Positions 1-64,000 of a stretch of DNA of 64,000 nucleotides are shown piece after piece. Location: NCBI RefSeq assembly GCF_900460525.1, contig NZ_UHIY01000001.1, positions 4,588,001-4,652,000 of the forward strand, given 5' to 3'. The notes under the pieces were generated by a model that did not search any database, was not told the DNA's origin, and saw nothing but the letters and a program-made list of their open reading frames with translations. A program made the translations under genes and the position numbers. The DNA comes from Yersinia kristensenii (lineage in GTDB: Bacteria; Pseudomonadota; Gammaproteobacteria; Enterobacterales; Enterobacteriaceae). Position 1 is the stretch's first letter; every line of letters starts with the position of its first letter.

Positions 1-974
1 GTGTTTTGTCGGGCAAAGGTTATGTCAGTGATGCAACTAAAAATCAGGTCTTTAAAGCGATTGAAGAGACCGGATATCGACCAAACTTACTGGCGAGAAA
101 TCTGGCGACAAATAAATCTGAATGCATCGGATTGGTGGTAACCAATACTCTGTATAACGGCAGTTACTTTAATGAAATACTGTCTCAGGCGGCGCAAAAA
201 TTAGAAAATAATGGCCGTCAGTTGGTACTGGTTGATGGGAAACACAGTGCTGAAGAGGAACAAGAGGCTATTCAATTTCTGCTCGATTTACGCTGTGATG
301 CCATAATCATTTATCCCCGGTTTTTAACTGTTGACGCTATGGATCTTATTATTGATAAATATAAACAGCCGATTATGGTGGTGAACAGAAAACTGCGAAA
401 AAACTATAGCCATTGTATTTTTTGTGATCATAAAGGCTCGAGCTATAACGCAACTAAATATCTTATTGACCAGGGCCATCAGGATATCGCCTTTATTACT
501 GGTTCACTTGATTCACCTACCGCAATTGAGCGCCTTTCCGGCTATAAGGCAGCATTAACTGAATTTTCGCTACCCGTTCAAGACAAACTTATCGTGCAAG
601 GTAAATGGACACCAGCAAGTGGTGCCACTGCGATTGAGTCTTTATTAACCAGTCAGTTACCTTTCAGCGCAATTATCGCCAGTAATGATGATATGGCCAT
701 TGGTGCGATGAAGAAATTAAATGAAGCCGGTTTAAAAATCCCTGAGGATATTTCCATCATTGGGTTTGATAATATTCCTATTGCGCCTTTCCTACTTCCG
801 CCATTATCCAGTATCAAAGACCCCGTCAGTGGCATGATAAATGAGGTCATTAATCGGCTAATATCCATGCTAGATGGCGGCTATTTATCAAATGAAAATA
901 TATTCCAATCTGAATTACTCATCAGAGATTCTGTCAGTAAAGGGCCTTTCTTTAACTCACTCAAAGCAAAATAG
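1..974 (+). CDS. ascG: LacI/GalR-family repressor, AscG-like (5' end outside window)
   Basis: This is a sugar-responsive transcriptional repressor that has lost its beginning to the window edge. The open frame already runs at base 3 (codons for V-L-S-G), which is the end of the LacI helix-turn-helix as in AscG (RVLSG-GYVS). The hinge follows (GYRPNLLARNL), then a periplasmic-binding-protein-like effector domain with the family landmarks ASNDDMAIGAM and DISIIGFDN. The remembered E. coli AscG sequence matches along its whole length, for instance DLRCDAI-IYPRFL and GKWTPASGA. AscG represses the beta-glucoside asc genes; such genes would lie outside this window. The gene ends in a hairpin terminator at 1007-1021. 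The identification is good, but the exact sugar is not shown by sequence. Confidence 0.85.
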   Translation, partial: VLSGKGYVSDATKNQVFKAIEETGYRPNLLARNLATNKSECIGLVVTNTLYNGSYFNEILSQAAQKLENNGRQLVLVDGKHSAEEEQEAIQFLLDLRCDAIIIYPRFLTVDAMDLIIDKYKQPIMVVNRKLRKNYSHCIFCDHKGSSYNATKYLIDQGHQDIAFITGSLDSPTAIERLSGYKAALTEFSLPVQDKLIVQGKWTPASGATAIESLLTSQLPFSAIIASNDDMAIGAMKKLNEAGLKIPEDISIIGFDNIPIAPFLLPPLSSIKDPVSGMINEVINRLISMLDGGYLSNENIFQSELLIRDSVSKGPFFNSLKAK

Positions 975-1006
975 CGATTATTGATTATAATATGGCCGAT
1001 AAAAAA

Positions 1007-1021
1007 GGAGCCAAAGGCTCC
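1007..1021 (+). terminator. Terminator-like hairpin after ascG, copied again at 1154-1168
   Basis: GGAGCC-AAA-GGCTCC is a perfect 6-bp stem directly after a run of six A. A near-copy (GGAGCC-AAA-GGCGCC) lies at 1154-1168 on the other side of the palindromic element. This looks like one bidirectional ascG/yceI terminator duplicated when the element inserted. Confidence 0.6.
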
Positions 1022-1153
1022 CCAGACTACTGACAAAGTCAAATAAAGGGGAAACGTGCCGTTGGGGTCGTAACGGCATAAGCCGTCGAAGCGCCCCTAG
1101 GTACGGTTAACCCTTTATTCACTGTACTATAAATAGCTTTGTCATTAACCTCA
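1022..1153. mobile_element. Palindromic miniature element, copy 1 (YPAL-like)
   Basis: This element of about 130 bp has inverted ends (TGACAAAG near 1031, CTTTGTCA near 1143), a second inverted pair (AATAAAGGG and CCCTTTATT), and a strong central hairpin (ACGGC-ATAA-GCCGT within GGGG and CCCC arms). A 12-base direct repeat, GGAGCCAAAGGC, flanks it at 1007-1018 and 1154-1165. A second copy, inverted, lies at 12187-12312 with a nearly identical core. The size, the symmetry and the insertion into a terminator fit the Yersinia palindromic (YPAL) family as I remember it. The family name is from memory and was not checked. Confidence 0.7.
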
Positions 1154-1188
1154 GGAGCCAAAGGCGCCTTCAAATAAAGCAACACACG

Positions 1189-1767
1189 TTATTTAACCCG
1201 AACACCTTCGACTGACAAAATCAGTTCAACTTCCTGTGAAGCCGGGCCTAAGTCAGTGGTGATATTAAAGTCTTTCAGCTTAATATTACCGTTAGCTTCA
1301 AAACCGGCGCGATAACCACCCCAGGGGTCATTACCCTGCCCGGTCAGTTTACTTTCCAAGGTCACTGGCTTAGTGACGCCATTTAATGTCAGATTACCGA
1401 CCACGGTATAACCTTCGCCATTTTTCTTCACTTCGGTCGACTCAAATGTCGCCTGTGGGAATTTACTGACATTCAGGAATTCTTTACTGCGCAGATGTTT
1501 ATCACGTTCAGCATGATTGGTATCAACGCTATTGGTATTGATCACCACATTGACTTTATCAGCCGCAGGATCTTTCTCATCAAAAGTGAAAGACCCATCG
1601 AAATCATTAAAACTGCCATATAACCAGCTATAGCCTAAGTGTTTAATCCGGAACTCGATAAAGGCGTGTTGACCTTCTTTATCAAATTTATATTCGGCGG
1701 CTACAGCGCTACCTGCAGTAAACATCAGTGCGCCTACAGTCAGGCCCAAGAGGGTCTTATTAAACAT
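1189..1767 (-). CDS. yceI: YceI-family periplasmic lipid-binding protein
   Basis: This is a small secreted protein of the YceI family, a lipocalin-like barrel that binds isoprenoid/polyprenoid lipids in related structures; its role in enterobacteria is unclear. I chose the ATG at 1767 because it has a GGAGA ribosome site 8 bases upstream and opens a clean signal peptide ([14 protein letters not shown], cleavage likely after SAVAA). The longer frame upstream would run into yceJ. The mature part carries the family text [37 protein letters not shown] and [13 protein letters not shown], close to E. coli YceI in sequence and length (192 aa). It follows yceJ by 25 bp and is probably co-transcribed with it. 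Confidence 0.93.
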
Positions 1768-1792
1768 GCTTAATTCTCCATAATACAGTTGG

Positions 1793-2347
1793 TTAATCGG
1801 TGCTACGTCCCAGCATCCGTTTGAGGGTAATATCACCATCAATAACATGGTGTTTAATTGCGGCGAGTCCATGCAATAGTGAAAGTACTACAACAGCCCA
1901 AGCCAGATAAAGATGTACAATACCAGCGGTATCAGCTTGATCAGGTAAGCCCGTTAATGTGGCAGGAACAGCAAACCAGCCAAATACATTGATTGGTTGC
2001 CCATCAGCCGTCGAGATTAAATAACCGCTGAACATAATAGAAAATAAAATAATATATAAAACCAAATGCGCTAATAATGCACTGACGCGTGTAAAGCGGC
2101 TATAGCTTGACAATGGCTTTGGCGGTGGCGAAATAAAGCGCCAGATCACCCGAAATAACATCACGGCGAATAATATACAGCCAATACTCTTATGTATTTC
2201 TGGTGCCTGATGATACCAGCCATCATAGTACCCCAGAGTCACCATCCATAAACCAAGGGCAAACAGTGAATATACAGTTAATGCCACCAGCCAGTGGACA
2301 CTAATAGTGATACGGCCGAACTGCTCCTTGGTATTTTTCCAAAGCAT
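1793..2347 (-). CDS. yceJ: Cytochrome b561-family membrane protein YceJ
   Basis: This 184-aa integral membrane protein has four predicted membrane spans and histidines placed to bind two b haems: H18 in VHWLVAL, H52 in EIHKSIG, and later histidines in [19 protein letters not shown] and [11 protein letters not shown]. Cytochrome b561-type proteins pass electrons between quinol and periplasmic or membrane acceptors. The partner here is unknown. Its position directly upstream of yceI matches the E. coli yceJ-yceI pair, which suggests a shared function in an isoprenoid-quinone or lipid redox step (inference). The ATG at 2347 is preceded by AAGGGAATC. Confidence 0.9.
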
Positions 2348-2617
2348 AATGATTCCCTTTTGCTCAATTTATAGAGCAATAGTCAAACATTATGAAATAT
2401 AAAATCAACACTTATTTGACATAAGATATATTTTTATAACGGCAATCAGTTAATTTGGAACAGTTGAACATTACTCGGTCAATATAACTGTTGGACTTTA
2501 CTTAACCTGACATAAGTACTCTGCAGCAACGGCAGCTTGGATATATATTTATTTTTAGATGAAAACAGCCTCCTTAATAAGAGACTATTTTTGAGGGGAC
2601 GGCTATTGAGGAGACGG

Positions 2618-3253
2618 TTACTGAGGAGACTGTTGCAGTGTCCAGTTCAATACCTGCGAGACCAACTGATCACTTGCTAAGCCAAAGGCCGCTACCACTT
2701 CATTCATCTGCGCGCCTTTAATAGGCTGGCGAACTTCAAAATGACGAGTCGCCATAATTCTACGATCTGAAATTCTCACCAACCGGGCATCAAAACGGAT
2801 CAGCACTTCACTGTTACCTGCTTGATATACGCCCTGAAATGCCGATAAGTCGCCGCTCAATTCTACATCAGCTTGAAGACTATCATCATCACTGCTGACG
2901 GCAGGAATTCGCCCATCCGTGCGGAATTCTTGAATCAGGCGATTACGCACCAAAATAGGGGCGGGATCAGTCCAGCGCGAATTTTTATAGACCGCGATTT
3001 CCTGCCCGTCGGGCTGAACAGCAATACGCGAACTATTGATAAACTGGTTGGTCGCCGGTTGTGAAACCCTCAGTGACCAATTCACGGTCTGCGCGCGCGG
3101 TGCATTTGCCGCTGGGGGCACTGGCAGCAGATAAACCTGTGATATCGGCGCAGTCGGTAAAATAGTGCAAGCTGACAACAATATAACCAGCATGGGTAAC
3201 ATCAACAGCCTGCTACGACGGCCTGCGGAGTGCATTATCTTCAGTGATATCAT
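2618..3253 (-). CDS. ABC-transport auxiliary lipoprotein of an MCE system (PqiC-like)
   Basis: This is an outer-membrane or periplasmic lipoprotein of the ABC_trans_aux/PqiC type, the last gene of a four-gene MCE operon. A short hydrophobic signal ends in a lipobox (LLSAC, cysteine near residue 29). The mature part resembles the family: YLLPVPP near the start, then VNWSLRVSQPATNQFINSSRIAV and an RLIQEF motif. Its ATG overlaps the stop of the MCE gene by four bases (ATGA), indicating translational coupling. It probably forms the outer-membrane-side partner of the MCE tunnel. The stop region contains a small tandem repeat (TTGAGGAGACGG-type units, about 2601-2630). Confidence 0.8.
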   Translation of the reverse strand: MISLKIMHSAGRRSRLLMLPMLVILLSACTILPTAPISQVYLLPVPPAANAPRAQTVNWSLRVSQPATNQFINSSRIAVQPDGQEIAVYKNSRWTDPAPILVRNRLIQEFRTDGRIPAVSSDDDSLQADVELSGDLSAFQGVYQAGNSEVLIRFDARLVRISDRRIMATRHFEVRQPIKGAQMNEVVAAFGLASDQLVSQVLNWTLQQSPQ

Positions 3254-4191
3254 CGAGGCGTAAACTCCTGTGTTCTTTCACGACCACGCAGCAGAGCCGC
3301 AGGGTTTTCTTCTAAACGGGAAACGGCAGCACGTAATGTGGCTAATGTTCTGCGTAATTCATCAACGGCAGGCCCCAACTCATTCATCCCTTGCATACCA
3401 TTATTGAGTGAAGTTTGATTTTCACTGACCAATTTATTGAGGATAATGCTGGTATTTTGCAACGATGCCATAGTCTTAGCGGCATCATTAACCAGCTGTT
3501 TACCTTGCCCGTCCATCAAGCCATTAGCACTGCGCAATAAGCGATTGGTTTGCGCCAGTGTCTCATTGGCCTGTTTGCTGGCCTGGGCTAACTGCTGCAG
3601 CATGGTGCGAATATCTTGGCGTTGGTCGGCTACAGTCTGGGTGACAAGTGCGAGATTATCCAGCGTGGTGATCAGCCGCTGCTGATTATCAGGGGCCAGT
3701 AGTTGGTTCAGCCGCATCAGCACTTCATTGGCATTACTCATGAAATTCTCACCATTCGCCAGTAATTGGCTCATCGGTGACGGCGTGGCGATAATAATAG
3801 GAATTTCACCATCTTTGCCCTCTAATAGCGGGCTTGACGGGGTGCTGCTGCTGAATTGAATGTTTGAGGTGCCGGTGATGCCCGCCACCGTCAGCCGGGC
3901 TTGAGTATCCTCGCGGATCGGCGTGGATGCTGACACGCGGATCCGCGCCCAAACCTTATTGGGGTCTTCACTGTCCAAACGCAGTTGGATCACTTCGCCG
4001 ACCCGAATCCCGCTGTATTGCACAGTGCTCCCTTGAGACAACCCGCTTACCGGCTCATTGAAGACAATATCGTAGAGCTTGAACTGGCGGTTAGAGCCAG
4101 CATTTGTCAGCCACAGACAGAATAGCAACGCGGCGCTGACCACAATGAGAGTGAACAAACCAATGACAACATGGTGAGCACGGGTTTCCAT
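3250..4191 (-). CDS. MCE-domain (MlaD-family) substrate-binding protein
   Basis: This 313-aa protein has one N-terminal membrane anchor (residues about 8-30) and a single MCE domain (about 36-115, with VFNEPVSGLSQGSTVQYSGIRVGEV and the typical ARLTVAGITGTSNIQF). A long helical, coiled-coil-like tail follows (about 150-300, rich in N/Q/L repeats). MCE proteins form periplasmic hexamers that carry lipids between the membranes. The gene starts directly after the ATPase stop (no gap) and overlaps the lipoprotein gene. The long tail makes it different from the shorter MlaD of the mla operon and closer to PqiB/LetB-style bridges, though with only one MCE ring. Confidence 0.87.
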   Translation of the reverse strand: METRAHHVVIGLFTLIVVSAALLFCLWLTNAGSNRQFKLYDIVFNEPVSGLSQGSTVQYSGIRVGEVIQLRLDSEDPNKVWARIRVSASTPIREDTQARLTVAGITGTSNIQFSSSTPSSPLLEGKDGEIPIIIATPSPMSQLLANGENFMSNANEVLMRLNQLLAPDNQQRLITTLDNLALVTQTVADQRQDIRTMLQQLAQASKQANETLAQTNRLLRSANGLMDGQGKQLVNDAAKTMASLQNTSIILNKLVSENQTSLNNGMQGMNELGPAVDELRRTLATLRAAVSRLEENPAALLRGRERTQEFTPR

Positions 4192-4986
4192 TTACAACCT
4201 CTCTTCGCTATTAATCGCTGCCGCCGCTTGATAAGCAGCCCGCCCACGTGGGCCATGAAAATACGCTTGAATCCAGTCATCATCAGTTGCAGCCACCTTA
4301 TCCAAGGTATCCACTACCAGCACTTTCTTTTGTGACAACACGGCCACACGATCACACAGGGTATAGAGCGTATCCAGGTCGTGAGTGACCAGAAATACCG
4401 TCAAATTCAGTGCATCGCGCAAGGTGCGGATCAAACTGTCAAACGCCGCCGCACCAATAGGATCAAGGCCTGCCGTCGGCTCGTCGAGAAACAGAATATC
4501 CGGGTCTAATGCCAACGCGCGGGCCAAAGCAACACGTTTGACCATCCCGCCCGACAGTGAAGCGGGATATTTACTGCCGGCCCCCGGTGGTAGCCCCGCC
4601 AATGCCAGCTTAACTTGCGCTAACCGCTCGGCCTCGCCACGTGGCAGGCCCGCATTTTCGATTAATGGCAAGGCCACGTTTTCTGTCACCGTCAGAGAAC
4701 TGAATAATGCGCCGCGTTGAAACAATACACCAAATCGGCGTTCAACCTGAGAACGAGCCTGGCCCGATAATGTCATTAAATCCTGACCAAATACATGAAT
4801 CTGCCCAGCGGTTGGACGGCGTAGCCCGACAATACTGCGTAACAACACCGACTTACCGGTACCTGACCCGCCAACAACACCAAGAACTTCGCCGCGCTGT
4901 ACATCAAGATTGAGGTCTTGGTGCACACACTGCTGGCCAAAGCAGTTAACCAGATTACGAATTTGAATGATGGGTTCTTGCGTCAT
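4192..4986 (-). CDS. ABC transporter ATP-binding protein of MCE system (MlaF-like)
   Basis: This is the ATPase that powers the MCE lipid transporter. It shows Walker A GGSGTGKS, a Q-loop region (FQRGALFSSLTVTENVALPL), the signature [16 protein letters not shown], Walker B ILFLDEP and the switch histidine in LVTHD. The GTG at 4995 overlaps the permease stop by a GTGA, and an ATG at 4986 follows GGTGAG. I list the ATG, but the GTG start would add three residues and is equally possible. The signature with GGM-KR is typical of MlaF-type ATPases. Confidence 0.88.
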   Translation of the reverse strand: MTQEPIIQIRNLVNCFGQQCVHQDLNLDVQRGEVLGVVGGSGTGKSVLLRSIVGLRRPTAGQIHVFGQDLMTLSGQARSQVERRFGVLFQRGALFSSLTVTENVALPLIENAGLPRGEAERLAQVKLALAGLPPGAGSKYPASLSGGMVKRVALARALALDPDILFLDEPTAGLDPIGAAAFDSLIRTLRDALNLTVFLVTHDLDTLYTLCDRVAVLSQKKVLVVDTLDKVAATDDDWIQAYFHGPRGRAAYQAAAAINSEERL

Positions 4987-4991
4987 TTGGC

Positions 4992-6137
4992 TCACCAGCC
5001 CATTTCCATGAAAAATAGCGCCGCGACGGCATCAAGCAAAATCACCACAAAGATGGAATGCACCACACTGGTGGTGGTGTGCACCCCGACAGACTCAGCA
5101 CTGCCGGTGACTTTGAACCCCTCCAGACAACCAATAATAGCAATCAGGAAGGCGAAAATAGGCGCTTTGCTTATCCCCACCAGAAAATGCTGCAATCCGT
5201 TACTGTTTTGCATAATCGAGAGAAACATGGTGGGAGAGATATCGAGTGTTAAAGCACACACCACCATGCCGCCGAAAATACCACACACCATGCCAATAAA
5301 GGTCAACATCGGTAATGAAACCAACAGCGCCAACACCCGTGGCAGCACCAATAGCTCCACCGGATTTAACCCCAATGTTTGGATGGCGTCGATTTCTTCA
5401 TTGGCTTTCATCAGCCCGATTTCAGCGGTAAAGGCGCTGGCGGTGCGTCCTGCCATCAAAATGGCGGTGAGCAACACGGCAAACTCGCGCAGAAATGAAA
5501 ACACCACTAAATCAACGGTGAAAATACCTGCACCAAAAGTGGTTAATACTGTCGCCCCGAGGAAAGCAATGACCGCTCCGACCAGAAAAGTCAGCAGCAT
5601 AATGATAGGAACCGCATTCAGGCCAATTTGTTGAATATTGGCAATCAACGATGTCATACGCCAGCGCGAAGGCCGGAAAATCGTGCTAAATAAGGCCTCA
5701 AGTGTCAGGCCGACAAAACCCAGTAACGACTTGATATCTTGCCATAAATTATCCACCGACCGGCCGGTATTTGCCAATAACTCAAGCCAAAATGGCGGTA
5801 ACTTTTCTGACGATGCAGCGGTTAAATCTGGCAACACCCGGCTCACTGTTTCCAGCAAAATGCGGCGTTCTTCCGGCAATTTAGGGGCGAGATCACGAAG
5901 GTTATTAATGCGCGACTCACCTAGCAGCAGGGCTAATAAGGTGGCACCGGCGGTATCCAAAGCGCCCAATTGGTTGAGATCAAAAACGACTGACGGGGGC
6001 GGATTGGTACGAAATTGCGCCACGACCGGTTCTAAATCGCGGTAATGTGCCAGCACCCAATCCCCTTTGACGAAGACCCGGACAGGTTGAGCAGAGCTGT
6101 CGATATCGAGTTGTGCTGTAAACGGCCGCGCGGTCAT
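4992..6137 (-). CDS. MCE-system ABC permease with N-terminal STAS domain (MlaE-like)
   Basis: This is the first gene of the operon, 381 aa. Residues about 1-105 look like a STAS domain (VVFDLNQLGALDTAGATLLALLLGE). Residues about 130-381 are an MlaE/YrbE permease with five to six membrane spans and the family stretches GAVIAFLGA, EFAVLLTAILMAGRTASAFTAEIG and EEIDAIQTLGLNP. In the mla operon of E. coli the STAS protein (MlaB) is a separate gene, so this is a natural fusion. The operon order is permease-ATPase-MCE-lipoprotein, with no pqi-type integral protein. It is probably a second retrograde or anterograde phospholipid transport system beside mla. Confidence 0.87.
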   Translation of the reverse strand: MTARPFTAQLDIDSSAQPVRVFVKGDWVLAHYRDLEPVVAQFRTNPPPSVVFDLNQLGALDTAGATLLALLLGESRINNLRDLAPKLPEERRILLETVSRVLPDLTAASSEKLPPFWLELLANTGRSVDNLWQDIKSLLGFVGLTLEALFSTIFRPSRWRMTSLIANIQQIGLNAVPIIMLLTFLVGAVIAFLGATVLTTFGAGIFTVDLVVFSFLREFAVLLTAILMAGRTASAFTAEIGLMKANEEIDAIQTLGLNPVELLVLPRVLALLVSLPMLTFIGMVCGIFGGMVVCALTLDISPTMFLSIMQNSNGLQHFLVGISKAPIFAFLIAIIGCLEGFKVTGSAESVGVHTTTSVVHSIFVVILLDAVAALFFMEMGW

Positions 6138-6299
6138 AGAGAAAGCCTTACTCTTTAGTGGAATACGGTTTTGATACTATTTAACTATAAAGCTATCAAA
6201 ACTCACATCGCTACCTTAAATAGGTATATCACACACTTTACTCAGTGTAATAACTAAAGAGTAAGGACTGTTTACTTAACAGTCCTTAATTTCTGGCGG

Positions 6300-7817
6300 C
6301 TAATAGGTGGCATTGTCATGCGGCGCTTTTTCCCACTGCGACACACGCTGCCCCGGCATCGCAAACCACACAACGGCCGCAAGTAGAATCAGCAAAGCAC
6401 TGGCGGTGCCCAAGACCAAACTGTGCGAAGCGGAGAAAGCGAGTTTGGCACTGTTGAGCAGAGCTTCATATCCACCAAGGTTATTGACCACCTGAATGGT
6501 TTCGCTAATGGAGGCACTGGCCTGCTCGACTAAACTCACCGGCAAGTCTTCTGGCAGCACAATTGAGGCGGTATAGGCTCGCGATAGCATCAAGCCAAAA
6601 ATAGCCACCCCCAGCCCTGCGCCCAACTCATAAGCCATGCCCTCAACCGCCCCCGCCGCGCCGGCTTTTTCAGGGGGCGCGGCACTCATGATTGCCGCAG
6701 TAGAAGCCAATAGAGAAGCTTCAATACTAAAGCCGAGCAATATCATCCACCCCCATGCCAGATAAACCTGCGTGGCAAAATCTGTCCAGGCCAATCCCAG
6801 AAAACTCAATGAGCTCAATGCAATACCGGCACTGGCGACGGTGCGCAACCCCAGTTTGGCCACTAACCACCCCGATAGCGGCCCGCTCACTCCGCTGGCT
6901 ATCATCAGTGGCAGCAAAAATATCCCGGCCTCAAGCGGAGTTTTCCCTAACACAAACTGCAATTCTTGCGTCAGAAGTAATTCAAACCCCACCAGGGTTA
7001 TCATCGCTGTCATCGCCATGACCATACCCACGGCGATAACTCGCTGACTTATCAACCGAAAATCGATCATTGGAGCGGATGCGGATAATTGATGGCGCAC
7101 AAAAGCAAATAACATCACGCCGCCTGCGAATGCTGTCAGTGCCGTCATCAACGGATCGCCGTTACCGCGCAACCCAGTCTTAGCGGCATAAACCAACATC
7201 AGGATCGCGCTCACCAATACCAATGCTGGCGCTAATTTCCACGTCTGTTCAGTGCGCATTGGCTGCTGCGGAATAACCACCAATGTAGCAATAACTACCG
7301 CAATAATAATGGGGATATTAATCAGGAAAACCGAGCCCCAATAGAAGTATTCCATTAACAGCCCACCGACCAGCGGCCCCATCGCCGCGCCCATGGTGCC
7401 GATAGCAACCCAAATCCCTAACGCTAAAGCCCTTTCGCGTTCATCGGTAAAGATATGGCGCACCGCAGACAATGTCGCGGGCAGAATCATCGCCGCGCCA
7501 ATCGCCAAAAAGGCGCGCGCAGCAATCAACGCCGCCACCGAGGGCGCCAAAGCAGCGCCCAGAGAGGCCAAACCAAACAGTACCGACCCCAGTAAAGCCA
7601 GGCGTTTAAAACCGATGCGATCACCCAGCGCTCCCATCGGGAGCAATAAACAGGCCATCACCAGTGAGTAAATATCGATAATCCACAGTAACTCACTACC
7701 GGTGGCCGCCAAGGCGATCCCCAGCCGCGGTGCAGCCACATGAAGCACTGTTGCATCAATAGAAACAGGGAGATACATCAGAATAATAACGTAGAAAATT
7801 ATCCACTTCTTAGACAT
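6300..7817 (-). CDS. smvA: MFS multidrug efflux transporter SmvA (DHA2 family)
   Basis: This is a 14-span drug:proton antiporter of 505 aa. It matches remembered Salmonella SmvA closely: N-terminal IDATVLHVAAP, ELLWIIDIYSLVMA, MGALGDRIGFKR (motif A) and FYWGSVFLINIPI, with a central AMTAMITLVGFELLLTQELQFV and APPEKAGAAGAVEGMAYELGAGLG. SmvA exports cationic biocides such as methyl viologen, dyes and quaternary ammonium compounds. A TetR regulator (SmvR) is transcribed divergently with operator palindromes in the gap, the same arrangement as in Klebsiella and Salmonella relatives. The assignment to SmvA is strong; substrates are inferred from the family. Confidence 0.93.
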   Translation of the reverse strand: MSKKWIIFYVIILMYLPVSIDATVLHVAAPRLGIALAATGSELLWIIDIYSLVMACLLLPMGALGDRIGFKRLALLGSVLFGLASLGAALAPSVAALIAARAFLAIGAAMILPATLSAVRHIFTDERERALALGIWVAIGTMGAAMGPLVGGLLMEYFYWGSVFLINIPIIIAVVIATLVVIPQQPMRTEQTWKLAPALVLVSAILMLVYAAKTGLRGNGDPLMTALTAFAGGVMLFAFVRHQLSASAPMIDFRLISQRVIAVGMVMAMTAMITLVGFELLLTQELQFVLGKTPLEAGIFLLPLMIASGVSGPLSGWLVAKLGLRTVASAGIALSSLSFLGLAWTDFATQVYLAWGWMILLGFSIEASLLASTAAIMSAAPPEKAGAAGAVEGMAYELGAGLGVAIFGLMLSRAYTASIVLPEDLPVSLVEQASASISETIQVVNNLGGYEALLNSAKLAFSASHSLVLGTASALLILLAAVVWFAMPGQRVSQWEKAPHDNATY

Positions 7818-7836
7818 AAAAAAGACTCAAATAAAG

Positions 7837-7852
7837 TTGAACACGCGTTCAA
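7837..7852. promoter_or_regulatory. Operator-like palindrome 1 between smvA and smvR
   Basis: TTGAAC-ACGC-GTTCAA is a perfect 6-bp inverted repeat, 20 bases upstream of the smvA start. It is the likely SmvR operator covering the smvA promoter. Confidence 0.65.
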
Positions 7853-7873
7853 TATCGCAATAATAGCGGAAAG

Positions 7874-7889
7874 TTGAACTAACGTCCAA
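7874..7889. promoter_or_regulatory. Operator-like palindrome 2 between smvA and smvR
   Basis: TTGAAC-TAAC-GTCCAA has the same half-sites and spacer as the first palindrome with one mismatch, with centres 37 bp apart. Two copies of one motif in a divergent gap support a real SmvR site. Confidence 0.6.
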
Positions 7890-7938
7890 TTCATCACATA
7901 ATGATGAAAACACTAATGAGTCGGATAAAGGAATCGCT

Positions 7939-8529
7939 TTGGCCTATTTGAATCGTGAAGAGCGCCATGACACCATTTTGCACGCGGCGATGCGTGTTGC
8001 CATAACCGAGGGGATGGCCGCCACGACCGTGCGCCGAGTCGCCAGTGAAGCGGGCGTGGCTGTCGGGCAAGTGCATCACCACTTTTCGTCAGTTTCACAG
8101 CTGCGGGCAGATGCATTTCTATTATTAGTGAAACAGTCTTTAGCCGCTTTCGTGATAAACAGCCAAAACTTACCGGCCTACGAGCGGGTGCTCTTGGTCT
8201 TAGGCTATCCGCAAGATGAAGCGGGCAAACGCGAAACCCGGTTATGGAATGAAATCTCGATACTCGCCGAGCGCGATGACCTGATTAAAGCGGCCTATGC
8301 CGCCTCAATGTCGGATTGGCATCAGGCCACTGTCGACGTGATTAATACCGGAATAGCCAATAATGAATTCCGCTCCGATATCAATGCCAGTGATATTGCA
8401 TGGCGCTTGATTGGGCTGGTCTGTGGTCTGGATGGCTTGACGCAATTTACCGAGCTAGGGTTTTCCGACGCCGAGATACTGCGCCATCTGGCGGCCATGA
8501 TGCAGACCGAGTTACTTAAAACCTCTTAA
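7939..8529 (+). CDS. smvR: TetR-family repressor SmvR
   Basis: This 196-aa TetR regulator is divergent from smvA. The N-terminal helix-turn-helix is clear (residues about 10-55: HDTILHAAMRVAITEG, then TTVRRVASEAGVAVGQVHHHF). The C-terminal part is a TetR ligand and dimerisation domain. The start is TTG at 7939, preceded by AAAGGA; this gives MAYLNREER, the usual SmvR beginning. It is expected to repress smvA and itself through the TTGAAC-N4-GTTCAA sites and to release when cationic biocides bind. Confidence 0.9.
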   Translation: MAYLNREERHDTILHAAMRVAITEGMAATTVRRVASEAGVAVGQVHHHFSSVSQLRADAFLLLVKQSLAAFVINSQNLPAYERVLLVLGYPQDEAGKRETRLWNEISILAERDDLIKAAYAASMSDWHQATVDVINTGIANNEFRSDINASDIAWRLIGLVCGLDGLTQFTELGFSDAEILRHLAAMMQTELLKTS

Positions 8530-8688
8530 CTTAACACCAGCCTCAGCCGGTATCTCACCACGGATTTTGCCGGAGATGCGGGCTATAATGGCTATTATAT
8601 CCACCCATTCCCAAAGTCATTGGCGTTGCAGCACGATGGTGAAAACTTCTGCAACATCAAGGAAGAAAGGGATTTTTGAGAGCCAACT

Positions 8689-10419
8689 ATGACTCAACAA
8701 TCTACTGTCGCCGATGTTATCTATTACAACGGCACGATTTACACCGCTGATGCCAATAACCAGGTTTGCAGCGCCATTGCACTGGGCCAGGGTTATATTC
8801 TGGCAACTGGCGGTGATGAACTCATCCCCCAGTTTTCCTCCCCGAAAACCCAACTTATTGATCTGGCGGGCAAGTTTATGATGCCCGGCCTTATCGACAG
8901 TCATATGCACCCGTTTTGGGGTGGAAAACAGCTGATCGGTTGTAATCTTAATTATGCCGCGCTGAGTGTTGAGCAGACGTTGGATATCATCCAGCAGCAT
9001 CTCGATAGTGACCCATTTAAGGGCGAAAATGACTGGCTGACGGTCCGCGCCTGGCAACGCCAGGCTATGACGCCCGTCGGGGCCGATATGAGCCGAGCCG
9101 CTCTCGATTCACTCAATACTCGTCGCCCGGTGGCTTTATTCTCAAATGACTGCCACACGCTGGCGGCCAATAGCCGCGCGCTTGAGCTGCTGGGAATTGA
9201 CGAAAATACCCCCATCCCGCCGGACGGTAAAATAGCCCGCGATGCGAGCGGGAAACTCACCGGGATTTTAGAAGATGCGCCCGCCATGCGCGCCTTTGAT
9301 AGCATTCCGTCCGCCACGCCAGAAAAGAATGTGCACATTGCCGCCCATGTGCAGCAAGTTTTGAATGCTCAGGGTGTCACAACAGTGATGGATACCCGCG
9401 TATTTGCCGAGCAATTAGTGGCTTTCCATCAGTTATATCAGCGCAATGAGCTAACTTTGCGGGTTCTGGGGGCCAAAGAAGTGACACCAGATAGCCTGCA
9501 AGGGCCGGAAGATGCTGCGCGGGTGGTACAGGAAGTAGTGGAGTTTGGTCGTCAGTGGGGAAGTGATAAGTGGACACCAGCTCCGGGATTTGCCGTCGAT
9601 CACTTGAAACTGTTTATCGACGGAGTATTACAGCCACCCACCATGACCGCCGCCCTGTTGGAGCCTTATCGCGCCAACCACGGCACGGCAGAAAACCCAG
9701 ACTGGCAGCCAACCGAGCACTATGGCGACCTCTATTTTACCGCGCCAGTGGTCAATGCGGTGATTCTGGAATGTGCCCGCGCGGGTCTTCATCCGCACAC
9801 TCACACGGTAGGTGATGGCGCAATCGAAATGGTGCTGGACGCGGTAGAACAGATGCGCGCAGCCTTGCCGGGCAAAGATATCCGGCCGGGGTTAGCGCAC
9901 AATGAGCTGGTGGCTCCCCATCAATATGACCGGTTTGCCCAATTGGGGGCCACTGCGGTGCTCTCTTTCCAATGGGCCGGTTTGCCGGGGGTGCTGATTG
10001 ATGAAGAGCGCGAGATGCTGGGCGAAGCCCGTTTCCAGCATATGGAGCCCGCGGCGCGTTTCCTCGATGCGGGGGGGCGAATTGCTTATGGTAGTGACTG
10101 GCCGATTGATCGCTTAGATGAATGGTACAACCTGCAAATAGGGATGACCCGCCGTGCATGGCATCTTGACGGCAATCCCGCGGGCCCTCGGCTGGATAAT
10201 GACCGTGACTTGACCCTGATTGAGACATTACGCTCCGCAACCATTGATGCAGCTTATATGATTGCTAAAGAGCAGTATATTGGCTCACTGGAAGCGGGCA
10301 AATTCGCCGACATTATCATTCTGAAAAATAACCTGTTTGAGCAGTCGCCAGAGACTATTTATCAAACTCAGGTAGAATCCACCTTGATCGGCGGTAAAGT
10401 AGTTTATCAGGCTACATAA
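8689..10419 (+). CDS. YtcJ-like metal-dependent amidohydrolase
   Basis: This 576-aa enzyme belongs to the amidohydrolase-3 (YtcJ) group of the amidohydrolase superfamily. Metal ligands are visible: the first HxH in MPGLIDSHMHPFWGG (residues about 66-80), histidines in GLHPHTHTVGDGAIEM, AHNELV, and the late aspartate in AYGSDWPID. The C-terminal part (GSLEAGKFADIIIL) rebuilds the small beta-sandwich. Such enzymes hydrolyse amide, carbamate or cyclic N-acyl bonds; the substrate is unknown here. The gene stands alone between smvR and an APC permease. A functional link with the permease (uptake then hydrolysis of an amine or amide) is only an inference from neighbourhood. The ATG at 8689 follows GAGAG at a good distance. 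Confidence 0.82.
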   Translation: MTQQSTVADVIYYNGTIYTADANNQVCSAIALGQGYILATGGDELIPQFSSPKTQLIDLAGKFMMPGLIDSHMHPFWGGKQLIGCNLNYAALSVEQTLDIIQQHLDSDPFKGENDWLTVRAWQRQAMTPVGADMSRAALDSLNTRRPVALFSNDCHTLAANSRALELLGIDENTPIPPDGKIARDASGKLTGILEDAPAMRAFDSIPSATPEKNVHIAAHVQQVLNAQGVTTVMDTRVFAEQLVAFHQLYQRNELTLRVLGAKEVTPDSLQGPEDAARVVQEVVEFGRQWGSDKWTPAPGFAVDHLKLFIDGVLQPPTMTAALLEPYRANHGTAENPDWQPTEHYGDLYFTAPVVNAVILECARAGLHPHTHTVGDGAIEMVLDAVEQMRAALPGKDIRPGLAHNELVAPHQYDRFAQLGATAVLSFQWAGLPGVLIDEEREMLGEARFQHMEPAARFLDAGGRIAYGSDWPIDRLDEWYNLQIGMTRRAWHLDGNPAGPRLDNDRDLTLIETLRSATIDAAYMIAKEQYIGSLEAGKFADIIILKNNLFEQSPETIYQTQVESTLIGGKVVYQAT

Positions 10420-10433
10420 ATCGGCATTTACCT

Positions 10434-10471
10434 TCACCCGAGTCACTGGCACAAGCCTTTGATTCGGGTGA
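10434..10471. repeat. Inverted repeat after the amidohydrolase gene
   Basis: TCACCCGA (10434-10441) pairs with TCGGGTGA (10464-10471), loop 22 bases, with no T-tract. The right arm equals the core of the yersinial ERIC element (GATTCGGGTGA), so this may be an ERIC remnant acting as an mRNA 3' hairpin. The rest of 10472-10610 shows nothing I recognise. Confidence 0.4.
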
Positions 10472-10610
10472 TAAATACCTAAGATCCAGAGATAACCTCC
10501 ATGGATAGGATGAGTCATAATCGTGACAAATAACAGGGCAATATCAACAAGAAAAGGTATTGGCTTTCAAACCTGTCACCCTTGTGTCAAAATCCGCTCC
10601 TTTACCTTTC

Positions 10611-10754
10611 TATACCCTAAATAATTCGAGTTGCAGGAAGGCGGTAACTGAGTAAGTCCCCAAGAGCTTATTGATTTTAAGGTCAATAGCAGTAAGTGAC
10701 TGGGGGGGCGCGAAGGCGGCCAACGCACATGCAGCTTGAAGTATGACGGGTGTA
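10611..10754. repeat. ERIC element 1 (expanded, 144 bp)
   Basis: It begins TATACCCTAAATAATTCGAG and ends GCTTGAAGTATGACGGGTGTA, the two termini of the enterobacterial repetitive intergenic consensus. The centre is about 16 bases longer than the usual 127-bp form (extra sequence between GAGCTTATTGA and AGTAAGTGAC). It ends about 40 bases before the ribosome site of the next gene, so it is probably part of its leader RNA. Confidence 0.88.
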
Positions 10755-10810
10755 CCCTGCATAAAAATGCAGCTTAGCGGTGCTTGTACACACCAGGAGA
10801 TGATACGGTA

Positions 10811-12154
10811 ATGCCACAAAACATTCAGTTGCGCAGAGTGCTTAAAACCCCCGCGCTGGTCGCTTTCGGGCTCGCCTACATGGTGCCTTTGGGCGTATTT
10901 ACCACCTACGGACAGGTGACTGTATTAAGTCAGGGGCATTTACCTATTGCCTACCTGGTGACTGTCGTCACCATTCTGTTTACCGCCCTCAGTTATTGCC
11001 GGATGACTAACGCCATGCCGTTATCAGGTTCGGCCTATTCTTACGTTCAGCGTAGTTTCGGTGGAAAAACCGGTTTTCTGGTGGGTTGGGCGCAAATTTT
11101 GGATTATCTGTTCCTGCCTATCCTTAACTATTTGGTTTTAGGTATTTTCTTGCACGAGGCATTCCCGGCGATCCCGGCTCCGGTATTTATACTTGGGTCT
11201 ATCGTCAGTGTCAGCCTGCTGAATATTCTGGGTGTGCGGCTGCTTACCTCAGTGAATTTCTCACTGATCGCCGCACAGATGGTGTTTATCGTCCTGTTTA
11301 TTGCGCTTTCTTTCAGTCAGGCGGATTTAAGCCCGGCGGCGTTAATGAAGCCACTGCTGGTCAATGCTGGCGATATGTCGGGGTTATTATCCGGCGCTGC
11401 GGTGCTTTGTCTGGCATTCCTCGGCTTTGATGCCATTGCCACCATGGCAGAAGAAGCCCACGATGCTAAGCGCACCCTACCACGCGCCATTCTGTTTACG
11501 GTGATAAGCGCTGGCGCTATCTTTATTGCGGTGTCTTATGCTGCTCATTTGGCTTACCCAGACTGGAAATCATTAATTCCTTATCAGGATACCGCCAGCC
11601 TGATTATCTCCGAGCATGTCGGCGGTAAGTGGATGTATAACTTCTTTATGGCCACTTACCTGACTGGCGTTTATGCCTCGGCGATGACGGCACAGACTAG
11701 CGTGTCGCGCATTTTCTATGCCATGGGCCGTGAAGGTGTACTGCCGCGCAAAGTGTTTTTCCATCTGCATCGCAAATTCCATACACCTTGGCGGGCCATT
11801 TTGTTCGTGGCAACCATCTCATTGCTGGCGCTATTCCTTGACCTGAACTTAGTGGTGTCGATGATAAGTTTTGGTGCGCTGGGCGCGTTCACTTTTGTTA
11901 ATCTGAGTGTCGTAAAACATTTTATTTTCAATGAGAAACGTCGTGGTGCTTCAGCCATGTTCAAGTATGGGCTATTACCGATGATGGGGTTTGTGATGTC
12001 GGTATGGCTGTGGGTTCACCTTGAACAGCGTGCGCTGGAGGTGGGACTGCTGTGGTTACTGGCGGGCTTTATTTACCTGCTTTGGCTCACTCGCGGTTGG
12101 CGTCAGTCCCCGCCATCGGTTCATCCGGATGATATTTCCCATCTGATAGATTAG
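10811..12154 (+). CDS. APC-family amino acid/polyamine permease (PuuP/PlaP-like)
   Basis: This inner-membrane transporter has about 12 spans and 447 aa. It resembles the putrescine importers PuuP and PlaP: LAYMVPLGVFTTYG, ALSYCRMTNAMPLSGSAYSYV, GFLVGWAQILDYLFLP, LGFDAIATMAEEAHDAKRTLPRAI, VSRIFYAMGREGVLP and ISFGALGAFTFVNLSV are all at the expected places. I chose the ATG at 10811 because AGGAGA lies 10 bases upstream. An in-frame TTG further up would lie inside the leader. The substrate is probably a polyamine or amino acid. It follows the ERIC element, and a terminator hairpin follows at 12160-12180. Confidence 0.85.
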   Translation: MPQNIQLRRVLKTPALVAFGLAYMVPLGVFTTYGQVTVLSQGHLPIAYLVTVVTILFTALSYCRMTNAMPLSGSAYSYVQRSFGGKTGFLVGWAQILDYLFLPILNYLVLGIFLHEAFPAIPAPVFILGSIVSVSLLNILGVRLLTSVNFSLIAAQMVFIVLFIALSFSQADLSPAALMKPLLVNAGDMSGLLSGAAVLCLAFLGFDAIATMAEEAHDAKRTLPRAILFTVISAGAIFIAVSYAAHLAYPDWKSLIPYQDTASLIISEHVGGKWMYNFFMATYLTGVYASAMTAQTSVSRIFYAMGREGVLPRKVFFHLHRKFHTPWRAILFVATISLLALFLDLNLVVSMISFGALGAFTFVNLSVVKHFIFNEKRRGASAMFKYGLLPMMGFVMSVWLWVHLEQRALEVGLLWLLAGFIYLLWLTRGWRQSPPSVHPDDISHLID

Positions 12155-12159
12155 TGAAA

Positions 12160-12180
12160 AGGGCCACTTAATGTGGCCCT
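12160..12180 (+). terminator. Terminator hairpin after the APC permease
   Basis: AGGGCCAC-TTAAT-GTGGCCCT is a perfect 8-bp stem. The expected T-run is broken (GGTTTGAG) because a palindromic element begins immediately after it. Confidence 0.65.
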
Positions 12181-12186
12181 GGTTTG

Positions 12187-12312
12187 AGATAAATGACAAA
12201 ACAATTGATAGCTCAGTGAGTGAATGGTTTACCGCACCTAGGGGCACTCCGGCGGCCTAAGCTGCTACGACCCCAACGGCACGATTCCCCTTCATTTGAC
12301 GTTGTTCGCCGT
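12187..12312. mobile_element. Palindromic miniature element, copy 2 (inverted relative to copy 1)
   Basis: Its reverse complement matches copy 1 (1022-1153) through the core: the stretches GTGCCGTTGGGGTCGTA and GCCCCTAGGT and the flanking AAGGGGAA are shared. The two 8-base flanks CTGGTTTG (12179-12186 and 12313-12320) are a likely target-site duplication. Like copy 1 it sits just after a terminator stem, in a convergent gap (permease / mltB). Confidence 0.7.
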
Positions 12313-12340
12313 CTGGTTTGTTATATCCGCTCAGTTCAGA

Positions 12341-13417
12341 TTAACCTTTCCGCGCCCGGCTCACCGCTTCACCTAACTGCCACACCGCCATCGCATAATG
12401 AGTACTATGGTTGTAGCGTGTAATGGTATAAAAGTTGGGCAAACCATACCAATATTGATAACCGGTGCCAACATCCAGACGCAGCAAGCTGGCTTCCTGA
12501 TAATCCCCCAGCGAACCGCTTGGGCTTAGCCCTGCGGCAGATAAAGCTGAGAGCGGATATTGGGTCTTAAAGCCATTATCGAGATTCGGCGCTTGCCCGT
12601 TTGCCGGTACTGCGACCACCGCTCCTTTCGTCCAGCCGTGTGCTTTAAAGTAATTTGCCACACTGCCGATAGCATCCACCGGATCCCACAAATTGATATG
12701 GCCATTACCATTGAAATCAACGGCATAATCTTTAAATGACGATGGCATAAATTGGCCATAGCCCATGGCTCCGGCATAAGACCCCCGTAAACTGAGCGGG
12801 TCATTGCCCTCGGCTCGCGCCATCAGTAAGAAGGTTTCCAACTCTCCGGAGAAATACTCGGCACGACGTGGATATGCAAAGGAGAGTGTTGCCAGCGCAT
12901 CAATGATACGGGTCTTGCCCATCACCCTGCCCCAGCGAGTTTCAACACCGATAATGCCGACAATAATTTCTGGCGGAACGCCGTAGACCTCATAAGCGCG
13001 TTGCAGGGCATCTTCATATTGATTCCAGAAATTCACACCATTCTGCACATTATCCGGAGTAATAAATTGGTTACGGTAGCGGTTCCAGGCACCATTTGGC
13101 CCAGAAGGTCGGCCAGAGCTCGGCGCTTGCTTATCCATCAAGCGGATAACAAAATCCAGTTTTTTAGTTTGTGCTAACACATCATGCAGTTGCTGACGTT
13201 CAAAACCATGCTCACGCACCATTTTGTCAACAAAACGGGCGGTATCCGCATTATAAGCAAAATCACCATCTGGCACGTGGCCCACATGTTGCGGTTCAAG
13301 TAAAAAACCGCTTCGTGTCAGGCTATCTGACGGCGTCGCAGCAACAGGAGGCGTCGGCTTGCTGCTACAGGCGGAAAGCAAAATGAGTGGAAGAAGAATG
13401 ACAGCTAAGTGACGCAT
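12341..13417 (-). CDS. mltB: Lytic murein transglycosylase B (lipoprotein)
   Basis: This membrane-bound lytic transglycosylase cleaves the MurNAc-GlcNAc bond of peptidoglycan and leaves 1,6-anhydro-MurNAc. The start I use is the ATG at 13417 (MRHLAVILLPLILLSACSSK), giving a lipoprotein signal with lipobox LSAC. The upstream ATG at 13435 is less like E. coli MltB. The catalytic glutamate sits in GIIGVETRWGRVMGK, and GSYAGAMGYGQFMPSS and DFNGNGHINLWDPVDAIGSVANYF are the other signature blocks. The length (358 aa) and end (STHYAMAVWQLGEAV) match E. coli MltB. Confidence 0.95.
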   Translation of the reverse strand: MRHLAVILLPLILLSACSSKPTPPVAATPSDSLTRSGFLLEPQHVGHVPDGDFAYNADTARFVDKMVREHGFERQQLHDVLAQTKKLDFVIRLMDKQAPSSGRPSGPNGAWNRYRNQFITPDNVQNGVNFWNQYEDALQRAYEVYGVPPEIIVGIIGVETRWGRVMGKTRIIDALATLSFAYPRRAEYFSGELETFLLMARAEGNDPLSLRGSYAGAMGYGQFMPSSFKDYAVDFNGNGHINLWDPVDAIGSVANYFKAHGWTKGAVVAVPANGQAPNLDNGFKTQYPLSALSAAGLSPSGSLGDYQEASLLRLDVGTGYQYWYGLPNFYTITRYNHSTHYAMAVWQLGEAVSRARKG

Positions 13418-13625
13418 CGTATATCCATAAACCATGCCAAAAAGTAATAGCTATGTTAAGTCATTGTCTGTAACGAACAAACAGGAATATGCGGGATACT
13501 CCGCAGTAATTGATCAAAGGTTCGCACACGCGACACCGCGCTTGAATAGAAAAAAACACACTAACCCCCTTGAACTATAAGGAATTATAACGTCATCCAT
13601 GAAATATTTAGTAGCAAATAACACG

Positions 13626-13644
13626 AATGATTTTCACTATCATT
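13626..13644. promoter_or_regulatory. Fur box upstream of yfuABC
   Basis: AATGATTTTCACTATCATT has perfect 6-bp outer arms (AATGAT / ATCATT) and the 19-base Fur box layout. It lies 85 bases before the yfuA start. Iron repression of yfuABC by Fur is expected. The rest of 13418-13625 shows no other clear site. Confidence 0.7.
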
Positions 13645-13728
13645 TGTGTTGATTTTCTATACAATCGAGCTGTTTCGTGATCGCCAGACTCTTTCGTTTT
13701 CTTCTTTGACCTGTTTAAGGATATCTTT

Positions 13729-14745
13729 ATGAAGTTACGTTTATCCTCTCTTGGCCCTGCCGCGCTTTTGGCTTCCTCACTGATGCTGGCGTTTTCCGCC
13801 AATGCAGCATCCAATGACGAAGGTATTGTGGTGTATAACGCCCAACACGAAAATCTGGTGAAATCCTGGGTTGATGGCTTTACCAAAGATACCGGTATTA
13901 AGGTAACCCTGCGAAATGGCGGGGACAGCGAGCTAGGTAATCAGTTAGTACAAGAAGGTGGTGCGTCGCCCGCAGACGTTTTCCTGACGGAAAACTCCCC
14001 TGCCATGGTGCTGGTCGATAATGCAAAATTGTTCGCGCCATTAGATGCGGCGACACAGGCTCAGGTGGCAAAGGAATATCGCCCTGAACATGGTCGTTGG
14101 ACTGGTATTGCTGCCCGCAGCACTGTTTTTGTCTATAATCCGGAAAAAATCAGTGAATCCGAATTACCTAAGTCTATTATGGATTTGGCAAAACCTGAGT
14201 GGAAAGGCCGCTGGGCAGCATCACCTTCCGGGGCTGATTTCCAGGCAATTGTTAGCGCTATGCTGGAACTAAAAGGCGAAAAAGCCACATTGGAATGGTT
14301 AAAAGCCATGAAAGCCAATGCCACCGCCTACAAAGGCAATAGCACAGTGATGAAAGCAGTGAATGCCGGCCAGATTGATGGTGGGGTTATCTATCATTAT
14401 TATCGTTTTGTTGATCAAGCTAAAACCGGTGAGAACAGTGGCAAGACTCAATTGCACTACTTCAAACATCAAGATCCGGGTGCATTTGTGAGTATCTCAG
14501 GCGGCGGTGTGTTGGCGTCTAGCAAGCATCCCAAAGAAGCTCAGGAATTCATGAAATGGATAACCAGTAAATCCGGTCAGGATATCTTGCGTACTAATAA
14601 TGCTTTTGAATATGCCGTGGGGGTCGATGCCGCGTCTAACCCTAAATTAGTTCCGCTGAAAGATCTGGATGCGCCAAAAGTAGAACCCTCTAAACTGAAC
14701 AGCAAGAAAGTGGTTGAATTGATGACAGAAGCTGGCTTGTTGTAA
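13729..14745 (+). CDS. yfuA: Ferric iron periplasmic binding protein YfuA
   Basis: This periplasmic solute-binding protein of a ferric iron ABC transporter has 338 aa and a signal peptide cleaved about after SANAA. It belongs to the FbpA/SfuA/HitA group: EGIVVYNAQHENLVKSWVDGFTK at the start of the mature protein, and the iron-ligand tyrosine pair in GGVIYHYYRFVDQ (YHYYR). The Fur box upstream and the fused permease plus ATPase downstream give the yfuABC operon known from Y. pestis. A hairpin lies between it and yfuB. The start ATG is preceded by AAGGATATCTTT. Confidence 0.92.
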   Translation: MKLRLSSLGPAALLASSLMLAFSANAASNDEGIVVYNAQHENLVKSWVDGFTKDTGIKVTLRNGGDSELGNQLVQEGGASPADVFLTENSPAMVLVDNAKLFAPLDAATQAQVAKEYRPEHGRWTGIAARSTVFVYNPEKISESELPKSIMDLAKPEWKGRWAASPSGADFQAIVSAMLELKGEKATLEWLKAMKANATAYKGNSTVMKAVNAGQIDGGVIYHYYRFVDQAKTGENSGKTQLHYFKHQDPGAFVSISGGGVLASSKHPKEAQEFMKWITSKSGQDILRTNNAFEYAVGVDAASNPKLVPLKDLDAPKVEPSKLNSKKVVELMTEAGLL

Positions 14746-14777
14746 TAAAGTCAACCTGCTGAAAATATGTACTTTTA

Positions 14778-14804
14778 GCCTGTCGTGTTCCTGACTCGAC
14801 AGGC
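14778..14804 (+). other. Intra-operon hairpin between yfuA and yfuB
   Basis: GCCTGTCG (14778-14785) pairs with CGACAGGC (14797-14804), with no T-run after it. Such hairpins after the binding-protein gene commonly protect its mRNA end or attenuate read-through, so that the binding protein is made in excess of the permease. Confidence 0.5.
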
Positions 14805-14831
14805 ATTAACACGCCGAGTGCCTTGACGATT

Positions 14832-16418
14832 ATGGCCAATATAAACCCCGATGTTATCCCAATGCCAGTGAGTCAATCAGCTCAAGTGCACTATAGCCAC
14901 CGCCCCGGCAGTGGGATTGTGGCTATCGCCGTGATGCTTTCATTGCTATCCCTGTTGCCGTTGGGGTTTGTTGTTGGCATTGCCATTGATACTGGCTGGT
15001 CAACAGTAAAAGCGCTGGTTTTTCGCCCTCGCGTCGGGGAGTTGCTGCTTAACACCGCATTATTGGTGGCGATCACCTTACCGCTCTGCGCCATTATTGG
15101 TGTGGCGTTGGCGTGGCTCACTGAACGTACCGCTCTGCCCGGCAGGCGAATTTGGTCACTACTGGCTATTGCCCCACTGGCTGTTCCTGCTTTTGTGCAA
15201 AGTTATGCCTGGATCAGTCTGGTACCCTCAATGCATGGGCTTAGCGCGGGTGTATTTATCTCTGTTATTGCGTATTTCCCTTTTATTTATTTACCCGCCT
15301 CAGCGGTATTGCGTCGCCTTGATCCCGGTATTGAAGATGCCGCTGCCTCATTGGGTAGCACACCTACAGCAGTATTTTTCCGGGTGGTACTGCCCCAATT
15401 AAAATTAGCCGTCTGGGGGGGGGCGATACTGATTGCACTGCATTTATTAGCAGAATATGGGCTATACGCCATGATCCGTTTCGATACCTTTACTACTGCT
15501 ATTTTTGATCAATTCCAATCCACGTTTAATGGCCCAGCAGCTAATATGTTAGCGGGCGTTCTGGCGTTATGCTGCCTGGGATTATTATTAATTGAAGCCA
15601 CCAGCCGCGGATATAACCGCTACGCGCGCGTTGGTTCGGGTAGCGCGCGCAGACAAACCGCTTACTCAATGGGAACCGCCACCACCTTACTGTGCTTGCT
15701 ATTACCACTGGCGATGACAATTCTCTCGCTCGGCGTCCCCTTTATCACTCTCACCCGCTGGCTCTATATTGGCGGCATTGATGTATGGTTGAATGCTGAA
15801 CTACTGCCAGCATTGAAGCAAACCTTGGCATTGGCACTGAGCGGTGCCGTGATTATCACCCTATGCGCCATACCGATGGCCTGGTTATCCGTGCGCTATC
15901 CAGGCCGTTTACATCGGGTCATGGAGGGCTGTAATTATGTTACCAGTTCGCTGCCTGGCATTGTGGTCGCACTGGCACTGGTGACCATCACCATCCGCAT
16001 TGCACGGCCACTGTATCAAACCGAATTCACTCTTTTACTGGCCTATTTATTGATGTTTACGCCACGCGCCTTAATCAGTTTACGGGCCGGTATTGCGACT
16101 GCGCCAGTTGAACTGGAAAACGTGGCGCGCAGTTTGGGGAAAACACCCACTCAAGCTATCTGGAGCACCACAATGCGCTTGGCAGCCCCCGGCGCTGCGG
16201 CTGGCGCGGCCTTAGTCTTTTTAGCTATCTCCAATGAACTGACCGCCACCTTGTTATTAGCCCCTAATGGCACCCGCACGCTGGCGACGGGGTTCTGGGC
16301 ATTAACCAGTGAAATAGATTACGTTGCTGCATCACCTTACGCCCTGCTCATGGTGGCGCTCTCCCTGCCGCTCACCTGGCTTCTTTATTCTCAATCTCAA
16401 CGTACGGCAGGATTATGA
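14832..16418 (+). CDS. yfuB: Ferric iron ABC transporter permease YfuB (fused two-domain)
   Basis: This inner-membrane permease of about 528 aa contains two BPD-transporter domains in one chain, each with about six spans and an EAA loop ([23 protein letters not shown] in the first half; [19 protein letters not shown] in the second). This doubled layout is typical of FbpB/SfuB iron permeases. The start is uncertain: the ATG at 14832 gives MANINPD, while an in-frame TTG at 14823 is closer to a weak GAG ribosome site. The stop overlaps the yfuC start (ATGA), showing coupling. Confidence 0.9.
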
Positions 16419-17464
16419 GCACGCTTGAACTTCAACAAATCGGTAAATCTTACCAATCGGTCAATGTATTAGACGGCATTGATTTACAGGTTACACCGGG
16501 TAGCCGCACTGCAATTGTCGGGCCCTCTGGCTCGGGTAAAACGACCTTACTGCGTATTATTGCTGGTTTCGAAACGCCGGATAGCGGCAAAGTAATTTTG
16601 CAGGGAAATCCCGTTTTTGACCGCTCAACTCACGTACCTGCTCATAAACGAGGGATTGGGTTTGTCCCACAAGATGGTGCATTGTTTCCCCATTTTACCG
16701 TAGCGGGTAATATCGCTTATGGCCTAAAAGGCAGTAAACAGGATAAAGCCCGGCGGGTTGATGAGTTAATGGAAATGGTGGCGCTGGATCGACGATTAGC
16801 GCAGCTTTGGCCCCATGAAATATCCGGTGGTCAGCAACAACGCGTCGCACTTGCCAGAGCATTAGCGCAAAGTCCGGTATTGATGTTATTGGACGAACCT
16901 TTCTCAGCACTGGATACCGCCTTGCGTGCCTCAACCCGCAAAGCAGTGGCTGAACTGCTGTCACAAGCCAATATTGCCTCCATTTTAGTTACCCACGACC
17001 AAAGCGAAGCGCTTTCTTTTGCCGATCAGGTAGCGGTGATGCGCGCGGGCAAACTGGCGCATGTTGGCCCACCGCAAGAGCTTTATCTCAGGCCGATTGA
17101 TGAGCCGACCGCCACATTCCTGGGTGAAACGCTCATTCTTTCTGCTTATATTGAGGCCGGATGGGCCGATTGCGCACTAGGCCGGGTCAAAGTTGACGAT
17201 GCAACGCGTCGTGGGCAAGCACGCATTATGCTACGTCCCGAGCAAGTGACCATCACACCGCTACCCGCAGCTCACCATTATCCAACTCACTGCCTGGCTA
17301 AAATTATCAGTATTGATTTTGCCGGTTTTATTTCGACACTCACTTTATCTATTGTTCAATTTGAGAAAATTGTAGAAATTAAAACCATCAGTCGCGAAGG
17401 GCTCCATGTTGGCTTAATGGTAGATTTAACAATAGTGGGTCAGGCCCATATTTTTGCTGAGTGA
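16415..17464 (+). CDS. yfuC: Ferric iron ABC transporter ATP-binding protein YfuC
   Basis: This 349-aa ATPase has Walker [10 protein letters not shown], the Q-loop in [18 protein letters not shown], signature [15 protein letters not shown], Walker [14 protein letters not shown] and switch H in VTHDQSEAL. The C-terminal 110 residues form a TOBE-like regulatory part ([13 protein letters not shown]). It powers iron import by YfuB and overlaps that gene by four bases. The last part looks intact and similar in length to FbpC. Confidence 0.92.
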
Positions 17465-17563
17465 CTGACGACGCATTTCTATTAACTGAACACAATTAAT
17501 GCTCTGTTCGCCCCCACAGATTGCATTATGCTACTGAAATCACGACTATCGGAGCCGCACAGA

Positions 17564-18202
17564 ATGGATGAAATGCACGTCATCATATTGACCATCGGCC
17601 TGTTTATACTCACATTTATCAATCCCGGCGCTAATTTGCTGATTGTGGTGCAAACCAGTCTCAGCTCTGGTAAGAATGCGGGTTTACTCACTGGGCTGGG
17701 TGTGGCCTTGGGGGATGCAATTTACTCGGGATTGGGGTTATTTGGCATGGCTGCGCTGATTGCTGAGGGCGGCGCATTATTCTCGGCAATTAAAATCGGC
17801 GGTGGTTTGTATCTGGTTTGGTATGCCTACAATATGCTGCGCCACCGTCAAGAACTGCATATGGGCATAGGTGCTGTCGCCACTGCGTCAGTGACACCTT
17901 GGTATGTGTTCTTCCGCCGTGGTCTATTGACGGATTTATCTAACCCGCAAACTGTGCTGTTTTTTATCAGTATTTTCTCGGTAACTCTCACCCCGACCAC
18001 ACCAGCATGGGCAAAAATGATCGCCTGGCTCGGCATTATTCTGGCCTCTGTCCTCTGGCGGTCATTGCTTAGTATGGCATTTTCACGCCCTGCAGCCCGT
18101 CGCGTATACAGTAAAATTCAGCACCTATTAAGTGGTATTATCGGGGTCGCCGTAGGGGCATTGGGACTGCGTTTGATTTATGAAGGTATCACCCGCCGCT
18201 GA
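17564..18202 (+). CDS. LysE/RhtB-family amino acid exporter
   Basis: This 212-aa membrane protein has six predicted spans and family motifs: a proline-glycine signature near the N-terminus (FINPGANLLIVVQTSLSSGKNAGLLTGLGVALGD) and FFRRGLLTDLSNPQTVLFFISIF. RhtB-type proteins export threonine, homoserine and related amino acids. The start is the ATG at 17564, with GGAG 9 bases upstream, rather than the earlier ATG at 17528. It follows yfuC by 99 bp and might be read through from it, but no functional link to iron is visible. Confidence 0.85.
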   Translation: MDEMHVIILTIGLFILTFINPGANLLIVVQTSLSSGKNAGLLTGLGVALGDAIYSGLGLFGMAALIAEGGALFSAIKIGGGLYLVWYAYNMLRHRQELHMGIGAVATASVTPWYVFFRRGLLTDLSNPQTVLFFISIFSVTLTPTTPAWAKMIAWLGIILASVLWRSLLSMAFSRPAARRVYSKIQHLLSGIIGVAVGALGLRLIYEGITRR

Positions 18203-18227
18203 TAACCAAGTCGCTATTTCATTGCTA

Positions 18228-18758
18228 TTACAACGGCCTCGCTTGAGGTCTTTTTTGTTCCAACCGCAACTGTCGATACTCCAGCACTGTCAGCACGATA
18301 ACCACCACATCCAGCACCGTTATCAGGATCAAAAGCACCGAATGAGTAAAGGTATAACGATAGAGTTGATAGACAATAAACAAGCTAAAAATCACTATTG
18401 CCGCAGGGTAATAACCTAATTTTTTGCGCCATAATCCAATAATGACCCACAACTTAACAATGCCATGTATGAGTAAATAAAAAGCAGCAAAGTGCAGACT
18501 GCTGATGGAAAGGCTTTGTGCCGCATGCAACAAATAATTGGCAACTACATCGCCACGACCTTCGATAAACTCAACTTGTGTGAGGCGATGCAATATATTC
18601 AGTAAAAATTGGGGGGTAATAAAAAAGGTTAAAATACCCGCCACAATCTCCATGATAGCTAATATCGCTTTCAGCAGTAGGCTGACTTCAAAAACAGCAT
18701 GGATATTTTTCTCTCCGAACAGGTTATTACGCTCAAATCGATTTTTCATATTCAACAT
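18228..18758 (-). CDS. DUF2127-family membrane protein
   Basis: This small integral membrane protein (about 176 aa, four spans) is of the DUF2127 type: FEVSLLLKAILAIMEIVAGI in the first span, HFAAFYLLIHGIVKLWVIIGLWRKKLGYYPAA in the middle, and a late hydrophobic span followed by a basic tail. No biochemical function is known to me. The ATG at 18758 stands 9 bases after GGGGA; the ATG at 18767 directly abuts that site and is less likely. It is divergent from the dms operon across a long gap. Confidence 0.75.
   Translation of the reverse strand: MLNMKNRFERNNLFGEKNIHAVFEVSLLLKAILAIMEIVAGILTFFITPQFLLNILHRLTQVEFIEGRGDVVANYLLHAAQSLSISSLHFAAFYLLIHGIVKLWVIIGLWRKKLGYYPAAIVIFSLFIVYQLYRYTFTHSVLLILITVLDVVVIVLTVLEYRQLRLEQKRPQARPL
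18235..18256 (+). terminator. Terminator between the LysE-family gene and the DUF2127 gene
   Basis: GGCCTC-GCTT-GAGGTC followed by six T reads as a rho-independent terminator for the plus-strand exporter gene. It lies inside the last codons of the convergent DUF2127 gene. Confidence 0.6.
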
Positions 18759-18961
18759 TGCACTCATTCCCCGCGTGGTAACACTATGAAGAGTATCGAT
18801 ATAGGATAGCAGTTTACGCAGGACAGAGCTAAAAATCGTGATGCCGATTTCCTCTTCCGCCAGAAAACAAATAAGCTCATATCGTTAGCCATTATTATCA
18901 TGATTCCCCTCATTGAAATTCATTTCACATAGGAAAAAATCATTAATAACCTGCAGCTATT

Positions 18962-18981
18962 TATTGAGAATTTTCTCAATA
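18962..18981. promoter_or_regulatory. Perfect palindrome upstream of the DUF2127 gene
   Basis: TATTGAGAA-TT-TTCTCAATA has 9-bp perfect arms with a 2-base centre, in the 524-bp AT-rich gap between the DUF2127 gene and dmsA. It has the size of a repressor operator, but I cannot name the protein. Confidence 0.45.
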
Positions 18982-19173
18982 TAATTAAGTAAAATTAAAT
19001 AAACACGAAAACAGTAATATATTGCTTTCATTTGAGATTGATTCTTTATTACATAATCACATTAAACATATTAATTTTATGTATATAAAATAGTTAACAT
19101 TTCGCATTAAATCATTAATAACCCTCGGCATGCTCACATAATTAAGGTCTCTATTTTCGTTATCCCGTCTTAA

Positions 19174-19187
19174 TTGATTTATATCAT
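19174..19187. promoter_or_regulatory. FNR box upstream of dmsA
   Basis: TTGAT-TTAT-ATCAT differs by one base from the FNR consensus TTGAT-N4-ATCAA. Its centre is about 103 bases before the dmsA start codon, so a class II start site near 19222 would give a leader of about 60 nt. Oxygen-dependent control fits a DMSO reductase. Confidence 0.7.
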
Positions 19188-19282
19188 ATGAAAGTAACAA
19201 AATATTTCCTAAGGTGGGACATTCACACTCTATTTTATGCTTTATTTTCGTCAAAATAATGTCCTTCGCAAAGGAAATGTCG

Positions 19283-21706
19283 ATGAATAACAATAAAAGA
19301 CCTATCACTGGCTCACTGAGCCGCCGTGAATTTATTCAAACATCTGCCACAGTCACCGGGGCTGCGGCAATTGCCAGTTCAATCACCCTACCTTTTTCTG
19401 TGCAAGCCGCGCCAGAACAGGCGGCACCAGTCAACAAAGAAACCATTAAATACAGTGCTTGTCTGGTTAACTGTGGTAGCCGCTGCCCACTAAAAGTACA
19501 CGTCAAAAATGGCGAAATTATTAAAATTGCTAATGAAGCTATTTACGATGACTCCACTTTTGGCGAGCATCAAATTCGACCCTGTTTACGTGGGCGTTCG
19601 GTCAGATGGAAAACATATAATCCTGACCGAGTCAAATATCCTATGTTGCGAGTGGGCAAACGCGGCGAAGGTAAATTCAAACGAATCAGTTGGGATGAGG
19701 CCACCACTATTGTGGCTGACAATCTAAAGAAAACCATTGCACAACACGGCAATGAAGCTATTTATTATCAATATGGCTCTGGCTCTACCGGGGCTAATTT
19801 ACAAGGCCGTAATGCCTGTAAAAGAATGCTCAGTTTACTCGGCGGTTTTCTGGATCAGCACGGCACTTACTCCACGGCACAAATTAATACAGTAATGCCT
19901 TATATTTATGGTAATGCTGATGAAACCCTACTTGATGAAATTAAAAACTCAGATTTAGTGGTTATGTTCGGCCATAATTTAGCAGAAACACGCATGTCCG
20001 GCGGTGGACAATATATTGAAACAGTTCATGCGCTGGGGAAGAGTAAAGCTAAAGTCATCATTATTGACCCACGGATGACCGACAGTGTCACCACCCTCAA
20101 TGCTGAGTGGATACCGATATTCCCCGGCACCGATGCCGCACTGGTCGCCGCATTGGGTTATGTATTAATTAAAGAGAATCTGACTGATGAAGATTTCCTG
20201 AAAGAATATTGCGTGGGATGGGATGCCAGTACATTACCCGCTTCAGCTCCGGCCAATAGTTCATATAAGGATTATATTTTAGGCTTGGGTATCGATGGGG
20301 TAGAAAAAACACCGCAATGGGCCAGTGAAATAACCGGTATTGCGCCAACCCGCATTATCCAGCTCGCACGCGAATTAGGAAATGCCCGCGCCGCCTGGAT
20401 TTCCCAAGGTTGGGGCATTCAGCGCAGTGCCAATGGTGAACAAGCTGCACGCTCTATTATGATGTTACCGTTAATGACCGGGAATATCGGCAGGGCCGGA
20501 ACCAATACCGGAGCCTGGGGCGGGAATGTCAAATATCCGGTGCCAGGATTCAGTATTCCCAATCCAGTAAAAACGGCTATTCCTTGCTTTATGTGGACAG
20601 ACGCTATTTTCCGTGGCACAGAGATGACCGCTAAAAATGCCCATGTGAAGAATAAAGATAAACTCGATACCAATATTAAGTTTATGTGGAATTACGCCAG
20701 TAACGTGATTGGAAATCAGCATTCTGACCTGAATAAAACCCACCGTATCTTGCAAGACGAATCACTGTGCGAATTTATTTTAGTGTGGGAAAACCACATG
20801 ACCCGCTCGGCTAAATACGCTGATTTATTATTACCCGATGTCACCTCGGTGGAATCAAATGATTTGATTGATAACTCCTATGCCAGCGGGGCTTATCACT
20901 ATGTGACGCGGCTGCAAAACGCTATCGAACCGATGTGGGAATGTCGCCCGTCTTATGATGTTTTGGCCGAAATTGCCACGAAATGTGGCATTGGGGAGGC
21001 CTTTACCGAAGGGCATTCCCAGCAAGAATGGATTGAAATCAGTTATAACAAAATGCGTGAAAAGAACCCGGCGCTGCCGCCTTTTGAGCAAACCAACGAC
21101 AAAGGAATTATTGACCGAATTTATGCCGACAGCAGTCAATATATCGCCTTAAAAGACTTCCGCGATGATCCGCAAAATAACCCATTGAAAACGCCATCCG
21201 GCAAAATTGAGATCTACTCTGAAGCGCTGGCCACACTGGAAAAAGAGTGGCAATTGACACCTGGAGATCGCATTACTGCCGTCGCCGAATATTGCCCAAC
21301 ATTTGAAGGTGTCAGTGATGTAGAAACGCTGAAAACCTACCCGCTACAAATGACGGGTTTCCATGTTAAAGGCCATTGCCACTCATCTTATTATAATGTC
21401 GCCATGTTGCGCGAAGCTGTGCCACACCAGTTTTGGATGAACCCTATTGATGCACTGGCCCGTGGCCTCCAATCCGGCGATATGGTCGAAATATTCAATG
21501 ACCGGGGGCGGATACGCATCGCGGTCAAAATTACCGAGCGCGTTTTACCCGGAGTCATTACCGTGCCACAAGGAGCATGGCGCAATATCAACAAGGAGGG
21601 CATTGATGTGGGCGGTTGTATCAATACCTTGACGACCCAGCGTCCTTCGCCATTAGCGAAAGGTAACCCGCAACACACTAACCTCGTTGAAGTTAAACGC
21701 GCATAA
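19283..21706 (+). CDS. dmsA: DMSO-reductase-family molybdopterin catalytic subunit (DmsA-like)
   Basis: This is a periplasmic anaerobic reductase catalytic subunit of 807 aa. The Tat signal is clear (SRREFIQTSA near residue 12, cleavage about after SVQAA). Cysteines for the N-terminal [4Fe-4S] cluster occur in CLVNCGSRC and RPCLRG. The molybdenum-ligand serine probably lies in YGSGSTGAN. Later blocks such as AETRMSGGGQYIETVHAL, EWIPIFPGTDAALV, ISQGWG-QR-ANGE and CINTLTTQRPSPLAKGNP match E. coli DmsA/YnfE. The substrate may be DMSO, TMAO or another S/N-oxide. The start chosen is the ATG at 19283, with AAGGA 7 bases upstream. It is followed by dmsB, dmsC, a chaperone and a ferredoxin. Confidence 0.9.
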   Translation: MNNNKRPITGSLSRREFIQTSATVTGAAAIASSITLPFSVQAAPEQAAPVNKETIKYSACLVNCGSRCPLKVHVKNGEIIKIANEAIYDDSTFGEHQIRPCLRGRSVRWKTYNPDRVKYPMLRVGKRGEGKFKRISWDEATTIVADNLKKTIAQHGNEAIYYQYGSGSTGANLQGRNACKRMLSLLGGFLDQHGTYSTAQINTVMPYIYGNADETLLDEIKNSDLVVMFGHNLAETRMSGGGQYIETVHALGKSKAKVIIIDPRMTDSVTTLNAEWIPIFPGTDAALVAALGYVLIKENLTDEDFLKEYCVGWDASTLPASAPANSSYKDYILGLGIDGVEKTPQWASEITGIAPTRIIQLARELGNARAAWISQGWGIQRSANGEQAARSIMMLPLMTGNIGRAGTNTGAWGGNVKYPVPGFSIPNPVKTAIPCFMWTDAIFRGTEMTAKNAHVKNKDKLDTNIKFMWNYASNVIGNQHSDLNKTHRILQDESLCEFILVWENHMTRSAKYADLLLPDVTSVESNDLIDNSYASGAYHYVTRLQNAIEPMWECRPSYDVLAEIATKCGIGEAFTEGHSQQEWIEISYNKMREKNPALPPFEQTNDKGIIDRIYADSSQYIALKDFRDDPQNNPLKTPSGKIEIYSEALATLEKEWQLTPGDRITAVAEYCPTFEGVSDVETLKTYPLQMTGFHVKGHCHSSYYNVAMLREAVPHQFWMNPIDALARGLQSGDMVEIFNDRGRIRIAVKITERVLPGVITVPQGAWRNINKEGIDVGGCINTLTTQRPSPLAKGNPQHTNLVEVKRA

Positions 21707-21717
21707 GGAGTTGAGAA

Positions 21718-22335
21718 ATGAAGCAATATGGTTTTTTTGTCGACTCCACCAAATGTACCGGGTGCAAAACCTGCCAAATCAGCTGCAAGGATGAGAAGAA
21801 CTTGGATCTCGGGCCGAAACTCCGCCGGGTTTACGAATACGGCGGAGGAAGTTGGACGCAACAAGACAATATCTGGGTACAGAATGTCTTCAATTATTAC
21901 CTGTCCATTTCCTGTAATCACTGTTCGTCACCGACTTGCGTCACCGGCTGCCCGACCGGTGCAATGCATAAACGTGAAGAAGACGGCTTAGTGGTAGTGA
22001 ATCAGGACTTATGTGTGGGTTGCCGTTACTGTGAGATGCGCTGCCCCTATGGTGCACCGCAATTTGATGCCAAAAAGAAACTGATGACCAAATGTGATGG
22101 TTGCTATCAACGCGTTGCCGAAGGACATAAGCCGGTTTGTGTCGAATCTTGCCCGCAGCGAGCATTAGATTTCGATGAAATCACGGTATTACGTGATAAA
22201 TACGGCGAAGAAAACGCGGTAGCGCCCCTGCCCCATGCCCATCTAACACAGCCTAATCTGGTTATCAGAAGCCATCGTGATGCCAAACCATCCGGTGATA
22301 CATCAGGCCGCATCCAAAATCCGGCGGAGGTCTAA
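21718..22335 (+). CDS. dmsB: DmsB-like four-cluster ferredoxin electron-transfer subunit
   Basis: This 205-aa iron-sulfur protein carries four [4Fe-4S] binding sets: CTGCKTCQISCKDEK, CNHCSSPTCVTGCPTGAM, CVGCRYCEMRCPYGAPQ and CDGCYQRVAEGHKPVCVESCPQ. The pattern and length match DmsB. It passes electrons from the membrane subunit DmsC to DmsA. The ATG follows AAGGAG and is 11 bp after the dmsA stop. Confidence 0.93.
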   Translation: MKQYGFFVDSTKCTGCKTCQISCKDEKNLDLGPKLRRVYEYGGGSWTQQDNIWVQNVFNYYLSISCNHCSSPTCVTGCPTGAMHKREEDGLVVVNQDLCVGCRYCEMRCPYGAPQFDAKKKLMTKCDGCYQRVAEGHKPVCVESCPQRALDFDEITVLRDKYGEENAVAPLPHAHLTQPNLVIRSHRDAKPSGDTSGRIQNPAEV

Positions 22336-22336
22336 A

Positions 22337-23113
22337 ATGCACGAATTACCTTTGGTATTCTTCACCGTACTGGGACAAACCGCCGTCGGGTTGTTTGCTT
22401 TAGTGTTCTTGAGTCACCAACTCGGCCTGACCACCGCACAGCAGCTCAAACAGGCGAATATTGTCGGCCTGATTCTGATGCTTGTGGGTTTAATCATTGG
22501 CGCGCTGCATGTTGGACAACCCCTACGCGCGATGAACATGTTACTCGGCGTCGGCCGCTCCCCCATGAGCAATGAAATACTGCTCAGCAGTCTGTTTGTG
22601 GCGATGGCTTGTGGCACGGTTTTTTTCTCCGCCATGGTGAAGAATTCCATGCTGGCCATGCTGTGTAATGTGGCAACAGTCATTTTTGGCTTAGCCTTTG
22701 CGTGGTCAATAACTCAAGTTTATCAATTGGCCACAGTACCTAACTGGGATACCTCATATACCTCATTACAGCTGTGGATGACAGTATTGGTCGGCGGCGG
22801 TGCTTTTGCCATCCTCACTGGCGCACGTCAGTTGGGCGCTACGGCCTTGTTAGTCGGCGCTATCGTGACGTTGGTGAATAAACCCGGCTACTTAAGTTTT
22901 CTGGGGCAAAGTTCGGTGGAACTCAGCAGCCAACAGGCTGTGTTTTGGGGAGTACAAGTCCTGTTGCTCACTTTGGGCATTTTTGTGGCCGCAGCCGCAT
23001 TACTGAAAGACCGAATCCCCCGCACGACACTGGCGGTGAGTGCTTCAGCGCTGGTCATCGGCGAATTGGCTGGGCGCATTGCTTTCTATAATCTCTGGCA
23101 AGTCCCGATGTAA
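22337..23113 (+). CDS. dmsC: DmsC-like membrane anchor, quinol-oxidising subunit
   Basis: This 258-aa protein with about eight membrane spans anchors DmsAB and oxidises menaquinol. The start is the ATG at 22337, one base after the dmsB stop (MHELPLVFFTVLGQTAVG), with GGAGG 6 bases upstream. Typical DmsC features are the short N-terminus, GALHVGQPLRAMNMLLGVGRSPMSNEILLS after the second span, and an overall hydrophobic character. Confidence 0.9.
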   Translation: MHELPLVFFTVLGQTAVGLFALVFLSHQLGLTTAQQLKQANIVGLILMLVGLIIGALHVGQPLRAMNMLLGVGRSPMSNEILLSSLFVAMACGTVFFSAMVKNSMLAMLCNVATVIFGLAFAWSITQVYQLATVPNWDTSYTSLQLWMTVLVGGGAFAILTGARQLGATALLVGAIVTLVNKPGYLSFLGQSSVELSSQQAVFWGVQVLLLTLGIFVAAAALLKDRIPRTTLAVSASALVIGELAGRIAFYNLWQVPM

Positions 23114-23142
23114 TTTAACTCACTGATTTTTTTTTAATAACC

Positions 23143-23170
23143 GAGTAGCCGCCTTCCCCTGCGGCTACTC
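23143..23170 (+). other. Strong hairpin between dmsC and the chaperone gene
   Basis: GAGTAGCCGC-CTTCCCCT-GCGGCTACTC has ten perfect base pairs, with no T-run after it. It comes just before the AGGAGAGAG ribosome site. It probably sets the ratio of reductase to chaperone mRNA rather than ending transcription. Confidence 0.55.
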
Positions 23171-23205
23171 AAGACGAAAATGACCAGGCCAGGAGAGAGA
23201 AGATT

Positions 23206-23823
23206 TTGACGTTATTAAACACCACCTTGCCACGCATTCTCGGCGCATGTTTTTACTACTCCCCGCAGTCCGATACAGTGCGGCGTCTCTGGCCATTGCT
23301 GCCACAAATAAAAGATCTTTTCCCATGGCCCCATCCGGCCAATATTGTCCGCTGCTGCCAACAACTCCCTGATATTTCACCAGAACAATTGGCATATGAC
23401 TTCTCGGTGCTATTTGAGGGGCAAGGCGAAATGCCCGCGCCACCCTGGGGATCAGTTTATCTGGATAAAGAAAATATTCTGATGGGTGCCAGCACCCTGC
23501 AATATCGTGAATTTCTGTCGACATTAGGGCTGGCAAGTCAGAGTGCTATTCATGAACCGGAAGACCAGTTTGGTTTAATGCTTTTGGCTTGGGTGCATCT
23601 CATTGAACAGCCACCTTCAGCCCAACAACAGCCCACTGACGCGGCAATAGTGCTGCTCACCGAGCACCTGCTACCCTGGGCCTACCGCTATCTTGAGTTG
23701 ATCAAAAATGCGCGGGTCGAGTATCAGGTTTATCCGCTACTGGCTGAGATTACCGAGTGTTACCTGAAAACCCTGCAACTGAAATTGGGCTTATTCCCTC
23801 ATCCCCATGAACTGTATCGGTGA
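23206..23823 (+). CDS. dmsD: TorD/DmsD-family Tat proofreading chaperone
   Basis: This 205-aa cytoplasmic chaperone binds the Tat signal of the molybdoenzyme and holds it until cofactor insertion. It begins with a TTG at 23206, 10 bases after AGGAG. Family signs are the all-helical character, ARILGACFYYSP-like start, the EPEDQFGLMLLAWVHLI block and LLTEHLLPWAYRYLELI (compare E/D-H-L-P-W in the TorD family). Its place right after dmsC supports DmsD. Confidence 0.85.
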   Translation: MTLLNTTLPRILGACFYYSPQSDTVRRLWPLLPQIKDLFPWPHPANIVRCCQQLPDISPEQLAYDFSVLFEGQGEMPAPPWGSVYLDKENILMGASTLQYREFLSTLGLASQSAIHEPEDQFGLMLLAWVHLIEQPPSAQQQPTDAAIVLLTEHLLPWAYRYLELIKNARVEYQVYPLLAEITECYLKTLQLKLGLFPHPHELYR

Positions 23824-23833
23824 TAAAAAATCG

Positions 23834-24151
23834 ATGAACAGAGATGAACGCTACTATAAAGCCTATATGGAAAGCAGGGTTATCAGCCGTCGGGGACTTT
23901 TTCGTGGCTTATTAAAAGGGGCTGTGGGCGAGTCGTCCCCTACCAATCACCCTCATCCGGTGATAAAAAACCCCTGCCAGAATACTTATATCTATTGTGA
24001 TAGTTGCGCCGATTATTGTGAGAAACACGCGCTAATCTGGCAACCCAATCAACCTCCAACTTTAGTTGATGATTTGTGCGATGGCTGCGGTGAATGTGTG
24101 GTTAACTGCCCGGCAATGGCACTGGAGATGGCGCATCCCGCCCCTCAGTGA
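23834..24151 (+). CDS. NapF-like 4Fe-4S ferredoxin accessory protein
   Basis: This 105-aa protein is the last gene of the dms operon. It has a twin-arginine-like SRRGLFRGLLKG near residue 18, similar to the start of NapF. Two cysteine sets follow: CQNTYIYCDSCADYC and CDGCGECVVNCP, the second being a classic [4Fe-4S] ferredoxin motif. NapF is a maturation helper for the NapA molybdoenzyme; here the analogous partner would be DmsA (inference). The start at 23834 follows GGTGA; an in-frame ATG at 23807 overlaps the chaperone gene and is less likely. Confidence 0.75.
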   Translation: MNRDERYYKAYMESRVISRRGLFRGLLKGAVGESSPTNHPHPVIKNPCQNTYIYCDSCADYCEKHALIWQPNQPPTLVDDLCDGCGECVVNCPAMALEMAHPAPQ

Positions 24152-24160
24152 GATTAAAAT

Positions 24161-24186
24161 TGTGCGGCCAGTTATCCAGCCGCACA
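24161..24186. terminator. Bidirectional hairpin between the dms operon and the NRPS-like cluster
   Basis: TGTGCGGC-CAGTTATCCA-GCCGCACA is an 8-bp perfect stem placed between two convergent transcripts. It has no T-run on the plus strand. Confidence 0.55.
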
Positions 24187-24196
24187 CCTATTGAAG

Positions 24197-27100
24197 CTAT
24201 AAAAGGCCGATACTTTTCATATAATTAAGATAACGGGATAACAATGCTGCATCGGTGGGGGGATATTCTGGCCCCCCTGCCGCCGCCAATACCGCCTGAG
24301 TCTGACGGGCATCATATCGAGGTATATTGCTGAAGACTTCCCATACTGTAAGCTCCTCATACACCACTTCGGACAGCATAGGTAACAGTGGCATTAATGG
24401 GTTGGTATCCAAGTCAGGATCGTCATATAGCCTTTGTAACCACTGTTTATAAGATAATGGCGTCATGGTGTAACCACATTGTTCAAACAGTCCAAAAAAT
24501 GCATTCAAGCTGATCGAATGCTCATCACTGGGAGGAATAAGATGATATATCTGGCCCAATCGACTGTTATCACTGGCAATACTCATTAAGGCGGCACTCG
24601 CGTAATCGACGGGAATCAGCTCTTTGCGATCACCGGGCAACAGGGGGTAAGCGCCAGTGTTGATGCACCCTTTGATCATCCGCCACATAAAATCTTCCGG
24701 ATTACCCGCCCCAGTCACACTGTCTGTCATCATGAAACCGGGCCGGTAGACCGACAACGGAATACCCCGCATTTTGGCCTGCCACATGAGCCTTTCCGTC
24801 ACCCATTTGCTCTGTATATACCCTAAGGTATATTTCATCCCCTCCCAATGGGGCATCAAATCGTCATCTTCATAAAAACGGGAGACCGGGAATAACAGGC
24901 CGGCTGGGCCAGTCGTCGCGATAGTGGAAACGTAATGCAGCGGCTTGGCTTTGCTATCTACGGCTAAGCGCAAGATATTGATAGCCCCTGAAACATTCAC
25001 CGGACGATGTGTCTGATAAGGCTCAATAAAACTGATATGGGCGGCAATATGGAAGATAACATCACAATCCTTTGCCAGCCGTTGATAATTCAGCTTATCC
25101 AATCCTAATTGAGGTTGCGCTAAATCCCCCGCCAAGGCTGTGATACGTGAATAAAACGCCGGTTGCCACAGCCCATACTTCGTCATATTTTCTTTGATTC
25201 GCTGCATCGCCTCGTCATTATTCTGGCCCCGCACCAAGCAGATCACTTGGCGAACCTCAGCATGGAGTAATAAATCACGTAAGCAAAATGCCCCCATAAA
25301 GCCCGTCGCACCCGTCAAAAATACTCGCCCGGTGGTAGCAGTTAGCCATGGTTCGGGGGGGCGGGATAAGGGCTGAATATCCTCAGGAAGCTGGCTGTCG
25401 CTGAGTAACATGGCGCATATGTCATTTTCTATCACTTCGGTCGGTTGCTGGAGCAATCGGAGCAAATTATGGGGGGTTTGGGCATCATATAAATCCTGTA
25501 TTGATAAACGCCGCCCAAACTGGCGCTTAATTTCCAGGACCAACCGAGCGGCCTGTAGTGATGTTCCTCCCAGAAGAAAGAATTCATCCTCCACAGTCGC
25601 CTGTGGCACATCGAGCACCTGCTGCCAAATCAGTAACAGTTCAGCCGCTTCTTTGGTCAGTGTTGAAGTATCAGTGGCAACTCGCGGTTTATCTATTTGG
25701 GTCAATAGCATAGATCGATCAGCTTTGCCGTTTTCATTAAGAGGAATAGCGTCCATGACCTGTAAGCGCGGCAACATATAAGGCGGAAGAGACTGTTTTA
25801 ATCCGCTAAGTAATTCACTACTATCAAAATTTTCTGGCTGTTTAGGCACAATAAAAGCCGTCAAATAAGCTTCGCCCGCTTCTTTTTTAATGATGCAAAC
25901 AACAGCAGCCAGCAGCAGATCGCTGTTAAGCAGTTGTGTTTCCACCTCCTCAACTTCAATCCGGTATCCCTGCAATTTAATCTGATTATCAGCACGCCCG
26001 GCATACATGATAGCGCCATCGGGCCGCTGCCAACCCAAATCGCCACTTCGATACCAGTGTCTGGGTTCCTCTTCGCCAGCCATTTTGATTAACAGAAATT
26101 TTTCCTGTGTCAATTCGGGGCGATTAACATACCCCCTGGCCAGCCCCTCCCCACCAATATAAATTTCGCCCTGAGTGCCTACGGGTACTGGCTGAAAATC
26201 ACCATCCAGAATAAATACCTGTGTTTTATCAAGTGGTTTGCCAATGGGGATGCTCATCGCGTTCAGGTCGTCTGCTACGATAGCGTGGCAAAGTGTGATG
26301 GTGGTGCCTTCTGTCGGGCCATAACAATTAAGTATTATTTTCGGCCATGCATCAGGTGATAGTGATTTCAGCGCCTGCAAGTTAAATGCTTCACCCCCGA
26401 CCAACAAATAATTAAGTGAACGAAAGACCGTTGGGCACTGCGGAGCCATAAAGTTAAATAATGATGTGGTCATAAATAGATAACTAACAGCATAATGTTG
26501 CAGAGTATGTTCAAGCTGTTTAGGGTCGAGCAGTGTCTCTTTGGCAATAATCACTAATGCGGCACCATTGAGCAGCGCCCCCCACACTTCCAGAAACGAA
26601 CCATCAAACGCCGGGTTAGCGTGGCAGGCCACCCGATCGGTGGGGCTTATCCGCAGATAATGAGAATTGACCAACATACGCACCATGCCACGGGCTTCAA
26701 TTTCAACCCCTTTTGGCTGCCCGGTGGTGCCTGAGGTAAATAAAATATGGCTACGATGCCGCAAACCCGCCCTCGCTCCCGGCAAGTCAACGTCAGAGTG
26801 TTCAGTGGATGGAGAAGATCCAAACCGGATAAAACGCGTCGATAACGCGCGTTCCGCCTTACAGCCATCGGTGATGGTCAGCTTCGCCCGTACCTCTTGC
26901 AACATAAAGTTGAGTCGCTCATCGGGAAGTGACGGATGAAGCGGAACACAAGTCCCTCCGGCCAGTAAAACCGCCAACTGGCAGATAATATGTTCGGCAC
27001 CTGGCCCTAATAAAATAGCCACCGGTTCTTCTGGCTGCACCCCCAACTGACATAAATTCGTGGCCAATGACTGCGCCTGTTGCGCCAATTGTGTATAACT

Positions 27101-27217
27101 CAGCGTATATTCTGGGGTAATAATGGCCGGTCGGTCTGGATACTGTTTAACCTGCTGTAAAAAAAGAGCGGCCAATCCCAACGCGGCGGGCTCAGTCTGC
27201 ATATTTGGCTGTTTCAT
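24197..27217 (-). CDS. NRPS-like adenylation-carrier-thioester reductase protein
   Basis: This is a 1006-aa single-module protein with no condensation domain. The adenylation domain (about 1-510) has A3 LFTSGTTGQPKG, YGPTE and the catalytic lysine in NENGKADR (about 498). The carrier domain (about 520-592) has the phosphopantetheine serine in LGGTSLQ (about 553). The reductase domain (about 633-1006, as in Lys2 and carboxylic acid reductases) has the nucleotide motif TGATGFMG and the catalytic YIQSK. By hand alignment to GrsA the specificity code reads D-G-L-F-L-G-C-T-I-K, suggesting a hydrophobic amino acid. It should bind an amino acid and release it as an aldehyde or alcohol. ATG 27217 has AAGGA 8 bases upstream; a TTG at 27223 is weaker. 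It ends the four-gene minus-strand operon. Confidence 0.9.
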   Translation of the reverse strand: MKQPNMQTEPAALGLAALFLQQVKQYPDRPAIITPEYTLSYTQLAQQAQSLATNLCQLGVQPEEPVAILLGPGAEHIICQLAVLLAGGTCVPLHPSLPDERLNFMLQEVRAKLTITDGCKAERALSTRFIRFGSSPSTEHSDVDLPGARAGLRHRSHILFTSGTTGQPKGVEIEARGMVRMLVNSHYLRISPTDRVACHANPAFDGSFLEVWGALLNGAALVIIAKETLLDPKQLEHTLQHYAVSYLFMTTSLFNFMAPQCPTVFRSLNYLLVGGEAFNLQALKSLSPDAWPKIILNCYGPTEGTTITLCHAIVADDLNAMSIPIGKPLDKTQVFILDGDFQPVPVGTQGEIYIGGEGLARGYVNRPELTQEKFLLIKMAGEEEPRHWYRSGDLGWQRPDGAIMYAGRADNQIKLQGYRIEVEEVETQLLNSDLLLAAVVCIIKKEAGEAYLTAFIVPKQPENFDSSELLSGLKQSLPPYMLPRLQVMDAIPLNENGKADRSMLLTQIDKPRVATDTSTLTKEAAELLLIWQQVLDVPQATVEDEFFLLGGTSLQAARLVLEIKRQFGRRLSIQDLYDAQTPHNLLRLLQQPTEVIENDICAMLLSDSQLPEDIQPLSRPPEPWLTATTGRVFLTGATGFMGAFCLRDLLLHAEVRQVICLVRGQNNDEAMQRIKENMTKYGLWQPAFYSRITALAGDLAQPQLGLDKLNYQRLAKDCDVIFHIAAHISFIEPYQTHRPVNVSGAINILRLAVDSKAKPLHYVSTIATTGPAGLLFPVSRFYEDDDLMPHWEGMKYTLGYIQSKWVTERLMWQAKMRGIPLSVYRPGFMMTDSVTGAGNPEDFMWRMIKGCINTGAYPLLPGDRKELIPVDYASAALMSIASDNSRLGQIYHLIPPSDEHSISLNAFFGLFEQCGYTMTPLSYKQWLQRLYDDPDLDTNPLMPLLPMLSEVVYEELTVWEVFSNIPRYDARQTQAVLAAAGGPEYPPTDAALLSRYLNYMKSIGLL

Positions 27218-27274
27218 ATTCAAAATCCTTTAGACATTTTGGGGGGGATGAGCTCGGATTTTCCCGCAATAGTT

Positions 27275-28845
27275 TCAAGCTATACCTGATAAACGTTGCT
27301 GTCGGTGCAAAGCAAGGAGCTGAGAGCGGTCAGCTTTACCATTAGGATTTAAGGGAATGGCATCGGCAATATGTAGGCGGGGCAACATATAAGGCGGTAG
27401 GCGCTGTTTAAGCTCATTCAATAATTGTCTACTGGTGAAACTTGCGCGATCTTTGGGCACCACAAATGCCAGTAAATACCCTTCGTCACCCTCTTTTTTA
27501 ACAGCACAAACAATCGCTTCCAGTAACCAACCGGTATTCAATAATTGTATTTCGACTTCTTCCGCCTCGATTCGGTATCCCTGCAATTTAATCTGATTGT
27601 CGATGCGCCCGGTATACATAAAAACGCCATCCGCGCGTTTCCAGCCTAAGTCACCCGTTTTATATAAACGCTTTGGGCCAGATTCACCGGCAATTTCAGT
27701 GACAATAAATTTCTCAGCCGTTAAATCAGGGCGATTAAGATATCCGCGAGCAACACCGTCACCGCCAACATAAAGTTCCCCTATTTCTCCAACAGCAGCC
27801 AATTGCAACTTTTCATCCAGAACAAAAACGTCTGTTTTATCAATGGGCTGACCTAACGGAATACTTTCAGCCGTCAAGTCATCGACACCAATCGGGTAAT
27901 ATAGGGTGTAAGTGGTATTTTCCGTCGGGCCATAGACGTTATAGATATTTTTAGCCCACTCCTCTACGGGCAAGGAGCGTAATGCTTCAAGATTAAAAGC
28001 TTCTCCGCCAATCATCAGATAACTGAGTGTGCGAAAAGCGCTTGGGCAGAGAGTGGTAATGAAATTAAATAACGAGGGGGTCACCAAAATAGAACTGACA
28101 GCATATTTTTGAAAAGTTAATTTTAATTGTTCCGGATTAAGTAACACATCGCGACTAATAATCACGATGGCCGCACCATTCAGTAATGCCCCCAAACTTC
28201 AAGTAAAATAGCGTCAAAGTCTGGTGCAGAAATACTCCCAAGCCGATCATCAGTCGCAATAGGAAGATAAGTGGCGTTGACGACCAGACGAATAATACCG
28301 CGTAGCTCAACCTCAACCGCTTTGGGTCTTCCCGTGGTGCCCGAGGTAAATAAAATATATCCACGGTGGCTCAGTGCTACTTTTTGCCCAGGGAAATCAG
28401 GATTATTCTGCTCACTGCGAGGATAGGATCCAAACAGAATAAACTGGGTTAATAATGGCCGCCCATCAGATAGCCGGTCCGTAATAGTGAAACTCGCCTG
28501 TACCTCCTGCAACATAAAATTCAAACGCTCATCAGGTGAGGTGACACTGAGGGGAACACAGCTGCCACCGGCCAGCAAAATAGCCACCTGACAAACCACT
28601 TGCTCAATACCGGATTTCAGTAAAGTCGCTACCGGGGTTTCATTTTTCACCCCCAGTTCAAGCAAGTAGGCCGCCAATGATTGCGCCTGGCGGGCGAGTT
28701 CAGCATAGCTAATGGTGCGCTCGGCAGTGATAACTGCGGGGTTATGCGGATATTGCTCAACTTGTTGTAAAAATAGATTTAATAATTCCGGGGTTCCAGA
28801 CTCTTTAATAGTTTGAAATTCTGGATATATAAATGATTGACTCAT
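27275..28845 (-). pseudogene. Stand-alone NRPS adenylation protein, frameshifted
   Basis: The gene reads in two frames: 28845-28180 encodes the first half (A3 motif LFTSGTTGRPKAVEVE) and stops after LLEVWGHY; 28195-27275 continues with GALLNGAAIVIIS and ends LSGIA. The break is at five G on the coding strand (28189-28193). The paralogous A domain at 24197-27217 has six G at the same place (LEVWGALLNGAA), so one base seems lost. Repaired, it is a complete A domain (about 520 aa) with the catalytic lysine in NPNGKADR but no carrier domain, so it would have to load the neighbour's carrier in trans. The hand-read code is D-A-L-L-M-G-V-T-Y-K. It could be a pseudogene, a phase-variable gene or an assembly error. 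Confidence 0.75.
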
Positions 28846-28964
28846 TTCCATCAACTCCTAAGCCTATTTTTTGCACGCAGCCGCCCTATGCCGCATATTT
28901 TTTATTATGACGACACAATGACCGACTCTTGATGGCAGCCGCGATGATTTAAGGGGGATTTCTG

Positions 28965-29474
28965 TTATTTGTTAATTAGCATATCAATATTGACAGCTAT
29001 TCTTCGGTCTTCTCTGGTCACCTGCCATTGGTCAATATCCAATAGCCACCATTCAGATATTGTGAGCTCATAAAATCGTCGAAGACCATTACCGGTAAAT
29101 TCACTTAGCGGTGGCATCCACTCAGCCCGAATAGCTTCATCAGGAAAGTTATAGTGCGAGAAATAATCATAGAATTCCGCGCTTTCATCAGTAGGAATTT
29201 CACGAGAAATCCCAATAAATTGAGCGCCGTCCAATCCTGGCGGGGGAGCATCCTGTAAGTCGGTACGAAATACTGAACCACTGACCTGGGAATACTGGCG
29301 GATATTTTCAGAATGTCGTGACTGGCGCATTGAACACCAAATCACCCGTAATGGGGTAAAAGCCGGGACGTAATTCACCGTCGAGGCCCAAACCCTAGCG
29401 TCCAAAGAACGGCTGGCAAGAGTGAAAAAACGCGCACTGTGCAGTAAATAAAGGCTGCGTTCTACAGGTGACAT
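28965..29474 (-). CDS. PNPOx-fold (pyridoxamine-phosphate-oxidase-like) protein
   Basis: This 169-aa protein resembles small FMN-binding split-barrel proteins of the YhbP/PNPOx group: HSARFFTLASRSLDARVWASTVNYVPAF at the start, then MRQSRHSENIRQYSQVSGSVF and GAQFIGISREIP in the order seen in YhbP (R-H-x-x-N/Q ... V-x-G-x-V ... G-x-Q-F). Such proteins bind flavin or F420 and oxidise or reduce small molecules. In this cluster it may oxidise or reduce the released product (inference). Its ATG lies one base after a stop in the alternative frame of the methyltransferase gene, which fits a tight operon. Whether it binds FMN cannot be read from sequence. Confidence 0.65.
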   Translation of the reverse strand: MSPVERSLYLLHSARFFTLASRSLDARVWASTVNYVPAFTPLRVIWCSMRQSRHSENIRQYSQVSGSVFRTDLQDAPPPGLDGAQFIGISREIPTDESAEFYDYFSHYNFPDEAIRAEWMPPLSEFTGNGLRRFYELTISEWWLLDIDQWQVTREDRRIAVNIDMLINK

Positions 29475-29475
29475 A

Positions 29476-30296
29476 TTAGCCTCGCCCTTGATTATCAGCT
29501 ACTACACCACCTTTGATTCCATCAATAATTGCCGCATGAGGAACATGCAGATAATCACTGAGAGAAACGCCACTACTCGGTTCATTGATGGGGGCTGAAG
29601 CTGCCGCCAGGAAAGAGAATGGAAACCTGCACGTTCTAATGTCGCCATTAACGTTTCTGCTGACCAATAATGGGCGTCAATATTCACATTATAAGGGGGC
29701 TGGCAAATATGCAGATTAACAATACTGCCGTCTGTTCGCGGTTCTTTTTCTAACAGACGTAATCCATATGGGCGGTAATATTCGGGGTCAGAATGAAAGT
29801 CGGGATGAATTGGCAGGGTAATTAAGCGCCCGCCGGACTTTAAAAGCCGGGCCATAGTCTGACTCATACTCAACAATTTTTCTTTATCGGGGGCATAAGG
29901 CATCACATAGACTGCTAATACCAGATCAAATTCTGCGGTAAGACTGTCATCAAGAGCGGAGAGATAAGATATTCCCTGTGGTTGCTGTTTTTCCTTAAAT
30001 TTGGCGTAATCGAGCATCCCTTCAGAAATATCATAACCGACAACACTCTCAGCCCCTTTGCTATGTAGCCAGCGGGATAGAAATCCGGGGCCGCAACCAA
30101 AATCTAATACTTTTAACCCCGACAAATCCCCTAACAATCCCCCAAGTGTTGGGATTTCAAGATATTGCCGATAAGGTGCCATAAACATTTTTTCATAGAG
30201 ATCGGCATATTCATCAAAAGTTTTTTCATCAAAATTTGCCGCTATTTTTTGCTGTTTGTTGATGAATTTGGGGCTGTCATTTGGCTCAATGCTCAT
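29476..30296 (-). CDS. Class I SAM-dependent methyltransferase, probable C-terminal frameshift
   Basis: This is the first gene of the cluster. SAM motif I is VLDFGCGPGFLSRWL (about residue 62), followed by the acidic loop GYDISEGML and motif IV-like FDLVLAVYVMPY. The annotated frame ends at 29502 with an odd hydrophobic tail (RVVAFLSVIICMFLMRQLL). The -1 frame instead gives INEPSSGVSLSDYLHVPHAAII and stops at 29476, one base before the next ATG. That tail looks like a normal methyltransferase end and the spacing is operon-like. The switch falls at five C on the coding strand (29590-29594), where six would fuse the frames. I list the longer, repaired extent. The substrate is unknown. Confidence 0.7.
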
Positions 30297-30764
30297 ACTT
30301 CCTCACTACATGCGGATAAGTAAAAGTAACCGTCAATCCTCCAATAGCCGAACTATCAAGATGGCGACGTGTTCTATTCCCCAATGAAATGATATGACTT
30401 CCCAATCAATAGTTACTGTCATCCCTAGTTAAAAACATTAGTTTTGTTTAATATTCTTTGCAAGGTTGTTAACTAAATTATTATTAATTGTTAACTAGCC
30501 GCGTCGGTACAAGCAGGGGCAAAAGGCAAGGTTAAGTCAGCCAAATTAAATAGTTAAAAAGATTAGAATGTTTGAATACTTTTAATGCTATTTAATTTCC
30601 CCCTCCTTGTACCGGAATGGGCGCGGTCTGTTAGCAAACAGCCAATCTCCAGTAACAGGAAAGAGAAGCTGGCGACAGTAACACGTGAAATAAGTAACCC
30701 CGCATAGCTGATGCCAGTACAATGTCCGCATCTTGAAGTACTTTGTTCCCACAGGAGCTACACC
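30297..30764. promoter_or_regulatory. Control region upstream of the NRPS-like cluster, with paired TTGTTAACTA sites
   Basis: This 468-bp gap is AT-rich. TTGTTAACTA occurs at 30466-30475 and again at 30488-30497, 22 bp apart (two helical turns). It is a likely binding array for a dimeric regulator, 170-200 bases upstream of the methyltransferase start. No regulator gene adjoins the cluster. A minus-strand open frame at 30588-30824 has no family resemblance and I do not call it. Confidence 0.45.
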
Positions 30765-31193
30765 GTGCACCATTACCCAGCCAGCTATACTCATGATGAA
30801 GCCAGCGGCGAATACCATATTCATTATCGCGACTTTCCAGAATCAGGTTCAGTGACTTACTCGGTCGACGACATAGAGTTAGAAGCTCAAGATGGCATTA
30901 AAAACGGCATTGCCGCACAGATAGAAGAGCAGTGCCCTGTCCCTGCCCCGTCAGCATTGCAATCGGGTGATATTGCTATTCACGTGCCGATTTTAGTGCG
31001 CCTGAAAGCGGAATTGCACAATGCTATGCTCACCACTCAAACCCGCAAAGCCGATATGGCGCGTAAACTGAGCCTGAATGCTGCTCAGATGGATCGCCTG
31101 CTGGATGTGTATTACGCCTCTAAGGTTGAAGCTTTGGAACAAGCCCTTTATTTACTGGGCTTTGAAGCAGATGTGGCAGTAAGAAAAATCTAA
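30765..31193 (+). CDS. HicB-like antitoxin family protein (orphan)
   Basis: This 142-aa protein resembles HicB antitoxins. The N-terminal degraded RNase-H-like fold opens with VHHYPASYTHDEASGEYHIHYRDFPE (compare RYPVTLTP...GGYMVSFVDIPE), followed by the EAAKDAL-like IELEAQDGIKNGIAA. The C-terminal part is a helix-turn-helix-like region (RKADMARKLSLNAAQMDRLLDVYYASKVEALEQALYLLGF) matching HicB's DNA-binding end. The start is a GTG at 30765, 8 bases after AGGAG. No hicA-type toxin gene (about 58 aa, dsRBD-like) is visible on either side, so it is an orphan or a chromosomal HicB homologue. Confidence 0.75.
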   Translation: MHHYPASYTHDEASGEYHIHYRDFPESGSVTYSVDDIELEAQDGIKNGIAAQIEEQCPVPAPSALQSGDIAIHVPILVRLKAELHNAMLTTQTRKADMARKLSLNAAQMDRLLDVYYASKVEALEQALYLLGFEADVAVRKI

Positions 31194-31460
31194 AAATTAC
31201 GCTGATGCCCCTCTTATCGCTTAAATTTGAGTCAAGAGAGTAACAAATTGTTATTAGGCGATAATTTAAAAAAACGTTAATAGCTTCACACTTCAATACA
31301 TTGACTAACATTCATTACTGTTTTTGTACAAAAACGTGATCTGATGCATAGAATTACAGTATTGAAAATCGCTCTCTATTAGGATTACATTAGCGCCATC
31401 GACTCGCAGCAGTGGCTGAGTGACTCAGTCTGGCGAGGTGGCTCCAAGGGGGAGTGGTCA

Positions 31461-31535
31461 ATGAAATATTTCTTTATGGGTATCTCAATTATGTTGGTGG
31501 TTTGGGTTGGCACCTTCATGATAATGGTCGAATAA
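31461..31535 (+). CDS. ypdK: Small membrane protein YpdK (24 aa)
   Basis: This is a single hydrophobic segment of 24 residues (MKYFFMGISIMLVVWVGTFM, then IMVE) with a GGGGGAG ribosome site 8 bases upstream. E. coli YpdK, as I remember it, starts MKYFFMGISF and has the same length and place near alaC and ypdAB. This is strong support that it is real. It is predicted to sit in the inner membrane; its function is unknown. A bidirectional terminator follows at 31571-31592. Confidence 0.85.
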   Translation: MKYFFMGISIMLVVWVGTFMIMVE

Positions 31536-31570
31536 TCATCGGCTAAGATATTCACAACCTGACATCGTAT

Positions 31571-31592
31571 AAAGGGCGCATTTGCGCCCTTT
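31571..31592. terminator. Bidirectional terminator after ypdK
   Basis: AAAGGGCGCA-TT-TGCGCCCTTT is a perfect 10-bp stem, with A/T on both sides. It serves ypdK and the convergent cytochrome b561 gene. Confidence 0.85.
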
Positions 31593-31610
31593 ATCATTTT
31601 AATGACAGCA

Positions 31611-32135
31611 TCATTCACCCGGCATCATTCTGCGCAAAGTATCATCACGGCGAATATAATGATGATAAAGTGCCGCCAACGCATGCGCCCCAATCACAAA
31701 ATAGCCTAAATTAGCAATTAACTCATGGGTTTGCTTGAGATAAACCCGCGCGTCATCATTGGGTGTCACCCACTGTGGGACTTGCCAGCCGAGCAAGAAC
31801 CAGGTTTTCCCGCCATAGGCCTGCGCCAAAACACCCAATATTGGCAATGATAAAAACATCAGATACAGACACCAATGCAAAATATGCGCCCCTAATAGCT
31901 GCCAATCCGGTAATTTTGGCGTGATCGCCGGTGTCACATTTCGGTGCCGCAGCCAGAGCCGCACCAGCATGAGCAACCAGACAGAAATACCAAAATTAAA
32001 ATGCAGATTTTTCACTAAGGTTCTTTCTTCATCAGGTACCGAGTCACTGAGTAGCATCGCCGCATAGGTCAAAATGATCATCAATAACGTTAGCCAATGT
32101 AAGATTATCTGAGGTAATGAATAGCGATGTCTCAT
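31611..32135 (-). CDS. Cytochrome b561-family protein
   Basis: This inner-membrane di-haem cytochrome has about 174 aa and four spans. Histidines lie at the expected positions (LHWLTLLM, LHFNFGISVWLLMLVRLW, LGAHILHWCLYLMF, KQTHELIANLGYFVIGAHALAALYHHYI). It is close to E. coli CybB in layout. The ATG at 32135 has GGAG 9 bases upstream; the GTG at 32150 is an alternative. It stands alone downstream of alaC on the same strand. Its role is electron transfer from quinol; the acceptor is unknown (some relatives reduce superoxide at the periplasm). Confidence 0.88.
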   Translation of the reverse strand: MRHRYSLPQIILHWLTLLMIILTYAAMLLSDSVPDEERTLVKNLHFNFGISVWLLMLVRLWLRHRNVTPAITPKLPDWQLLGAHILHWCLYLMFLSLPILGVLAQAYGGKTWFLLGWQVPQWVTPNDDARVYLKQTHELIANLGYFVIGAHALAALYHHYIRRDDTLRRMMPGE

Positions 32136-32301
32136 AGCCGCACGCTCCACTGAAATAACTCAATTAATCATAAGTATGATGTAAATAGATGAAGAGAACA
32201 TGAAGAAGGATGGGTAATAGTGAAGAAGTATTTTTATTCTGACTGAAGATCGAAACCACCAGCCAGAATAAGCGTATACGGCGCTAAAAATCGCTAGCAG
32301 G

Positions 32302-33537
32302 TTAAGCTGTTTCGCTCGGGGTCGACTTCCCCGGTTTCAGCAAACCATCAGCACGGAACATACTTTTAATCCCGCGCACTGCTTGGCGGATCCGGTCCTG
32401 ATTCTCAATCAGAGCGAAACGGACGTGGGTATCACCATAATCTCCGAATCCAATCCCCGGTGAGACACAGACTTTGGCATCGGATAGCAAGCGCTTGGCG
32501 AATTCCAGCGAGCCTAAATGGGCGTAAGGTTCAGGAATTTTTGCCCAAACATACATTGATGCTTTTGGATTCTCGACCATCCAACCCGCTTCGTGTAACC
32601 CACGAACCAAGGCGTTACGACGTTGGCGGTATTGTTCGGCGATATCACGCACGCACTGTTGATCCCCCTCCAGCGCAGCAATGGCGGCTACCTGCAATGG
32701 GGTAAAGGTGCCGTAATCGTGATAGCTCTTAATGCGCGCCAATGCATTGACCAGCTCAGGGTTACCGACCATAAAACCAATGCGCCAACCCGCCATATTG
32801 TAACTTTTAGATAAGGTAAAGAATTCTACCGCAATGTCTTTCGCCCCCGGCACTTGCATGATTGATGGCGCTTTCCAGCCATCATATACAATGTCGGCAT
32901 AGGCCAAATCATGTACCACCAGCACATCATATTGCTTCGCCAGTGCCACTACGCGTTCAAAAAAATCCAGCTCGACACATTGCGCCGTCGGGTTAGACGG
33001 GAAACCAAGGATCATCATTTTCGGTTTTGGAATGGTTTCACGAATAGCTCGTTCCAGTTCACCAAAGAAATCAATACCTTCGGTCAGTGGAACCGAACGG
33101 ACTTGTGCGCCCGCAATTACCGCACCGTAGATATGAATAGGATAACTGGGATTAGGCACCAGCACGGTATCACCGTGATCCAATGTCGCCAGCATCAAAT
33201 GCGCCAGCCCCTCTTTCGAGCCGATGGTGACAATGGCTTCACTTTCAGGGTCAATATCCACCTGATAACGATCCGCATACCAGCGAGAAATCGCCCTGCG
33301 CAAGCGTGGTATCCCGCGCGAAGTTGAATAGCCGTGGGTGTCTTCACGTTGTGCGACACTGCACATTTTCTCAACAATATGCGGCGGTGTCGGGCCATCC
33401 GGATTACCCATACTAAAATCAATAATGTCTTCACCACGGCGACGCGCCGCCATCTTCAACTCAGCAGTGATATTGAAAACATAAGGGGGAAGACGATCAA
33501 TTCGGGTAAAACGACGTTTGGAAGGGGATTCAGCCAT
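32302..33537 (-). CDS. alaC: Alanine transaminase AlaC
   Basis: This pyridoxal-phosphate aminotransferase makes L-alanine from pyruvate and glutamate. It has 411 aa, very close to E. coli AlaC (YfdZ) throughout: FTRIDRLPPYVFNITAELKM, GYSTSRGIPRLRRAISRWY, PSNPTAQCVELDFFE, and the PLP lysine in SKSYNMAGWRIGF. The C-terminal CVSPGIGFGDYGDTHVRFALIEN also matches. The ATG at 33537 is preceded by AGGAAATT. It lies near ypdK and ypdAB as in E. coli. Pyruvate use here fits the neighbouring pyruvate-sensing pair. Confidence 0.95.
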   Translation of the reverse strand: MAESPSKRRFTRIDRLPPYVFNITAELKMAARRRGEDIIDFSMGNPDGPTPPHIVEKMCSVAQREDTHGYSTSRGIPRLRRAISRWYADRYQVDIDPESEAIVTIGSKEGLAHLMLATLDHGDTVLVPNPSYPIHIYGAVIAGAQVRSVPLTEGIDFFGELERAIRETIPKPKMMILGFPSNPTAQCVELDFFERVVALAKQYDVLVVHDLAYADIVYDGWKAPSIMQVPGAKDIAVEFFTLSKSYNMAGWRIGFMVGNPELVNALARIKSYHDYGTFTPLQVAAIAALEGDQQCVRDIAEQYRQRRNALVRGLHEAGWMVENPKASMYVWAKIPEPYAHLGSLEFAKRLLSDAKVCVSPGIGFGDYGDTHVRFALIENQDRIRQAVRGIKSMFRADGLLKPGKSTPSETA

Positions 33538-33668
33538 AATTTCCTCAAGGATACGTTAGCGCCCGGACCGTCCGAGCGACGCTGACCAGTAAATGGTCTA
33601 TTGATGAACATATCCCAGTGCTGATTAACTGTCGATAGGCTGATAACAAATATCCAACTCATCGGAGT

Positions 33669-34241
33669 TCAACGGGATAGCTCAAATTCACTATCCAACA
33701 GCCCCAATACCCAGTCATCACACCATTGCCCATCAAGCTGAAAGTTATCACGCAAAGTGCCTTCCCATTGGAAACCACAGCTCTCCAGCGTTCGCCGCGA
33801 AGCATGATTGCCTACGGTGACAGTGGCCTTCATTTTATGGAATTGGCATTGTTGGAAACCAAATTCCAACACCGCCATCAGTGACTCTTTAGCAAACCCC
33901 TTACCATGATAAGAAGGCAAGATGGCATAGCCCACCTCGGCTTGCTGGAGCGGTAACCATTCCGCCAAAAAGCCCGTCAGCCCCATCGCCTGCCCACTTT
34001 CTTTTTCACGGATAACCAAACATAACCAGTGGTTAGAGGTTTTCTCCCACGGCATGACACGTGATTCAAAACGGGCGTGTATTTCGGCCATTTCCAGCGG
34101 GTCCGCAATATAACGCTGGACGTCCGGGTTTTGATGTAGCTGCAAAAATAGCGGCCAATCTTGTTCATTAAGGCTATCCAGAACCAACCTTGGCGTCCGC
34201 AAAGAGATGGAGGAGTGGCTAAACATAGGGATCACAGGCAC
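33669..34241 (-). CDS. GNAT-family N-acetyltransferase (RimJ/RimL-like)
   Basis: This 190-aa acetyltransferase is of the RimL/RimJ type. The acetyl-CoA binding loop is YHGKGFAKESLMAVLEFGF (R/Q-x-x-G-x-G/A pattern as HGKGFA), preceded by EVGYAILP and followed by NHASRRTLESCGFQWEGTLRD, a typical RimJ-like end. The start is a GTG at 34241 after AAAGGA with good spacing; an ATG at 34226 is an alternative. The substrate is unknown (protein N-terminus or small molecule). Between it and alaC lie 131 bases with no clear signal. Confidence 0.85.
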   Translation of the reverse strand: MPVIPMFSHSSISLRTPRLVLDSLNEQDWPLFLQLHQNPDVQRYIADPLEMAEIHARFESRVMPWEKTSNHWLCLVIREKESGQAMGLTGFLAEWLPLQQAEVGYAILPSYHGKGFAKESLMAVLEFGFQQCQFHKMKATVTVGNHASRRTLESCGFQWEGTLRDNFQLDGQWCDDWVLGLLDSEFELSR

Positions 34242-34366
34242 TTTTTTTCCTTTAATTTAAATAGGTTAACTGTAAAGAGAACAGTGAAAATTAAAGAGGA
34301 AATTTTGCCAAAACCTCATCCCTTTATTCTTCTCTATTTTACTTAAATAATGTCACCTCAAGATAA

Positions 34367-35692
<1,326 letters not shown>

Positions 35693-35697
35693 CCTGA

Positions 35698-35730
35698 CAG
35701 TTTGCCGGCGTTTTTCTCTCCGGCAAACTG
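35698..35730 (+). terminator. Hairpin after the DUF1479 gene
   Basis: CAGTTTGCCGG (35698-35708) pairs with CCGGCAAACTG (35720-35730), eleven perfect base pairs with an 11-base T-rich loop. There is no T-run after the stem. Confidence 0.6.
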
Positions 35731-35872
35731 GCTCAATAGCACGGATAAAGTAGCAGTCGACCACTATTTTCCTTATAGTTAGCGGCTTATTCGCCTCAAG
35801 GTCTACCTGATGATTCTTGCCCCTCAGATCCCAGGTTGATGCCAACAGAAAATGTTGCCAAGAGAAAATAGT

Positions 35873-37573
35873 GTGCACCAGATATTTGAAATGCTACTGG
35901 CGGTATTTGATCGCGCCGCACTGATGTTAATTTGCTTGTTCTTCCTGACCCGCACCCGCCTATTTCGTCAGTTACTACAAAAAGAGAAACACACGCCGCT
36001 GGAATTAGCCGCCGTCACCGCGATCTTTTCGCTATTTGCTATTTTTGGCACCTATTCCGGCATTAACGTTGAAGGTTCTCTGGTTAATGTGCGGGTCATT
36101 GCCGTAATGTCCGGCGGTATTTTATTTGGCCCATGGGTCGGAATTATTACCGGGCTTATCGCGGGTTCTCATCGCTACTTAATTGATATTGATGGCATTA
36201 CCTCGGTCCCCTGCTTAATTACCAGTATTATTGCGGGTTTAATGTCGGGTTATATCAACCTGAAAGTCAAAAAAGAGCGCCAATGGAGTATTGGCATTCT
36301 GGCCGGTATGATTTGTGAATCGCTGACCATGCTCTTAGTGGTGATATGGGCCAAACCGACGACACTGGGTATCGATATTGTGTCTAAAATCGCGATTCCG
36401 ATGATTTTAGGGGCGGTCTGTATTGGGTTAATTGTGCTGCTGGTGCAGAGTGTCGAGGATGAAAAAGAAGTGATTGCTGCGCGACAGGCAAAATTGGCGC
36501 TGGATATTGCGAATAAAACCTTACCCTATTTTCGCAATATCAACGGCGAATCATTGCGCAGTGTATGTGAAATTATTCGCAATGATATCAAAGCTGATGC
36601 CGTCGCCATTACTGACACTCAACATATTTTGGCGTATGTCGGTGTCGGAGTAGAAACTTATAATATCGGTCATGAAACAATCAGCGATATCACCAAAGAA
36701 AGTATTCAGCGCGGTAAAATCACCATCCGTAATAATGATGAAGCCCACCGAACTCCCCAAATTCATTCCCTAATTATTATCCCGTTATGGGAAAAAGGCG
36801 AAGTCACGGGTTCGCTGAAAATCTATTATTGCCATGCTCATAAAATCACTTACTCACTCAAAGTGATGGCAGTGGGTTTATCGCAAATTATCTCAACCCA
36901 GATTGAAGTTTCGCGTATTGAACACCTGCGCGAAATGGCGAATAAAGCAGAAATGCGCGCGCTACAAAGTAAAATTAATCCACACTTTTTATTTAATGCG
37001 TTAAATGCCATTTCCTCGTCAATTCGTATTAATCCAGATACCGCGCGCCAATTGATCATTAATTTGTCTCGCTATTTGCGCTATAACCTTGAATTAAATG
37101 ATGAACAAATTGATATTCGTAAAGAATTGCATCAAATTCAAGACTATATCGCCATCGAACAAGCGCGGTTCGGCAGTAAATTGACGGTGATTTATGATAT
37201 TGATGATGACATTGCGCTAAAAATCCCCAGCTTATTGATCCAGCCGCTGGTGGAGAATGCTATCGTGCATGGTATTCAGCCATGCCGTGGTAAAGGGGTG
37301 GTGGTGATCGCGGTTAAAGACAGTGGCGACCAGATAAAAATTTCGGTGAAAGACACCGGCAACGGAATTAATCAGGAGACTATTGCACGCGTGGCTAATA
37401 ATGAAATGCCCGGCAATAAAATCGGTTTACTGAATGTCCATCATCGAGTGAAATTACTCTATGGCGAAGGTTTGCAGATCCGTCGAATGGAGCCGGGCAC
37501 TGAGATTTCTTTTTATATCAGCAAAAATGGCGGTAAAGTCCATGCAGAGCCCCGCATGTCAGCCGGAGTTTAA
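35873..37573 (+). CDS. ypdA: Pyruvate-sensing LytS-type histidine kinase YpdA (PyrS)
   Basis: This is a membrane sensor kinase of about 566 aa. A 5TM-5TMR_LYT sensor region comes first ([33 protein letters not shown]), then a GAF domain (about 225-350), then a HisKA_7TM/LytS kinase with the phospho-histidine in [19 protein letters not shown] and ATPase boxes ([37 protein letters not shown]). It aligns with E. coli YpdA along its length. The E. coli start [15 protein letters not shown] corresponds to a GTG at 35873; an upstream in-frame ATG at 35852 lacks a ribosome site. It pairs with ypdB, three bases downstream. Confidence 0.92.
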
Positions 37574-37576
37574 TCC

Positions 37577-38317
37577 GTGAAAGCAATTATTGTCGAAGAT
37601 GAGTTTCTGGCTCAGGAAGAATTAAGTTACCTTATCCGTCAGCACAGTAATATCACTATCGAAGCCACCTTTGAAGATGGATTGGATGTGCTTAAATACC
37701 TGCAAAATCATCAGGTTGACGCCATCTTTCTCGACATTAACATCCCATCGTTAGATGGCGTTCTACTGGCGCAAAACATCAGCAAATTCGCCCATAAACC
37801 TTACATTATCTTTATTACGGCTTATAAAGAGCATGCAGTAGAAGCCTTTGAAATTGAAGCTTTTGACTATATTTTAAAGCCTTATCACGAATCACGTATT
37901 GTCACTATGCTGCAAAAGTTGGAAGCCCTTCATAAGCGTGATCGCCAAAATAAAGAGCAAACCAATAGCACTAGTCACCGCCCTGCGGCTCATACTATCA
38001 ATCTGATGAAAGATGAGCGCATCATCGTCACGGATATCAATGATATTTATTATGCAGCGGCGCAGGAGAAGGTGACTCTGGTTTACACGCGGCGCGCAGA
38101 ATTCATTATGCCAATGAATATCACCGAGTTTTGCAGCCGCTTGCCCGAAGAGTACTTTTTCCGCTGTCACCGCTCTTATTGTGTGAATTTAGCCAAAATC
38201 CGCGAAATCGTACCTTGGTTTAACAATACCTATATTCTGCGACTCAGTGATTTGGACTTTGAAGTCCCGGTTAGCCGCAGCAAGATAAAAGAATTTAGGC
38301 AACTGATGCGCCTTTAA
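37577..38317 (+). CDS. ypdB: LytTR-family response regulator YpdB (PyrR)
   Basis: This 246-aa response regulator has a receiver domain (phospho-aspartate in AIFLDINIP, switch T in FITAYKEHA, K in YILKPYHE) and a C-terminal LytTR DNA-binding domain (about 140-245, with FFRCHRSYCVNLAKIREIVPWFNNTYILRL). The GTG start at 37577 follows GGAG. In E. coli YpdB activates yhjX when pyruvate is sensed by YpdA. Here a YhjX-like gene lies directly downstream, with matching sites in between. Confidence 0.93.
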   Translation: MKAIIVEDEFLAQEELSYLIRQHSNITIEATFEDGLDVLKYLQNHQVDAIFLDINIPSLDGVLLAQNISKFAHKPYIIFITAYKEHAVEAFEIEAFDYILKPYHESRIVTMLQKLEALHKRDRQNKEQTNSTSHRPAAHTINLMKDERIIVTDINDIYYAAAQEKVTLVYTRRAEFIMPMNITEFCSRLPEEYFFRCHRSYCVNLAKIREIVPWFNNTYILRLSDLDFEVPVSRSKIKEFRQLMRL

Positions 38318-38318
38318 A

Positions 38319-38348
38319 TGCATTTCATTCCTCTCTGAATGCAGCTCA
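38319..38348 (+). promoter_or_regulatory. YpdB-type double binding site
   Basis: TGCATTTCAT (38319-38328), 11 bases, then TGCAGCTCAT (38340-38348 with T38340): this is the motif-N11-motif layout reported for YpdB at yhjX in E. coli (GGCATTTCAT-N11-GGCATTTCAT, from memory). The second half-site has two changes. A -10-like TATACT lies at 38383-38388 with no -35, as expected for an activated promoter. Confidence 0.75.
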
Positions 38349-38372
38349 TTCCCCTTTCGATCTATAGCTATT

Positions 38373-38406
38373 AGCCCGCCCGTATACTGGTTTCATTCGG
38401 CGGGCT
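38373..38406 (+). promoter_or_regulatory. Inverted repeat around the -10 of the YhjX-like gene
   Basis: AGCCCGCC (38373-38380) and GGCGGGCT (38399-38406) flank TATACT. It could be the ypdB transcription end or a second operator. No T-run follows. Confidence 0.45.
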
Positions 38407-38539
38407 GATAACACCTAAATACCAGATGTTCGGTGCTCCATCAGCGCGTAATTTTTAGGTTCCGACGCTATTGCTCACAGCTATAACTCCAGCAATAGCC
38501 ATATTCGGGCCGTATGCATTGATGTTTAAGGAGTCCGGC

Positions 38540-39784
38540 ATGAGCAGTAAACCGGTAAATCGTTGGCTAATTGTGGTTGGTACCATCATCGTTCAGATGG
38601 GTTTAGGCACTATCTATACTTGGAGCTTATTTAATCAGCCGCTAGGGGAAAAGTTCAGTTGGTCATTGGGGGCTGTTGCCACCACCTTCTCTATCACCAG
38701 TTTCTCTCTGGCTATCGCCACGTTATTTGCAGGACGCCTGCAAGAACGCATTGGCATCCGTAAACTGACACTGATTTCCGGCATCATCCTCGGTTTGGGT
38801 TTGATTGCCAGCTCTTTTGCCACTTCGCTCGGGATGATTTATCTACTGGCGGGTATTGTGGTGGGCTTTGCTGACGGCACCGCCTACATCACCACTCTGT
38901 CGAATCTGATTAAATGGTTCCCAGAACGTAAAGGGTTGATTTCAGGTATTTCTGTCGGCGCATTTGGCACCGGTAGCCTGTTGTTCAAATACGTGAATGC
39001 CAGTTTGATTGCCAACCAGGGCGTTTCGCTGGCTTTCTTCTACTGGGGCATTATCGTGATGGTCTTGGTTGGAGCCGGTTCTTTCTTGTTGCGAGAAAAA
39101 ATCGTCGCGCCACAAGCAGTTACCGGCTTGCAATCTGCGCGTGCGGGCCGTGACTTCAGTGTTAAAGAGATGCTGGCGGTCAAAGAGTCTTACTTCTTGT
39201 TTATCATCTTCTTCACCGCCTGTATGAGTGGTTTATATCTGATTGGTATCGTGAAAGATTTGGGCGTGCAACTGGCAGGGATGGATTTGGTCACCGCCGC
39301 CAATACCGTGTCTGCCATCGCTATTTTTAACACCGCCGGGCGTATTATTCTGGGGGCGCTATCCGATAAAGTGGGCCGCCTGCGGGTTATCAGCTTTACC
39401 TTGCTGGTGACCACCTTAGCGGTATCTGTGCTGAGTTTTGTCCCACTGACTCACGCCCTGTTCTTCTTGTGTGTCGGTGCTATTGCTTTCTGTTTTGGTG
39501 GCAATATCACGGTGTTCCCGGCGATTGTTGGCGACTTTTTCGGTTTGAAAAATCACAGCAAAAACTACGGGATTATCTATCAAGGGTTTGGTTTAGGCGC
39601 ACTGGCGGGGTCATTTATTGCGGCACGTTTGGGTGGGTATCACGCGACCTTTATCGTCATTGCGGTGATGTCAGTGGTTTCTCTGTTGTTAACCCTGATT
39701 ATCAAGCCGCCGAAAGGGGCTGCTACCGAGGCAGAAAACACATCAACGGCTTCATCTGGGGTCACCGCCAACAGTCATGCTTGA
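38540..39784 (+). CDS. MFS transporter, YhjX-like (OFA family)
   Basis: This 414-aa transporter has 12 spans and belongs to the oxalate/formate antiporter group. It resembles E. coli YhjX: IVQMGLGTIYTWSLFNQPL, AGRLQERIGIRKLTLISG, GLADGTAYITTLSNLIKWFPERKGLISG-type text, SYFLFIIFFTACMSGLYLIGIVKDLG, CFGGNITVFPAIVGDFFGLKNHSKNYGIIYQGFGLG. YhjX is a pyruvate/H+ transporter target of YpdAB; the same role is likely here but identity is only moderate. ATG 38540 follows AAGGAG by 7 bases. The C-terminal tail is Ala/Ser/Thr rich. A strong terminator follows. Confidence 0.87.
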   Translation: MSSKPVNRWLIVVGTIIVQMGLGTIYTWSLFNQPLGEKFSWSLGAVATTFSITSFSLAIATLFAGRLQERIGIRKLTLISGIILGLGLIASSFATSLGMIYLLAGIVVGFADGTAYITTLSNLIKWFPERKGLISGISVGAFGTGSLLFKYVNASLIANQGVSLAFFYWGIIVMVLVGAGSFLLREKIVAPQAVTGLQSARAGRDFSVKEMLAVKESYFLFIIFFTACMSGLYLIGIVKDLGVQLAGMDLVTAANTVSAIAIFNTAGRIILGALSDKVGRLRVISFTLLVTTLAVSVLSFVPLTHALFFLCVGAIAFCFGGNITVFPAIVGDFFGLKNHSKNYGIIYQGFGLGALAGSFIAARLGGYHATFIVIAVMSVVSLLLTLIIKPPKGAATEAENTSTASSGVTANSHA

Positions 39785-39805
39785 TAGTCAATTTTGTTTA
39801 GCCAT

Positions 39806-39840
39806 AAAAAAGCAGAGCCGTGACTCTGCTTTTTTGTTTT
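39806..39840. terminator. Bidirectional terminator between the YhjX-like gene and glk
   Basis: AAAAAAGCAGAG pairs with CTCTGCTTTTTT around CCGTGA, a 12-bp stem with A- and T-runs on both strands. Confidence 0.9.
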
Positions 39841-39847
39841 ATCAGCA

Positions 39848-40819
39848 TCAAGGATGCAGGGTATGCCCTAACTTCTGACGCAAATAAGCCCCTGCGCCCA
39901 GCAAACCGGGTTGCTGATGAGTAATCATATAGACTGGAATATCCTGCAAGAAATCTTTGAAGCGGCCTTTGTCTTCAAAAGCTCCGCGAAAACCGGAAGC
40001 TTTAAAAAATTCCATAAAGCGCGGCACAATACCGCCTGCAATATACACACCGCCAAAGGTACTGAGATTCAAAGCCAGGTTGCCGCCAAAGCGCCCCATA
40101 ATGACGCAAAACAGGGATAATGCGCGGCGGCAGTCGGTGCAACTGTCAGCCAGAGCGCGTTCGGTGACATCTTTCGGGGCTAAATTCTCGGGCTGGCGGC
40201 CATCAGAAATCACAATGGCCCGGTATAAATTGACCAGTCCTGGCCCGGAAAGCACCCTCTCAGCGGAAACGTGGCCCAGCTCCTGACGCAATACCGCCAG
40301 AATCCGGTCTTCTTCTTCGCTATTCGGTGCAAAATCCACATGCCCGCCTTCACCCGGCAAGCTTATCCAGCGGCTATCCACATTCACTAAATGCGCCACC
40401 CCAAGCCCCGTCCCAGCACCGTATACCGCCACCGGTTTGCCCGGCTGTGGCGATGTGCCGCCAAATTGCAATACATCCTGCGGTGACAGCATTGGGATCG
40501 CCATTGATACCGCGGTGAAATCATTGATGATTTCTAAGTACTTTAACCCCAGATTTTGCTGCATTGTGGCGATAGAGAATGCCCACGTGTGATTGGTCAT
40601 GGCTACCCAATCGCCAGTAATCGGGCAAGCAATGGCGATACAACCATGCTCTACAGTGACCTTATGCTCTGATAAATATTGTGTAATGACAGCTTCCAGA
40701 CTGTCGTAATCTAAACCTGAATATGTTTTTGCTTGTGATATTTCGCCCGTCGCCACAGCGCAAAGCGCCAAACGGGCATTCGTGCCGCCAACATCACCCA
40801 CCAGGGCATAGCTCGTCAT
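39848..40819 (-). CDS. glk: Glucokinase
   Basis: This 323-aa enzyme phosphorylates glucose with ATP to glucose-6-phosphate in the cytoplasm. It aligns with E. coli Glk: [20 protein letters not shown] (ATP phosphate-1 motif DVGGTNAR), [46 protein letters not shown] and [10 protein letters not shown]. The start is ATG 40819, with GGAGAAG 7 bases upstream, matching the E. coli N-terminus; the frame upstream of it is not used. Confidence 0.96.
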
Positions 40820-41001
40820 CAGAAACTTCTCCGTTACAGATATTCTTAACTTCAATTATGCTCACTGTAAAATCAGGCTGGAGAAACAACAATCTCAATA
40901 CTGGAAACCGTTTCGCTTTGGGATAAAGATCACATAAAAACGTTTCAGCAGCGGCTAATTGTTACTGCTGACGGTAAAAAACAATGGGGGATAAATCAAA
41001 A

Positions 41002-41478
41002 TCAGTTTGAACCGCGCCCTTCGCCAGAAGCTGGTTTGAGTTCTACGGGCTGCCGTGAACGAATAATTCGCCCCCGCAAACTGTCATAGGCCCAGTTGTA
41101 AAATAGGGTGTAAGGCAGGAAGAACAGGAAGAAACCCACCTCCAGCATAAATGCCTGTAACAGAGAAACCCCCAATACACCGGCCGCAATCGGCAAGCCG
41201 ATCAAGATAAACCCACTTTCAAAGCCCAATGCATGGAGTGCCCGCACACGTAGGGTCTTGGCGACACGACTAACCGGCCAGAAGGTGTCAAACAAGCTGT
41301 TGTAAATAATATTCCACAGCATCGCCACTGAAGAAAGAAGAATGGCCAATGTGCCCATTTGTAATATGGAGCGATCGAGTAACCATGCCCCGACTGGCGC
41401 ACAAATAGCAACGGCAATGACCTCAAAACCGATAGCATGAATAACGCGCTCAAATAAAGATTTGCGATGAACTTGCAT
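41002..41478 (-). CDS. PACE-family biocide efflux protein
   Basis: This 158-aa inner-membrane protein has four spans and two bacterial-transmembrane-pair (BTP) domains: RKSLFERVIHAIGFEVIAVAICAPVGAWLL in the first, RVRALHALGFESGFILIGLPIAAGVLG in the second, each with E and H residues typical of PACE (AceI-like) transporters. FDTFWPVSRVAK between them is also family-like. Relatives export chlorhexidine and acriflavine. A LysR regulator is divergent, as for AceI/AceR. The ATG at 41478 follows GGGTG. Confidence 0.87.
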   Translation of the reverse strand: MQVHRKSLFERVIHAIGFEVIAVAICAPVGAWLLDRSILQMGTLAILLSSVAMLWNIIYNSLFDTFWPVSRVAKTLRVRALHALGFESGFILIGLPIAAGVLGVSLLQAFMLEVGFFLFFLPYTLFYNWAYDSLRGRIIRSRQPVELKPASGEGRGSN

Positions 41479-41527
41479 AAAACACCCACTTAATTAATCA
41501 ATAACAGATTGTCGAAGGTGATTATCA

Positions 41528-41565
41528 TCGATTTTTAAGATAGATTAAAAATAGAAACCATCGAT
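41528..41565. promoter_or_regulatory. Dyads in the gap between the PACE gene and its LysR regulator
   Basis: ATTTTTAA (41531-41538) pairs with TTAAAAAT (41545-41552), and ATCGAT occurs at 41528-41533 and 41560-41565. This fits a LysR-type operator (T-N11-A) controlling both genes. Confidence 0.5.
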
Positions 41566-41579
41566 AAAATAGATACTTT

Positions 41580-42455
41580 ATGTATTATTCTCCCGAATCA
41601 TTGATTGCGTTTGTCGAAGCTGCCGCTCTGGGCTCTTTCTCAGCGGCAGCCCGCAAGCTGCGCAAAAGCCAGTCGACCATCAGCACCGCTATTGCCAATT
41701 TGGAGGCGGACCTGGGTTTGACATTGTTTGACCGGCAAGCCCGTCTGCCCGTATTGACTGACCATGGGCGCCGTGTACTCGCCCATGCACAGGAAATTCT
41801 GGCCGCCAGTGAGCGGCTGGATAATCTTTCCATCCGTTTGGCCGGCCAGGTTGAGACTCGGCTGACGTTTGTATTGTCTGACACCTATCAACCGACCCAT
41901 CATGAAAGTCTGTTACGCCGCTTTGAACAGCGTTATCCTGATATCGAGTTTGAGTGTTTAATTGCCGAAGATTTCGATGTAATTGACTTGCTACAAATCA
42001 GACGGGCGCATATCGGCGTCGTGGAAGTTCAGCATCATTATCCACCCGACATCGCCGCTAGCCGATTACCCGCACAGACTGAAATGGCCATTTTTGTCAA
42101 CCCCGACCATCCGCTGGCGCAGTTACCCCATGTCCACCCCGAACAATTAGCCACCACCCGACAACTTCGCCTGAATACTTATAACCGAACCGAGCACAAT
42201 CAGTCGCAAGGGCTAATGTGGTCAGCGCCGAGTTATTTGATGTTGCTGGAAATGGCAGAACAAGGCTTCGGTTGGGCTATTCTGCCGCGCTGGCTGGTTA
42301 AACAATATAGTCGTAAAAAACTGGTTGCTTTATCGACCATTGGCTGGCCCAAAACTATTTCAATTGATGCCGTTTGGTCGAAAAAAAGCCCACCAGGGCC
42401 GGCAGGCTATTGGTTGCTGGATCAATTGACCGGTAAGACAAATAACAGCCAGTGA
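41580..42455 (+). CDS. LysR-family transcriptional regulator (AceR-like)
   Basis: This 291-aa LysR regulator is divergent from the PACE transporter. The winged helix-turn-helix is at about 4-60 (IAFVEAAALGSFSAAARKLRKSQSTISTAIANLEADLGLTLFDR). The C-terminal substrate-binding domain has the expected EDFDVIDLLQIRRAHIGV and WAILPRWLVKQ. The start at 41580 has no clear ribosome site, so the start is less certain than the frame. It likely activates the PACE gene in response to a biocide. Confidence 0.87.
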   Translation: MYYSPESLIAFVEAAALGSFSAAARKLRKSQSTISTAIANLEADLGLTLFDRQARLPVLTDHGRRVLAHAQEILAASERLDNLSIRLAGQVETRLTFVLSDTYQPTHHESLLRRFEQRYPDIEFECLIAEDFDVIDLLQIRRAHIGVVEVQHHYPPDIAASRLPAQTEMAIFVNPDHPLAQLPHVHPEQLATTRQLRLNTYNRTEHNQSQGLMWSAPSYLMLLEMAEQGFGWAILPRWLVKQYSRKKLVALSTIGWPKTISIDAVWSKKSPPGPAGYWLLDQLTGKTNNSQ

Positions 42456-42457
42456 GG

Positions 42458-44134
42458 TCAGACAGCGGCATTACGAGTCTGAAGAGATTTAGCTATGTTA
42501 ATTAATAATTCAGGCGCATCCATTTGCGGCAATACCACCTCGATAAAAGCTAATTGTTGGCAATTTTCGAGTTCTGCCAGCACCTGTTGTAATTGATCGA
42601 CCTGAGTGACTCGACGGCTAAAACTTGGTTTATTCAAAGCCAGTGCCTGCGGCAATTGCGTCCAATCCCATTCGGCAATATCGTTATAGCGCTGTTGCGG
42701 CCCATGAATGGCGCGCTCTACCGTATATCCTTGGTTGTTAAGCAGAAAAATAATCGGTGTTAATCCGTCGCGCAACATTGACCCTAACTCTTGGATGGTC
42801 AGTTGAGCAGCGCCATCACCCACCAACAATATCACCCGCCGCTGTGGTTGTGCCAGCTGAGCACCATAAGCGGCTGGCAAACTAAAACCAATTGAGCCCC
42901 ACAATGATTGAGCTATAAACGTACATCCGGACGGTAACTTCAATGATGCCGCGCCAAAGCATGAAGTGCCCTGATCTGTCACCACGATATCGCCAGGCCG
43001 TAAAAACGACTGGATGTGAGACCAAAATGCCTGTTGATTAAGCCAACCATGCGGCACAATTTCTGAGGTTGGGAGAGTGGTAGAGGGGTGAGTGATAACG
43101 GGTTGCTGCCATTCATTCTGCAATGATTGACACAATGTATGTAACGCCTCCACCGCAGTCACCATCGGGATTTGGCTGAAAACTTTTCGCCCAATACATA
43201 CCTGTTCCGGCTGAATATCAATACAGTTATCTTGAATTATATGCTGGCTGAATCCGGCAGTAATGGTATCGACAAACCATACCCCGACCATCACCAAAAC
43301 ATCAGCGTTTTCAATGCACTCTTTGACTTTAATGTCACTGACCGCACCGGCATAAGTGCCAAGAAACAGTGGATGTGTTTCATCTAATAATCCTTTGCCC
43401 ATCAGTAATGTCGAATGTGGCAGATTCACTGCCGCCAGCCAGTTATTCAGTGATTGTCGGGCACCAAATCGGTCAGCTAGAAAATCGGCTAATAGCGCCA
43501 CCCGATGTGCTGACTGTAACTTCTCACGGGCCGCAGCAATAAACGCCTGCAACGATGAGGGGGACAAGATAGGTTGGGAGAGAGCCAAAGCTTCCGGGTG
43601 GGTTACCACATCAGTCTGTGCCACATCACTAGGGAGTTGGAGATAAACCGGCCGTCGCTGATATAGCGCAGCCACCAGCAGGCGATCAATTTCGGTCACC
43701 GCATTTTCAGCCGTCAAACTGGTTTGTGCACAGCTAACTTCTTTCGCCATGCGCGAAAAATGGCTAAAATCGCCGTCACCGAATGAGTGATGTAGCAATT
43801 CTCCGGCCTTTTGCGCCCGTAGCGCCGGTGTGCCAACAATATGAATGACTGGCAGATATTCAGCATAACTGCCAGCAATACCATTGATAGCACTTAATTC
43901 CCCCACGCCTACCGTGGTCAGTAAGGCAGCAGCAGGCATGACACGAGCATACCCATCCGCAGCATAAGCCGCATTAAGCTCATTGGCGCACCCCATCCAT
44001 TCAATACCGGGATGGCTAATAACATGATCCAAAAAGTGAAGAGTAAAATCTCCTGGAACACCAAACAGGTGCCGGATACCCACTTGTGCCAGTCGATCCA
44101 GTAAATAATCTGCGACTTTATAGTTGCTCGACAT
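42458..44134 (-). CDS. ipdC: Thiamine-diphosphate 2-keto-acid decarboxylase (IpdC-like)
   Basis: This 558-aa enzyme is of the indolepyruvate/phenylpyruvate/pyruvate decarboxylase family: HLFGVPGDFTLHFLDHV, the catalytic glutamate in CANELNAAYAADGYAR, ThDP-binding GDGAAQLTIQELGSMLRDGLTPIIFLLNNQGYTVERAIHG, and GLLDETHPLFLGTYAG. It decarboxylates aromatic or branched 2-keto acids to aldehydes, such as indolepyruvate to indoleacetaldehyde. The substrate is not fixed by sequence. The ATG at 44134 (MSSNYKVADYLLDRLAQ) is preferred over a GTG at 44143. It ends three bases from the convergent LysR gene and is divergent from the aldo/keto reductase. Confidence 0.85.
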   Translation of the reverse strand: MSSNYKVADYLLDRLAQVGIRHLFGVPGDFTLHFLDHVISHPGIEWMGCANELNAAYAADGYARVMPAAALLTTVGVGELSAINGIAGSYAEYLPVIHIVGTPALRAQKAGELLHHSFGDGDFSHFSRMAKEVSCAQTSLTAENAVTEIDRLLVAALYQRRPVYLQLPSDVAQTDVVTHPEALALSQPILSPSSLQAFIAAAREKLQSAHRVALLADFLADRFGARQSLNNWLAAVNLPHSTLLMGKGLLDETHPLFLGTYAGAVSDIKVKECIENADVLVMVGVWFVDTITAGFSQHIIQDNCIDIQPEQVCIGRKVFSQIPMVTAVEALHTLCQSLQNEWQQPVITHPSTTLPTSEIVPHGWLNQQAFWSHIQSFLRPGDIVVTDQGTSCFGAASLKLPSGCTFIAQSLWGSIGFSLPAAYGAQLAQPQRRVILLVGDGAAQLTIQELGSMLRDGLTPIIFLLNNQGYTVERAIHGPQQRYNDIAEWDWTQLPQALALNKPSFSRRVTQVDQLQQVLAELENCQQLAFIEVVLPQMDAPELLINIAKSLQTRNAAV

Positions 44135-44378
44135 AACAATCACAACCTTAATACTTATAGTGTGAAATAAGTATTAAACAAAGCATAAATAAATCTAATA
44201 TTTTTAAATTATTAATTAACTCGCACAGTGTAACTATTTGCTGACATTCCCTTTTCCCTGTACCGATTTTGTTATCAAATTCTATTATCAATAATCGACT
44301 CTGTGATCTTGCCAACTTACGCCATCAGTGGAAACGCATACATTATGGTGGCATTTACTTTCATCAATAAGGGGCATC

Positions 44379-45368
44379 ATGGTCTATCAAGCAACTTCCT
44401 CCCGCTATCAGGAGATGGAATATCACCGTTGTGGCCGTAGTGGATTAATGCTCCCGGCTATTTCTCTTGGCCTATGGCATAACTTTGGCGATAGCACGCT
44501 GTATGAAAATAGCCGTAATCTGATTCATCGAGCTTTTGATCATGGCATTACCCATTTTGATTTAGCCAATAACTATGGCCCCCCTCCCGGTTCAGCCGAA
44601 CTGAATTTCGGCCGGATCCTGCAACAAGACCTGCGCCCTTATCGCGATGAACTGATTATCTCATCCAAAGCAGGCTACACCATGTGGCCTGGCCCTTATG
44701 GGGATTGGGGATCCAAAAAATATCTGGTCGCGAGCATTAATCAAAGTTTGCAACGCATGGGTTTGGATTATGTTGATATTTTTTATCATCACCGCCCAGA
44801 CCCTAATACCCCGCTGGAAGAGACCATGGCGGCGCTGGATTTACTAGTGCGCCAAGGCAAAGCACTGTATATCGGTTTGTCGAACTACCCTGCTGCACAA
44901 GCGCGTCAAGCCTGTGAAATTCTCGCGCAGCTCGGCACTCCTTGCCTGATTCACCAACCGAAATATTCTATGTTTGAGCGCTGGATTGAAGCCGAGCTAC
45001 AAGATACGCTGGATGAATATGGTGTGGGATCTATTGCTTTTTCGCCATTGGCAGGCGGCTTATTAACTGACCGCTATCTGGCAGGAATTCCATTAGATTC
45101 GCGGGCAGCCAGTGACAGTAAGTTCCTGAATCCTGAACAGCTTTCAGCGGAGAAACTGGCTAAGGTTCGCCAATTAAATGAACTGGCGCTTGATCGCGGG
45201 CAGAAGCTATCGCAAATGTCCTTAGCTTGGGTATTACGTGGCGGGCGAGTGACATCAGCATTGATTGGGGCCAGTAAAATCAGCCAAATTGATGATGCCG
45301 TCGGCATGTTGGCAAATACCGAATTCAGTGACGCAGAAATAAAAGCTATTGAAGATATTTTAGTGTAA
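44379..45368 (+). CDS. Aldo/keto reductase, YghZ-like
   Basis: This 329-aa NADPH-dependent aldo/keto reductase resembles E. coli YghZ (L-glyceraldehyde-3-phosphate reductase): LGLWHNFGDS, GITHFDLANNYGPPPGSAE (catalytic D and Y), SSKAGYTMWPGPYGDWGSKKYLVASINQSLQRMGLDYVDIFYHHR (catalytic K and H), ALYIGLSNY and SALIGASKISQI. The start is ATG 44379 with AAGGGG upstream; the longer frame from 44328 is unlikely. It is divergent from the decarboxylase, so it might reduce the aldehyde made there (inference only). A hairpin follows at 45392-45410. Confidence 0.87.
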   Translation: MVYQATSSRYQEMEYHRCGRSGLMLPAISLGLWHNFGDSTLYENSRNLIHRAFDHGITHFDLANNYGPPPGSAELNFGRILQQDLRPYRDELIISSKAGYTMWPGPYGDWGSKKYLVASINQSLQRMGLDYVDIFYHHRPDPNTPLEETMAALDLLVRQGKALYIGLSNYPAAQARQACEILAQLGTPCLIHQPKYSMFERWIEAELQDTLDEYGVGSIAFSPLAGGLLTDRYLAGIPLDSRAASDSKFLNPEQLSAEKLAKVRQLNELALDRGQKLSQMSLAWVLRGGRVTSALIGASKISQIDDAVGMLANTEFSDAEIKAIEDILV

Positions 45369-45391
45369 ACGTTCTCTTTTTAATCACTAAA

Positions 45392-45410
45392 CAGGGGGTT
45401 GTGCCCCCTG
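45392..45410 (+). terminator. Hairpin after the aldo/keto reductase gene
   Basis: CAGGGGG-TTGTG-CCCCCTG is a 7-bp perfect stem without a T-run, most likely an mRNA 3' end. Confidence 0.55.
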
Positions 45411-45535
45411 CACCCCGCTTAATTACCCCCACAGATAAATCCTAAATCCGTATTTTACAGTTTTATCCGAACCTCAGCGGCTGACTTCCTGTTTAAGATA
45501 ACGCCATAGCCTATAAGGCAAGACAAGGATAAATA

Positions 45536-45964
45536 ATGTTAAAGACGGCCATATTTAAATCAACAATGTTAAAGCTGAGTATTGTGAGGCCAAGAAGAAT
45601 AAGGCCCCTGTTGCTGATAACAATATTAGCCTGGTTCCCTCTTATCCCCATGGCGAATGCCGAAAGCATTGAGTTGCTGCCCAGTATTTCTTTACACATT
45701 GGCGAACAAGATCGCAGTGGTAATTATTGGGATGGTTATGACTGGCGCGACCGCCAATGGTGGCAAAATCATCAAGGGCGAGATTTAGGTGAGCGTAATC
45801 GTCATGGCCATTACTGGGATGGTCACCGCTGGCAAGATAGAGATTGGTGGAAAAAGAACTATTATTACCGCGAAGGGCGCTACTGGAAATATGACAAACA
45901 TCATGACAACCGCGGCAAAAAACATCATCGAAACCAAGGGCGCGATCATCACCATCATGACTAA
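45536..45964 (+). CDS. DUF2502 (YpeC-like) secreted basic protein
   Basis: This 142-aa periplasmic protein has a signal peptide ([18 protein letters not shown], cleavage after about residue 41) and a mature part rich in W, D, R, H and [35 protein letters not shown] text, then a second [14 protein letters not shown] unit and a poly-His/Lys tail ([12 protein letters not shown]). E. coli YpeC has the same start (EITLLPSI-L-IGD-D--GNYWDG-HWRD) and the same position next to mntH. The function is unknown; metal or polyanion binding is possible from the His/Asp content. An internal ATG at 45566 is an alternative start. Confidence 0.8.
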
Positions 45965-46019
45965 TGCTCATGCGGTCTCTCAGACGGGTTTATATTTTTA
46001 ACCCGCCTGACGGATAGAC

Positions 46020-47249
46020 TTAAAGCAGGCTCACCAGCAGATAGCCATTTAATCCAATCACGCACAAGACAACTAATTTACCCAAAATCTGAGTCAACTT
46101 TTTATCAACCAACTCCCCCATCAATTCTTTATTGCCGGTGAAGACCAATAACGGTACCAGTGCCAATGCAATGCCAAAGCTCAGTAAAACTTGGCTCATC
46201 ACCAGTATTTTAGTCGCGTCCATCCCGATCATAATGACAATAAAAGACGGCAACATGGTGATCGCGCGACGTAGCCACATGGGAATATAAAAGTGCACAA
46301 ATCCCTGCATTACCACTTGCCCAGCCATAGTGCCCACCACTGTCGACGACAAGCCTGCGGCCACCAAGCTCAAGCCGAAAACCGTGGCGGCAGCATTGCC
46401 TAACAGGGGTTGCAAGGTCAAATAGGCCTCTTCGATTTCGGCAACATGTTGATAGCCATTGAAATGAAAAGCCGCAGCAGCGGTTGCCATCATGGCCAAA
46501 TTCACAAAACCCGCAATCGTCATGGCAATCGCCACATCAAATTTGGTTGAAGCGTAGCGCTCAGTTTTGGATTCTTTACCTTCCGTCTGTGTTAATGCTG
46601 AATGCAGGTAAATGACGTGCGGCATAATGGTCGCCCCCAGAACCCCGGCGGCTAAAAACACCGCGTTACTGTTAGGCAAGCTCGGAATAATCATCCCGCG
46701 CCCCAGAGCCGCCAGTTCGGGCTGAGAGAAAATCAGTTCAACAATATAAGATGCCGCGACAAATAATAGCAGCCCACCAATCACCATTTCGATTGGCTTT
46801 TGCCCGCGATTTTGCAGCATAAGAATAAGGAAAGTGGCGATGCCGGTCAGTACCGCGCCTTGTAGAAGCGTTACGCCCAGTAGCAATTTGAAGCCAATAG
46901 CGGCCCCGATAAACTCGGCCAAGTCTGTAGCCATCACGATAATCTCAGCCTGCACCCAGTAAGCCCATACCACTGGGCGCGGGAAACGATCACGGATATG
47001 CTCCGCCAGATTCTTACCGGTTGCGATCCCTAGTTTTGCTGAGAGCAGTTGGACTAACATCGCCATGACATTGGCCCATACCACAACCCACAGGAGGGTA
47101 TAGCCAAAGCTGGCTCCGGCCTGAATGTTAGTTGCAAAGTTACCGGGGTCGATATAGGCAATGGCAGCAATAAAGGCAGGCCCCATCAGGGAGAGTTTTA
47201 TCCTCCTTGAGTTGCGACGAGGTGTATCGACAGCACGGCTATTCAACAT
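46020..47249 (-). CDS. mntH: Nramp-family Mn2+/H+ symporter MntH
   Basis: This 409-aa manganese importer shows clear Nramp signatures: [29 protein letters not shown] (metal-binding DPGN), [40 protein letters not shown] (MPH metal ligand) and [25 protein letters not shown] text. It aligns with E. coli MntH over its length. It sits between ypeC and nupC as in E. coli. A perfect GATAATAATTATC palindrome lies upstream. Confidence 0.96.
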
Positions 47250-47646
47250 TCAGTATTACCCTTGGAAATTTACGGCTACTTTCTTCTCACTAATAATATC
47301 TAAATGATAATAATTATCAAGCGCATTTAGAGAGGTGAAACTTATCTCTCTGATAGCTAATACCGCATAATCTACCGTGCAGTAAGCGGCCGTGCTTGGT
47401 TTCTGAAAAATGGTGTTAAATACGGCATCGCAATTTCCGAGCTCGATCACTACAATTGTTCAAACTAGCATATTTACACTATTTCTGTAGCATATTATTA
47501 ACATCCTATTTTTTGTGATCAACCCCGCTAATTTGTTTGCATTAATGAAAGTGAATTTCTATATTTGCGGACTGCATCTCGTTTTTAATGTAGCCGTTAC
47601 ATAAAATGTCCACCAAAACCTAGCCTGCCTCTAATTTGGAGCACAC
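47250..47646. other. Divergent control region mntH / nupC
   Basis: This 397-bp gap holds the Fur-type palindrome (47302-47320), and an AGAGAG/CTCTCT hairpin (about 47330-47351) that would lie in the mntH leader or just upstream. On the nupC side I see a half CRP-like site (TGTGATC near 47514) and no full promoter I would defend. The TTTAGC and TAGC-rich stretch near 47466-47500 is unexplained. Confidence 0.4.
47302..47320. promoter_or_regulatory. Fur-type palindrome upstream of mntH
   Basis: TGATAATAATTATCA (47305-47319) is a perfect palindrome, 56 bases upstream of the mntH start. It fits Fur control as at E. coli mntH. A clear MntR box was not found by eye. Confidence 0.65.
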
Positions 47647-48831
47647 ATGTCCCATATTCTACAGTTTGCGTTGGCCTTAGTCGTAGTGGCCATATTAGCT
47701 CTGGTGATCTGTAAGGATCGCAAAAGCATCCGCATTCGGTTTGTTGTTCAATTATTGGTTATTGAAGTGTTGCTGGCGTACTTCTTCCTCCATTCAGAAG
47801 TTGGATTAGGTTTTGTGAAAGGATTCGCGGGCTTCTTCGATAAATTACTGGGGTTCGCTGCTACCGGCACCGATTTTGTCTTCGGCAACATGGGGGATAA
47901 AGGCCTCGCATTCTTCTTCCTGAGAGTGCTGTGCCCTATCGTCTTTATTTCTGCTTTGATTGGTATTCTGCAATACATTAAAGTTCTGCCCGTCGTGATT
48001 CGTATTATTGGGACTTTATTGTCCAAAGTTAACGGCATGGGTAAGCTGGAATCATTCAACGCAGTCAGTTCACTGATTCTGGGCCAGTCTGAAAACTTCA
48101 TCGCCTATAAAGATATTTTAGGCAAAATGTCTGAAAAACGCATGTACACCATGGCAGCAACGGCAATGTCGACAGTTTCTATGTCGATTGTCGGTGCTTA
48201 TATGTCAATGCTGGACGCGAAATTCGTGGTCGCAGCGCTGGTGCTTAACATGTTCAGCACCTTTATCGTGTTGTCACTAATCAACCCGTATAAAGCTGAA
48301 GATGAAGAAGAGTTACAGCTGAGCAACTTGCATGAAGGTCAAAGCTTCTTTGAAATGCTGGGTGAATACATTCTGGCCGGTTTCAAAGTCGCCATTATCG
48401 TGGCAGCAATGTTGATTGGTTTCATTGCATTGATTGCTGCTATGAATGCTCTGTTTAGCCTGCTGTTTGGTATTAGTTTCCAAGGTATTTTGGGTTATGT
48501 CTTCTTCCCGTTTGCTTGGGTAATGGGCATTCCTGCGCATGAAGCCTTGCAAGTTGGTGGCATTATGGCAACCAAACTGGTTTCTAACGAATTTGTGGCC
48601 ATGATGGACTTGCAGAAAGTGGCATCAGAATTGTCACCACGCAGTGTGGGTATTCTGTCTGTATTCCTGGTTTCATTCGCTAACTTTTCGTCTATCGGTA
48701 TCGTCGCCGGTGCGATTAAAGGCCTGAATGAACATCAAGGTAATGTCGTTTCTCGTTTTGGCTTGAAGCTGCTGTACGGTTCTACGCTGGTCAGTGTGCT
48801 GTCTGCGTCTATCGCGGGCCTGGTACTCTAA
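47647..48831 (+). CDS. nupC: Nucleoside transporter NupC
   Basis: This concentrative nucleoside transporter has 394 aa and about ten spans plus re-entrant hairpins. CNT-family blocks are visible: [18 protein letters not shown] (first re-entrant region), [22 protein letters not shown] (substrate loop), [17 protein letters not shown], and [15 protein letters not shown]. It takes up pyrimidine nucleosides and adenosine with protons. The start ATG 47647 follows GGAGCACAC. A good terminator follows at 48855. Confidence 0.94.
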
Positions 48832-49355
48832 CTATCAGAAAAAAATCTCTAAAGAGGCGCTACGGCGCCTTTTTTTATGTCTGTAATTCGCTGCTGAAGT
48901 ATTTACATGCGTGATGATGATTAGGAAGTTAACAGGCTGAAGATATGAGCAGATCAAAGCAGGCCCATGAGAATGTCATTTGGGCGTTGAGGAGAGTAAC
49001 TGGGATACTTGATATAATGGTGGGTCGTGCGGGATGACTCGTCCTGCGGACTCGCCCTTCGGGTCAACGCTGCGCGTTGCTGTCTCGCTGCGCTCGGCTC
49101 GAACCTGAATGCAGGCTCTCACCCACACGATGCTGCGCAATATGGTATTTCTGAGTTTGGGGGAGTAACTGGGATACTTGATATAATGGTGGGTCGTGCG
49201 GGATGACTCGTCCTGCGGACTCGCCCTTCGGGTCAACGCTGCGCGTTGCTGTCTCGCTGCGCTCGGCTCGAACCTGAACGCAGGGTCTCACCCACACGAT
49301 GCTGCGCAATATGGTATTTCTGAGTTTGGGGGAGTAACTGGGATACTTGATATAA
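48832..49355. other. Gene-free region with tandem tRNA-linked repeats
   Basis: This 524-bp region holds the nupC terminator (48855-48877), about 115 bp with nothing recognised (48880-48994), then two full 169-bp tandem copies and the start of a third. Open frames across the repeats (48976-49309) are not real. Confidence 0.7.
48855..48877 (+). terminator. Terminator after nupC
   Basis: AGGCGC-TACG-GCGCCT followed by seven T: a standard rho-independent terminator. Confidence 0.92.
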
Positions 49356-49363
49356 TGGTGGGT
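48995..49363. repeat. 169-bp tandem repeat joined to the tRNA-Lys 3' end
   Basis: The string AGTAACTGGGATACTTGATA starts at 48995, 49164 and 49333, an exact period of 169. Units 1 and 2 differ at only a few bases. Unit 3 stops being repeat and becomes the 3' end of tRNA-Lys (GGGTCGTGCGGGATTCGAA). Each earlier unit has GGGTCGTGCGGGAT and then diverges to a GC-rich hairpin-forming stretch before a second TCGAACCTG. The array therefore carries two partial copies of the tRNA 3' half. Confidence 0.85.
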
Positions 49364-49431
49364 CGTGCGGGATTCGAACCTGCGACCAATTGATTAAAAG
49401 TCAACTGCTCTACCAACTGAGCTAACGACCC
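49356..49431 (-). tRNA. tRNA-Lys (TTT)
   Basis: The 76-nt cloverleaf is complete: acceptor GGGTCGT with ACGACCC, D-arm AGCTCAGTTGGTAGAGC, anticodon TTT in GACTTTTAATC, T-arm with TTCGAAT, CCA encoded. It is the last gene of the tRNA-Val/Val/Val/Lys operon read on the minus strand, corresponding to E. coli lysV. Confidence 0.98.
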
Positions 49432-49457
49432 ATTATATAATGCTGAAAGTATAGAAG

Positions 49458-49533
49458 TGGTGGGCGATACCAGATTCGAACTGATGACCCCCTCCGTGTA
49501 AAGGAGATGCTCTACCAACTGAGCTAATCGCCC
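49458..49533 (-). tRNA. tRNA-Val (TAC), copy 1
   Basis: The 76-nt cloverleaf has acceptor GGGCGAT with ATCGCCC, anticodon TAC in the loop TTTACAC, T-loop TTCGAAT and encoded CCA. It is identical to the other two copies and corresponds to the E. coli valU-X-Y set. Confidence 0.98.
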
Positions 49534-49585
49534 ACTTCTACTACTTGATACTTCGAAACACTGCTTCAAAACAATGAGCGATGAG

Positions 49586-49661
49586 TGGTGGGCGATACCA
49601 GATTCGAACTGATGACCCCCTCCGTGTAAAGGAGATGCTCTACCAACTGAGCTAATCGCCC
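49586..49661 (-). tRNA. tRNA-Val (TAC), copy 2
   Basis: This is identical in sequence and fold to copy 1, with a 52-bp spacer between them. The spacer is AT-rich with no terminator. Confidence 0.98.
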
Positions 49662-49715
49662 TCATCTATCTCATTTAATGCTTTGTATTTCGTTTACTTT
49701 ATAACACGTCGAGTT

Positions 49716-49791
49716 TGGTGGGCGATACCAGATTCGAACTGATGACCCCCTCCGTGTAAAGGAGATGCTCTACCAACTGAGCTAATCGCCC
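49716..49791 (-). tRNA. tRNA-Val (TAC), copy 3 (first transcribed)
   Basis: This is identical to copies 1 and 2. It is nearest to the operon promoter at 49812-49839. Confidence 0.98.
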
Positions 49792-49811
49792 CGCCGTGTT
49801 GTTGGAGTCGC

Positions 49812-49839
49812 ATTATAGGGATAGTTCGAAGTGAGTCAA
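49812..49839 (-). promoter_or_regulatory. Promoter of the tRNA-Val/Lys operon
   Basis: On the minus strand there is TTGACT (49834-49839), 16 bases, then TATAAT (49812-49817), followed by a GC-rich discriminator (GCGACTCC) typical of stringently controlled tRNA promoters. Confidence 0.85.
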
Positions 49840-49931
49840 CGGTTTTTAAAACGAAAACAATCGTTCGCCGCAAATTTAAACAGGATGCGATATTTATCGC
49901 CGTTATGAACCTTGGCATACCGGTAACATCG

Positions 49932-49959
49932 TTGAGGAATTGTCTCAGGGTGGTAGAAT
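49932..49959 (+). promoter_or_regulatory. Probable gltX promoter
   Basis: TTGAGG (49932-49937), 16 bases, TAGAAT (49954-49959). The leader then carries a small hairpin ACCAGC-TTGT-GCTGGT (49990-50005). Confidence 0.55.
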
Positions 49960-50034
49960 GTCGCCTACTTTTTCGAATTTCGAGCAACAACCAGCTTGTG
50001 CTGGTCGGCGTAGCGTAATAAGGCATCGAATCTA

Positions 50035-51450
50035 ATGAAAATCAAAACCCGTTTTGCACCCAGTCCTACCGGCTATCTTCACGTCGGTGGCGCACGTACC
50101 GCACTGTATTCCTGGTTGTTCACTCGCCACTTTGGTGGTGAATTTGTTTTGCGTATTGAAGATACCGATCTTGAGCGCTCAACTCAGGAAGCCATCGACG
50201 CCATTATGGACGGTATGAACTGGCTGAATCTGGATTGGGATGAAGGCCCGTATTTCCAAACCAAACGTTTCGATCGCTACAATGCCGTTATTGACCAAAT
50301 GTTGGAAAACGGCACTGCATATAGATGCTATTGCTCCAGAGAACGTCTGGATGAATTGCGCGAAGCCCAAATGGCCAATGGTGAGAAGCCCCGCTATGAT
50401 GGCCGCTGCCGTGATAGCCAATGCCCCCATGGTGCTGACGAACCTTCTGTGGTGCGTTTTCGTAACCCGCAGGAAGGCTCCGTTATTTTCGATGATAAAA
50501 TCCGTGGCCCAATCGAATTCAGCAACCAAGAGCTGGATGATTTAATCATCCGCCGTACCGATGGTTCGCCGACGTATAACTTCTGCGTCGTGGTTGATGA
50601 CTGGGATATGGAAATCACCCATGTTATCCGTGGTGAAGACCATATCAACAATACCCCGCGCCAGATTAATATTCTGAAAGCATTGGGCGCGCCAGTTCCT
50701 GAATATGCTCACGTTTCAATGATTCTGGGTGATGACGGCAAAAAGCTGTCTAAGCGCCATGGCGCGGTCGGTGTGATGCAATACCGCGATGATGGCTATT
50801 TGCCCGAAGCGCTGTTGAACTATCTGGTTCGCCTGGGCTGGTCTCATGGTGATCAGGAAATTTTCTCTGTTGCTGAAATGACCGAGTTATTCACACTGGA
50901 CGCAGTCAGCAAATCTGCCAGTGCTTTCAATACTGAAAAACTGCAATGGTTGAATCATCACTATATCAATAGCTTGCCGCCAGAACAGGTTGCAGTTCAC
51001 TTGTCATGGCAAGTTGAGCAGTTGGGTATTGATACGCGCAATGGTCCTGAGTTAGCCGAGATAGTTAAACTGCTGGGCGAGCGCTGTAAAACATTGAAAG
51101 AAATGGCCGAATCTTGCCGTTACTTCTATGAAGAGTTTGACGAGTTCGATGCAGACGCGGCGAAAAAACATTTGCGCCCGGTGGCCCGCCAGCCGCTGGA
51201 AGCGGTTAAAGCCAAACTTGCTGCTATCACCGAATGGACGACTGAAAACGTTCACAATGCCATTCAGGGCACCGCTGATGAGCTGGGTGTAGGTATGGGC
51301 AAAGTTGGCATGCCGCTGCGCGTTGCTGTCACTGGCGCAGGCCAATCACCGGGTATGGATGTGACTGTGCATGCTATCGGGCAGGCTCGCTCGCTAGCAC
51401 GTATTGATAAAGCTCTGGCCTTTATTAGCGAACGTGAAGCTCAGCAATAA
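50035..51450 (+). CDS. gltX: Glutamyl-tRNA synthetase
   Basis: This 471-aa class I aminoacyl-tRNA synthetase has HIGH motif [14 protein letters not shown] (residues 9-22) and KMSKS motif [10 protein letters not shown] (about 236-245). Zinc-type cysteines are CYCSRERL and CRDSQCPHG. It attaches glutamate to tRNA-Glu. It lies between tRNA-Val/Lys and tRNA-Ala genes, as in E. coli. The C-terminal anticodon-binding part and the length match the E. coli enzyme. Confidence 0.98.
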
Positions 51451-51467
51451 AATCGAGTATATTTATC

Positions 51468-51495
51468 AGGCGGCTAATTAAAGTCGCCTTTTTTA
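51468..51495 (+). terminator. gltX terminator
   Basis: AGGCG and CGCCT pair around GCTAATTAAAGT, followed by six T. Confidence 0.75.
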
Positions 51496-51557
51496 TGCTG
51501 TTTGCTCACTGATTTGGCGGCTTTTTCAGCGCTTGGCGCCAGAAATCGAATTAGCCG

Positions 51558-51586
51558 TTGACACTGTTTCAGGGGTTTCATATCAT
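51558..51586 (+). promoter_or_regulatory. Promoter of the tRNA-Ala pair
   Basis: TTGACA (51558-51563), 17 bases, TATCAT (51581-51586), followed by a GC-rich discriminator (GCGCCCCG). Confidence 0.8.
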
Positions 51587-51620
51587 GCGCCCCGTTCACA
51601 CAATTTATTATGTGCGCATT

Positions 51621-51696
<76 letters not shown>

Positions 51697-51769
51697 AATT
51701 TCTTGTTTGATAAATTTTCAAACTTGATAAGTGGGTGGCATATAATTCAGTACGAACAACCACATTTGT

Positions 51770-51845
<76 letters not shown>

Positions 51846-51852
51846 CTCTTTA

Positions 51853-51879
51853 AAAGACCGGCCTATGGCCGGTTTTTTG
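51853..51879 (+). terminator. Terminator of the tRNA-Ala operon
   Basis: ACCGGCC-TAT-GGCCGGT and a T-run at 51873-51878. Confidence 0.9.
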
Positions 51880-51989
51880 CTTTCTAAGCTTTGCTCTCGC
51901 TATTCTCCAATTTATCATTCCGCACTGTTATCCTGTTTTATCCAAACCTGTTTTTTCTTAAAATACATTGATTACAAAGGAAATTACTG

Positions 51990-52550
51990 ATGAACCAACG
52001 GCAGCAAATCATTGAATGGTTACGTGCGGACCCCTATCGGATGCAAGCTTTATCTTTTGCCCGTGAACTCCGGTTAAACCAGTGGTGCCTGGCCGCAGGA
52101 TTTGTCCGTAATCTCGTGTGGGATAAGCTGCATGGACACCCTTCCCCTACTCCACTGAATGATATTGACTTAGTCTATTTCGATGCGCAAAACACCCGCG
52201 AACAGCATGATTTACAGCTCGAAGAGCAACTTAATCACACCACAGCGGCACGGCGTCAATCATTCCCGTGGTCAGTCAAAAATCAAGCTAGAATGCACCG
52301 ACGCAGTGGACGCCAACCTTACACCAGCACCGAAGATGCCATCAGCTATTGGGTTGAAGTGGAGACGGCCATTGGTGCCAGCCTTAAAGAAAATGGCGAT
52401 ATTGAGCTGGTCACCCCGTTCAGTTTGGATGCTTTGTTTAGTAAAACTATTACGCTGAACAGCAAAAATGGTGAAATCGAGACTTACTATCAGCGAGTTA
52501 ATAGTAAAGGTTGGCAACAACATTGGCCTGAATTACGTTTGGTCGTTTAG
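51990..52550 (+). CDS. Nucleotidyltransferase-fold protein (DUF925-like)
   Basis: This 186-aa protein of the nucleotidyltransferase-like family (COG3575 type) shows WCLAAGFVRNLVWDKLHGH and DIDLVYFDA. The first is a G-S/F-V-R-N nucleotide-site motif, and DIDL holds the metal-binding D-x-D. FSLDALFSKTI near the end is family-typical. The acceptor and nucleotide are unknown. ATG 51990 follows AAAGGA by 8 bases. It is a single gene between the tRNA-Ala pair and the FlxA-like gene. Confidence 0.8.
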   Translation: MNQRQQIIEWLRADPYRMQALSFARELRLNQWCLAAGFVRNLVWDKLHGHPSPTPLNDIDLVYFDAQNTREQHDLQLEEQLNHTTAARRQSFPWSVKNQARMHRRSGRQPYTSTEDAISYWVEVETAIGASLKENGDIELVTPFSLDALFSKTITLNSKNGEIETYYQRVNSKGWQQHWPELRLVV

Positions 52551-52621
52551 CCACACAGAACGCACATTGGCGCTCAAAAAAAAACCAAGTGATAAGATTG
52601 TGTAAAACCGCTCTCAGAAAT

Positions 52622-52648
52622 TAAAGGTTAATATCCCTTCGTCGATAA
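52622..52648 (+). promoter_or_regulatory. Sigma-28 (FliA) promoter of the FlxA-like gene
   Basis: TAAAGGTT, 11 bases, GTCGATAA: two mismatches to TAAAGTTT-N11-GCCGATAA, with exact spacing. It lies about 30 bases before the start codon. Confidence 0.75.
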
Positions 52649-52683
52649 GCATTACTCCACTCACGTTATCTCAAGGAATAATG

Positions 52684-53031
52684 ATGTCGAATACCATCTC
52701 TACAGCATCAGTCTCCGTAAGCACAAGCAGTAGCAGTAGCAGCTCATCAGACAACAGTAGTGCCGCACAGATTAAATCTATTAATCAAGAGATCCAAAAA
52801 CTGACTGAGAAGTTGAGCACTTTAAAAGATTCTGATTTGACTGCTGATGAGTTGCAAAAGCAGCAACAGCAAATTCAGAGTCAAATTGCCGCACTACAAG
52901 CTGAAGTTGCGCGTATTCAAGCCAAAGAGGCGGAAAAAACCAAAGAAGGGGACAACAATACTGTCAGCGCACCGGCCGGTGATGGCGTCAACCGCCCTTC
53001 GGCACAAAACCAGATTGACGTTTATATTTAA
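52684..53031 (+). CDS. FlxA-like coiled-coil protein
   Basis: This 115-aa protein of the FlxA-like type has a serine-rich N-terminus (about residues 10-22, eight Ser in a row), then a coiled-coil region (about 30-80: IKSINQEIQKLTEKLSTLKDS, with ADELQKQQQQIQSQIAALQAEVARIQ). It is predicted to be cytoplasmic or soluble, with no signal peptide. A FliA promoter stands upstream, so it is part of the late flagellar regulon. E. coli flxA is similarly FliA-driven but lies in a prophage; here no prophage surrounds it. ATG 52681 and 52684 are both possible; the latter is 6 bases after AAGGA. Confidence 0.8.
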   Translation: MSNTISTASVSVSTSSSSSSSSDNSSAAQIKSINQEIQKLTEKLSTLKDSDLTADELQKQQQQIQSQIAALQAEVARIQAKEAEKTKEGDNNTVSAPAGDGVNRPSAQNQIDVYI

Positions 53032-53104
53032 TGACTTTTATACCTTATAAAACAATATGATGGCGATGACGGGAATCCGTCTATCGCCATATCTAAGTAC
53101 AATA

Positions 53105-53246
53105 TATACCCAAGGTCATTATGTACCCAAGGTCATTGGTGTTACGGCAAGGCAGCAAGTGAGCAAACCCCGATGAGCTGATACCAATCAGTGATTCGGG
53201 TGAGTGAGTGCCACTAACGCCGCAGTAGCTTCAAGGACGAAGGGTA
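53105..53246. repeat. ERIC element 2, overlapping the end of the DUF3820 gene
   Basis: This is an ERIC-like repeat read from TATACCCAAGG to AGGGTAA, with the central GATTCGGGTGAGTGAG motif. Its first part is duplicated (TACCCAAGGTCATT at 53107-53120 and 53124-53137). Its end reaches into the minus-strand DUF3820 gene, where it supplies the final codons and stop (53231-53233). Confidence 0.75.
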
Positions 53247-53449
53247 AGTGGCTTAACTAAACTATCCAGCCCTTCAATCTTGATGGCCAGAGTCATCTCC
53301 ATCAGCATACCCAGCTTGCCGTGAGGAAACTCACCTTTGCGCGCAAACCAAAGTAGGTACTCTTCCGGAAGATCGATCAATACCCGCCCCTGATATTTGC
53401 CGAAGGGCATACGGGTATTGGCGATCTCAACTAGATTTTCTTTTTCCAC
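53231..53449 (-). CDS. DUF3820 small protein
   Basis: This 72-aa protein of the DUF3820 family has RMPFGKYQGRVLIDLPEEYLLWFARKGEFP, the family core, and a helical end. A virulence-linked relative is known in Pseudomonas (family note from memory); the role here is unknown. The GTG at 53449 is chosen because GGAGGG lies 6 bases before it. The stop is inside ERIC element 2, so the C-terminus (SLVKPLTLRP) may have been altered by that insertion. It lies 20 bases downstream of ligA on the same strand. Confidence 0.8.
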   Translation of the reverse strand: MEKENLVEIANTRMPFGKYQGRVLIDLPEEYLLWFARKGEFPHGKLGMLMEMTLAIKIEGLDSLVKPLTLRP

Positions 53450-53469
53450 ATGTCCCTCCAACAGTGAGA

Positions 53470-55485
<2,016 letters not shown>

Positions 55486-55503
55486 TCACCATCAAAGATA
55501 AAA

Positions 55504-55524
55504 AACCCCCGGCATGCGGGGGTT
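55504..55524. terminator. Hairpin between zipA and ligA
   Basis: AACCCCC and GGGGGTT pair around GGCATGC, with a T-run on the minus strand; read from zipA it is a rho-independent terminator or attenuator before ligA. Confidence 0.75.
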
Positions 55525-55557
55525 CGGGTTAATTCGATTCATTGCGCGGCAACGTTA

Positions 55558-56535
55558 TCAGGCGGTTGCGTTTGCATCCAATACTTCACGGATGCGGGCC
55601 TTGTACGTTTCCAGTTTTTGCGGGGTCATCATGCGGCGCTCATCATCCAACACCACACCGCCGACATCATCAGCAATACGTTGGGCTGATTGCAGCATCA
55701 GCTTAAAGTTTTGATGCGCATCGCCATAAGACGGCACCATCATAAACATGGAGACACCCGGCGTTGAGAAGTCAGACATAGTGTCAGGGTCAAAAGAACC
55801 CGGTTTCACCATATTTGCCAAGCTGAATAATACGGGGCCACTGCCGGCTGGGCTAAGATGGCGATGGAAAATCCCCATTTCACCAAACTGGAAACCAGAC
55901 TGAAGCACACTTTGTAGTAGCACTTCGCCCCCCAGAGCACCCCCATGATGAGCCGCAACATGCAGCACCAAAACGGTTTCTTTCAACTTTTGCGGTTTCA
56001 CTTCGGGAGCAGGAGCAACAGGCTCTGGTTGTGATTCCACAGGTTGCGGAGTCACCCGAGCGGCATCCACAGAGTGTGGTTCTGCGTGACGCGGTTGTGA
56101 GTCATGCTCCTCAACCGAGCCAAACAAAGGATCACGCTGTGATTCATGCGGTGGTTGCTCAGCAGACAGCCCACCCAAAAGAGGGTCGTCATAGTCTGTT
56201 TGAACAGAAGCAAAAGGTTTTTGGCGAGGCTCCGCCTTAACCTGCACCGGCTTGGGTTCAGTATGCTGAATCACCGGCAGTTCATCGTCGTCCTCATCAA
56301 GATGATTAAACGAAGGCTTCTCTTGTGGATGAGCCGTGCGGACGCGCACTTCTCCCACCCCTTCATCGAGAGTCTCGATCGGGGTTTCAACTCGTTCTTG
56401 TTTCGGACGTTTAACTGGGCGATCGCGAAAAATTGATGAGCGTTCTTTACGGCTGGTCCATAAACCATGCAATAACAACGCTATTATGGCGATCGCGCCA
56501 ACAACGATTAATATCAGACGCAAATCCTGCATCAT
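55558..56535 (-). CDS. zipA: Cell division protein ZipA
   Basis: This 325-aa FtsZ-anchoring protein has one N-terminal membrane span ([26 protein letters not shown]), a short basic stretch ([12 protein letters not shown]), a Pro/Gln/Glu/His-rich linker (about 60-190) and the C-terminal FtsZ-binding domain (about 195-325: [46 protein letters not shown]). The ATG at 56535 gives the same N-terminus as E. coli ZipA; the frame from 56574 is a read-through artefact. The linker composition differs from E. coli, as expected. Confidence 0.96.
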
Positions 56536-56754
56536 TACTATCTCTGTTGTTCCAATACATTGCCACCGCGGCAAACATTCACCCTTTAACTCTATTTCCC
56601 AACGTACACAAGTGCAAGTCCGTGCTCAATTTTCTTCAAAGAAAGATGATTATGCTAGATGTTTTGCTTATTTTTCGCACAATATGTGACTATGCAGTGG
56701 GAAATCATACCGATATGATACACCGGTCAACAAGCTTATAGAGAACTGAATGGC

Positions 56755-57522
56755 ATGACGTATACGCAAAAAGCAGTAAAAAAGGTCAGTGGTATCCATT
56801 ATTTTGCCCAAGGATGGCAGTTAATTTCCCGTCCGGGTATCCGGCGATTCGTGATTTTGCCCTTATTGGTGAATATTATGCTGATGGGAGGAGCTTTTTG
56901 GTGGCTATTCAATCGGATAGGTGACTGGGTTCCCCAATTGATGAGTTATGTCCCTGACTGGTTGCAGTGGCTCAGTTACCTACTGTGGCCTGTAATGGTG
57001 ATTTCAGTGCTGCTGGTGTTCAGCTATCTGTTTAGTACCCTAGCCAATTTTATTGCGGCCCCCTTTAACGGTTTGTTGGCCGAACAGTTAGAAGCCAGCC
57101 TGACCGGTAAGCCGCTGCCGGACACGGGTATTATGGGTATCGTGAAAGATCTGCCACGGATTATGGCGCGTGAATGGCGTAAATTAGCCTATTACTTGCC
57201 ACGGGCTTTGGTGCTATTACTGCTGTACTTCATTCCCGGCATCGGCCAAACCCTCGCCCCGGTTCTGTGGTTCCTGTTTAGCGCTTGGATGCTGTCTATA
57301 CAATATTGTGATTATCCGTTTGATAACCATAAAGTGAGTTTTCAGCATATGCGCAGTGCTTTGCGTCAAAATAAGGTCGATAACCTGCAATTTGGTGCTT
57401 TAGTGAGTTTATTCACTATGATTCCCTTCCTTAATCTGGTGATTATGCCAGTAGCGGTCTGTGGTGCCACAGCAATGTGGGTTGAGCGTTACCGCGACCA
57501 ATTCGTTCAACCATCACGATAA
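56755..57522 (+). CDS. cysZ: Sulfate transporter CysZ
   Basis: This 255-aa inner-membrane protein brings sulfate in for cysteine synthesis. It has four to six spans and family text [52 protein letters not shown] and [22 protein letters not shown]. It aligns with E. coli CysZ along its length and is next to cysK, as there. The ribosome site is weak. Confidence 0.95.
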
Positions 57523-57711
57523 TTTTGCAGGGGCGTGCTGGCCGCGCCCCTGTTACCGAGATTAAAAGTGATTTACTGAGATTAAAAGTTATTGGGATTA
57601 AAACTTATTTCCTAATAACATATCGATATACCAATTCCTTACTTCCATAGCCATACTGTTAGCGTATGCTTTGAACGATTCCTACATTTTCATAGAGTTA
57701 AAGGACGGGCT

Positions 57712-58680
57712 ATGAGCAAGATATATGAAGACAACTCTTTAACAATCGGCCATACGCCGCTGGTTCGTCTGAACCGTATCGGTAACGGGCGCATTTTGGC
57801 GAAGGTTGAGTCACGCAATCCAAGTTTCAGTGTTAAATGCCGTATCGGCGCCAATATGATTTGGGACGCGGAAAATCGTGGCATTCTGACCAAAGACAAA
57901 GAACTGGTAGAACCGACCAGTGGTAATACCGGTATTGCATTAGCATTTGTTGCCGCCGCGCGCGGTTATAAATTAACTCTGACTATGCCCGAAACTATGA
58001 GCATTGAGCGCCGTAAACTGCTCAAAGCTCTGGGCGCTAACTTGGTGCTAACCGAAGGCGCCAAAGGGATGAAAGGGGCTATTGCTAAAGCAGAAGAAAT
58101 TCAAGCAACCGATCCAGACCGCTATCTTATTTTGCAGCAATTCAGCAACCCAGCGAACCCAGAAATTCACGAAAAAACCACTGGCCCAGAAATCTGGGAA
58201 GATACTGATGGCGAAGTCGACGTCTTTATTGCGGGTGTCGGTACTGGTGGTACCCTGACCGGTGTCAGTCGCTACATTAAAAATACCAAAGGCAAAGCAA
58301 TTACCACGGTGGCGGTTGAACCAACAGATTCTCCGGTAATTACTCAGGCATTGGCGGGTCAGGAAATCAAACCAGGGCCACACAAAATTCAGGGTATCGG
58401 CGCTGGCTTCATTCCCGGCAACCTCGATCTGAGCCTGGTTGACCGTGTGGCACTAGTCACCAATGACGAGGCTATCTCTATGGCTCGCCGTTTGATGGAC
58501 GAAGAAGGTATTTTAGCCGGTATTTCTTCTGGTGCAGCCGTTGCGGCAGCGGTCAAGCTTTCTGAAGAAGATGGCTTTACTGATAAAACAATTGTGGTTA
58601 TTCTTCCGTCCTCAGGTGAGCGCTATTTAAGCACGGCATTGTTCGCAGATTTGTTCACTGAACAAGAACTGCAACAGTAG
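57712..58680 (+). CDS. cysK: Cysteine synthase A
   Basis: This 322-aa PLP enzyme makes cysteine from O-acetylserine and sulfide. The PLP lysine is in [14 protein letters not shown] (about 42). Substrate and phosphate loops are [18 protein letters not shown] and [12 protein letters not shown], and the C-terminal [14 protein letters not shown] is conserved. ATG 57712 follows AAAGGA. The 189-bp upstream gap has no clear CysB site that I would name. A terminator follows. Confidence 0.98.
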
Positions 58681-58702
58681 TCAGTCCGTCGCACTAAATG
58701 CT

Positions 58703-58731
58703 AAAAAAGCACCCTAGTGGGTGCTTTTTTT
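58703..58731 (+). terminator. cysK terminator
   Basis: AAAAAAGCACCC-TAGT-GGGTGCTTTTTT: 12 base pairs and a T-run. Confidence 0.93.
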
Positions 58732-59128
58732 GTGGCGTGCTTCAAAGTTTTTACTACATAAAGATTGATTTTACCCTCTGGGTTTAGTATTTAACCGGTC
58801 AATTATTTTGATACGCGAAATTAATCGTGTATTGAGCGCCTCTCTGGCTGAATCGATTTATCAATTATGCAACACAACAAAAAATGTCATCACTGAACGC
58901 TGATTGAAGACATAACGCAAAGAGAGCATTATTCTTAGAGTTGATAGTGATGATTTTAGATCTGGATTCAGGTTGCATCAGAAACTGTCTTTGTGACTTG
59001 TCACTGGTTGAGGCATAGTCATGCGCGAGTTGAATGATGAGTTATGCGCGCACTAATACAGGCTAAAGTTTGGCTTTTACACTAAACTTTAGCTCCACAA
59101 CATAAATCCAATAAGTTGGGGAAATACA
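58732..59128. promoter_or_regulatory. ptsH control region: Cra-like site, palindrome and leader hairpin
   Basis: This gap of about 400 bp holds TGAATCGATTTA (58849-58860), like a Cra/FruR site; the palindrome GTGACTTGTCAC (58993-59004), which resembles a CRP box but with 4 instead of 6 central bases; and a 10-bp perfect hairpin GCTAAAGTTT / AAACTTTAGC (59062-59071, 59084-59093). The rest of the gap shows nothing clear. Confidence 0.5.
59062..59093 (+). other. 10-bp hairpin just upstream of ptsH
   Basis: GCTAAAGTTT pairs perfectly with AAACTTTAGC around GGCTTTTACACT, ending 35 bases before the ptsH start. It lies in the leader RNA or over the P1 promoter. Confidence 0.5.
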
Positions 59129-59386
59129 ATGTTCCAGCAAGAAGTTACTATTACTGCACCAAACGGTCTGCATACCCGCCCTGCTGCCCAGTTCGTAAAA
59201 GAAGCAAAAGGCTTTGCGAGCGAAATTACTGTGATTTCTAACGGTAAAAGCGCCAGCGCCAAGAGCCTGTTCAAACTACAAACTCTGGGCCTGACCCAAG
59301 GGACTGTTGTTACGATCTCGGCTGAAGGCGAAGATGAGAAGAAAGCTGTTGAGCATCTGGTAAAACTGATGGCAGAGCTTGAGTAA
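59129..59386 (+). CDS. ptsH: Phosphocarrier protein HPr
   Basis: This 85-aa phosphotransferase carrier is phosphorylated on His15 ([10 protein letters not shown]) by enzyme I and passes phosphate to the EII enzymes. [14 protein letters not shown] holds the Ser46 region. It is essentially the E. coli protein. The start follows TTGGGGAAATACA. It leads the ptsH-ptsI-crr operon. Confidence 0.98.
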
Positions 59387-59433
59387 TCACGCGCGCTTTT
59401 TTAGTTAACACCAGTCAAGAGTAAGGTAGGGTT

Positions 59434-61161
59434 ATGATTTCAGGCATTTTAGTATCACCGGGTATCGCTTTTGGTAAAGCACTTTTACTGAAAGAAGATG
59501 AGATTGTCATCAACCGGAAAAAGATCTCTGCTGACCAAGTGGAGCAAGAAGTCGAGCGTTTCAAAACTGGGCGGGCTAAAGCGGCTGAACAGTTGGAAGC
59601 GATCAAGACCAAAGCTGAAGCCAGTCTCGGCGAAGAGAAAGCTGCCATCTTCGAAGGGCATATCATGCTATTGGAAGACGAAGAGCTTGAGCAGGAAATC
59701 ATAGCCCTCATCAAAGATGATAAGCAATCTGCGGACGCCGCAGCTTATTCAGTCATTGAAGGCCAGGCGAAAGCACTGGAAGAACTGGATGACGAATACC
59801 TGAAAGAACGTGCGGCTGACGTGCGTGACATCGGTAAACGCCTTCTGAAGAATATTCTCGGCCTGACTATTGTTGATTTGAGCGCAATTCCGGATGAAGT
59901 CATTCTGGTTGCAGCCGATTTAACCCCATCAGAAACCGCGCAGCTTAATCTGGATAAAGTGTTAGGGTTCATCACCGATTTAGGTGGCCGTACCTCTCAC
60001 ACCTCGATTATGGCCCGTTCACTGGAATTGCCGGCTATCGTCGGGACCAGTAATGCGACTAAAGAAATCCAGAATGATGATTATTTGATCCTCGATGCGG
60101 TCAATAACAAAATTTATTTAAACCCAACTGCCGAAGTCATTGAGCAGTTGAAAGCGGTGAAAACTCAGTACATCACCGAAAGAAATGATCTGGCCAAACT
60201 GAAAGACTTACCTGCTATTACCCTTGATGGTCATCAGGTTGAAGTCGTTGCCAACATCGGTACTGTGCGTGATATCGCCGGTGCTGAACGTAATGGCGCT
60301 GAAGGTGTGGGCCTGTATCGTACCGAATTCCTGTTCATGGACCGCGACTCTCTGCCAACTGAAGAAGAGCAGTTCCAGGCTTATAAAGCCGTTGCGGAAG
60401 CCATGGGCTCTCAGGCAGTTATCGTCCGTACTATGGACATCGGTGGTGATAAAGATCTGCCGTACATGAACTTGCCAAAAGAAGAAAACCCATTCTTGGG
60501 CTGGCGTGCCATCCGTATTGCTATGGATCGCAAAGAGATTCTGCACGCACAGCTGCGCGCCATCTTGCGTGCCTCGGCGTTTGGTAAATTGCGTATCATG
60601 TTCCCGATGATCATTTCGGTGGAAGAAGTGCGCGAACTGAAAGCAGAACTTGAACTGCTGAAAAGCCAATTACGTGAAGAAAATAAGGCCTTTGATGAAA
60701 CTATCGAGGTCGGTGTGATGGTGGAAACACCTGCGGCGGCGGTCATCGCTCGCCACTTAGCTAAAGAAGTTGACTTCTTTAGTATTGGGACAAACGATCT
60801 AACTCAGTATACTCTGGCAGTAGATCGTGGTAATGAGCTGATTTCTCATCTCTATAATCCAATGTCGCCATCGGTATTGGGCCTGATCAAACAGGTAATT
60901 GATGCGTCTCACGCTGAAGGTAAGTGGACCGGTATGTGCGGTGAACTTGCTGGCGACGAACGTGCTACACTGTTGCTATTGGGCATGGGGCTGGATGAGT
61001 TCAGCATGAGTGCGATTTCGATCCCACGCATCAAGAAAATTATCCGTAATACGAATTTCGAAGATGTGAAGGTGTTGGCGGAGCAAGCACTGGCTCAACC
61101 AACAGCGAAGGAATTGATGGATTTGGTTACCACATTCATCGAAGAAAAAACGCTCTGCTAA
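59434..61161 (+). CDS. ptsI: PTS enzyme I
   Basis: This 575-aa phosphoenolpyruvate-protein phosphotransferase has the active-site histidine in [21 protein letters not shown] (about 189). The C-terminal PEP-binding barrel shows [24 protein letters not shown] and [10 protein letters not shown]. The length equals E. coli enzyme I. It starts 47 bases after ptsH, and its stop is followed by an ERIC element before crr. Confidence 0.98.
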
Positions 61162-61187
61162 TTCCACGATACTGGACTGCTGCCCAA

Positions 61188-61318
61188 TATAAACTCTAAA
61201 TAATTCGAGTTGCGGGAAGGCGGCAAGTGAGAGAGTCCCGATGAGCTTACTGTGTTGTAAGTGATTCGGGTGATTGAACGCAGCCAACGCACATGCAGCT
61301 TGAAGTATGACGAGTATA
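61188..61318. repeat. ERIC element 3, inside the pts operon
   Basis: This 131-bp element starts TATAAACTCTAAATAATTCG and ends GCTTGAAGTATGACGAGTATA. It separates ptsI and crr by 175 bp, where E. coli has about 40 bp. Confidence 0.9.
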
Positions 61319-61336
61319 AATACTTAGGAGAAGATC

Positions 61337-61846
61337 ATGGGTTTGTTCGATAAACTGAAATCACTGGTTTCAGATGATAAAAAAGACAGTGGCACTATTG
61401 AAATCGTCGCGCCGTTGTCTGGTGAGATCGTCAACATCGAAGATGTTCCTGATGTTGTGTTCGCAGAGAAAATCGTTGGTGATGGGATTGCCATCAAACC
61501 TTCAGGCAATAAAATGGTTGCTCCTGTTGACGGCACCATCGGTAAAATTTTCGAAACTAACCATGCATTTTCTATCGAATCAGACAGCGGCATTGAGCTG
61601 TTCGTCCACTTCGGTATTGATACTGTTGAACTGAAAGGCGAAGGCTTCAAACGCATCGCTGAAGAAGGCCAGCGCGTCAAGAAAGGGGATGTGGTTATTG
61701 AGTTCAATCTGGCTCTGTTAGAAGAGAAAGCCAAGTCTACGTTGACTCCGGTGGTTATCTCCAACATGGACGAGATCAAAGAACTGATTAAACTGTCCGG
61801 CAGTGTCACCGTGGGTGAAACACCGATTATTCGTATCAAGAAGTAA
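61337..61846 (+). CDS. crr: Glucose-specific PTS protein EIIA (Crr)
   Basis: This 169-aa EIIA-Glc takes phosphate from HPr. The active histidines are H75 in NHAFSI and H90 in [15 protein letters not shown]. It regulates adenylate cyclase and inducer exclusion. ATG 61337 follows AGGAGAAG. A terminator follows at 61863. Confidence 0.98.
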
Positions 61847-61862
61847 TTTTGTACGAATGAGA

Positions 61863-61888
61863 AACGGCGCCTAAGGGCGCCGTTTTTG
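61863..61888 (+). terminator. crr terminator
   Basis: ACGGCGCC-TAA-GGGCGCCGT followed by five T. Confidence 0.92.
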
Positions 61889-61897
61889 TTTGGTCAC

Positions 61898-63265
61898 TTA
61901 ATCGGCTGCCATCCAGCGCGGTACTCGCAGTGTAATCACCAAGCCCCCCTGCTCACCGTTTCTTGCTTCAACCTGCCCACCATGCGCTAAAATCACCTTG
62001 CGGGTGATAGCCAGCCCCAGACCATAGCCTTTGCCAGATAGGGCTGATTGGACCCGGACAAAGGGGTCAAAAATACTAGATAGTTTGCTCTCATCAACCC
62101 CCGGCCCCTGGTCTGAGACCTGAATCTGGTAGCTCTTATCAACCAATGACAGCGCCACTTTGACCTGTTGCCCCTGGGTGGAGAAGCGCAGCGCATTACG
62201 GACAATATTATCAATCGCTCGCCGCATCAGCTCAGCATTCCCTTTGACGGTATAGTCAACTTGCGGTGCTACCTGTAGCAGGATTTCAACCCCCGGTACC
62301 TGTGCTTCATAGCGAGCATCATTGACCACCACTGCCACTAACTGGTGCAAATCGAAATATTCGTCATCATCGGCGATATTGTGGTTTTCGGCGCGAGATA
62401 GCGCCAATAACTCACCAATCATCTTATCCAGCCGTTCGGATTCATGTTCAATACGCTGCAATGAGTTTTCGACATTTTTGGGGTTCTGACGTGCTAATCC
62501 AATCGCCAATTGCAAGCGAGCCAGCGGAGAACGTAATTCATGAGAAACATCATGCAATAGCTGCTCGCGCGCACTGACCAATTCTTTCAGCCGCTCGGCC
62601 ATTGAATCGAAATCGCGCGCGACTTCAGTCAGCTCATCATGGCGACGGCGCATAACAGGCAATAGCCGCACCGACAAATCCCCCTGCGCCACGCGTTCAA
62701 AACCGGCACGCAGTTGCCGCATTGGCCGCGTCAGATTCCAGGCCAAAAATGTACTAAAGAACAAGCCGCCCAGCACTCCCATCCAAATCATGGGGATCGG
62801 AATGTTCAATATTTCATGGCGACCCTCATCGGCTCTTCCCTGCTGATTAACTTCCCGCAATCCATCAATGTCGTAACTGATACGATAATTCTGTCCATCC
62901 GACCCTTTGACCCAGGCCGTGACTTCTCTGCTGTAAAACTCTGGCTCCCGGCCGGTGGCAGGCAACGTCTTATCCGCTGATTCTGCTGTAATTTGGGGCA
63001 TTTCTGTCGCAGGCAATACTGAAAAGTGATTTTTATCTGTTTTTGACCAATTCGCCATCATGGCATTTAGGGCTGGCAAACCACCACTTTGTAGCACCGA
63101 GGCCGCCGAAGCGACCTGCAATTGAGCAATCTGGCGTATCATATCGCGCTCAAGGGGTTCATGACGATTGCCATAAAAGGAAAACACCACCCAGAGCATC
63201 TGAGTCATTAAAATAAAGGTCAGCCAAAATCCCAGCAGGATTTTCCAGAATAACCGTCCACGCAT
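61898..63265 (-). CDS. OmpR-family sensor histidine kinase (CpxA/RstB-like)
   Basis: This 455-aa membrane kinase has a first span at about 6-30 (KILLGFWLTFILMTQMLWVVF), a periplasmic sensor of about 140 residues, a second span (about 164-184), HAMP (RPMRQLRAGFERVAQGDLSVR), the phospho-histidine in LLHDVSHELRSPLARLQLA, and an ATPase end (NIVRNALRFS; DQGPGV; GYGLGLAITRKVILAHGG). ATG 63265 is the likely start (MRGRLFWK); the frame from 63328 would overlap the regulator gene. The signal is unknown. It pairs with the regulator upstream. Confidence 0.88.
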   Translation of the reverse strand: MRGRLFWKILLGFWLTFILMTQMLWVVFSFYGNRHEPLERDMIRQIAQLQVASAASVLQSGGLPALNAMMANWSKTDKNHFSVLPATEMPQITAESADKTLPATGREPEFYSREVTAWVKGSDGQNYRISYDIDGLREVNQQGRADEGRHEILNIPIPMIWMGVLGGLFFSTFLAWNLTRPMRQLRAGFERVAQGDLSVRLLPVMRRRHDELTEVARDFDSMAERLKELVSAREQLLHDVSHELRSPLARLQLAIGLARQNPKNVENSLQRIEHESERLDKMIGELLALSRAENHNIADDDEYFDLHQLVAVVVNDARYEAQVPGVEILLQVAPQVDYTVKGNAELMRRAIDNIVRNALRFSTQGQQVKVALSLVDKSYQIQVSDQGPGVDESKLSSIFDPFVRVQSALSGKGYGLGLAITRKVILAHGGQVEARNGEQGGLVITLRVPRWMAAD

Positions 63266-63290
63266 ACCTAACTTACTCCACCAATGGCAA

Positions 63291-63974
63291 TTATCTGATG
63301 CGGTAGCCAATGCTACGGACTGTTTCAATATTTAACGTATTCCCCGGCAATGCCGCAAGTTTTTGTCTGATATTGCTGATATGCACATCGACACTGCGGT
63401 CGTAGGCTTCCCGCGGCCGACCTAATCCTTTGTCAGATAACTCATCTTTGGTAACCACCCGTTCTGGCGAGCGCAACAATAGTTCCAGTAAATTAAACTC
63501 CGAGGCCGTCAAATCAAAAGGCTTGCCCTGCCATTCACTGCTGCGGGTCGACGGATTGAGCGTCAAATCGCTATGCGTAATGACACTGTCATCCGCCGAG
63601 GGCGCATCGGGATGCTCATCAAAACGGCGTAATACGGCGCGCAACCGGGCCACCAACTCGCGTGGATAACAGGGTTTCGGCATATAATCATCAGCGCCCA
63701 TTTCCAGACCAATAACACGGTCAATATTATCGCCTTTGGCCGTCAACATAATGATCGGTAAACGGCTTTTTTTCCGCACTTGGCGCAAAACATCAATGCC
63801 ACTCATGTCAGGCAACATAATGTCGAGAATCAAGGCGGTATACTCCCCAGACAAAGCGGCGGCAATGCCCTCTTTACCGGTTAATACCAATTCGGCATTA
63901 AAACCTTCGCCGCTTAAGTATTCCCTCAGCATGTTGCCCAGCTCAACATCATCATCGACTAACAAAATTTTCAT
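63291..63974 (-). CDS. OmpR-family response regulator (CpxR/RstA-like)
   Basis: This 227-aa regulator has a receiver domain (acidic pocket VDDDVELG, phospho-D in ALILDIMLPDMSG about residue 51, T in IIMLTAKG, K in YMPKPCYPREL) and a winged-helix DNA-binding domain (about 130-227: LTASEFNLLELLLRSPERVVTKDELSDKGLG; RSVDVHISNIRQKL). It is CpxR-like in sequence, but cpxR has a different neighbourhood, so I do not name it. The ATG at 63974 follows AGGAGAG. The promoter lies beyond the window end. Confidence 0.9.
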   Translation of the reverse strand: MKILLVDDDVELGNMLREYLSGEGFNAELVLTGKEGIAAALSGEYTALILDIMLPDMSGIDVLRQVRKKSRLPIIMLTAKGDNIDRVIGLEMGADDYMPKPCYPRELVARLRAVLRRFDEHPDAPSADDSVITHSDLTLNPSTRSSEWQGKPFDLTASEFNLLELLLRSPERVVTKDELSDKGLGRPREAYDRSVDVHISNIRQKLAALPGNTLNIETVRSIGYRIR

Positions 63975-64000
63975 CTCTTCACTCTCCTGCCCAATTTTGG

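What the first reader, a model, noticed from the sequence alone, without database searches (positions are those of the whole stretch)
24197..30296. Four-gene NRPS-like cluster without a condensation domain, ending in a thioester reductase
Seen: methyltransferase, PNPOx-fold protein, stand-alone A domain and A-carrier-reductase in tight minus-strand order. Known: such reductases release the loaded acid as an aldehyde (Lys2, carboxylic acid reductases; PvfC-type proteins lead to pyrazines or diazeniumdiolates). Inferred: the cluster makes a small modified amino-acid aldehyde or a pyrazine-like dimer. The second A domain has a different hand-read code (D-A-L-L-M-G-V-T-Y-K against D-G-L-F-L-G-C-T-I-K), so it might load a second amino acid onto the same carrier in trans. 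I recall no described Yersinia product with this gene set.
Basis: partly seen in the sequence, partly recalled or inferred. Interest (0 to 1): 0.75.

Follow-up and report, generated by a model that had tools for sequence, protein, structure and literature searches.

The report
Candidate genes for potato-odour methoxypyrazines
Four neighbouring genes in a Yersinia genome look like one version of a bacterial recipe for alkyl-methoxypyrazines, the musty potato-smelling compounds whose bacterial genes I could not find described, although two of the four genes look broken in this isolate.

Summary
The four genes are real, at the stated place, without a condensation domain. Two corrections: the stand-alone adenylation (A) gene is split into two frames, and the methyltransferase (MT) tail is out of frame. 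A nearly identical intact A protein exists in public data.

The key is the MT plus PNPOx-fold pair, not the NRPS part. Of 39 named loci with this PNPOx, 32 carry a homologous MT. Their front ends: FemAB-like gene plus small protein (29), threonine dehydrogenase plus FemAB-like gene (6), A plus A-T-reductase (1; also the window and a Serratia nevei plasmid), neither (3). All three front ends fit one chemistry: an aminoacyl-aminocarbonyl closes to a dihydropyrazinone, the PNPOx aromatises it, the MT O-methylates it. Of 11 species named as methoxypyrazine emitters in passages I read, 6 appear among carriers of one or more of these genes.

Best reading: an alkyl-methoxypyrazine pathway with an exchangeable front end, at a variable chromosomal site, probably decaying in this isolate. 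No chemistry was tested. Open-licence literature showed no such gene cluster; other literature could not be checked.

The parts
29502..30296 (-). Methyltransferase (MT), proposed O-methyltransferase of the hydroxypyrazine; its last part (from about residue 235) departs from the family frame
   Evidence: Methyltransf_25 57 bits; homologue in 32 of 39 PNPOx loci; tail compared in separate frames
28965..29474 (-). PNPOx-fold protein, proposed flavin-dependent dihydropyrazinone oxidase
   Evidence: PNPOx_N 23.5 bits, below cut-off 28.1; model pLDDT 92.4; split-barrel matches incl. PhzG
28180..28854 (-). First piece (224 aa) of the stand-alone A domain; frame lost near its end
   Evidence: AMP-binding profile positions 3-225
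27275..28195 (-). Second piece (306 aa) of the stand-alone A domain, in another frame; no carrier domain follows
   Evidence: AMP-binding positions 225-384 and AMP-binding_C
24197..27223 (-). A-T-R: adenylation (about residues 23-505), carrier (528-591), thioester reductase (634-1008)
   Evidence: Pfam and NCBIfam; motifs SGTTG, GGTSL, GATGFMG, YxxxK
24133..30688 (.). Variable chromosomal site holding the cluster; flanks conserved in other Yersinia

Best explanation
A compact alkyl-methoxypyrazine pathway. Inferred steps: the stand-alone A activates a branched amino acid (Val/Ile/Leu) as its adenylate; the A-T-R loads a second, probably small, amino acid on its carrier. The amide bond forms without a condensation domain, by attack of the second amino group on the adenylate, either on the carrier before release or by the released amino aldehyde. 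The reductase gives an aldehyde that closes on the free amine to a dihydropyrazinone; the PNPOx-fold enzyme aromatises it to the hydroxypyrazine; the MT O-methylates it to a 3-alkyl-2-methoxy(-6-alkyl)pyrazine. In other bacteria the same MT/PNPOx pair would be fed by a FemAB-like enzyme (probably using aminoacyl-tRNA) and an aminoketone such as threonine-derived aminoacetone. Shown: gene order, domains, motifs, recurrence and exchange of front ends. Inferred: every chemical step. In the window's own isolate two genes look broken, so a working pathway there is doubtful.
For: Of 39 named PNPOx loci, 32 have the MT homologue; 29 FemAB-like + small protein (in L014 about 8 kb away), 6 threonine dehydrogenase + FemAB-like, 1 A + A-T-R, 3 neither. 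Threonine 3-dehydrogenase: NF003808 417.2 bits, cut-off 380; FemAB_like 46.2, cut-off 27. MT relatives there score about 165-351 bits, next MT in the own genome 26.7. A/A-T-R and Tdh types are each one clade of the PNPOx tree (100/99 and 99/97). Full four-gene set in P. burhodogranariea and on S. nevei pSNEVa. PhzG among structural matches. 6 of 11 species named as methoxypyrazine emitters in passages read are among carriers.
Against: No product measured. TIGR00692 (tdh) 355.1 bits is below its cut-off 458.35. 5 of the 11 emitters (S. odorifera, S. rubidaea, P. perolens, P. taetrolens, L. capsici) were not seen in the truncated lists. For 5 of the 6 carriers only one or two of the proteins were seen, not the locus, and strains may differ; part of the overlap was visible before the hypothesis was written. 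7 of 39 loci lack the MT. The split-barrel fold also fits haem and F420 proteins. No program predicted the A specificities. Orphan A-T-R relatives occur without the pair (L073, L074). A putative isopropylmethoxypyrazine in B. cenocepacia was reported beside ham-cluster products, so another route may exist.
Confidence: 0.6

Rival explanations
1. One reading: the A-T-R releases a free amino aldehyde that dimerises to a 2,5-dialkyl(dihydro)pyrazine, PvfC-like; MT and PNPOx modify it in some other way.
For: A-T-R architecture with complete reductase motifs; orphan A-T-Rs without the pair exist (L073, L074) and could do just this.
Against: A symmetrical dialkylpyrazine offers no hydroxyl for the MT; it does not explain the second A protein nor why the same MT/PNPOx pair goes with FemAB-like genes in 29 + 6 of 39 loci.
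Confidence: 0.15
2. A related but different end product: the cyclised dipeptide aldehyde is N- or C-methylated, or the PNPOx-fold protein is a haem enzyme doing other nitrogen chemistry.
Against: By sequence profile only weak matches to such proteins (best 5bnc, E 0.0094); association with species named as methoxypyrazine emitters.
Confidence: 0.15
3. In this isolate the cluster is a remnant and makes nothing (compatible with the main reading of the family).
For: A gene in two frames, MT tail out of frame, while an almost identical intact A exists; variable site across Yersinia.
Against: Either break may be a sequencing or assembly error; PNPOx and A-T-R are open with motifs kept.
Confidence: 0.5

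Closest known systems
AusA-type pyrazinone synthetases (aureusimine)
   Same: A domains and reductase; second-best NCBIfam match of the A-T-R (480.3 bits); reductive release of a dipeptide aldehyde that closes to a pyrazinone (recalled)
   Different: AusA is one A-T-C-A-T-R protein (recalled); here separate A and A-T-R, one carrier, no condensation domain, plus MT and PNPOx; far below the 2500 cut-off
MxcG (myxochelin A-T-reductase synthetase)
   Same: Best NCBIfam match of the A-T-R, 550.2 bits, residues 19-1007
   Different: Far below the 2300 cut-off; the match starts at profile position 460, so the N-terminal part of MxcG is absent here
Pvf/Mgo/Ham clusters (PvfC-like A-T-R; pyrazine N-oxides, fragin)
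   Same: A-T-R protein and pyrazine-type products (PMC8560942 passages)
   Different: No N-oxygenase gene in the window cluster; MT, PNPOx and a second A instead
PhzG of phenazine synthesis
   Same: Split-barrel fold; oxidises a reduced ring that contains a pyrazine core (function recalled); Foldseek E 2.1e-7
   Different: 12-13% identity; other pathway
FemAB-like + MT + PNPOx sets of Vreelandella venusta, Xenorhabdus, Burkholderia, actinobacteria
   Same: Same MT/PNPOx pair
   Different: FemAB-like gene and 110-aa protein, or threonine dehydrogenase and FemAB-like gene, in place of A and A-T-R

Membership tests
AusA-type pyrazinone synthetase | Condensation domain joining two modules | tested here: not met
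   No condensation domain in the Pfam hits of the five ORFs
AusA-type pyrazinone synthetase | NCBIfam NF047350 score at or above 2500 | tested here: not met
   480.3 bits
Myxochelin synthetase MxcG | NCBIfam NF038078 score at or above 2300 | tested here: not met
   550.2 bits
Pvf/Mgo-type cluster | N-oxygenase gene beside the A-T-R (feature recalled) | tested here: not met
   The ORFs between 24197 and 30296 are MT, PNPOx-like, A pieces and A-T-R only
A-T-R (Lys2/CAR-like thioester reductase proteins) | A, carrier and reductase domains with carrier serine and reductase motifs | tested here: met
   (TIGR01746 322.5, cut-off 213.35)
PNPOx-like split-barrel protein | Split-barrel fold | tested here: met
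PNPOx-like split-barrel protein | FMN cofactor | not testable with these tools
   Haem, FMN and F420 proteins share the fold
Alkyl-methoxypyrazine pathway (works like; no defined gene family) | Conserved link of MT and PNPOx with a source of aminoacyl-aminocarbonyl | tested here: met
   36 of 39 loci have a front end, 32 of 39 the MT
Alkyl-methoxypyrazine pathway (works like; no defined gene family) | Presence in proven emitters | tested here: inconclusive
   6 of 11 named emitters among carriers; 5 not seen in truncated lists
Alkyl-methoxypyrazine pathway (works like; no defined gene family) | Methoxypyrazine made by the cluster | not testable with these tools
   Needs GC-MS of a deletion or a heterologous host

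The most novel reading that the evidence does not exclude
The MT/PNPOx pair is the conserved core of bacterial alkyl-methoxypyrazine synthesis, for which I found no described genes, and evolution exchanges its amide-forming front end between a FemAB-like, probably aminoacyl-tRNA-dependent enzyme and a condensation-free pair of NRPS-like proteins (A plus A-T-R).
Probability: 0.5. Interest if true: 0.85.

Novelty: new variant of a known kind. Interest (0 to 1): 0.7.

Why it matters
Methoxypyrazines are potent odours linked to the potato-taste defect of coffee, other off-flavours and insect signals. A 2019 review says that all pathway steps except O-methylation remain ambiguous (PMC6943733, passages). 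The gene sets here would make the bacterial pathway directly testable in harmless emitters, add a peptide-bond-forming pair of adenylation proteins without a condensation domain, and give a clean case of tRNA-dependent and NRPS-like modules replacing each other before the same tailoring enzymes.

Tried and rejected
Empty or weak: the genome-contig scan with the single PNPOx gave 50 pattern matches and no relative, so an alignment of 41 of the 58 proteins plus the window protein was used. PDB sequence search of the PNPOx found nothing; its profile gave 4 weak hits. The cluster DNA has no near match among plasmids. The order sample found the PNPOx (E up to 1e-20) in 1 of 394 genomes, the window's own. 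The family sample found it in 8 of 392; of the 7 others, 6 contexts were fetched: S. nevei has the full set, G627 has MT and PNPOx (its contig has the length of the L009 contig, so it is probably the same record), and 4 (L053-L056; L054 cut at a contig end) show no MT; G663 was not fetched. A PADLOC match of the MT (mad2, 50.1 bits over 150 residues) is taken as generic methyltransferase likeness. LnzB, a structural hit, occurs in a piperazate synthase paper (search listing only, PMC13274692).

Absence from print: searches (open-licence PMC only, lists partly truncated) listed no bacterial methoxypyrazine gene cluster; subscription journals could not be searched, so it may be published. From the emitter count I left out P. 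aeruginosa (listed under pyrazines in general), B. cenocepacia (putative) and aquaculture myxobacteria (tentative). The S. marcescens entry rests on a secondary table. No specificity predictor and no MIBiG search were available.
Full report
Observation. Pfam finds no condensation domain. The A-T-R keeps the motifs SGTTG, GGTSL, GATGFMG and YxxxK. Both hand-read codes are correct. Two corrections: the stand-alone A is two overlapping ORFs in different frames, and the MT ORF leaves its family near residue 235, the conserved tail lying in another frame. A nearly identical intact A protein exists (P0131; 219 of 221 and 304 of 306 aligned positions identical to the pieces); its source is not shown by the tool.

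Setting. The genome has 4,733,508 bases in 3 contigs. The cluster lies between conserved flanks ending near 24133 and 30688. Spacing of the two flanks in 25 Yersinia genomes: own 6559 bases (the cluster); 7 genomes 72-181; 8 genomes 2262-2303 (in one of these, G007, the left flank match is only 76 bases); 1 genome 590; 2 genomes 8635 and 8698; 6 could not be judged. Four were read: G011 is empty; G019 and G018 hold lipoprotein genes (CsgG, DUF4810 and GNA1162-like by Pfam in G019; CsgG and GNA1162-like in G018); G013 holds a GNA1162-like gene and more. The site is variable and the cluster was probably acquired. An A-T-R match at E up to 1e-100 occurs in 4 of 25 genomes: own; G010, 51% identical, an orphan without MT or PNPOx beside it; and two at 32% in open frames of about 3,950 codons.

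The pair is the clue. The PNPOx finds 58 proteins and, as a 42-row profile, 155, of which 120 are listed. In genome contigs 39 named loci hold it. tblastn of the neighbours (after) gives: MT homologue in 32 of 39 (absent in L012, L014, L022, L024, L028, L034, L038; L024 begins at the FemAB gene); FemAB-like gene plus a 110-aa protein in 29 (in L014 about 8 kb away); L-threonine 3-dehydrogenase homologue plus a second FemAB-like protein in 6; neither in 3 (L008, L009, L023); A plus A-T-R in 1 (L002, Providencia burhodogranariea). A NanE-like gene is present in 6 of the 29. Scores: FemAB_like 46.2 bits (cut-off 27) for Yersinia aleksiciae; for the Streptomyces lushanensis dehydrogenase 417.2 (cut-off 380) in one NCBIfam model but 355.1 (cut-off 458.35) in another. 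MT relatives in these loci score about 165-351 bits against 26.7 for the next MT in the window's own genome, so the link is specific.

A further complete set lies on plasmid pSNEVa of Serratia nevei. It stands between two Tn3 transposase ORFs on opposite strands (L051:6068-8230, 491.1 bits; L051:14862-15386, 174.5 bits, partial), with IS91-type and IS3-like genes near by (IS3 is recalled from the integrase-core hits), so that copy is probably mobile. Pantoea coffeiphila and Collimonas pratensis each have PNPOx and stand-alone A on contigs of equal length (166518 and 234834), so co-location is inferred. In a 52-row PNPOx tree (39 loci, window, S. nevei, 11 proteins) the A/A-T-R type is one clade (100/99) on the enterobacterial side and the Tdh type one clade (99/97) among actinobacterial FemAB types (rooted for drawing only). 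Two of the five A/A-T-R labels are the inferred ones, and S. fonticola and S. marcescens, whose context was not seen, fall in the same clade.

Mechanism (inferred). FemAB relatives transfer amino acids from tRNA and threonine dehydrogenase leads to aminoacetone (both recalled). Aminoacyl-aminoacetone would close to a dihydropyrazinone; oxidation and O-methylation would give a 3-alkyl-2-methoxy-5-methylpyrazine, a type reported from Serratia and C. crocatus. In the window type, A and A-T-R would make an aminoacyl-amino aldehyde, giving a 3-alkyl-2-methoxypyrazine or its 6-alkyl homologue; 3-isobutyl-2-methoxy-6-methylpyrazine is reported from S. odorifera. The literature proposal is condensation of valine or isoleucine with glycine (PMC7427108 passage). 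The PNPOx model (pLDDT 92.4) is a split barrel; PhzG, which oxidises reduced phenazine rings (recalled), is among the Foldseek hits, but haem and F420 proteins fit as well. The code DALLMGVTYK is shared by the window pieces, P0131, S. nevei, S. ficaria, P. coffeiphila and P. burhodogranariea; Collimonas has DALMMAATFK and Sodalis DALMMGVTFK. That A takes a branched and A-T-R a small amino acid is inferred.

Emitters. Passages read in PMC6392489, PMC6341129, PMC7427108, PMC6943733 and PMC9127006 name 11 species: C. davisae, S. ficaria, S. marcescens, S. odorifera, S. rubidaea, P. perolens, P. taetrolens, Pantoea coffeiphila, Chondromyces crocatus, Halomonas venusta, Lysobacter capsici. Carriers: C. 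davisae, S. marcescens and C. crocatus (PNPOx seen), S. ficaria (A seen), P. coffeiphila (PNPOx and A), Vreelandella (= Halomonas) venusta (MT, FemAB-like, small protein, PNPOx; L018): 6 of 11. The family is rare (1 of 394 and 8 of 392 sampled genomes, the latter including distant PNPOx), so chance overlap is unlikely. Against this: Cedecea and Serratia hits were visible before I wrote the hypothesis, strains may differ, and five emitters were not seen in truncated lists. S. ficaria, C. crocatus and the producer status of V. venusta came after it. A putative isopropylmethoxypyrazine in Burkholderia cenocepacia was reported beside ham-cluster products (PMC8560942 passages), a possible other route.

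Verdict. What it works like: a condensation-free pyrazinone synthetase with an oxidase and an O-methyltransferase, best explained as an alkyl-methoxypyrazine pathway. What it is a member of: not AusA-, MxcG- or Pvf/Mgo-type by the features tested. In this isolate function is doubtful. Open-licence searches listed no bacterial gene cluster for these odours; other literature was out of reach.

Noticed in passing
L073:6937-10002 (Yersinia G010) and L074:2944-6017 (Pseudomonas karstica): Orphan A-T-R relatives (code DAFFLGxTFK) without MT or PNPOx beside them; in P. karstica the protein lies in two overlapping ORFs, and the same genome also has a FemAB-type MT/PNPOx set (L021).
   Followed up: partly
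P0137 (Providencia alcalifaciens, 707 aa): The first 95 residues match the stand-alone A (82%) and the rest the A-T-R (87%) of P. burhodogranariea, ending inside the reductase: looks like a fusion of the two neighbouring genes.
   Followed up: partly
window 24133-30688; L076:1553-3263; L077:866-2576: In two Yersinia genomes read, the same site holds a lipoprotein trio of CsgG, DUF4810 and GNA1162-like genes instead of the cluster; others are empty or hold longer inserts.
   Followed up: partly
L003:9655-9999 and L018:9630-9962: The 110-aa protein next to the FemAB-like gene in 29 of 39 loci matches no Pfam or NCBIfam family.
   Followed up: no
L003:10522-11208; also L007, L011, L019, L021, L025: A NanE-like epimerase sits beside some FemAB-type sets; why a sugar-phosphate epimerase relative belongs there is unexplained.
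   Followed up: no
P0141 (record named Bradysia odoriphaga, 909 aa): A bacterial-type A-T-R in a fly assembly; contamination, a symbiont or transfer, not examined.
   Followed up: no
L051:256-15386 (Serratia nevei plasmid pSNEVa): The four-gene cluster is flanked by two Tn3 transposase ORFs in opposite orientation and by other transposase genes.
   Followed up: partly
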